NCBI GenBank assembly: GCA_011033025.1
Contig: WFMF01000341.1
Location: forward strand, 123,231-187,230
Source of the DNA: Beroe forskalii
Taxonomy: Eukaryota; Ctenophora; Nuda; Beroida; Beroidae
Direction of reading: 5' to 3'
DNA length: 64,000 bases
Part shown: in pieces, positions 1 to 64,000 of the stretch
Layout of the letters: each line of letters begins with the position of its first letter
Position numbering within the stretch: the first letter of the stretch is position 1
Translations under genes and position numbers: made by a program
The notes under the pieces: generated by a model
The model's input: only the letters and a program-made list of their open reading frames with translations
Database searches by the model: none
What the model was told of the DNA's origin: nothing

Positions 1-1448
1 CGTGACATGAGGAAGCTGGACTGACTGCAAATTATATTGCAACTATTATATATTGCAACTAATCAAAATCTCAGGATTTTCATTCTCTCTGCCGTAAATA
101 CTGCGTGTCGATGCAGTATATACTGACTGAGGGGCCCAAAATGGTAAACAAAAGTAAAGCTTAATAACTTTGGCTGCGTTCGAACTTTCTTTATGAAAAA
201 CAATTTTTCGGCCATATCTCCGCGCTTGGATCTCAAAAATGAATTTCAACTCCAGTTCCACGATGCCATGAAAATACCAAAAATTTTGAAATTTTCATTA
301 AATACGCAATGATGCAAACATCATGCTTATCTCCATATATATAACAAGATCTGATCTTGTGATATATTGTCACATTTTTGCGTCGCCAAAATACTAGAAA
401 TGAAATAGACGTATCTACAATGCTTTCGGGGCAAACTTAATGAAACTTCCAGGATATTTAGATATTTCGATCAAAGTTAGAGCATTGTGGCAATTATGAC
501 GGAATTTCATTTTTGGTCCCAAAACGGAGGTATGGCCGAATACGGAAGATCCGTTTTTTACCATGAAGCTTCGAACACAGCCAAGCATTACAGCATTACT
601 TTTGATAACTTTTTTGTGCCACCCGTTAGTACTTATAATTGTTATTAAAGTTTTACATATGTTTCAAATTCGCACGGGTGTTACGTACAGGAGCTGAGTG
701 CTTCTCTGAAGTGACAGTTCACAATATAGCTCGTATAAACGGGAGGATCACATATAAATCTACTCTCTTATACCCCAAAATGATATAAAACAGCTCGAAC
801 AGCTCGAACAGCTCGCGCAAGAAGACTCCCTGTCTAAATATCAGTAACTATCATCCACCATCCCCTCAAGAGGGAGAAATCTCATATATTTCAAATATAT
901 GTGAATTCACTTTAAACTGTTTATAATTACATATTATATTCATAGGTACGAAGAACGCACATATTATATATATAAATATTGGTACCAACCTTCGAGCAAG
1001 AGGTCTTTATCAGCAAAACTGACAGCCTTGCAAACGTTAAGAAGTTGAGTCAAACAATCACTCGGCTGTACCTGTATGAAATACAAATGATATATGATAG
1101 AAATTATACGATAGAGAGAGATTGTCGATATCAAGCTTTTAATCCAATTTTTATAAACATCGTTGATAATATCCGAGATAAATGATAAAAGTATTTGTCA
1201 GTCGTTCTTACAATCTTCATCTCTGTATTTATGATAACGAGCATGGCAAATATATATTTGCTTCAAGGATACTAAGATTATCATATATTGATATTTAATG
1301 TTATTCTCCATATGCGCATAAAGGTCTCTCTCAATATATTATTCTGGGTCTCTCTCTCTCCATCTCTTAACCAAGACCGGGGTTAAACAGGAGACCATTT
1401 CAGCTCCCTACCCATAAACCACTGCTTCACCATGATATATATATTTAA

Positions 1449-1525
1449 GAGAAATAGGCGGTGCAACGTCATCAACTCCCTTCATTGAGCTATGATAATG
1501 ACGTCATCCTACCCGCCTATTTCTC
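1449..1525. repeat. Short inverted-repeat element containing a CRE-like site
   Basis: Thirteen-base arms GAGAAATAGGCGG (1449-1461) and its reverse complement (1513-1525) enclose about 50 bases. The interior carries TATGATAATGACGTCA, and the consensus CRE palindrome TGACGTCA sits at 1499-1506. Part of this interior recurs inverted near 10636. It may be a tiny non-autonomous DNA transposon or a regulatory hairpin; no target duplication is obvious. Confidence 0.55.
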
Positions 1526-2027
1526 CTGCGCGGAGTATAATATAAGCTACGGCTGCTTCGCATAGTTAAGTGTTTTAATTTCAGACTAAACACGTCTACT
1601 TCAACTCTCTGCTGCGTTTTATAGAGCGAGCATCGCTGCCTGACATGTTTTACCACCGTAGTAAAATATAATTCAGGTTGTAACCTTGACAGGTAGTAGA
1701 TGTGATGCGGGAGTGACGTCAGCACCAGGGGTTTCAATGGAGCGACGATGACGTAAAAACCGCGTATTTTTTGGTTCACGGCGTATATATATATGTTTAA
1801 TTGTGTGAGATAAATTCACATTTCATAAAGATCAGAGCAAGGGGGTGAGACAGGAGCTCCCTGTTATATTAAACAGCCGCGATATATATAATGAAATCTG
1901 CTTTATAAATCATCATAGATCCATCATATACTCCTACTACTACTCGACAGTGTATGAGACACACGCTGAGGTGGGCAATGCTAACATTATATTACCCGTA
2001 TAGGTTCCTGAAATCGTCATGACAAGG

Positions 2028-2095
2028 ACCAATCACCAGCCGAGTTTACGATCTCAACTCGGTACTCGCGCACGACGATTGGTGAATGTCAAATG
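2028..2095. promoter_or_regulatory. Inverted pair of CCAAT-type motifs
   Basis: ACCAATCAC at 2028 and GATTGGTGAATGTCAAATG at 2077 face each other about 50 bases apart. The right half closely matches the 29-base CCAAT repeat at 61454-61539, so this is more likely a dispersed repeat than a chance pair. CCAAT is the known NF-Y binding core; whether it acts here is unknown. Confidence 0.4.
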
Positions 2096-2675
2096 AACCT
2101 TGGGGTAAGCTACTATAATATCGATACGTTATAGATCCTGACCGACTGACAGCAGTTAAAGGGAGTTGGTAGTTGAGATGGTGAAGGTTTTAAAATCATG
2201 TCACATTTTATTGCTGAAGAAATCGGTGAAATTGTTAAATGACTACGTTTCGGAGGGGTAGAATATCGCATGGTTAAGTGCCGTCCATTTGAAAATGAAC
2301 CATTCGAACATGGACCATTCGGAAAATTAGAAATAAAATCAATTTGAGTTCCTGATGTCACTCAGTATTGGGAGAACGAAATATTTTCCATCTCAATTCA
2401 AAAGGTGAAAGGACGCTGGCCATAGCAGGAAGGACGCTGTCCATGGCAGGAAGGACGCTGGCACAGAGAGTACGGTAGCGTGAAGGAACGAAGAGTAGTG
2501 GACGAAAGCTATCCATCCTAGCATCCTTGCACCCTCTCCCAAATCATTGCAATGGCAGTGCTTTCGAGCACATACTATTGGATATTGGTACACTATTAAT
2601 GTATCCCAATACAACCCATTATCAACCTACTAACCCTCAAGCAACCTTCTAGCGACTTGGTAACCTTCAAGCAAC

Positions 2676-2839
2676 TTAATCAGAAATAGGACGAGTAGAG
2701 TGGTTACGAACATCTTCAATTGTAACAATTAAAACGTCGTGTTCTTGTGATATTTCAATGAATATATCATTCATCATAGTCATACATTCTCAAATTTGAT
2801 TGTATAAAGTAGTGTTGTACTCGTCCTATTTCTGATTAA
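2676..2839. mobile_element. 164-bp MITE with perfect 22-bp terminal inverted repeats
   Basis: The ends are exact reverse complements over 22 bases, starting TTAATCAGAAATAGGACG at 2676 and mirrored at 2818-2839. The interior is non-coding. A stretch of about 32 bases of the inner right part recurs in inverted orientation at 12578-12612, so the family is dispersed. The TTAA at each tip could be a target duplication, but the superfamily is not determined. Confidence 0.75.
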
Positions 2840-2870
2840 ATTGACGAAGAAATCCCTATTCTACACACCA

Positions 2871-3012
2871 TTCAAGCAACTCACTAGCAACTTACCAACC
2901 CTCCGACTCTCTAGCAAATCTCCGACTCTCTAGCAACCCTCCGACTCTCTAGCAACCTACTAGCAACTCTCTAGCAACACACTAGCAACCCCCTAGCAAC
3001 CCACTAGCAACT
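2871..3012 (+). repeat. Degenerate CTAGCAAC tandem repeat
   Basis: About ten copies of CTAGCAAC or close variants are spaced by short pyrimidine-rich linkers such as CCTCCGACTCT. No coding content is apparent. Confidence 0.8.
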
Positions 3013-3078
3013 CACCTTCTTGTTAGCCAGCAGCATCTGTTCCATCAGCAGCGCCAGCGCATTGTAACCGTCGTGGTG

Positions 3079-3138
3079 TAACTGACTGAAATGGAAGCGG
3101 AGTTTAGATAACTGACTGAAATGGAAGCGGAGTTTAAA
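3079..3138 (+). repeat. 30-bp direct duplication
   Basis: Two adjacent near-identical 30-base units begin TAACTGACTGAAATGGAAGC, followed by a partial third copy of GGCGGAGTTTAGACCTT. It is a recent small tandem duplication. Confidence 0.8.
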
Positions 3139-6017
3139 CCTTGGGCGGAGTTTAGACCTTAGGCTAATAAGTGTGGGTTGAATAACCCCCTGTGATATTT
3201 TATTCAGAAAGATGATTCTGAATATTTCAAAAAATACCTAGAACTTTTCAGCTGGAAATTAAACTGGAAAATTCTGTGGTAATATTTTTGGAAAAATTGG
3301 AATTATCATTCCGAGAGAGGGAGTAGGATTTAGAAACATTTCCAATCATCCAATCAAATTCTAGATCTATGTTCCTGGTTGTCCACCACGAATAAATAAA
3401 ATGTCGATGTGTCTTAAAACCAATATATTTCGCGAACAAGAAAAACACCCATGTTTTATTTCGATTAAAATGCAGCTCTCGGTATTTACAGATGATTATA
3501 TTCGCTACTTTCACCCACGTCAATCTGTCTCTCTAGCAGTAGTATGAAGTTTATGAAGATGATAGTTCCCATGTATATAATATGAATGACAGTTCCTAAC
3601 ATGAGATAATATATATGATAAACAGCCTGGTGCAACCCCAAATCAGTCTAAATGCAGCCGTCACGGTGTCACGGAATACTGAGCACCCAGGCGTCAGCAA
3701 CACACCACTTTAAATAATGATAATGACGTCACAGAGGAATGCCGAGTGTTATAACTCGACTAACTGAACTCCCCGCATCAGACGGTAGTAATGAAGTGTA
3801 GATATAAAACTTACAACGAGTTCATATCGAGTTAAAGAGGGTATAATTAATATTTGTTTGTTACAATTTTACTGCGTGCTCGCAAGAGATATAGACGTTT
3901 CGGCGTCACCAATTCATGTTTCTAAGAAGTGAAACTGCGACTGATCTCGACCGTCCTTTTTTGTGTGGGAAGGGTAGTATAAGTGAAAAATTCTGCGGTA
4001 AAGTCTGGTAAATTCGACGATAAACGGATGCTATTAAGTTTATATTTTAAGTATCTAATAGCAATGTTTGAAATTTTACTCCTGTAAGTAATGTAAATGA
4101 TTTAAAGAATTCATTAATGAGGTAAAACTCCAGTGAACGCGAAAAATGATAAAAAATGTTCGTGCCTTGAGTGACATTAGCGGACGATATATTCTTGATT
4201 AATTGGGTAAACCGGTTGTTAAGATAATCTTAATAAAATTTGTTATTAAATAAATAAACCGCTGTCCTCTGTGGAAGCTAACGCTGTTCCTCTATGCTAA
4301 TGCTCTGACACACAGGGCCTTTTGCCTTCATTTTATATTTATAAAAGTAAATTAGATAAAGTTATGCTATTTTCTCGGTAACAATCGGCATAAAATATAA
4401 GAATATTTGCATTCCATCACATTATCTGTGATTTGTTTGAATATGTTAATTGAGTAAAATTGTCACGGGGGACACGCTCGGTTACCACAGAAACGAACAC
4501 ACTTGTGGTGCACTTATAAAACTTAAATCACCACCGCCAGAGGTAGAGAGAACAGATTGTAAACTTTTGTAATATTTATCTAATGAAGACACTCGATTAG
4601 TTAGGGGACAAGTTAGAATTCAATTAGGAGCAATTCTCATGGCAGTTACAACCGTTTGGTAGTAGGAGTGAGGAAAACGTTACTGGTGATCTCTGAGGTC
4701 TGAAACGGTTACTAGCCAGTGGCTAGACGTGATGCCCATAATTTCAAACATTCAAGAGGATATAAATTTGATCCTCGGGTAGTAAAAATATCGCAGAAGT
4801 TTGGATGTTGTTACCTTCGTAAGATTCTCGTAAAACGCGTCAGAGAAGAATCCGTAATCACCTCAATCACTTCAAATTCAACTTTTTCATTTCAATTTCC
4901 AGAACTTACAATTTCGAAACCAATGTGAGACAATTCGATAGTGGTTGTTAACCGAGATAAATTTGTCTGTTAATTTTACCAAAAACCTACAAATAGTAAA
5001 TTACTTCCAAAAAATTCCCAATCCTCAAGACCTATAGATCGTCGCCACGCATTTGTAAAATTGTTACTATCTGCTATCCAGTTTCAGCCTAAAAAACTAA
5101 CGCTGTGGCTCCTCAAATATAATCTCATTTACTCAAATTAGTTTAAATGCGAAAGTAAAAAAGTAAGAAACTCGATTTGGTACCTCTAACCTGTAGTAAT
5201 AACCATTGCCCCCAGCACTGGCTCGTTATTTCAACACTCTCAAGTAGCGCAATTCACCACCCAAATCATTAGTAAATCTTCCCTTGGCTGAGTCGGCCGA
5301 TTAAATTAACGGCCCATTATGTTTCTCTGGAAGAGGGAATGAAAACAGGACGAAAATATTTCCATTGTGGGCTCCCAGTATTCACTAAACACGTGCAGAG
5401 GAGGAAAGAACGCCGAATTTGGGGGCGCTGGGTGAAAAATAGGCGTTTCAACGAGAACAGCTTCAGCATTTTAATCTATGATAACGATGCCATTCTCAAC
5501 CGCCTAATATTCTCACAAGAACCATGCTAGATGTACATAACAACCCGGTTGTCTCGCGTTAACCAAATGAGAATGATATAAAAAGATAGTTTAAAAGCAC
5601 CTCGACAACAACTCACCAGTTATATAATCTAGAAAATGTAATTTATAAAGGAGCACGCACGTTCATGAGTCACGAATATCATATCACGATGATGGAAGTT
5701 CGTTAGTTCCAGGATAAAGTATTTGTACAGATTGTATCAAATGTACCGATACTACAGCGGACATTATATTTGGACAGTGACATACTGACATACTCAACAC
5801 TTCGAGGGCCACTTAGGTACTTAACGAGCTGATTTATCTGATTCTATTAATCTAATATGTTAGTCCGCTGTGCCGTTAATATAATTTCAATTATTTACTT
5901 TTAACGATCGGATTGCACTGTATGACGGGTAGTAGGTTATATGATTTCAGAAAATAGTGAGACTCTTTCTTTCTCTCAGGTATTTCAAACGGTTTTACCC
6001 ATGAACAGGCAAATTTG

Positions 6018-6100
6018 TCTGTCCAGTATCTGTCCAGTGTCTGCCCAGTGTCTGTCCAGTGTCCAGTGTCTGTTCAGTGTCTGTCTGACAGTCTGTACTT
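6018..6100 (+). repeat. Short tandem repeat of TGTCCAGTGTC
   Basis: Imperfect 10-11 base units (TCTGTCCAGTG and variants) are repeated about seven times. The 63-codon frame crossing it owes its serine/cysteine/valine bias to the repeat and is not taken as a gene. Confidence 0.7.
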
Positions 6101-7199
6101 CTGTTTATCTAGCTGATCTAACAGTTTACTAGAATTTAGATTCGAATTTCACAACGGAAATTCGTAAAGAAGTCGTCAAAGAAAACTCTTTCATAAGTGT
6201 AAATCTAAAATTTCGATTTCAATTGTCAAGTAGAGAATCATTATTAGATTATTCGTGAAAACTTCGTGGAATTCAGAATTCATTATCCCTTGCCTTCATA
6301 ATGGACATTTCATCAAATCTTTGAAGTTTGATGGTCTAAAATCTGTACTTTTGAAGGATTGAGGAGGCAAGAAAATGCTGATAGCAAAGATACTAGCACC
6401 ATTAATTCATTAACTCACTAAGTTGGATTCTAGTAACTTTTAGTAAGAGCTGCAATTTCATTTTCGTACGACTTACGAATAGAATGGATCTTACTGAGCA
6501 CTCATACGTGGACGATAGTGAGCTATAGGCAGTATGGATCTGGGAATATTTTCTGTCAGAGGGAATATTCTCAAATTTATTTTATTATGAAAAAAACATA
6601 CTAGGCACGCGCTGAGACTTATTTGATCGCAGATAATAACCATTCACCATTTACTTTATAGAGGCGGTCAATTTCAACGAAAAATAATGATAAAGGTACT
6701 GAATCTGATCTTCTCAATAACTTACATTACCAAAGAAGCCTTCCACCAATCCCTTCTTCTAGAAGACTTTCCTTTAGCCCTCCAAAATATTTACTTTTCA
6801 AAATAAATATTCCCCTCACTGCATAGAAAATAAGTAATTCCAAGCTACAGAGCGTTAGTAAACCCTGTGCACTGCAGGCAGTAAAGCACTGTGGGCAGTA
6901 AAGCGCGACCAAGCAGCACTACAACAGCTACACTTTACACTCCCCGCACTTTTCCCTCTTTCCGTTCACTGCCGGCTAATTTTACGAGTACTTCGCTCCT
7001 ACTGAACCGTGTCGAACAAAGAACAGTCCACTTAGGCGTACGAACTTACGAAGCTATCTTTCTCTGTTTCGCCCTTCTCCGCAGAACATATTATATTGTT
7101 CTGGAACGCCGCCGCGCGAGTCACATGATATATTTATGTGCCGGAGGTGTCGTAATACGCATATAAATATCTGTCAAATTCTTGCGGAGTAGGAGGAGG

Positions 7200-8350
7200 C
7201 ATGAATCGTTTGCGGAGCGGGTCATGTGATATGAGGAGCGCGCGGCGTCGGTCGCGGACAAAGAACCGCTTCTACTTCTAGTTGTTATTTATTTTTTCTG
7301 TTTTATTCGTACCCTGTAATTGTGTCTCACGGACAATTTAATGGAGTGCCTGTGATGTGTCTTGGTTACCTAACACATGTAAAATTATTAAAGTTATATA
7401 CTATAACCCGGCTTTCAACTCGCTACGTACTATGATATAAAGTGTTTTACTTTGTTACAATTGGTTGTACCGCGCGTTCTTTCTTCCTTCCCTCTCAACT
7501 ATCTCTCTTCTCCTTTTTCCTCCTTCCTCCACCTCCTAAACAAAGCGGGCTCTCTTTCTCACCCCCTATATATCCTACCCTCTCTCCCTCTTCGTTATAT
7601 TATTATTATATTTATATATAACATATATCGAAACCGGTATATATATTATATTTAGTACCACTTAACAGTTCTCAGCGAGTAATTGCTGGTGATATGCGTG
7701 GTCACTCGAGCGTGACATGGACTAATTGGCGTCAACTAGCTACCAGGACACCGGGTAATGAGAGCTAATTAGCAAATACTACTCTCCTTCACGCAGCACA
7801 TGCACCAACAAATAAACTGTAGGGGAGGAGAGGAGAAGAGTAGGCGGACAACATGATGTCGTTTTTATGGGGAAATGTTGTGAGTATTGATGATGGGGAT
7901 AACCGCCTATTTTTTGTGCCGCGCGCGGACAATATATATAGATATATATTATAAACGACAGCTCCTTTCACACTTTTATATGGATGAAGTGAAATGATAC
8001 TTGCGCATATTGTCAATAACTTCTGTCGAATATAATATACAACATACTAAAGAATATATATATAGCAAATATTTTTGTCAGATATGCGTGCTGTAGAATT
8101 TGTTTTAAACGGAGATATAGCGAATTTTCGTTTATATTTACATACCTGACCATGAGCTTGTAAACGAAGACCTTGTTTTGTGCTCCCCCATCATCCAACT
8201 GTTGCATGGTGTCATTATCTATCATGTCCTGCAGCAGTATATATATAGGTATATATATAATATATATCGCTATAAGAGGGGAGAGACGGAACGAAACTCT
8301 TAGTCAATCAGCAAGTTTCAGCCCGACAAAGGGAGGTTAATTGTACTATG
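7200..8350. other. Non-coding stretch with poly-pyrimidine tract and TA repeats
   Basis: The block holds a GC-richer patch with CGCGCGGCG near 7240, a poly-pyrimidine run at about 7480-7550, and TATATA runs near 7600, 7930 and 8240. Around 7900 the string AACCGCCTATTT resembles one arm of the element at 1449-1525. No gene is supported. Confidence 0.4.
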
Positions 8351-8353
8351 AGA

Positions 8354-8492
8354 GGTTTTGTAACTAGCAAAAATTTCAAACCGCGATATTATGCACCGAG
8401 CGCGAAGCGCGAGGGTATAATAACACATTAAGACCGAGGCCGAAGGCCGAGGTTTTAATGAAAGGTTTGCAGTTTTTGCGAGTTACAAAACC
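8354..8492. repeat. Fold-back element with two internal hairpins
   Basis: Outer 29-base arms (8354-8382 and 8464-8492) pair at about 26 of 29 positions. Between them are two independent short hairpins, one centred on GAGCGCGAAGCGCGAG (near 8399) and one on CCGAGGCCGAAGGCCGAGG (near 8434). The architecture, an outer inverted repeat enclosing a row of perfect small hairpins, recurs at 29006-29173 and 61037-61190 with unrelated sequence. Confidence 0.75.
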
Positions 8493-10140
8493 GAATTATG
8501 CAACGACAATACATGAAGGTATATATATTTCGTAATTCTGTATAATTCAAGCAAGAATATGAGAATATGTAGTGTTATTGGCTTGTCTAGTATTTGAGCT
8601 ATTGTAAAAAGTGCAGCTACCGTATCCTTCAGTGTGAAATCTGCGGTCTGTCACCCCAGTGTTCATTTCTAACACCTCTCCCTCCTATAGTAAGGTCACG
8701 TTTTGAGAAACACCAGAGTACAGTGCCAAAATGGTTTTATTATCAACTGTAGTTCCACTTTTTTGGCACTGTAGTTGCACTTTTTAAAAAGTGTAACTGT
8801 TTTAGCGTGCATAATGGGTATAAAGGAGCACTGCGTAAACCTCCTTAGAAGTTGCATAATTTGGATAATCAAACGACGACCAATAAAGTGTTTATTAGTA
8901 CGTATTACTTTTGAAAATTCTCATATAAACGCTGTGGTAACCGCGGAACTGTTGGTAGAAGGTTAATAACATAGAGCAAGGAGAAGAGAGGGTTGTATGG
9001 AGGAGGAAATAACGCAGAGAAGCGTAAATTTATAATTATTATTATTCTCTGAATTATATATATCAGGAGGATTCGTTATATATATTTGGGAATTTAATGG
9101 TACGACCAGGGAATTATCGAGTAGGGGTGAACTGTGAATTTGAAAGGTGTGCAGGAGGGCATGACATTTACACCAAATCAGTCTGTACGGTCTATAATGG
9201 TCTTCGATCAAGTCGGGATGCAAGTGCTAAGTTAAAGGAGGGCTCAGACAAAAGGGAAATATTAGCGAGTAGTCTAAAGCTCATCAAAACCTGGAAAAAT
9301 TTCTCATCTTTGATGCAATAATTTACTAATTTTGAAGTAAGGAATGTTGACATCAGAATTTAAACTACCTGTCAAGCGTCAAAATATTTCCTCAAAGTTA
9401 GTATTTAATTATCGAAGAGTTTTAACTAGAGTTTTCACATGTCAATATGGTGTTTTACAGTAAGTTTAGTTTAAAATTAGTTCAGAATTAAAACTTTCCA
9501 ATTTTTCGAGTGTTAATTTTTAGATGCATAATATGTAAGTAAATTGTAAAACTTAAAAGTAATGAAGTCCCCTAATAAAGTCTCATCAAAGGTTTTTTCC
9601 TCATCGTCCATAAGTTAAGTTCAGTTTTTGGAGAATATCATGTAATTGTCAAAATGCATGGATTAAAGGATAATTTACAAGAAATGACTGAATTGTTGTA
9701 AATTTGATTCCTTGAATATTGAAATTATTGTTCTTGAAATCAAATGAAATTCATCTAAAGAATCCATGATTAAATCATGAATCTAAAATAATATATTGAA
9801 TTTTAAAGTCAGTCACAGTTTATTTTATGTCAAACACTTTCATGTTCTCATCTTAATATCTTACAATCGGGAGAATATCAGCAATAAAAGAATTAACAAA
9901 TGTCACTTAAAAAAGATAATGAACTATCTCACCACTCATGACCGACACGAAAGACAACAATGACAAAATACGATTGTAATGAAATAAAGAAATAAAGGTC
10001 TCGAATAAGCATGAGTAGGACGAGGGTTATATATTAAAATCAGGATACTACGGACAACTATTATATAAAATCCAGAGCTAGTAAATTAAATATATATTCA
10101 ATCTGGCGAACTATCAAAGAAAGTTACGCAGTACACGGCA
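8493..10140. other. Non-coding AT-rich DNA
   Basis: Frames of up to 86 codons are present but overlap TATATA and GGAGGA simple sequence and show no domain. I see nothing else specific. Confidence 0.4.
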
Positions 10141-10144
10141 TTAC

Positions 10145-10192
10145 ATCACGTGATGATGTCACGTGATAATGTCACGTGATAATGTCACGTGA
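10145..10192. promoter_or_regulatory. Four CACGTG sites at exact 13-bp spacing
   Basis: CACGTG cores start at 10147, 10160, 10173 and 10186, each inside TCACGTGA and separated by exactly 13 bases. CACGTG is the E-box core bound by bHLH-ZIP factors (USF, MITF/TFE, MYC). A 13-base minisatellite would give the same picture, so a regulatory role is only inferred. Confidence 0.55.
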
Positions 10193-13000
10193 CAAGGCAC
10201 TGGGACACACTGGCACGGTGTCTAAATTCCAGGCGTTACCATGGTGACCATGGGGTAAGCGGGTCTGACATAATCGGGGGTAGACATTACTGCAACTATA
10301 CAACAGACGAATGTCATAGGACAGACTGCACAAATGCACGGCTCTGATTGGCTCACATGATTTACATTAGAATGTCCCATGGATTACAAGGATAAAGGGT
10401 AGCTTTTGTTAGTTAATACAATCCATATAAATAGTTAATACACCTATATATCGCAATATATTACGATTACTAATGCAAATCATTGGAAATTAGCCGGGGG
10501 ATTGGAGAGGGCTTAGTGCTCTGATTAGAACAATCTGACAAAATATCATCAATATTTTATATAGCGAGCATGTCCCCGGGTTATTGGTGTATGTCGCGCA
10601 CTTTACCCACTTTCCACAAAATATACCCGTGGGTATGACGTCATTATCATAGCTTAACATGGAGTGTTGATGACGTTTGAGAAGTCTGTGTGTGGGGTGC
10701 AGGGCGCTGCTAAGGGGGCAGCACTTGTGTGCTAAGAGCCAGCCCCCTAATTCCCAGCTATTTACTTTGTAACTTGGAAGTTAACGGTAATCCGACTTCA
10801 GACACACTCAGACACACCAAGTTATTGAAGTTCCAGAACTCTATTGCACCCACGCCGGTGGTGTTAAGACAAGCCTACAAATCTCACCAGTAGAGCTTGG
10901 CAAGACTTATCGATCACGCCGGATTTTGAAATATAGCAGGAGCTGAAAATGGTAAAACGTATAATAACGGTCGTTCTTTTGGTAAAATAATGAGCAATGA
11001 CCTTTGAAGAAAGATTCCATAAATAATTCGATTAAACCCATCTTCTCAGCAATTATTCTCAGCAATTAGCGATACTTAGCTACAAAGTCACTCAAAGTAA
11101 CTTTCGTTCCACTGAAGAAAAAAATCATGTCTTCGATTAGAAGTATCGAATCTCATTTGTCACAAAAAAGTATAAAACACCTCAAAATCTCTATCTCTCG
11201 CGCGAACGTTATAAAACATTTAAAACATCCACCGATATACGCTGCACACGTGACATATTCTATAGAATAGCTGCTAGTGCACCACAACAGGCAATTAATT
11301 TAAAAGTAGCAAGTCAAGTAATACCGAACATATTACCAACTACCCAGAAAAGTACATGATAAAGTAAAACACCTCTTATCTATATAGCTCGCTGATAACA
11401 GAAAATATCTATCGTATGCGATAATATGTTATCATATTAAATAAATACTCCATATATATTGGCCTATCATAACCAGTAGAAGCTCTCTCTCGTCCAGTAG
11501 CAGCTATCAGTACTTCTGTTCATTTTACCACCCCTCATTATTAATTAGATATATCTCTAAAAACCACTGCTTCTTCCTTCTGTAATGGCATACTGTAGCA
11601 GCTCAGAGATCAATGAAATATCTATGAGCGGGGAACAGGAAAATAAAAGGAGGTATTTTATGTCAGAAATTCACCATTTTAAGTCAAGATGTGGACGTCA
11701 CAATCCGGCGTCTGCTATTTGATTGAGACCTTTTATTAATACCTACGTGTTGTATTATATAATGTGTTTAAGGTTTTACAAAAAAAAGAGAGAGGAGAAA
11801 CATTCGTCAGAAGTTCGTGACGGCGGATTTGGTTTACCATTATCCACGGTCTTTTCTCCTTCGGTGATATATATTAGTATTGCGTGTGGCAACAACAACA
11901 ACATGGGCATCATCGTAATGATATGGATACATATAAATGAGAGGCGTACGAAAAACATAGACGGGGTAGCGTCGTTATCGCACTATTTAAAACTATGATA
12001 ATGACGTCATAACGAGCTAATTATTTTCGGTTTTTGGCGTTGAGATGGGCAGGTTTATGGAAGATGCACCTTGTCAAAGACGTGGGAAAGGACGTATCCT
12101 GAGTAGTAAATAGATTTATCACTCAAATGGAGAGCAGGTTATGTAACGTGTCAATTGTCAAAGCTTCGCTCTGATTGATATATCCATTCATATACTGCAG
12201 TCCTCTGAGTGTTATTATAATGTGGCCCCTTATTTATCTTTATTTGATGGCAAAGAAAGGGACACTTCACTGTGTAATGGAGCATCGGAACCCTCTAAAC
12301 TCAAGATTATTTGATTTTGTACTTGATACTGTATCAAGTAAAATAATCAACATACCCCTTGCACTCAATGTAATAAATCACAATAATCTAAAAATACAAT
12401 GCAAACTGCTGCACAAATAATAAAATATGATATAGGAGGCTGTTTAGTCCCAAATAACTGATACAACAAACAGCAACGGAACGTGATCTGACGAATTTGA
12501 TACATTGTCGGAGAGCATCGCGCCATTTAATCGGTCACGTAAATTAAGCAGTTGATGAATTATAAGCAGTGATATGAACTTTACAACACTACTTCAAACA
12601 ATCAAATTTGAGATTTCCTGATGGCGTTGAAGTTTCAACGAAATTAATTGAATTTCAGAAAAAGAAGAGAATACAGAAAATTTTTCATTTTATTATGCGG
12701 CTCATGAACAATTATCCCATATTTCAGTTGAGATATGAATATCATCTATAAAAATCAGGGATAAGATGGTCATGGCAGAATAAATCTATTATAGTTGAAC
12801 TAGGTGGAGCTATAAACACATGTGTTGCTCCCGCAATGAAACCAATACTGAGAATAAAGACTCAGATTTACATTGATTAGTTTAAACATAAAAGAAATAA
12901 AAGCAATTTCACCTGTATAAGCCGTTACTTCAAACTCAATGAAGGTAAAAGATTCCGCGTTATTCTAAGACGATCCCAGTAAGTACAATAACACGTGTGC
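10193..13000. other. Non-coding DNA with CRE-like repeats and a MITE fragment
   Basis: TGACGTCA occurs at 10636 and 12002, each next to the TTATCATAG block also seen near 1490 and 3716. A fragment of the 2676-2839 MITE lies at 12578-12612 in inverted orientation. The frames of 60-91 codons here are low-complexity and are not supported as genes. Confidence 0.4.
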
Positions 13001-13014
13001 GATGATCAATGATC

Positions 13015-13240
13015 ATTGACCAATCACAACGCACGGTAATCCTCACGGACCAATCAGACAATCAGAGCCCTGATGAGGAACACATATTCGCGATGTCTGC
13101 GCGACAGAATTCCGGGCTGGGTGTTTTGTTGGGCGCATTGCAGCTTTCCCATGTGGGGGTGAGTGAGCTGGCTTGTACTGTACTAAGTCACGTGACCAAT
13201 GTAATGTGGCACGTGACCTGGGGGTGTCTGTCACGTGATC
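13015..13240. promoter_or_regulatory. CCAAT and CACGTG motif cluster, possible promoter
   Basis: GACCAATCA occurs near 13018 and 13049, and CACGTG at 13189 (as GTCACGTGAC), 13210 and 13232, spaced 21 and 22 bases apart. The segment is richer in GC than its surroundings. CCAAT plus E-box clusters are typical of promoters, but no transcript start or downstream coding exon is recognisable. A 107-codon frame crosses it with no domain. Confidence 0.35.
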
Positions 13241-13334
13241 AGACCAGCGCTCTGTTACTAGTGCACTTCACACACCCTATCAGTATAGGGTTGGAAACAT
13301 GTGTGTGTGTGGCAGTAATTGGGTGGTTATAGGT

Positions 13335-16020
13335 TTATATAGGTGTGAATGTGTGTCGGTTTTGTGGTAAATTGTGATGGAACTATAGACGTTTAGATGT
13401 TAATCAAAGCGTGTTTTATCAATGAGAACAAAAATGGACTCTGTGTGTGTATAGGAAAGGATGCTTATTCAGTTCTGTCACAATGGTGTTCAAGTTTGGA
13501 AAGTAATTGTAGAGCTCTGGACCTCATCAAGTTTAGTACTAACACAGTTGAAATTTATTATAGAGAACGGTTGCCTTTAAGATAAAGCAGCTCTTATGTA
13601 TATAGGAGCAAGTAACTCTTCAGAAATTAATTTTCAGTAAAATTTATATATTATATATCTGAAGCACAAACCACATTATATGCGGTGAAGACTCGAGTAA
13701 ACTATTAAACTATATCACAATATTGTACTCATAGATTCGAATCAACGTCGATTGTTTGTGTAACCAATAATGTGACACTATCTTTGAGAGTGTAAAGGAA
13801 ATGTGTGCCTCATTGGGCAGAGAGGAGCATATAAATATTTGAATAATTTGAGCCAAAGATCAATGGGAAATTACAAATTGTGGGCATTGGATAAAAGCTA
13901 AACCAATGCTAAGAGTGCCTAAGTGGTGGTTCATGATCCATGATAACTGGATCTACTTCAAAATTCTAAAATGTTTGAGATAATTGACCTATGTGCTTGA
14001 AATCCTTAATTCCTTGAATCGAGTATCAAAGTCAAAATTCTTCCAATTTTGTACAGGGTAATAATTGATGATTTGAGAGTATTACAATTTAGTCGAGTGA
14101 AGCACAAAGAGTCAAGTCAGTCTACACCACAAAAATCTACTAGTTTCGACAGGCTACATTATATAGATAACATTACACCTATTGTCCTCAGGATCTCCTT
14201 TCGGACATAGACTTCCTGAAGGTAGTTAAAGCAAAACAAATTGTATTCACGATATACAAGAGATTTAAAAAGCTTGCATTACAAAATTTGTGCTAAAAAA
14301 GGGGGGTATTGATTGAGATTTAGAATGTTATATGTTGCATATTTGAAATTCCGACAATGTTTGGTCCACGGCCTCTCATGTGATCGCCTTTGTAAATGGA
14401 CCAACCACATGACTGAATCTAATCAAATTTAACCATCTGATTGGTTTACTTGGTATTGTAGGAGACCACATGAGAGGCAGAGGATTGAATAAGCACTGTG
14501 CCAAGCACGACTTTCAATAAAGGAATAAGTGCCTAAATTATTAGGCCAAATTGTTTTACAGCTTCAATAATAGAGTTTTATTAGGGACTGAAGTTTGTAC
14601 AATTTTATCTTCAGCAATCAAAATTGAAGCATATATATATTTATGAAAGAAACTGTCTGTGGCCCAAATTGGAATCTGGAGAATTCTCGGTATTTTCCTT
14701 GAATTTTGTACAATTGGGCAACAACTTTTCGATTTTGAAATTAAGGACACCAAAATTCAATAAATATCTTTGATAGGTACTATAGGTAACAAATCATTTT
14801 ATGGACTTAGAATAGTTATAAAAGAACTATCACATAGTTTTAGACTTTTGACAGTGGCAAATTTGTGCAGAAGCTTCTAGGTACCAAATTACAACTGAAC
14901 ATAATTTTAGATTTATTCTAGTTTCATTTTGGCACGTTAATTAGGTAGGTTGCATCAAATGTTTACCATATATAGGACTCTAATGAAAAAATCTGAACAA
15001 TGCTTGATATTTGTATACTAATAGATGCACAATTATTGTTAAGGTAAATGCAGGGCTGAGTGCTGACTAGTGTCATCTTATCGATGTTTTCAGACCTTCT
15101 AAGTTCCAAAATGTGTACAAGGGTTCTATGCAAAATAAGAAATACTGATGGTTGATTGAAGAAAAATGAGGTATTCCAATCTTGCTTGAAATAACCAATT
15201 TGCAAAAGTATTTGGTTATATAAATAGTGTAAACTGTTTCAGCATTGATCATGATAAATGTTGACCCCTTTTGCATGCACTTATAAGCTTCAACTAATGG
15301 TTTGGAAACTTCTTCTTTGTAGAACATATACAATCATCTTGGTAGTCAATTAAAGGATCCCTCATCTTTATCACAGGCAATACAATGAAACAGTAAAACT
15401 CTGTAATAAAATGGTACTCAAGTTTGGAAACTTGAAACTATTCAGAAAAGAATGTGAGCTTAGGTAGACTGAATTGAATGCATAAAAGTCTAGACTGGAA
15501 ACAAACACTAAATCCAGTGCAATAAGTATAGGTAAAATACTTGGATTTGTCAAAAATTGATTTTACCCCTAGACACTAGAGCTGTAGCTTTTGTTTGAAA
15601 CCCATGGTGGGGTACCTATATAGACCTTTGAAACAAAATATTATAATCAAAAAAGAATTAGATTAAATTTTACCACATGCTGTGACAGCATTGGAAGCAC
15701 CGATCAACTTAAAACTATTAATGTATGCAGTGCTACCAACACACTGCATATACTGAAAGTTTCATGTTGATAGGTGGTTCCGCATCCGATTCTGCCCCAA
15801 GTATTAAGTTCGAAGGTTTTTTAATCTGCAAATTGCACCACATCTCATCACAAGCAATGTTCATGTACCATCCTGGGTTCCTAGATAGGTTCTCAATGGA
15901 TATAAATTAGAAAAATTAAAGGTAAAACAATGAAATAAAATATTTAACTTTTTATGGGCACCCTACAAAGTTCTGATTGCAATATTTCCTTGCATGTGTA
16001 AAATATGTGATAAGTTGACT
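13335..16020. other. Non-coding or degenerate repeat DNA
   Basis: Several 60-98 codon frames occur on both strands between 14550 and 15930, some with plausible amino-acid composition, but no consistent exon chain or known domain can be built. An imperfect inverted repeat with CCTCTCATGTGATC near 14363 faces GACCACATGAGAGG near 14464. This may be old transposon or pseudogene sequence. Confidence 0.35.
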
Positions 16021-16029
16021 TAACACTTT

Positions 16030-16425
16030 ATTTTTGCACGGCCGCTAGCTATAATTTCGGCTGACACCAGCCGCTTCGCGCGCGCGCTCGCCGAATTAGG
16101 GGTCAGACTACGTTTTTTTAATTACACGTATAGCTTAGTTCTGTTTGCGTAGGGAAGCGCGCGACGCGCATACACACACAAACCTATGCGGGCTTACGAA
16201 AGACAAATTTTACCCTTCTAAGTCAACATAGGCGTGTGTTTCGGGTTTCCGGCCCTAACCAGGGGCGTCGCGAGACGGCTTGCTGCGCCGCGCACTCCGT
16301 GCGCGAAACCAGGCCAGGGCGCTGGTTAGAACAAGGTGTGTGTACGCGCCGCGCACTTCCCTGAAGAATGAGGAAGCGCGCGCCGCACAACACAGACAGG
16401 GGTATACGTGTTTAGCAACGTTTGC
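16030..16425. repeat. GC-rich fold-back repeat, copy 1
   Basis: A GC-rich island in AT-rich DNA shares blocks with 47360-47770, largely as the reverse complement: TATACGTGTTTAGCAACG near its right end, a GAAGCGCGCG block, and a block around GCGCTGGTTAG. It contains CG runs such as CGCGCGCGC. It has no open frame and looks like a non-autonomous fold-back element. Confidence 0.7.
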
Positions 16426-16889
16426 CCTGACTTTTTTGTCGATAATCTGATAATTTATAAACAGCTAGAGCTTTCTCAGCTATTTATAATTTTTTATTCT
16501 TTACAATTTGCACAAGTCAAACCTTCATCAGAGATCTAGGTTGATCCAATCAAGTCATAATGAGGCTTCTTTGAATCTTGTTTGGACCAATGATGCTGTT
16601 TTAAAATGAAAGCCAAGACTGTGCTACCAAAATTAAAAACCAGTTGTGGTATTTTAAAAGGATATGACAGTTGTCATTGCACAAGTCTCACCCAACCTTG
16701 TGATGGTATGATATTTTCTATGACTCCAAGTAGAAATTTAAGTTCATATTCAGTCTTATTCCATTTCAGATCCAAAGGTCCAGTTACCTGTGTTTAATTT
16801 TGATTTGATAATTCTTAACCATAGATCCCACGTCAGGATAAATTGTTTGCCAAGATACATATAAGGATTGATAGCACTTAAACCCCCAG

Positions 16890-17240
16890 AAAACAGTTTT
16901 TGTATTTGTTACAATGACATTTGGTGTAATCTTCTTTGTAGACCTCATCTTTGCTTGCAAGGTTAAAAATATGTTTGTAGAACAAAAACAGTCTTCTTTG
17001 TAAAATTGGGGGGCAAATTCAAGCCACCAAGCAGTCCATTCCAAGAAATAAAAAAGAAGGCTTGCCCCCAGGAAAAGCATACTGTTAGACGAATGAAAGA
17101 CAAAGAGTCTTCACTTCCATATTCTAGTGATGAGGGTCCATCCATAGTCTTTGTTGGGATCCAGGACAGAAATGCTTTCATCAGAGATCTATGAAGATCT
17201 ATGAATATCCAAATGAAGCATAATGAGCCCCAGAAAACAT
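16890..17240. repeat. Unidentified dispersed repeat, copy 1
   Basis: Blocks here recur in the same orientation at 22965-23345, on the other side of the hAT insertion: a 90-base block starting TTTGTTACAATGACAT, and a later block containing CAGAGATCTATGAAGATCTA. Both strands have frames of 60-120 codons with reasonable composition but no recognised domain. It could be a degenerate transposon or duplicated gene fragment. Confidence 0.5.
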
Positions 17241-17514
17241 GTAAACAGTTTTTGTATTTGTTAACACCCCCATTCTCTGTACAAAAGGAAGAGACTTTGT
17301 TTACACATGAAAGTATAAAAGTAGAATACATATCTACGTATATAAAGTACTCGCCCTCCCCCTAACTCACATCTTAACTCAGATCACAACTCTTTACTCC
17401 AAAATCAATATATCAATGTACAACTTCAGTTCCCAACTGCATAACCTCATGCTATTGATATACAATGTAAAACATCCATTGCCAGATGACGATGTTTGTG
17501 ATCAGCTTCCGTCT

Positions 17515-17775
17515 GCTGATACAGCCTGATGTCCCACTGAGTAACCTGAGTCCTTGCAGAGACTGAACTCCCATGTCAGATGAGTCTCTGATGAGGTTCC
17601 CAACTTGCCACTACTGTAAGCCCACGTAAAACTCATGCAAGTTGCCCTCATATTGGCTGGTCCTGTACGTCCAAGTGAAACTCTAAGAGTCCCAACTGGG
17701 CTGACACTATCGCCCAAATAAAACTTCCGACTCGGCTGACTCCGGTCACCCAAACAAAGCCTGAGATCATAAATA
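17515..17775. repeat. Degenerate tandem repeat of about 40-45 bp
   Basis: Successive variants of a unit with AACTC, a TGGCTG/GGCTGAC core and CCAAGTGAAAC or CCCAAATAAAAC are seen across the interval. A 133-codon minus-strand frame spans it, but its composition follows the repeat, so it is not called as a gene. Confidence 0.5.
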
Positions 17776-18779
17776 AATAAACTCTCTCGAAACATACTTG
17801 TTCTCACCAAGAGAATATACATATAATATATCATATATAAATATGAAAATGATTGATTCAAGGAATAACCAACAGACAAACAAACTACTTTACACGATAA
17901 CAACTTAACTTACCCCACTGGGGTACAAACTCCTCTAATGGAAGTAGAGTTCTCCTTAGTTCTGTTAATCCGCCACAACTGTCCTAGGGTTTCCATCTAG
18001 ATATTATCTAGATAAGATTATCTAGACAATTTGCAAAAATTCGTTATCTATTTATCTAGATAATTTGTACTAGATATCTAGATAAATTTCATATCCCTTT
18101 GCCATGAAATTTCTGCTAAAATCGCCATTATTCCTGAATTTCTTCAATAATTTTCAAATTTTCAAAATTTCTGATCTGTTCATTTTTCGTACCCATTTCG
18201 GAGATCTTAGGTAGTAAGACAATTTATGGCTATGCATAGGACTTGGGCAACTCATTTCATGATTATATATGGACATAGTTCAATGTTTAGGGCCCTCAGG
18301 TTCATGGGCAGGCTGTTTGGCTTCAAGTACTATCTGTTTTACTGATGATTTGACCTTTGTTAAACTGATATGAATAGCTACAGAATTAGAAGGCGTTGTT
18401 CAAAGTATCTTATCACATCTTACAAATCGTCATTTGCCACTTTAACGAAAGTTAAATACCTATCACTGTAACACTCGCTATTCTGCTTCCAATTTATGTC
18501 AAATTATTGACGCCCTTTGACGAAAAGTAGGCTGTAAATATGTACGAAAGTAACCTCCAGCTATGGCAAAGTGATTGCTTATTTGAAAGAAACCTAAAAA
18601 CGGTCAATATTAATGCATTCAACTCAAGAGTCAAGAGTCAAGGAACTGTCAACTTTGGTTTGTTATGATGATTTAATACGAGGGAATTTGATTCCTTATT
18701 TTTCATTCAGTTATTCTCAATTTTACCAGCTTCCAGCAACTCCGAGGCCATCATCATGAAATTTACTTTATTTCCACAT

Positions 18780-21700
18780 ATTTGGTGGACAGCAGTTGGG
18801 TGCCGACTGTAGTATCACTTTGGTGATCTGTCCTTCCTCAGATGGTTCTAGTGTTACAGGTTATAAAGAGTTGCAGTGATGTTGGGGATTCTAAGCAGGC
18901 AGAGCCCCAGGGACACAGCAGACGAAGGAGATGCAGAGATTTCCTACGATGCTACACAGACTCCAGTACGTACAGCATTTCATGCACCAACCCCACCCAA
19001 ACCTCGTAGAAAGAGTCCAGGACGTCCAAAGAAGAACCAGGTAACAAATTCACTTGTTGATAACAAAGACATTGAAGGGAATGAAGAGGATGATAACTGC
19101 CCTGTTTGTAGGAGTAGTGTTGCATATGATGTCAAAGGACTGATGTGTGACAAATGTAAGACATGGTTTCATTGTTCATGCATTTTTATATCAGATGAAG
19201 AGTATAGTGTTCTTAGTGACTCTGAAAGTAGTTGGTTTTGTGTAGGGTGTCAAGCAGGTTGTGAAAATCAGTTGACATGGGGACAGTTGAAAGGTGAAAT
19301 GCTCATCAATAGTCTGGTGAAAAGTGCATATCTAGAAATCACCAAGTGGAAGAAGAATTTGTTTTTGTTGCCAAGAGGAAAGGCTGGGATTCATTTTATC
19401 AACGAAATATCAAGACTCATTTGCCTTTTCACTGATGAAACTGCTTGGAATGGAATTGCACTATCATTATTGCACATCTTTATTCCACTAATGCTTCAAA
19501 AACCTTCAGCAACTTCAAAAGCAAAGGTCAATGCAAAGCTTCTTGCAAGTAGACTGGTTAAATGGAGTGATGGTGATTTAGTAGGACTCATGGAAGAAGC
19601 CAGAGAAATTCAGTCCCGTGTATTGAAGGTAGTCAAGAAGAAGGAATCAAGTTGCCACACAGCTTTCTCAAGGCTCATGTTGCTTGGTCAAGTTGGTAAG
19701 GCTATAAAGCTTATCAACAGTAATGGGGACGTTAAAGGTGTACACAAGTTAACACGTCAAGTGAAAAGTGTTTTGGAGAGCAAGCATCCTGATGGTAAAG
19801 TGGCACCCTCTGAGTTGAAGTTAAAGATCACAACCCCTGCTCCACAATCTGTAATATTTGAACAGATTGATGCCATCTCCGTTCACAAGACTGCTAAAAC
19901 TGTGCATGGTTCAGGTGGACCAACCCATATGGATGCTGATGCATGGAGACATATTATCTGCTCCAAATCATATGGCAAAGCATCAGAAAAACTCAGTGAG
20001 TCTATTGCTGAGCTTGCTAAGCATATCAGTACCAAACATGTAGAACCTTCAGCACTAGAAGAATTTCTCTCATGCCGACTGGTCCCCCTGGACAAAGGTA
20101 ATGATCACAAGGGTGATATTGGGGTCAGACCAGTGGGTGTTGGTGAGGTTCTCAGGAGAATTGTGGGTAAATTGGTTGTCAATGTGCTGAAATCGGATAT
20201 ACAGAATGCAGCAGGCCCTCTTCAAACATGTGCTGGATTGAAAAGTGGAATAGAAGCTTCAATACATGCCACACGGGAAGAATGGGATCTACCAGAGACT
20301 CAGGGTGTGCTCCTTGTTGATGCAGATAATGCATTCAATTCAATCAACAGAAAGCTTGCTATTCATAACATCAGGGAACTCTGTCCTCCATTCCATCAGT
20401 ACATCAGTAACACATACCAGAGACCAGCCAGACTTGTTATATGTGATGGCTACAAGACTGATTACATGGCATCTGAGGAGGGTTGTACTCAAGGAGATGT
20501 TGCTGCAATGGCTTTTTATGCACTTGGCATAAAACCACTTATCTCAGATTTGGCAGCCAAGACTGATCCAGCAAGCTGTAAACAAATATGGTATGCTGAT
20601 GATTCAACAGCATTTGGTAAGCTGATGGAGATGCGCAAGTGGTGGGATATTTTGTGCTCTAGGGGTCCACTTTATGGCTACTATCCCAAGTCATCCAAAA
20701 CAATCCTTATTGTAAAAGAGCATTCCTTGCAGATGGCTAAAGAAATCTTCAGTGGGTCAGGCATCAAGATAACAAGTGATGGTGATCGTCATCTGGGTGC
20801 TGTCATTGGAACTGAGGAATTCAGGGAAAGGTATGTGAGTGACAAAGTTTCAAACTGGATTAAAGATGTGGAAGCTCTGTCTAACATTGCCTTGGATGAT
20901 CCTCAAGCAGCATATGCTGCCTACACTAAGGCACTGTGCCATAGGTGGACTTATCTTCAACGTACTGTACCAGAGATATCACATCTTTTTGCTCCACTGG
21001 AACATGTGATCAGACATAAACTGATCCCTTCATTTATTGGACGGGAGGTTTCAGACACAGAGAGAAGCTTATTCACTCTGCCAGTACGCTTAGGAGGACT
21101 AGGACTTTGCAACCCAGTTGAAATCTCACAGGCTGAATACAGAGCATCAGAATTGGTAACAGCCAATCTCAAGGCTATGATTAAAGACCAAAGCATGACC
21201 CTTACAGGTTATAAAACAGAATCTGTAGCAGAGGTTACATCTGAATTGTCCAGAGAAAAGGAGCTAAGATTGTTAAGGAAGTTTTCAGAAATCAAATCTG
21301 GTATAACTGATGAACACTTGGTAAGGTGTATCACCTTAGCCCAGGAAAAGGGTGCTGGGGCATGGCTTAATGTCCTTCCTGTTGGATCTCTTGGTTGGGT
21401 ATTGAATAAAGAGGAATTTAGAGATGCAATCAGGCTCAGATATGGATGGCAGATACCCAATATCCCAGCATACTGTGTATGTGGATCAAGAAATTCGGTA
21501 GACCACACCTTAACATGTAAAAATGGTGGATACCTTATTTTTAGACACAACAAAGTCCGTGACACCAATGCTGAGTTTTTGAAGGAAATCTGTCAAGATG
21601 TCAGAACTGAACCAGAACTTATTCCAATTGACAATCCAAACCAACTACCAGGAAACACAATGGAAAGAGCTCGCCTTGACATCTCTGCTCGTGGGTTATG

Positions 21701-22463
21701 GGGACCTTTTCAGAGAACCATGTTTGATGTTCGAATCTTCCATCCAAATGCAGATTCATACAAGAATCGTGATATCAAACAGTTATACAGTCAGCATGAG
21801 AACCTCAAAAAGAAGGAATATGAGCAAAGAGTGATACAGGTAGAGAAAAGTAGTTTCACTCCATTGGTGTACACCACTTCTGGAGGAATGGCCCCAATGG
21901 CTAAAGCATTCCATAGAAGGGTTGCAGAACTTGTGGCTGAGAAGAGAAGTGAGGAGTATAAAGATGTGATGAGTATGATGAGGACTAAACTGTCTTTTGC
22001 CTTGCTTAAGAGTGTTCTGGTGTCAGTCAGAGGCTCTAGGGGCAAATCACCTAGAGTAGCAGAACTTCCAATATCATGTTTATCATTTAACCTGGTACCA
22101 AAAGGCCTCACTTATAATTCTTTTGTTCCAAATAAACCATAATTTTCAGTCTTTCTTCATGAGTTTGTAGATGTCAATTGACATTGGTTTTCTTTATATA
22201 ACTTAACTGTTTTTATTTTTACTATTTGAAGTTTTGAATTTTTAGTTGTTTATCTAGGCAGGCAGTACTTATTTAGTACTGTTTCTAATTTAAATTATTA
22301 TTGACTGTGAGATCTTTACACAGGTAAAATTTATCAAAATCAGGTTTTTTTACTTTTTAACTTTTATCTAATCTTATTATAATTTCAATCTAGTTTATTG
22401 AAAATTTTGACTGAAAAAAAAAATAATTATTATTACTATTATTATTTCTTTTAAGGGAAAAAA
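18780..22463 (+). mobile_element. LINE (non-LTR retrotransposon) with AT-hook, PHD and RT
   Basis: Comparison with the two empty hAT copies shows the insertion exactly. The flanking ATTTCCACAT is present at 18770-18779 and again at 22464-22473, a 10-bp target duplication. The body is about 3684 bp with a roughly 100-base 5' leader, one long frame, and a 320-base AT-rich 3' region ending in ATT repeats and an A run. Having no terminal repeats, a variable-type duplication and an A-rich 3' end, it fits target-primed reverse transcription. The frame is open throughout, so the copy looks young and possibly full length. Confidence 0.85.
18879..22142 (+). CDS. LINE polyprotein: AT-hook, PHD finger, reverse transcriptase, zinc knuckle/endonuclease-like
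   Basis: A 1087-residue frame starting at the ATG at 18879. An AT-hook-like KSPGRPKK lies at residues 45-52. A complete C4HC3 PHD finger follows: C74, C77, C90, C93, H98, C101, C121, C124. The reverse transcriptase has VDADNAF (Asp481), GCTQGD (535-540) and the catalytic YADD box (572-575). The C-terminal part has C866-x-C868-x7-H876-x3-C880, then RHN, RLDI (Asp934) and FDVRI (Asp950) with Lys962. This order resembles the CCHC plus PD-(D/E)xK restriction-like endonuclease of R2/R4-type LINEs. No N-terminal APE endonuclease is seen. The enzyme would nick the target and copy its RNA in place. The RT call is firm; the endonuclease call is inferred from motif order. The clade name is not known to me. 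Confidence 0.85.
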   Translation: MLGILSRQSPRDTADEGDAEISYDATQTPVRTAFHAPTPPKPRRKSPGRPKKNQVTNSLVDNKDIEGNEEDDNCPVCRSSVAYDVKGLMCDKCKTWFHCSCIFISDEEYSVLSDSESSWFCVGCQAGCENQLTWGQLKGEMLINSLVKSAYLEITKWKKNLFLLPRGKAGIHFINEISRLICLFTDETAWNGIALSLLHIFIPLMLQKPSATSKAKVNAKLLASRLVKWSDGDLVGLMEEAREIQSRVLKVVKKKESSCHTAFSRLMLLGQVGKAIKLINSNGDVKGVHKLTRQVKSVLESKHPDGKVAPSELKLKITTPAPQSVIFEQIDAISVHKTAKTVHGSGGPTHMDADAWRHIICSKSYGKASEKLSESIAELAKHISTKHVEPSALEEFLSCRLVPLDKGNDHKGDIGVRPVGVGEVLRRIVGKLVVNVLKSDIQNAAGPLQTCAGLKSGIEASIHATREEWDLPETQGVLLVDADNAFNSINRKLAIHNIRELCPPFHQYISNTYQRPARLVICDGYKTDYMASEEGCTQGDVAAMAFYALGIKPLISDLAAKTDPASCKQIWYADDSTAFGKLMEMRKWWDILCSRGPLYGYYPKSSKTILIVKEHSLQMAKEIFSGSGIKITSDGDRHLGAVIGTEEFRERYVSDKVSNWIKDVEALSNIALDDPQAAYAAYTKALCHRWTYLQRTVPEISHLFAPLEHVIRHKLIPSFIGREVSDTERSLFTLPVRLGGLGLCNPVEISQAEYRASELVTANLKAMIKDQSMTLTGYKTESVAEVTSELSREKELRLLRKFSEIKSGITDEHLVRCITLAQEKGAGAWLNVLPVGSLGWVLNKEEFRDAIRLRYGWQIPNIPAYCVCGSRNSVDHTLTCKNGGYLIFRHNKVRDTNAEFLKEICQDVRTEPELIPIDNPNQLPGNTMERARLDISARGLWGPFQRTMFDVRIFHPNADSYKNRDIKQLYSQHENLKKKEYEQRVIQVEKSSFTPLVYTTSGGMAPMAKAFHRRVAELVAEKRSEEYKDVMSMMRTKLSFALLKSVLVSVRGSRGKSPRVAELPISCLSFNLVPKGLTYNSFVPNKP

Positions 22464-22964
22464 ATTTCCACATTTGTTGACTCTTTTCCGATGAATAATG
22501 CAAGTATTAATAGCAACTAATTGGTAGATAATGTTGTTACTTTATGATGGGAGAATTTATGGGTGATAACTGATTTCAACTCAATCAAAATGAAGCAATG
22601 AATGTCCTGAACTCTATTCAAAATCCTAATATCCTCATGAACTTTTTGGTGGCCATTAATATCATCCATTTCAATAACCGACAGCTGGTTATAGTATGAT
22701 GTTCCACTGCAACAGGTGTGCATATTTTCTAACGTTGAAAATTGTGTCAAATTTGGATAAATTTCGGAGTCAAAAATTATCTAGTTTATCTAGATAATCT
22801 AGATAATGGCGAAAAAATTATCTATTTATCTAGATAAAAGATTTCAAGTAGATAATGGAAACCCTAAACTGTCCCAATAATCCTTCTTCCTACTGCTTCC
22901 TACTGCTGTCCCGATGTCACTGCAATTATCATACTAGCTAAGGTAGAATGTGGTGAGATACCAA

Positions 22965-23345
22965 CAGTATTTGTTACAATGACATGTGGCATAATCTTCT
23001 TTGTAGACTCCATCTTTGCCTGCAAGGTTAAAGATATGTCTGTAGAACAAAAACAGGTATTGGACTGAAGATGCCTTCACACCACTCATCTTGGTGTGAC
23101 TCACTTAGATCCTACTGCTCTCCAGTTGGTGTTCAAGTACAGAGTTGGAGAAAACTCTTGCAGATTGATGTCTTGAAGAAAGATTTCTTTTTAATTCAAA
23201 AACAGTCTTTGTAAAATGGGGGGGGGGGGGAGGGGAGGGCAAAATTCAAGCCACAAAACTTTCCAATAGCTCCAGCCATAGTCTGTGCTTTAATCAGAGA
23301 TCTATGAAGATCTATAAATATCCAAATAAAGCATAATGAGCTGCC
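22965..23345. repeat. Unidentified dispersed repeat, copy 2
   Basis: Two blocks are shared with 16890-17240 in the same orientation. In this copy they are separated by about 140 bases of other sequence, and a G-rich run (about 23217-23239) lies where copy 1 has a shorter G run. No protein domain is recognised. Confidence 0.5.
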
Positions 23346-23583
23346 AATAATGAAAAATGATATGATATAGATGTGATGAAAGCATGTCTGTGGCACATTG
23401 ACTGGCAACTTTGTTGGGTGAAATGCATTGAACAGGCACCCCAACCACAAGATGTTCTTTGATAGTTTCAGAAACTCTAAGTTCAAGTTTTTCATTGCCT
23501 TTATCTAATGCAAGGAATCTAGAGTTCCATCTGGTCCAGACAAGATCAAAAGATCAACTTGACTGTGTTTACTTGTAAACTTA

Positions 23584-23748
23584 GGGATTGTTCACATATA
23601 ACATAATCAATTTTTGGCCGATTTTAACCCCCCCCTCCCCCTCAAATAAAGTTTACAGTAGTTGTATTTTGTTGCAATAACATGTAATGTAATCATTCGG
23701 AACCCCCCTCCCTCCCCCTAGGTGATTACGTAATATGTGAACGATCCC
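23584..23748. mobile_element. 165-bp MITE, PIF/Harbinger-like
   Basis: The ends GGGATTGTTCACATAT and, inverted, GGGATCGTTCACATAT are flanked on both sides by TTA (23581-23583 and 23749-23751), matching the 3-bp TWA duplication of PIF/Harbinger elements. Inner C-rich runs (CCCCCCCTCCCCCTC and CCCCCCTCCCTCCCCC) border a short AT-rich middle. A half end, GTGTGAACAATCCCTT, lies just downstream at about 23819. It encodes nothing. Confidence 0.7.
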
Positions 23749-23841
23749 TTAAAGCAGATTTTGACAAGAGACAAGAATGAACCAGGGAAACAATTTGTTT
23801 CCATTCTATATCCTTAATGTGTGAACAATCCCTTGGCAATT

Positions 23842-23863
23842 ACTGGGTGCTTCAGCACCCAGT
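23842..23863. repeat. Perfect 10-bp hairpin
   Basis: ACTGGGTGCT and AGCACCCAGT are exact complements separated by TC. It sits about 190 bases upstream of the PRRC2 start codon. Its function is unknown. Confidence 0.6.
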
Positions 23864-24029
23864 CATTATTATATGTATCCAATTCCTAACTGTAAAATGC
23901 TTGCCCATTTGAGTTTTCTGTGATTCCATCTGTTTTAATTTTAGGCCTTGGGGGTCTGCCTGCATCTCAATCAAATTTGAGGTGATGAACAACTCTTGTG
24001 CAGGCTAGCGTCTCAATGTTATACATGAA

Positions 24030-45922
<21,893 letters not shown>

Positions 45923-47359
45923 TCTCATGTACACTCTCAAACTATACGCTGGTATTTATTTTAGTTTATGTACTGTATACATAGTTACCATGATATGGCA
46001 ACTTCTCTCTAATAGTTGTCGCGAGCAGGCTCTCTCATCAAAAGAAAAAGTCAAGAATCGATGGATTGAATTCTGAGGAGTGTAATATTGCTTGTCTGTG
46101 TTGGAATGTCGTGATCTTATATGATTGCTCTAGAAGATTCTGACTTCTATTTAACCTATTATATCGGGTCTTCAAGTGGACAATAACCCAGTTATGTAAT
46201 AAGTTTTTATCAATTTACTTCCCCCTATGTTTATTCAGGACGGAGAGGAAAGCTTATTATAATTTTAGCCACGAACTTTAAAATAATATACTACATAATT
46301 TACCTGAAGTGAACGATAAAAACGTGTATCGATTCTGATTAAAGTAACACAGTATAGGATGGTTTAATAACTTTTTCTAGGTCTATGTGCACTGTATTCT
46401 TTTTACGTTATTTGTTTAATAATGTGACTTCTTGAACCCTCTTTCACCCGCGCTTTATAATGGAAAATCAACAGAAAAATTCACTTTTAGCTAAACGATT
46501 TTGGCTTCCATATCGATTATGGTTAAAAAAGCCTCATCAAAATCTGAAATCTCTTTGCCGAGTGAAAGAGAGTTCACCATGCTACTCTCTGCTACTAATT
46601 TGTTGCCTATAGGAATCTGTTGCCTCGTGTGATCCTCAAACTTTTGAAAAGGTTTTGGCAAGTTAACGCTTTTCTTACTTCTGCCGACTTTTTGTGTTAC
46701 TCCTACTAAGTACTACTTCAATATTGTAAGATCGTTTTTAAAAGGAATAACTGGCTGTCAATCGCGGGGAATCTTGAAATTGGTCGTTTTCTTGAAGAAA
46801 CCAAGACTTTCCGCAGTACTTCAAACGTCTTAGCATAACAACAATCTCTCATTCTCTCTTGAAAACATCCCTGGATCTCGGTTATTCCTTACGAAGCTTG
46901 AAGTTGCAGCGTCCGCCTCTTGCTTGATCAGCTCTCTGCGTACCTCTCCTGTCTAAGATGTGATTGCCGTGTGGACTGCTATTTAATTAATCTTATGCCC
47001 TCCGTCTACTTTAACAAGGAGTTATATATTTATGTAATGTTACGTTTGGTGAGTTAAATTAGAAGAAGAAGAAACCAGGTGTTGTAATAGACTACTGATA
47101 TGTGTTTTACTGCACGGGACTGATGCGGAATCTCGGGTGATCTGACCTGGTCAACTCGTTTATATTAAATCTACGATATTTAACTACGAACTAGTGTTGT
47201 CCGTTGGCGGCTGCATTCCATTTGCACTGTTCAATGTTTTCACGTATATATGTATTTGTTGTGTTACGCCCCCAAATATTATCATTTAATTTCAATAACA
47301 GATGTATTCTTGAAGTTATTTATTTGTTATTGCCAGTGCAATGCTATCGTGCCCTAAAG

Positions 47360-47770
47360 TTGCAATTGCTAAACACGTATACCCCTGTTTGCGCTGCGCG
47401 GCGTAGGGAAGCGCGCGGCGCTTCCTAAGCCCGCATAGGTGTGTGTTTGCTAAACACGTATATCCCTGTCTGCGTTGCGCGGCGCACTTCCTCAGCGCGC
47501 GTACGCACACCTATACGGGCTTAGGAAGGTGTGTGTACGCGCGCGGCGTGGCGCTTCTGAGGAAGCGCGCAACGCAAACAGAGATTACGTGTTTAGCAAC
47601 TTCAGCGCGTCGGCCGAAGGCAGACAACGTCTGAAAAACGCTAACGTCCGGTCGTCCGGATATTCGTGTTTAGTAACCAAGGGCGTAGCATCGCCCTAAC
47701 CAGCGCCCTGGTTTCACGCACAGAGTGCGCGGCGCGTCAAAGCGCTATAGCTAAACCATAAATTTAATTG
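47360..47770. repeat. GC-rich fold-back repeat, copy 2
   Basis: TTGCTAAACACGTATA occurs at 47366, again in direct orientation at 47447, and inverted near 47585. Between these are CGCGCGGCGCTTCC-type blocks and CCGCATAGGTGTGTG, which pair with their inverted copies. The right part shares GCGCTGGTTAG-type blocks, inverted, with 16255-16330. The short frames here are by-products of CG-rich sequence. Confidence 0.75.
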
Positions 47771-48243
47771 AATCGACATGGACACTCCTCACTCCTGGTT
47801 AAAGGAAGCGTCACAAGGAGCTACGCCGCGCGCGCGTAAAAAATTAAGCTCTGGTTAGATATAGAGCAAACATTTTATATTTATTTCATAAATTGATTTG
47901 CCTTTATCTTTATTTTAAAACAAATACTGTCTTGGTTTGCTCCTATAATTTTGAACGTCTTGTCTTCTTCTCAATGTTGTAGTTCAGTTCTCCTTGGTTC
48001 AACAACAAAAACTGTGAAGTATAGTTTTTGTCGTTATTTTAGAAATGGTTTTATTTTTTCACTTTCATGACTCATGTATCTTTGTTCAATTTTTGTTCAA
48101 TCAATGAAACTTTATTGCAGTTTCATAATTCCATTGGTTGTTTTATTTTGAGTTATACCTTTGTTTGGGTACAAGCTTAAAGATGAAGTGTGAAGAATAA
48201 ATGTTTTGCCTGAATAACAAAATTTAATATTTATTACAATGTA

Positions 48244-48291
48244 ATTTTCTTTTGTTGTTATGTAATGTCATTACATTACAACAAAAGAAAA
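48244..48291. repeat. Near-perfect palindrome of about 24-bp arms
   Basis: TTTTCTTTTGTTGT with ATGTAATG is followed at once by its inverse, 22 of 24 positions matching. It could form a cruciform or an RNA hairpin. Confidence 0.75.
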
Positions 48292-48330
48292 CTGAAAATG
48301 GGCAAACTAAAAACCTTCAATGCCCACTCA

Positions 48331-48355
48331 GACCACAAAGTTAAACTTTGTGGTC
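48331..48355. repeat. Perfect 12-bp-arm palindrome
   Basis: GACCACAAAGTT and AACTTTGTGGTC are separated by one base. Confidence 0.85.
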
Positions 48356-48600
48356 TTGTGGTGGATGTTGAAAGTTTAGAATCTCTGTTAATGTATTTGT
48401 ATATTTTGCCTAGATTAATAAAATTGACATCATTTCAATTTGAATTGCTCTGGCATCCTCAACAAAGAAGCAACCAAATCTCAAACCAAGGGAATTTTGT
48501 TATCGCTTCTTTGGGTAACCAGGCTGCAGGGAGTTTTCTAGTTACTTCGTTGTCATTTCAACCTTTAAATTAGTTAATACAACTAATATGAGTGGGATCT

Positions 48601-48631
48601 CAGTCTTGGTCAATGCAATTGATCAAGACTG
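48601..48631. repeat. Hairpin with CAGTCTTG arms
   Basis: CAGTCTTG and CAAGACTG flank a 15-base loop that is itself partly complementary (CAATTG core). It lies about 200 bases upstream of the APPBP2 start. Confidence 0.6.
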
Positions 48632-48829
48632 GAATCCTGAAGAATGTAGTTGACCTATATTTTGACCTTATTGGCCAAATGATTGCATTGGGGGTTGCAT
48701 TATTGACATTTCTGTGTTCAATGCAATGATCAATTATATCAAACAATTCTTTTGATAGAATACAAATCGTAAAATTTTGTTCACTGTTAGAAAATAAATG
48801 AAACCCTAATTTACTGCATTAATTGAGCA

Positions 48830-49015
48830 ATGGTACAAGGATTACAAAAACTATGCATCGACAGTATCTCAAGACACTGGCAATCTTTCATTTCGAATGG
48901 ATATCAGTTGCCAGAAGTTTACCTAGTGGATCTTCTTGACTGCTGCATGGAAAATGACAGAATTTCTGTCTTGCACCAGATCTTTCATTCTAAAGAGACA
49001 TTAAACCTTTACTAA
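48830..49015 (+). CDS. APPBP2: APPBP2 exon 1 (VHL-box-like N-terminus)
   Basis: An ATG at 48830 is preceded by an in-frame stop two codons upstream. MVQGLQKLCIDSISRHW then LPEVYLVDLLDCCMEN align by position with the human N-terminus (LYNTAISAV then LPENIQFDV). The pattern L-x3-C-x3-I followed by LP fits a BC box plus CUL2 box. The alignment to exon 2 predicts an end near 48997 (KE), but no GT donor exists there and the frame stops at 49013. The 3' boundary is unresolved. Confidence 0.65.
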   Translation: MVQGLQKLCIDSISRHWQSFISNGYQLPEVYLVDLLDCCMENDRISVLHQIFHSKETLNLY

Positions 49016-52000
49016 GTCCTTATTTCTAGATGTAAAATATCCGAGTTATACTTGTAGCAAAGTAGTATCCTATTTAACTCCAGATTCGGTGAAAAGCAAT
49101 GAGTGGCTCTCAAGCATTCTGATCTTTCAAGGTAATGTCTGTGTAAAATCAATTTGATTTCAGACATTTCTTCAACTAGTGGATGCCAAAGATAGGTCAG
49201 TTGCCCTCTACAAGAGTATGCAACTACTCATTGATAGTGATATCCCGATTCATGAGGAACTGACTGACTTGTTTATAAAAGAAGGTAAAATGAAAATATA
49301 TCAAATTATCTCCTAAACAACAGTGGACCCATTTTTTCATGATCCTTGAACCTCCTCCCTGCCCCGGCAGCATTTATATTCTTGTCCAAAACAATCTGAA
49401 GGAGCAATTATTGTTTAATGCTTAAATCATCTAATCATGTTACCTGAAATTCTCTAGTTTTTATGTGCCTCAAATTCCCAATCTAATCATTCTCATCCAA
49501 TAGGCAAGAAGACAGAATATAGCAGACTGATCAAGGTGTGTGAGTTCCTCATGGAGTGTGGATGGTATAAGGCAGCCGGGAAGCTCCTCAGCCACCTTTA
49601 CCGGACTATGAGTCCTCTGGGGAACCGGTACAATATCCTCATTGCCCTGACTCACCTCATCTCAACCAACATAGCAGAGTGCAAGTTCAAACGAGCTAAA
49701 GATGCATTCGTCAAAGCAAACACATTCTATGACCCTCTGAAAGACAAAGACTTCAATGTTGGGGTCCTTTATGCAGAAGAGTGCTTCAGACACTACTGTC
49801 TTAGTAACTTCAATGAGGCTGATGAATGGGCTGACAGAGCCCTGTCAGAGGTGATAACTTGTTTTCTTTTACATTCTATTAATGAACGAGATCATTAGAC
49901 GCAATAGGTATTGATTGACAATTAAATATTCAGAATCATATGCTTTTTAACGACTATTGCACACAATTTTATTCCTTGTATTAACTTCAATAGATATTTC
50001 TTCCCCAGATAAGTGAATCCCTCCCCACCTGCTTGTGTATCACAGTGCTGCGCCGTGCAGCTAAAGTCTACATCAACACACGTCGTTTTGACCGAGCAGA
50101 GGCCCTGATCCGACATGCTGTGGATCTGGCAGCAGTGTTGTATGGGACCAGTCACCCTCTCTACGCGGATACGTTACAGGACTACGGCTTCTGCCTTCTG
50201 CACCTGGACCTGGTGTCAGAGTGTGTTGTGGTGAGTAAGGGTGGTGGGTGGGGTCTGTTTGGTCACTGATAGTTCGTTTATATACTGTTGTTGTGATGAG
50301 TTTTGTGTTTTAACGTATGTGATGGTAAGTGGAGTAATGTGAGGACGCTCGTTTCAATAAAGATTTGATTGTGAGTCGAGACTTCTTATTGTTTTTTTGT
50401 AATTTGCTGTATCATTACTACTGTATTGGAAGTTTGTAATCCGTGCCAGTGTAATCAATATCCAGTTTATCCGCTCTATGGTTCAGTGATGACTTACAAA
50501 TTGCTACACTCTCCAGTGATTATACATTCCCCGTTGACCCAGATTACAGCCTTATTCCTTGCATTTAGCAGTACGAGGGGGTAGAAGGGCCAGCTGTTGC
50601 CAGCTGTTGTTCGCAGTATTCCTCACACAATGTGCTATATTGTCAAGCTAGCAGTCTTACTTTTTAAAACTATTAGAGTTCGAAGGTTTAACTCTAGATT
50701 CTTAGCCTACAAGGTGTAGAAGGTATAAAGTCTGTGACGGCCACAGCCATTCCACCATTATTCTGGGGTAAGTAGAACGGAAATTAAACTTAACGTTTTA
50801 TTTTCAGAATAATATGCTGTAGGCAATGGGTATTTGGCTATCCCTTATAGCTTTATTAAATTATCATATCAGGCAGCGGTTTTTATTAATAACCTCATAA
50901 TGATTTTAGTCATGTAAAATTCCCAGACAGTTTTGCTTAATTCCAGTACCTGTCTTGGTAACATCAAGTACCAACGTCTGCGAATCCTGTTAGACTGTGC
51001 TTTCACCGAGACAAGCAATGACATACAATATTAGAATGGGAAATGTTAATTAGAAACTCCTAATCACGTAATAATCACTTCTGCTATGGTTGATGGTCAT
51101 TGACGAAACCATTTCATCACAACAATCGAGGTTTTGTAAAACTTCCATATTATCAACTTGCCCAGCTAAACTTCGTTTATGAAGGAAGCACTTGTCATGG
51201 CAACAGCTGTAGACTGTTGCGTGAACAGGCCAATCTTAAAAGCAGACTGTCGATAAACGTGAATCTGTATAAGTTGTTGAAGTTAATATGAAGAATTTCC
51301 TCCCTCCCCAGTTATATAATGTACTTTATTAAGTTTCAGTATGTTAATTATGTTAGAACTCAATACTCATGCTATGTTTTCTGCTATTTAGGTCAAATTC
51401 AGGTGAGAGGGAAAACCGGTTTTTCCTTAATTTAATTGCAGAACTTTGCCCGAACCGAACCTTGAACTTGTTATTCTTTAATCAGCCCAAGAAATGTAAA
51501 CTTGATTCTGTCGGAAACAAACTTAGTTGAAACTTTGGGTAATTAATTTAAAATGCAGGAAATGCGTGACCATATAGCGAGAGAATGAGAGAATGCAGGA
51601 AACTTGTAAATTGCAATTTAAATTTGAGCTCTTATTTTGAGATTTAATGTTATAAGTATAGTAAGTAAAGTATAGTTAGTAAAGTAAGAATTTCGGATAT
51701 ATGATAGATTGCAAACACAGGAATTAAGTATTTTACTGAAATTCCAAGCGGAATTTTAAGCTGAATTTCTGATGAAATGGCTAGTTTTATGTCTGTTGCA
51801 CGTGGGAGTTTAGTCTCGGAACCTGTTAGGACACTCCTATTGGGAAATTATCCTAACCTTCAAGTATAATCATTAGATTCTCACGAAACAAGATGTACCT
51901 ATATTCTAATGTTATTAGTTACTCATATATATTTTCTATATATTCATGAAATCCCAGTTTCGGGAAGCCTTGAAAAGTGACTGCGAACTTACGAATATTA

Positions 52001-55000
52001 ATAAAACAAATTAGCACATGGTTTTGGGGAAGCACAGGTGAGCAACTGAGCACTTCTCTACCCAGAATATCCCATTTGAAGATGCCGAGAAGGAATTCTT
52101 TTGGGGATATATAATCATGTGATCAGCGATATAATTGCTGAAGTTCATATGGGCATATCATCATGTGATCTGGGGATATCATGTGATTGAAGTAGAAATA
52201 TTTGCTCCAGTCCAGTTTATTCGTATTCAGAGGATTCTGTGCATATAATTCAAAGAGACACGTACTTTGAATCTTGCTACCGCAAGATGTAGGATTAACA
52301 TAAAGCCGGTTTCTGACAGACTGAATTGGTATCCGACTGCATCTCAAGACCCCTATCGAGATCTGTCACATTGCTGCATGCGTCGGTAGAGTCTTGTGTC
52401 TGGTACCCCTAGGAATGAGCAGGTAATATTACTGAGAATTTGGAGAAAATGTGAAGCCCTGCCTAACTCATTCATCCGAGGCACTGAATTCAGGAATAAT
52501 TCCTTTGTTTTCCTAAGCTGAAACACCCTTTCAGTTCCATGGCCTTCCAGTGAAATTGTTTAATTGTTCCATTGTCAGGCGAGTGTATCAACACTTCAGT
52601 GTCATATCCAATATCAGTCTCGATTTAGTCAGTTGACAGTTTAACTTCCGGATTAGGCACTGAGCTGAAGATGACTGCAAATTATTATGTGACTTTGCAG
52701 GTTTCTTCAGAGAAGAATTGGGCATTTTTCATTGAAATTGATACTTCAGGATATTAGTACTATTACTCAAAACAGGTGCATGTCTGTTCATGTCTTATAA
52801 CTTGCTCTCAGATTTAATAACGAAAGAAGCATCATCTAAACAGCTTTCAGATGATATGGATTAATACTGAAGATGGTAAATTGAATCATCCCTCTTAGAC
52901 TTAAGACTTTTTGTTACTCGATTTGAAACGAAGGAGTTGTGTATCTCAAGAGAAATCTTAAGAATAGATCAGGTTGGCAGTTTGTGAGAAAAGAAAGACT
53001 ATAGTTCGATCTGATGACATCTCAACAGGATTTCAGACATATCAATGTAATATACCTATACACTTGCATGCCGCGAATATGTCTATCAACTCCTGAAAGA
53101 GCGATGAAAAGTCCGTGATAAGTTTTACAGAAGGACTGAAACCCGTACGAAGTATAAAGAGTCACGACTTGTGTGACAGTCGCGACAGCTTGGTAGAAAG
53201 TTGTCGTGTAAAAAGTTATAGTGACGTATTGTTCATGGGCTGAAGAGGTTAATTGTTGATGTCGGAACACCACCAAAATATATCTAAATGTGTGGGAACC
53301 AATGACAAAGTGAGATATATCTCCTATAATATCTGGTGCCATAGACCATGCAGCCACAGTATTCATATCAAGGTGATGAAAAGTGAAGTGTCATCTGTAG
53401 CTTGGAAGAGAGAGGTATATCACCCCAGCAGCAGTTACACAGATCATTTCAAAGCGTGACGCTGTACCAAGGCTTTACCGTGGAATGAATGGTCGGTATT
53501 TGATATATACTGCCGTGTCATTTCATCCGTGTCAACTGGTACACCATGTACTAAATACAGGCGAACCAACGTCATCAACTTGATTTCATAGATCTTGATA
53601 TATACCTAATAATGTTCTGATCAGTTGCCGTCCAAAACACGTTATAGGTACTGTTTCACATATACTATTTTAGCATGTTTCAGTATATATATCGACCAGG
53701 CTGGAGACTTTACTACGGCATTAGAAATGCAAGTTCGGGTTCTATAATTGGGTTATACCATTCTCAGCCGTTCCCTGTTAATAAAGCGAAAGTGTTGAAC
53801 GTACAACACGCACGTAGTAAGCTCCCACCGTACATGAAATCTAATAATAATCGATTGGAAACTGTCGCAAGCCCGTGCTGCAAATTACAAGTTAAATGCT
53901 TGGCCTTGTTATTTCTTGTTGTACCAAACGGGGGATAGCAGAACTTTAGAAGCAAAATAGTCAAAATTCTTGGCTGATTGATATTATATGTTGGATACAT
54001 AACTTACCATTAATAAGTTGAGCTGCTTGGGCTGTATCGCAAAAATCGTGTCCTATTTGGTACATACTCTGTATCGATTCCTAGCCTATTCTAATCTCAA
54101 AATGCCTGGCAGTCGACGAAGAATATTAGAAATTCCTAGAAATTAATACCAGTACTTGGTGTAGGAAGGGATTCGAATTAAACTAAATATATCGATATTC
54201 TCCGATTGTCATCACAGTCACAAAGAGATACCGGGCTTGTCACAAGCATGATACCCATTCAACTCTGTGAGTTATCAAGTGACAGCATGCCGCCTTAATA
54301 AAACTCCAAGTTCCTCTGATACAGTGATACAGATGTTTGAGTTAGGAAATGGATGGTAACGCCATTCCACAGCTTAATCGTGCAGTACTTGTAAACAATT
54401 GGTAGTGCAATGCCACTCCTAAATAGTAGTACTAGTGCCATGGCACTGTGCCACTCCTTATAGCAGTGACATGTTACTACCACTGGCTTGACTGTAGTAC
54501 TAAGATTGTGGGTGTACTATGATTCAGTAGTGGCCTGTTACTACCACTCGTTTGGTGGTACTAAGATTCTCTGACATGAACGCTAAACACTGGCAGTGAT
54601 TACTGTAGGCTGGTGTTCATAAAAATGCTAAGCCAGACCATCTGAATGATTTTGTATGAAACTTCGTGGGGATTCAAAGCAATGACTGGTTCAGACCGAT
54701 ATTTGAAATCATCCCCACTTTGATTGTTCTCCCGAATCAGATTGTAAAGATTCCCCACCACCATTTACCAGATTTCCTGATTTTTACACACACGTGCCCA
54801 CATAACACCTACTTTAGTTTAAAACCCTGACCTCACCCCAGAAGTCAGATAATGCCACAGAATTTAAGGCAACTTCATAACTTCTATGGTGTCATACGTT
54901 GAAATATTAAAACTGTAGGCGCCACTTTTAAAATCACTTTCTGACAGTGAAGAACCAATTATGATTCGAAAACTGCTTTCAATCGTTGGCTAGTTACCTT

Positions 55001-58000
55001 TATATAAGAAGACCAAGAATCCTGATCACACAGGAAGCAGCAATGAGCCACGGGAATTGTCTTTAATGTCTAATAAACCCAGCAGGCTCGGCACTCACTT
55101 TCAGCTCCAGACACCAGAGATTGATTTTTAACTGAATTTATGATATAAAATGGAAGGATTCGCTGTTTTATTGTAATCCTGCAGAAGCCACAAATGTTGT
55201 TTGATACTTGATTAGTTATTTATATGCAAAATATATCTTACACTCTTACACAAACTTCCGTCAATCAGCAGTTCCATTATAAGCTCTGGGAATCATCCAT
55301 CTGACACTCAATTCTTGACCCAGAAAGAGACGATTCAGATCATTTCTGAGATCAATTATAGCCATTCTCATGATGCTTTTTCTCAATTTTCTATGTCTGT
55401 ATGGCCTCGAAACACCACTTTCACCCCTAGTGCGCTGCGAGCAATGGCTAAATGGGTGTGAGCTTTTGAAACTTTCCCTACTAGGGAAGGTGCCGCTTCG
55501 ACTCCCTTTGGGCTGGTACACGTACAGTATGCTACATTTTCTATTATATTCTTTATTTCTATTTTGTGTAATTTTGTGTGTCAATTATTATCTGTGAAAT
55601 TGATTGATTTGGTAATCAAACAACTTATTTGGTAAAGAGATGATAAAACTATCTAGTTGAAACTTGATGAAATGATTTTCAAGATTAAACAGGAGCAGAT
55701 TAGTTTGAAGGACTTTTTTTATACTATCGATAATTTTGAATTAAATCATATTTTTGTGTCAAGATTTTGCTCTTTTTCCTGATTCACCACCGATCAAACA
55801 CTGATTTATTTAATAACTTGATTGTCGACCCAGAATTACCATCTCCCTGACACCGGTGTGTCCTCTCTCCCGAACCCTTTATCAAGGCACCTCTCGCCAT
55901 CCCCTCCCAGACCACGACCTCCCCAGTCCCCTTGCATTGACTCCATTCCCCCTCTTTCAGCCCAATTTTCTCCCTATTCCCCCCTCTCTCTATTCCATTC
56001 CCTTCCCCTGACTATTCCTCATTCTCTTCCACCGAACTGTCGAGCTACCATCCCATTCCCTCCCCTCCCTCTTTCCATTCTCCTCCCAGCTTCTTCCCTA
56101 TTCACTTCCCCCCTCACTCCCTCTACCCCATTCACCTTCAGGTGTACAGTAAAGCAGTGGAGATCATAGACTCAGTATTCGGAGACAACAACATGAAGAC
56201 AGCAGTAGCTCACGAGGACTTAGCGTACGCTACCTACGTCTACGATTACAATAACGGGAACTACGCCAAGTCACTGGAGCATGCAGAGAGGAGTATTGCT
56301 ATTGTCAACAACCTCCTAGCACCAGGTATGAGTTGAAAGGGATTCCTTGAAGTTGATCTTCCTGATCTGTTTCTTGATCTGTTTCCTGATCTGTTTCTTG
56401 ATCTTTCTGATCTGTTTCTTGATCTTCCTGATCTGTTTCTTGATCTTTCCGATCTGTTTCTTGATCTTCCTGATCTGTTTCTTGATCTTTCCGATCTGTT
56501 TCTTGATCTCCCTGATCTGTTTCTTGATTTCTTTGATCTGATTCTTGATTTTCCTGATCATGTTTTTGCCCTCCAAACATCGTTTATAATACTTTCCGAG
56601 CTGTGCAACCGCCCCATTCCCCAAATTCGTCTCGGTGGTCAGGTGCCGAGCTCTAAAAGTAAGAAGGTATAAGTTTGTTTATATCAACCTATGATCATTA
56701 CAGATCACCTGTTACACGCAAGTACGAGTAGGTTACGAGCTCTTATCTTAGAGGAGCTAGCATTCGATGAGATCAACACCAGGAGGAAGGACAAACTCCT
56801 CAGAGAAGGTAATAATTTGATATCTTTTTAAAACCCTGCAGGGATAAATATTTTGAGAATTTTGATAATGTTAAAAGGTTAGATAATGTTGAAATGTTAG
56901 GGATAAAATGAGGTTGAAAAGCTAAAATAGCTGCTTTCAGTTTATAAATGTTGGATAAAATGGTTTGGTTGACGAAGATCACTGAATTCTTCCAGTCTTT
57001 TCTGTGCACCCATAGTCCCAATTCTTCGTCCTTACCCTTCATTATGGCCTATGTTATCACTTGTTTTACATATCCCCATCCCTGTCACTTGTCACACTGC
57101 ATGCATGTTAAATAAGTCGTGATATTATGTGAATGAGAAGAATTTGTCACGCTTGACGGGTTTCCCTAATTACGCAAACAGCTGCACTCTTTTACAAAGA
57201 GTTACGGGGGAAGCCTCCCACACAATAAAACTGCATAACTTCACAAAAGCTGTCCGAATCTCTGCTAATTATGAGATACTCAATCAACTCCCCATCTACT
57301 CATCCTCCTCCAAGAGAATGCGGAATCTCATACGGAAAGTGTGGGAAATGCGGAAAGATTTTCCTATGAAATGCGAGGTTCCAAACATTTCGTTCAAGCC
57401 CGTTTCGGTTATAGAATGGAATTCTTCAGTTTTAATTTCTTGAGTGGTACTACTTCGCACCACTAGGACACCTCAGGGATTTTCAATTAGGGAATTAATG
57501 TTTTCTGCGAATCAGTGCAAGTAAAACTTTTACTGTAAAACTGTTGAAGAGTTGTTAACGGCTGTTAATAATTATAGTAAGAATAGTAAATTGTTTAATG
57601 ATAGATCGGAACCGGACGATACATAGAATTAAAGTTTATTTCCATGTTAAGAATAGATATTTAATTCAATAAATTCCATAAATCCATGACCTGTAATTGG
57701 TTCAAGGGGCAAACTTGTATTTACTGAAAACTATGAATTTCAAATTATTATTCGCAAGTGAGTGATAAGGTCCTGTTACAAATTAATCAAGAGTATTGAC
57801 CTTATAAGCACAATCGCCATGTTATACTTAGGCGCCAAAATTTTCCATCTCAATTTATTTTTGTGGAATTTTTCAAATTTTTAACAAGCGCAGATTTTAA
57901 TTCAACCAGCTGAGTAAAAAAACGGTCAAGCTCGTTGGTTGTAATTGGTCGTTCCTTAAAAATCAGCCGACATTTGGATAATTAACTAATGATTTAACAG

Positions 58001-61000
58001 TATAACACGAGAGTCTTTTTAATAATTTGTTGTTGACAACTAAGACCAATATCGAGCCTCCCTCCACCTTGTGGAGGCACCTTCTTAAAATTACTGTTCT
58101 ATTTCAGTAAATTCAGTGTATTGTTAGGATAATTCAAGTATTCAACTACCTTTTTACATAATCAATAAATTTTTTATCATGAAATGAAAACAAATTAACA
58201 AAACTTTTATCCTGAATTTTGTTAACAACAAATTTGTCCTCTCATCTGGCACCAAATAAGCAAATGGAGTTTCTTAGTTCCCCTAATATTACTATTTCCA
58301 CTTCCAATAAATTTCCTCCTTCCCTCTCAGCACAAGAACTGCACAACAGATCACTGAAACTGTGTCGCTCAATCCTGGGCGAGGAAAACATCCAGACCGC
58401 CAAGCACTACGGCAACCTAGGCAGGCTCTATCAGTCCATGAACAAGTTCGATAGTGCAGAGAAGATGCATCGCAGAGCTATCAGGATCAAGGTTAGGATA
58501 AGAGATTTCCTTGCGTTTGTGTGAACTCGTTTGATTTTTAAGCACTAACAAAATAAGCAATTATTTAGTATCCTACCAAATGACTGAACTAAGCCCTCTA
58601 TCTCCTATATATTTAGACCTTGTTCACGAAGTTCTGCATTTTCCTGATATATCGTGCAGTGAAATCTGATTATCGTTACTTCATAGATTCCTCAGAATCT
58701 CAAGTTCCCTGATTTACGTGTTTGACTCCGAAATTCAATCCTCATGCATTTTCATTCTCCAATTTCAGCCATTCACATCTCAGTACTTAATCATGAGTCA
58801 TGCTTTCTTAATTTGTTGCCGTGGTCGCGATTATCAGTAAAATACAATGGATCAAACATTAAACTCCATCACAAGATTGACGTATTATGACGACAGTGTC
58901 AATTCCATTCAAATCACAGTAATACCATTGAGTTGTCGTTGTTATTCAAACACAAGCTTTTATTTTAAAATGAAATACATCTTAAAATAACCCCCATCAC
59001 ATGATGATTTGAGTCATCGCCAACTTCCGCCATTCAGGTATACTCACGGTGTTTTGTTTTGAAAAGCAAGCACATGATTTTCATGCTTATTTAGACATAT
59101 AAATCATGTAGACTCATTCTTCTATTATATGGAAGACTCATCTTTTAAGAATTCGCGTACTGTATTTTAATTGTCTCTCTGTCACGAGTTTCATTGAAGT
59201 ATGAGGGCGGACTGCGTTCTAGCAAGCAATACGTAAGCAGTGCTTGTAATAGGCAAAGCTCTTTGTTTACAACTCTCGGAGAGACTTGGCATGAGATCAT
59301 GAGATGAAGGAAGCACTCAAAATTCAAATATATAACGTGTTCTGAGTATGATGAGGCATCAAAATCATGTCCTGAGAATGATGAGTCATAATGAGTATCG
59401 AGAATATTGAAAAATGAAGACAGTACTCCATTTAAAGAGAGTTGAAATTTTGTCTCCGAGCGTTGGGAAAACGAGATGATACATGATGGTAATTTATGTT
59501 TGGGGTGGCCCTATGCCATATGGCCTAAATATGATTGTGATGTGGAATAATGGAATATTGCTGGCAAATTGCCTAAGCGATATTGACATTTTATGTTTCA
59601 CATAATACCAAATAACCTTGACTTACTCTCCTCGAACAACTGCTAGTATTTACTGGAGAATTCTACCACAAACCACTCGAAATTGCTTATAAATTATGTA
59701 ATTTTATAATTAACATAGTACTGAAGCTGAGCGATGGATAGCTTGTTTCTTTGTTACACACACAGGTAGGGAGTACCTGACAGGTCGACTTCTTCTTTTC
59801 TGAAGAATTATGTTTAATAAATAACAGCTGTAGCGAAATATAAACTCAAGTAAATCACTAATTCTATGTAGGCTTGCCTTATGCCTATGTCAGGTCTAAA
59901 AATAATGAAATACGTCATACGAATCCCATATAACTGAACAAAGAGATTCCTCGAGTCATATGATTTCCTAAACACATATAATTTTACTTTCCTGCTGGAA
60001 ATTGCCCGCCACCCATATATTCAAAGTCTGAGGAATTGAGAGAAATTACTAAATATTATAGGGGGATGCTGTAACATCATCAAAGCAACACATCCTGTCT
60101 GGCATTATGCCAAGCATCTGGATCTGTTCTGTGCCCTCAATCCTCATGTAATGTAGGTACGTTGGAAATGTGCTTGCCTCTTGACTAAGACCTTCAAGAA
60201 AGTAGCTCACATTATTCATGAATGTGGTTGCTGTATATTTTATTGATGTACAACCGCATGTATTGTATTGTATGTCTGAACCAGCTGTGCACACTGTGGA
60301 ATACCTAGGATTTAAAGAGTGGATTTATGTTTATATGCATTATTATTCCATGCATAAATAGATGGTGTTCCTGCTTCTGATGGCCTGATGCATGTGGCTG
60401 TAACATTGTTCTCTGAACTAGTTCGTCCAAATGGACCTAGGTCGGTACAGCTCATTTCAAAACCCCTGCTGACATGAAATTTTAATATCTCCACCCTGGA
60501 ACGCTTACATCGCGTGATTTACAATGAAATTCTTATTCAACACTGTCTGACGTTTTACCACCTTCGGCTCACGTCTATTTATCTCTTTTTTCTGCTTTTT
60601 TGTCTGCTTTTTCCATGCAATACTTCTGACAAGTTATGTAGCGCATAGTACGTGACGGACAAAACACATTGACTTTCTGTCATTAGTAGCAGAGTAGCAA
60701 TTACATATTTACGTAGCTAAAGGAATTATCTTAAATCACATAATCATGTTTTCGTGTGATTTCAGCGTATCAAAACAACGCCCCACGCACGCCTTACATG
60801 TTTTGAAAGCAACACGCACATTAGGTGCGCTGGAGCTTTACGAATTATAGCATGAACTTTTTGCTTTCTCTCAACACATCTTAACTATAGGTCCAGGGGT
60901 AAGATGCAAAAGCATTAAAAGTTTTGTTTTAAGAAAGTTTGGATATTCACTGGGACAGTGGTCAGGCAGTCTAGGGAATGTTTTTACTCAAATTGACAGC

Positions 61001-63412
61001 AAATAGAGGTGGGTTATTTCAGTGGATATTCCAGTGGGTCATACGAGCGAATTACTGTGTGAGACTCCAGAATGTCCGCCGGGAGTCCCCGGGAGTTCAA
61101 CGGGAGGACTCACAGGGGACTCCCGGGGTATTCCCGTAGGACACCATGGGGACTCCCGGGATACTCCCGCAGTAATTCGCTCGTATGACCGGATATTTTG
61201 ATACGTGCTGTGACAGGAAGAAATAGTTAAGCCCCGGACGTAATTTATAAATGTAATATGTGCGAATTCGGGAGAATTAGCTAAACTTCCCGAATTGATG
61301 AGATAACTCTTGACGTGTTTAGCGCAATTAAGCTGCATTTACGTATAAGTTGTTGCTTCCTGACGACTACAACAGCTATACTAAGTGGTTTAGTAGCTTA
61401 CCCATAAGATCCTGGAGACCTCGACCAATCAGCGTGTGAGTTCTCAGTCACCTCGCACACTGATTGGTCAATGTCAAATGGTCGCACGCTGATTGGTCAA
61501 TGTCAAATGGTCGCACGCTGATTGGTCAATGTCTCACGGACCCGTGGGTAAACTAATCTGAACGTGATGAATTCCTCTTGAAATTGTGCTGTGTATTCGG
61601 TTCTATGCTGCTTCTAACAATGATGAATACCTAGTGCTGCATTTTATTCAGTTAGCGAGTGACATTCACCAATTTAACCTTCACTTTAGTTATGTAAGTA
61701 TAACGGAAGCAAAGCTGCTGTCACGATACTATAGTATTATATAACGAGCATTTTATTAGCCACCAAAAAGCATAAGATTCCATTTCTCTGGTCCTGGATT
61801 CGACTCAAGTAGCATGAAAATGTTGACCGTTAAAACACTGATCCTTTGATTTGGTGCTACAAAGTTAACATATCTTTACACTCTATTCCTGACATACCAC
61901 CGTCTGACCGCCTGGCGACCTGCACAGTAGAATTCCTTTCAAAATCCTCTGAAATGTTCCTGAAGTTAGATGCCAAGCGGATATATCCCCAAATTTGCTG
62001 AAATATATGTGTAGCGAATCAATGATACCGCCGCATATATTTCGAAACTATTCGGTACCTAAACTATTCAGTTACTGAAATATTGAGTTTCTGATTTATT
62101 CAGTAAAACAACTATATTCAGTTTCTAAATTATTCACTATTCAGAATCTATTTCCTGAATTATTCAGTACCTCTTCAAGAGAAGCAGCATGTCTGGGTTT
62201 ATAATGGGAATGATACGACTGTAACTGGGATATATAAGTAATAAGTATATCTCCCTGTTTATTATTATTATTATTTTCATCTGCATACTATACTACTATT
62301 TTAGGGTTGGCACCTGTCACCAGTAAAATCCAGCCACTGCCAGACTTGTAAATTGTAAATATGTAGCCATATTTCCCGGCGGCATACATATAGCACTTAT
62401 TAACGCTACATTGGTTTCAGTGAAAACTTAACTTGAACTAATGAACTATGTCCATCTAAAGTTACCACAGAATTGTAACATCCGTTAGATGACAAATATT
62501 TTAATTCATAGCGAATTTGTTGAAATTATAAATACATGAAAACTCGTAATATACTACGGCTCAACACATAAATTTACTCTTATCCTCACTGAAGCAATGC
62601 TCTTGAAGGTATGATTCCCCCTGAAAGGAAATTGACCTAGGTTTTTATTTAAATTCAATGGATTTTCTCTTGGTGGCTTCTAACTTAAAGATGAAAACTT
62701 GCTGATCCAGTTTTACTAATGTGTCACATGTTGGTTTATACAAAGTATGTTTCTCAACACAAATCCAGTTTACCTACACGTTACACTTAGTAATACGAAC
62801 CGGTTCTTATCTTAATTAATACAAATTATCTCAGTTTGATTCACGAGTTTCCCACAGTATGTGATTTTGTAGTAGTCCTCTTCAATGAATCAATACAACA
62901 TGGAGTTTAGGATTAACATTTCTCACATTTCAAATCATCATTATCCAATATCATCAATTTATGAAGTCACATCATGTAAAAATAGCGAGCATGTTTTTCA
63001 GTACTATCACAGGTGTTACTTTCACTTTCTTTTTGTCACTCACTGATTTCATAGTCTCACTTATTATCGCTTAGTTGTTTATAAAAATAGACATTGATCG
63101 CTTATTACGTAATGAATTTTCAGTACTTTTTCTTCGCCCCTCTGTAATCATGCTAACAGCTGTTGTTTTATGTGAAACATTAACATGTAGCGTAACCATT
63201 TGAAAAAAAACCCTCCCTCCCCTCGTCGATAGCGTAATATAAGGAATACCTATCCCTCTCTTCATGTTTTTTTTTCTCTTCAGGAGTCCCTCCTCATTTT
63301 GCTTCACCCTCTCTACTCCCCCTTTTACTCACCCCATTCCTTTCCAGGAGTCGCTGCTCGGCCCAGAGAACTTCTGCGTTCTTTGGGACACCTGGCGTCT
63401 CTATAATCGATA
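48830..63412 (+). CDS. APPBP2: APPBP2-like gene, N-terminal and central exons (incomplete 3')
   Basis: Eight exons encode a protein colinear with animal APPBP2 (PAT1), a TPR protein of about 585 residues in human. It is a substrate receptor of CUL2-RING ubiquitin ligases and was first found as a binder of the amyloid precursor protein tail. The N-terminal exon carries a BC-box-like LQKLCIDSI and a CUL2-box-like LPEVYLVDL. The TPR region includes AKHYGNLGRLYQSMNKF, nearly identical to the vertebrate sequence, and AHEDLAYATYVYDY. Phases agree from exon 2 to exon 8. The gene runs off the usable sequence in exon 8; the remaining C-terminal TPR part is missing. It lies downstream of PRRC2 in the same orientation. 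Confidence 0.88.
49164..49284 (+). CDS. APPBP2: APPBP2 exon 2
   Basis: It encodes TFLQLVDAKDRSVALYKS through HEELTDLFIKE. It aligns with FAKVLRALDKRHLL of human APPBP2. Acceptor TGATTTCAG, donor GTAAAA, phase 1 out. Confidence 0.8.
49504..49850 (+). CDS. APPBP2: APPBP2 exon 3 (TPR)
   Basis: It encodes KKTEYSRLIKVCEFLMEC then GWYKAAGKLLSHLYR, and later FNEADEWADRALSE. It aligns with VGFVLGGFLSDAGWYSDAEK of the human protein. Acceptor ATCCAATAG, donor GTGATA, phase 0 out. Confidence 0.9.
50009..50230 (+). CDS. APPBP2: APPBP2 exon 4 (TPR)
   Basis: It encodes ISESLPTCLCITVLRRA, RFDRAEALIRHAVDLA and SHPLYADTLQDYGFCLL. It aligns with HPKYSDTLLDYGFYLL in the family. Acceptor TTCCCCAG, donor GTGAGT, phase 0 at both ends. 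Confidence 0.93.
50231..55840 (+). other. APPBP2 intron 4, main part
   Basis: About 5.6 kb of AT-rich intron. Frames of 60-114 codons on either strand lack domains and splice context. Near 53568 AACGTCATCAACTT resembles part of the CRE-associated repeat at 1466. Otherwise I see nothing specific. Confidence 0.45.
55845..56141 (+). repeat. 300-base pyrimidine-rich tract before APPBP2 exon 5
   Basis: A nearly continuous C/T-rich stretch (CCCTCTCTCTATTCCATTCC and similar) leads into the CACCTTCAG acceptor. It is about ten times the usual polypyrimidine tract and could be expanded simple sequence. Confidence 0.7.
56142..56325 (+). CDS. APPBP2: APPBP2 exon 5 (TPR)
   Basis: It encodes VYSKAVEIIDSVFGDNN, KTAVAHEDLAYATYVYDY and AERSIAIVNNLLAP. 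It aligns with VATAHEDLAYSSYVHQY of human APPBP2. Donor GTATGA, phase 1 out. Confidence 0.95.
56343..56560 (+). repeat. 21-bp minisatellite in APPBP2 intron 5
   Basis: About ten imperfect units of CTGATCTGTTTCTTGATCTT begin roughly 20 bases after the exon 5 donor. Minus-strand frames of about 90-100 codons (DQETDQE-type or IKKQIRK-type) exist only because the unit length is a multiple of three. Confidence 0.9.
56704..56808 (+). CDS. APPBP2: APPBP2 exon 6
   Basis: It encodes DHLLHASTSRLRALILEE then LAFDEINTRRKDKLLRE. It aligns with DHLLLASSKRVKALILEEIA. Acceptor TCATTACAG, donor GTAATA, phase 1 at both ends. Confidence 0.93.
56809..58330 (+). other. APPBP2 intron 6
   Basis: About 1.5 kb. A 104-codon + strand frame (57129-57443) has ordinary composition but no domain or convincing splice sites. 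I see nothing else. Confidence 0.45.
58331..58491 (+). CDS. APPBP2: APPBP2 exon 7 (TPR)
   Basis: It encodes AQELHNRSLKLCRSILG, EENIQTAKHYGNLGRLYQ and SAEKMHRRAIRIK. The AKHYGNLGRLYQSM core is nearly identical to the vertebrate protein. Acceptor TCCCTCTCAG, donor GTTAGG, phase 0 out. Confidence 0.96.
60049..60494 (-). pseudogene. Possible fragment of an unidentified Cys-containing protein
   Basis: Two minus-strand frames (60312-60494 and 60049-60294) have protein-like composition, for example FEMSCTDLGPFGRTSSENN and FMNNVSYFLEGLSQEAS. An acceptor-like CCTAG lies between them, but no GT donor is found at the end of the first. I do not recognise the family. It may be a degenerate gene or transposon fragment, or chance. 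Confidence 0.25.
61037..61190. repeat. 154-bp fold-back element with GGGAGTCCCC-type hairpins
   Basis: Perfect 21-base outer arms (starting GGTCATACGAGCGAATTACT) enclose a GC-rich core with repeated self-complementary pieces such as GGACTCCCGGG and CCCCGGGAGTTC. GGATATT lies on both flanks (61024 and 61191), a possible target duplication though offset by six bases on the left. Confidence 0.8.
61422..61539. promoter_or_regulatory. 29-bp CCAAT-box tandem repeat plus inverted copy
   Basis: Three units (61454, 61483, 61512) of 29 bases each contain GCTGATTGGTCAATGTC or a one-base variant. An inverted CGACCAATCAGCGTGTGAG lies at 61422. The ATTGG core is the NF-Y recognition sequence. The same sequence type occurs at 2028-2095. 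Confidence 0.7.
63348..63412 (+). CDS. APPBP2: APPBP2 exon 8, partial and error-laden
   Basis: Acceptor CCTTTCCAG then ESLLGPENF, matching EQLLGQEDY of the family. After that the family motif SLGHLASLYN is visible only in a different frame, so base errors are present. The sequence decays into the low-quality tail from about 63430. Confidence 0.7.
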
Positions 63413-63429
63413 GAAGGGTACGGGTTTTA

Positions 63430-64000
63430 GTTTAAACGTCTTTGACATAGCCCCCAGATGTTTGGACCGGTGGGTTATTAAAATAAAAAAAAAATTTAAA
63501 AAAAAAAAATTTAAAAAATTTTTTTTATTCTTTAAAATTTTAAAAAAACCTTTAAACAGAACTTACAAGGGTTTAATTGGGATTTTAATAAGGGATGATG
63601 TTAAAGGGGGTTTTTAGTTTTTCCATATATAAGATTAAAAATTAAATTTGAATTGTTTTTTTTATTTTGATTTTTTTTTTTAGGAGTTAAAAAAAAATAC
63701 CAAAAAGGCGAACTTTTAAAGGGAAGGATCGACTTTAATGGCCAAAAGGCCTTGGGGTTTAAAATTGACCTTGGAAACAGATTTGGGGTGGGGCCAACTT
63801 CTTTTTTTTTTCTTTTACGTTTTAACCGGGGAATTTTTAAAAATAAGAAAAAAATTTTAACCTTCCCAAAAAAGGGAATCCCCCCCCGGGGGGTCCTTAA
63901 ATTTAAGGGGGAATGGTCGTGGGGTGGATTTTAGGCCCGGGTTTTTTAAAAAAAAAATGAAATTTTTTTGTTCCCCAGGTTCCCCTTTTCGGGAAATTTT
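63430..64000. other. Probable low-quality sequence tail
   Basis: Homopolymers are inflated throughout (runs of A, T, G and C of 4-10 bases at nearly every step), base composition changes abruptly, and no motif from the rest of the window recurs. This is typical of an untrimmed end of a sequencing read. The 60-codon frame within it is not real. Confidence 0.8.

Follow-up and report, generated by a model that had tools for sequence, protein, structure and literature searches.

A ctenophore LINE that joins an AT-hook and a PHD finger to a reverse transcriptase and a putative restriction-like endonuclease, with sister copies that begin with the host spliced leader

The window analyzed here (a 64,000-nt stretch of contig WFMF01000341.1 of the ctenophore Beroe forskalii) contains an inserted LINE of 3684 bp at 18780–22463 on the + strand, and the whole of our evidence makes it very probable that this is a non-LTR retrotransposon of the restriction-like endonuclease (RLE) kind, with a one-protein cycle in which a trans-spliced RNA is copied. 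In this cycle, the single LINE protein would bind its own RNA, which would have received the host spliced leader before being copied into DNA; the N-terminal AT-hook and PHD finger would dock the complex on chromatin; the C-terminal PD-(D/E)XK nuclease would nick the target DNA; and the RNA would be copied from the nick by target-primed reverse transcription.

One open reading frame fills the window copy, as it does in RLE LINEs. By open-frame translation, it spans 18879–22142 (+ strand, like all of the parts named below), from an ATG at 18879 to a stop codon at 22140–22142, and encodes 1087 residues, or 1088 if counted from an upstream GTG. The initial annotation had described a single frame joining an AT-hook, a C4HC3 PHD finger, a reverse transcriptase (RT) with a YADD motif, and a CCHC motif, which the ORF, its motifs, and Pfam bear out: KSPGRPKK, YADD, the CCHC motif, ARLDI, and FDVRI all lie within the ORF, and Pfam matched PHD (E 1.4e-6, above the curated cut-off) and RVT_1 (E 2.4e-10). 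The AT-hook (KSPGRPKK, residues 45–52; 19011–19034) was recognized by motif, without a Pfam match, and is followed by the PHD finger (residues 74–124; 19098–19250), which also shows the C4HC3 pattern and PDB matches. The RT core, as matched by RVT_1, lies at 20109–20624, with YADD at 20592–20603, and has R2 RTs as PDB matches; further downstream are a CCHC zinc knuckle (C-x-C-x7-H-x3-C, residues 866–880; 21474–21518) and a putative RLE signature (RH at 889–890, R932-x-D934, D950, E974, K977-x3-Y981, and G1002; 21543–21890). No other N-terminal DNA-binding family scored above the Pfam cut-off in the window protein, where the PHD finger and the AT-hook stand instead. Pfam gave no protease or RNase H match, nor an APE endonuclease match in any of six proteins.

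At least 47 matching stretches occur in the genome, eight of them stop-free and at least 1000 residues long; truncated copies are present among the relatives, in line with the 5′ truncation of LINEs, and target duplications of 10–14 bp flank 7 of the 14 insertions examined. Median dN/dS values of 0.09 (PHD), 0.065 (RT), and 0.041 (CCHC plus nuclease) indicate purifying selection, the values being rough because dS is near saturation (medians 1.3–1.7); pairs with dS ≤0.05, with undefined values, or with fewer than 20 codons were left out, so that 22 to 39 of 45 pairs were used per region. The number of matching stretches and the purifying selection seen in all three regions therefore indicate more than a chance assembly. 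Every one of the 12 aligned relatives that extend to the PHD finger retains it, and the C4HC3 pattern is seen in 12 of 16 alignment rows, the other four beginning beyond the finger or being broken there; in two sister copies (L003, 18.5; L009, 20.5), the Pfam PHD score is under the curated cut-off of 24. Eleven aligned rows reach the AT-hook, and nine of them have its core, GRP(K/R/S)K. Within the RT, which has motifs A and B and the YADD of LINE-type enzymes, D574 and D575 are found in 13/13 clade members and D481 in 12/13, one row not reaching it.

The N-terminus differs among relatives, which carry two PHDs, none that was seen, or a different Cys-rich module. A sponge-associated relative (L032; contig JAAXHO010000193.1 of a Poribacteria MAG), 38–40% identical over ∼1000 residues, shares the RT, the CCHC, and the nuclease residues with the window LINE, whereas its N-terminus is Cys-rich and not a PHD; because L032 is the same body without the PHD, the N-terminus appears to be modular. 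It was the one relative found in the scanned contigs of prokaryote genomes, with no second relative in its MAG and none in the scanned viral contigs, and it is evidently DNA of animal origin within the MAG of a sponge symbiont. Our tree is compatible with a single origin of the PHD, at a support of 51/77 that gives no firm resolution; here C216, which nearly duplicates C347 and for which no N-terminus was recovered, was counted inside the group, and C794 was uncounted. A p-AU of 1.2e-7 against one PHD clade, from a label test in which two rows marked "unk" were uncounted, was set aside, since C216 had stood outside the group. A tree rooted on R2 had too long an outgroup branch to be trusted.

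The top PDB matches of the finger are the PHD fingers of MLL1 (PHD3), Pygopus, and DIDO1, which are readers of methylated H3K4. Its family and the selection on it suggest that the finger may bind histones, and we hypothesize that histones could guide targeting, with the PHD or the AT-hook choosing the targets. It is quite conceivable, if not the reading we favor, that the PHD instead serves RNP assembly as a simple zinc module that binds nucleic acid or protein, without histone-tail reading, given the different, Cys-rich N-terminus of L032 and the open frames fetched for four other relatives (C302, C470, C41, and C858), in which no PHD was seen; in view of these relatives, the PHD seems dispensable for mobility. 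Further, a tyrosine aligned by eye to MLL1 DYESK is found in the window copy only. A histone-reading role is nonetheless favored by the identity of the PDB matches, by the tryptophan of W(F/S)H, invariant across the 12 rows that have the finger, and by the strength of selection on the PHD. As for DNA, the suggestion of the initial annotation that AT-rich targets are preferred did not hold up: mean GC content is 32.8% in the 5′ flanks (100 nt) of 19 copies and 39.4% in the window (0/2000 samples as low), yet in the 14 of these 19 loci that were compared with their own more distant flanks, the 5′ flank was lower in GC in 10, which is not significant (p = 0.09). Inspection by eye showed no target common to the copies. 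RLE LINEs such as R2 are under development as gene-insertion tools. The R2 N-terminus carries a zinc-finger/Myb module (PMC5678591); a chromatin-reader domain in the same place would make the steering of insertion by histone marks directly testable.

At the other end of the protein, the P of LP, the CCHC ligands, RH, R-x-D, D, E, and K-x3-Y are common to 13/13 clade members, as is G1002, and RPD...DIK is read in two of them (C470 and C858). This set agrees with the residues given for RLE LINEs in PMC5678591, except in the knuckle spacing (CX1CX7HX3C in 13/13 members, against the published CX2-3CX7-8HX4C) and in the GXW after the fourth strand of the published consensus, which is found in 1/13 members (C500 only, as GGW). 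We treat the knuckle spacing as descriptive, rather than defining, of the broad RLE group, and file the element in no named clade. In a PDB profile search with the RT and C-terminus, three of six matches were R2 proteins, the only RT relatives among them, and the other three were chitin synthases (E 0.33). The C-terminus is thus likely an RLE-LINE PD-(D/E)XK nuclease, and the conserved residues suggest that the RT and the nuclease would be active. The initial proposal of an RLE-like C-terminus stands as far as the residues and the R2 matches are concerned, and less so for the fold, the structure predictions for the whole protein and the C-terminus (two sequences) being poor, with mean pLDDT values of 30.5 and 38.2.

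That the element belongs to a named Repbase clade with the same domain order (e.g., CRE, R4, NeSL, or HERO) is possible but rather doubtful: it shares the body plan of RLE LINEs, and cnidarian and sponge gene sets commonly contain proteins with an RT of this type, but RT identity to R2 is only ∼22%, and no PHD in an RLE LINE appears among the literature matches listed. With R2 and other RLE LINEs as described in PMC5678591, the window LINE shares one ORF, the RT, a linker with LP, the CCHC knuckle, RH, R-(P/L)-D, D, and a displaced catalytic K with Y at +4; it differs in having a PHD finger and AT-hook where these have an N-terminal zinc finger/Myb, in its knuckle spacing, in the mostly absent GXW, and in that no common target was seen. 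R2 targets 28S rDNA, whereas the window insertion lies in a TIR element, and the 18 upstream flanks are mutually unrelated. Utopia/NeSL elements, by their description in PMC4640811, likewise have one ORF with an N-terminal zinc-binding module, an RT, a zinc finger, and an RLE, and an N-terminus that varies among lineages; compared with that description, the window LINE has a PHD rather than a zinc finger, no Pfam protease or RNase H, and no common target by eye. The initial annotation had called an N-terminal PHD with an RLE-type C-terminus uncommon, which is a fair judgment, the published PHDs being those of CR1/L2 ORF1 proteins (PMC4120745). As it had noted, such ORF1 proteins are in print; that source includes apparent single-ORF elements, and MLL1 (3lqh) and Pygopus (2vpb) are likewise among the best PDB matches that it reports. 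The CR1/L2 elements of that source, however, are APE-endonuclease LINEs, whereas the window LINE has an RLE signature and no APE by Pfam.

Three sister copies begin with the host trans-spliced leader, joined exactly at the leader splice site. A full leader is present at 16/30 loci, with a partial leader at two more, and the leader is also found on C110, C814b, C347, C303, and C153; 5′ truncation would explain its absence in full from the other 14/30 loci. Close relatives carry different leaders (L005 and L020, 93% identical; L010 and L014, 95% identical). Since full-length copies have the leader and close relatives have different ones, we infer that the RNA that was copied had probably been trans-spliced by the host. 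Insertion into spliced-leader genes, as in nematode NeSL elements (PMC4640811), is a highly improbable alternative: the leader and clustered leader genes are both present in the genome (leader end plus GTAAG donor at 52 places, largely clustered), and RLE LINEs are often site-specific (PMC4640811), but upstream of 18 leaders the sequences resemble neither one another nor the upstream of the leader gene, one 15-nt match apart, and 6 of the 7 duplications (14 insertions examined) enclose the leader plus the body, which contradicts such a target choice. The duplication test took in 11 of the 16 leader-bearing loci, 7 of which had no adjacent duplication. Moreover, the join falls exactly at the GT donor position of the leader genes, and fusions of the leader to unrelated sequences, other LINE-like ORFs among them, also occur.

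Copying of a trans-spliced RNA recalls the DinoSL-tagged retrogenes of dinoflagellates (PMC12014239 and PMC6050394), in which reverse-transcribed copies likewise preserve a fossil leader at their 5′ end; here, in contrast, it is the LINEs themselves that are tagged, and the host is an animal. The fossil leaders indicate retrotransposition of trans-spliced transcripts in a ctenophore and offer a simple marker by which copies can be called full-length. They also suggest that, of the 718 leader loci described from another ctenophore genome (PMC8527503), some may not be leader genes but retrocopies. A more speculative and, in our estimate, unlikely joint reading is that of an unnamed, ancient ctenophore clade of RLE LINEs with exchangeable N-terminal targeting modules and a life cycle dependent on host trans-splicing. 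One branch would have gained one or two PHDs, giving a polypeptide that reads chromatin, cuts, and writes; the leader end (a branch-point-like CTAAC in one leader type, then GAG) could act as the acceptor for the next leader; and inserted copies could take a fresh 5′ end from the surrounding transcript, with no need of a promoter of their own.

The window LINE lies within a ∼1.18-kb TIR element with TAGGGTTTCCAT ends and a TA duplication, the left part of which is at 17985–18779 and the right part at 22464–22866. Two uninterrupted copies of this host repeat in the same window (34962–36149 and 41173–42357), 99.6% identical to each other and ∼99% identical to the interrupted copy in its left part, fix the borders of the LINE and its 10-bp target-site duplication. 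When aligned to the empty site, the two flanks of the LINE share 10 bp, which are the duplication ATTTCCACAT, present at 18770–18779 and 22464–22473 (both +). The notion of a single TIR transposon carrying an RT, which the perfect TIR ends, with a TA duplication, on either side of the LINE had invited, was dropped after this comparison as almost certainly wrong, since the insert is absent from both empty copies and has its own target duplication, and an exact TIR end occurs at 1/30 LINE loci, the window's own.

The window copy is most likely a 5′-truncated progeny copy inside a DNA-transposon remnant. Three sister copies extend further 5′, C110 by 163 nt, so that, relative to C110, the window copy lacks the spliced leader (41 nt) and a further 122 nt of body; what remains of the 5′ UTR is 18780–18878. 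An Rfam search with 301 bases around the 5′ end gave two matches, both far under the gathering scores. At the 3′ end, the family-specific part of the UTR (22143–22383) is delimited by the alignments to L011 and L027 (96% identical), which stop at 22383, and is followed by an 80-nt tail (22384–22463) that contains an ATT run and is not the family's own. The designation "intact" in the initial annotation thus suits the ORF and not the element, with its absent 5′ part and foreign 3′ tail. The start of this tail is also found in another repeat (contig C267 of genome G000).

Six occurrences of the terminal inverted repeat (TIR) end TAGGGTTTCCAT in the window make up three inverted pairs, of which two bound uninterrupted copies of an element (34962-36149 and 41173-42357; 99.6% identical to each other) and the third bounds a copy interrupted by a 3.7-kb insert (17985-22866). 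Because, when aligned to the empty copies, the halves of the interrupted element share 10 bp, the insert spans 18780-22463 and is flanked by the target duplication ATTTCCACAT, so that the LINE borders proposed in the initial annotation proved exact. The LINE is inserted into a DNA-transposon remnant, and the exact TIR end was present at 1 of 30 LINE loci, namely the window's own. The three TIR copies lie within 25 kb and share the TAGGGTTTCCAT ends, TATCTAGATA-type internal repeats, and a TA duplication; this ∼1.18-kb element is probably a non-autonomous DNA transposon that was recently active.

The LINE carries one open frame, from the ATG at 18879 to the stop at 22140-22142 (1087 residues), in which all of the modules initially noted could be placed: the AT-hook KSPGRPKK (residues 45-52), the PHD finger (residues 74-124; Pfam, 1.4e-6), YADD (residues 572-575), the CCHC knuckle (residues 866-880), and ARLDI...FDVRIF (within residues 931-954). 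Pfam also recognized the reverse transcriptase (RT; 2.4e-10).

Across the genome (216 Mb, 1134 contigs), at least 47 stretches match the LINE protein, a lower bound obtained with 42 of 845 candidates scored and including some that are two pieces of a single copy. Eight stop-free stretches, the window's among them, reach 1000 residues or more, and one of these (locus L007) lacks eight RT residues. At the DNA level, two other copies match bases 1-3604 (contigs C110, 97%, and C814, 96%), one further copy is split in two (C814), one is 5'-truncated (C658), and the rest are short pieces, while other LINE families show ∼70% DNA identity to the window family. The complete C4HC3 pattern was found in 12 of 16 aligned protein rows, the remaining four beginning past the PHD or being broken there; the Pfam PHD score was under the cut-off of 24 at L003 (18.5) and L009 (20.5) and above it at L029 and L049. 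The AT-hook core is retained in 9 of the 11 rows that reach it, with GRRRK in L007 and no core in L016. Median dN/dS values among ten frames, which are rough since dS nears saturation (22-39 of 45 pairs per region), were as follows: N-terminus, 0.21; PHD, 0.09; RT core, 0.065; linker, 0.115; CCHC and nuclease region, 0.041.

The C-terminus, which the initial annotation likened to a restriction-like endonuclease (RLE), was compared among 13 clade members, comprising the window, 11 other genome places, and one sponge-associated contig. All 13 share the P of LP (its L being I in two), the four CCHC ligands, RH, R932, D934, D950, E974, K977, and Y981, and in two members (C470 and C858) the sequence ARPDIRARG...FFDIK spells out PD...DXK literally. 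Relative to the RLE-LINE consensus in PMC5678591 (CX2-3CX7-8HX4C, with GXW after the fourth strand), the knuckle of this clade is CX1CX7HX3C in all 13 members and GXW is restricted to C500. The likeness appears to hold for the invariant catalytic-type residues, but not for the published knuckle spacing or, outside C500, for GXW. A PDB profile search with the RT and C-terminus returned six sequences. Three are R2 proteins, matched through the RT alone at E 2.5e-7 to 4.3e-5, and the other three are chitin synthases (E 0.33); RT identity to R2 is about 22%. Structure models from two input sequences were of poor quality, so that the nuclease fold is putative.

The N-terminus is modular across the clade. 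C500 carries a pair of PHD fingers, matched by Pfam in two stretches (4.9e-7), and C347, C303, and C153 one each, recognized by eye; no PHD was seen in the fetched open frames of C302, C470, C41, and C858, which are possibly 5'-truncated copies. In the tree, a weakly supported branch (51/77) places the PHD-bearing rows on one side and the rest on the other, and a firmly supported one (100/99) sets them apart from the C302, C470, and C858 group. Since the C500 RT is slightly closer to the sponge-associated row (53% identity) than to the window (48%), the PHD may have been lost, or gained twice, within the clade. The sponge-associated locus (L032, JAAXHO010000193.1) has a Cys-rich N-terminal stretch that was negative in the Pfam PHD search; its contig, which lies in a Poribacteria MAG, appears to hold an animal retrotransposon and probably entered this symbiont genome as contamination from the host. 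No RLE LINE with a PHD was among the literature matches listed, which speaks only weakly against an earlier report of one, and a named clade with the same domain order may already exist.

Sixteen of the 30 fetched LINE loci begin with a trans-spliced leader drawn from a small, closely similar set, and two more with a partial leader. Searched as exact strings, the leaders were found 249 and 152 times across the genome, against 0 for the reversed-pattern control, and sequences downstream differed at eight places inspected, five of which had LINE-like long ORFs. Besides the LINE studied here, LINE-like ORFs starting with these leaders (L033-L036 and L039), by eye, resemble CR1 ORF1 or contain SGNH/AlkB-like sequence. 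The leader end is followed by GTAAG at 52 genome places, mostly clustered, and at three inspected loci a T-rich site and a stem-loop lie downstream, in keeping with leader RNA genes; clusters of these apparent genes lie at L054-L056 and on C1036, C758, C913, and C381, some with ∼720-bp spacing. The leader is similar to that of the ctenophore Hormiphora (GAGTTTCAAACTTTTCAACACTACTTTAAACAAATTAATTTGAG; PMC8527503), and the host mitochondrial COX1 reads best with TGA as Trp and AGA as Arg, which together identify the host as a ctenophore.

In the closest long sisters of the window copy (C110 and both C814 copies), the element begins with the leader, which in C110 starts 163 nt upstream of the window copy's beginning. 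In C110, C814b, L003, L006, L010, and L021, leader and body lie between target duplications 11 to 14 bp long; an adjacent duplication was not found at 7 of 11 leader-bearing loci tested, among them L004, where a repeat was present but non-adjacent. Upstream of the leader, 18 copies showed no similarity among themselves or to the leader gene except one 15-nt match. Leader type differs within the closely related pairs L005/L020 (93% identity) and L010/L014 (95%), and C153 bears a tandem of two leader ends. Most simply, a trans-spliced transcript would be reverse-transcribed all the way to its end. Tandem leader pieces precede PHD-bearing relatives at L076 and L064, as if an older leader-tagged copy had received a second leader. 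Leader-like CAACACTACT....ACAATCAAATTTGAG joined to other sequence occurs in the window at about 12573-12612 (+) and about 2789-2828 (-), probably marking further retrocopy ends. Leaders are reported on about 30% of TE Iso-Seq reads in Hydra (PMC12220107), and the literature matches listed for leaders and retrotransposons included dinoflagellate retrogenes but none described an animal LINE carrying a leader in the genome.

The LINE would be pictured as transcribed and then trans-spliced by the host. By analogy with the family, the one protein translated would bind the LINE RNA, the RLE would nick the target, reverse transcription would start at the nick, and completion of the second strand would leave a short target duplication; the PHD and AT-hook may dock this complex on chromatin. 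In the PDB, the PHD best matches the fingers of MLL1, Pygopus, and DIDO1, which are readers of methylated H3K4. For the PHDs of CR1/L2 ORF1 proteins, a general targeting role has been proposed, with no functional study known to the authors (PMC4120745).

The window copy departs from the family sequence after 22383, where the common 3' UTR continues in C110, C814b, L011, and C291, and ends in 80 foreign nt (22384-22463), which include an ATT run and whose start resembles a repeat at C267. L027 and C1 follow the family sequence slightly beyond this break and then diverge as well. The foreign tail could stem from a read-through or chimeric RNA whose source copy was truncated. Open frames elsewhere in the window, at about 37800-45500, are of low complexity and rich in Arg/Ser/Glu or in Pro; judged by eye, they probably represent exons of one host gene.
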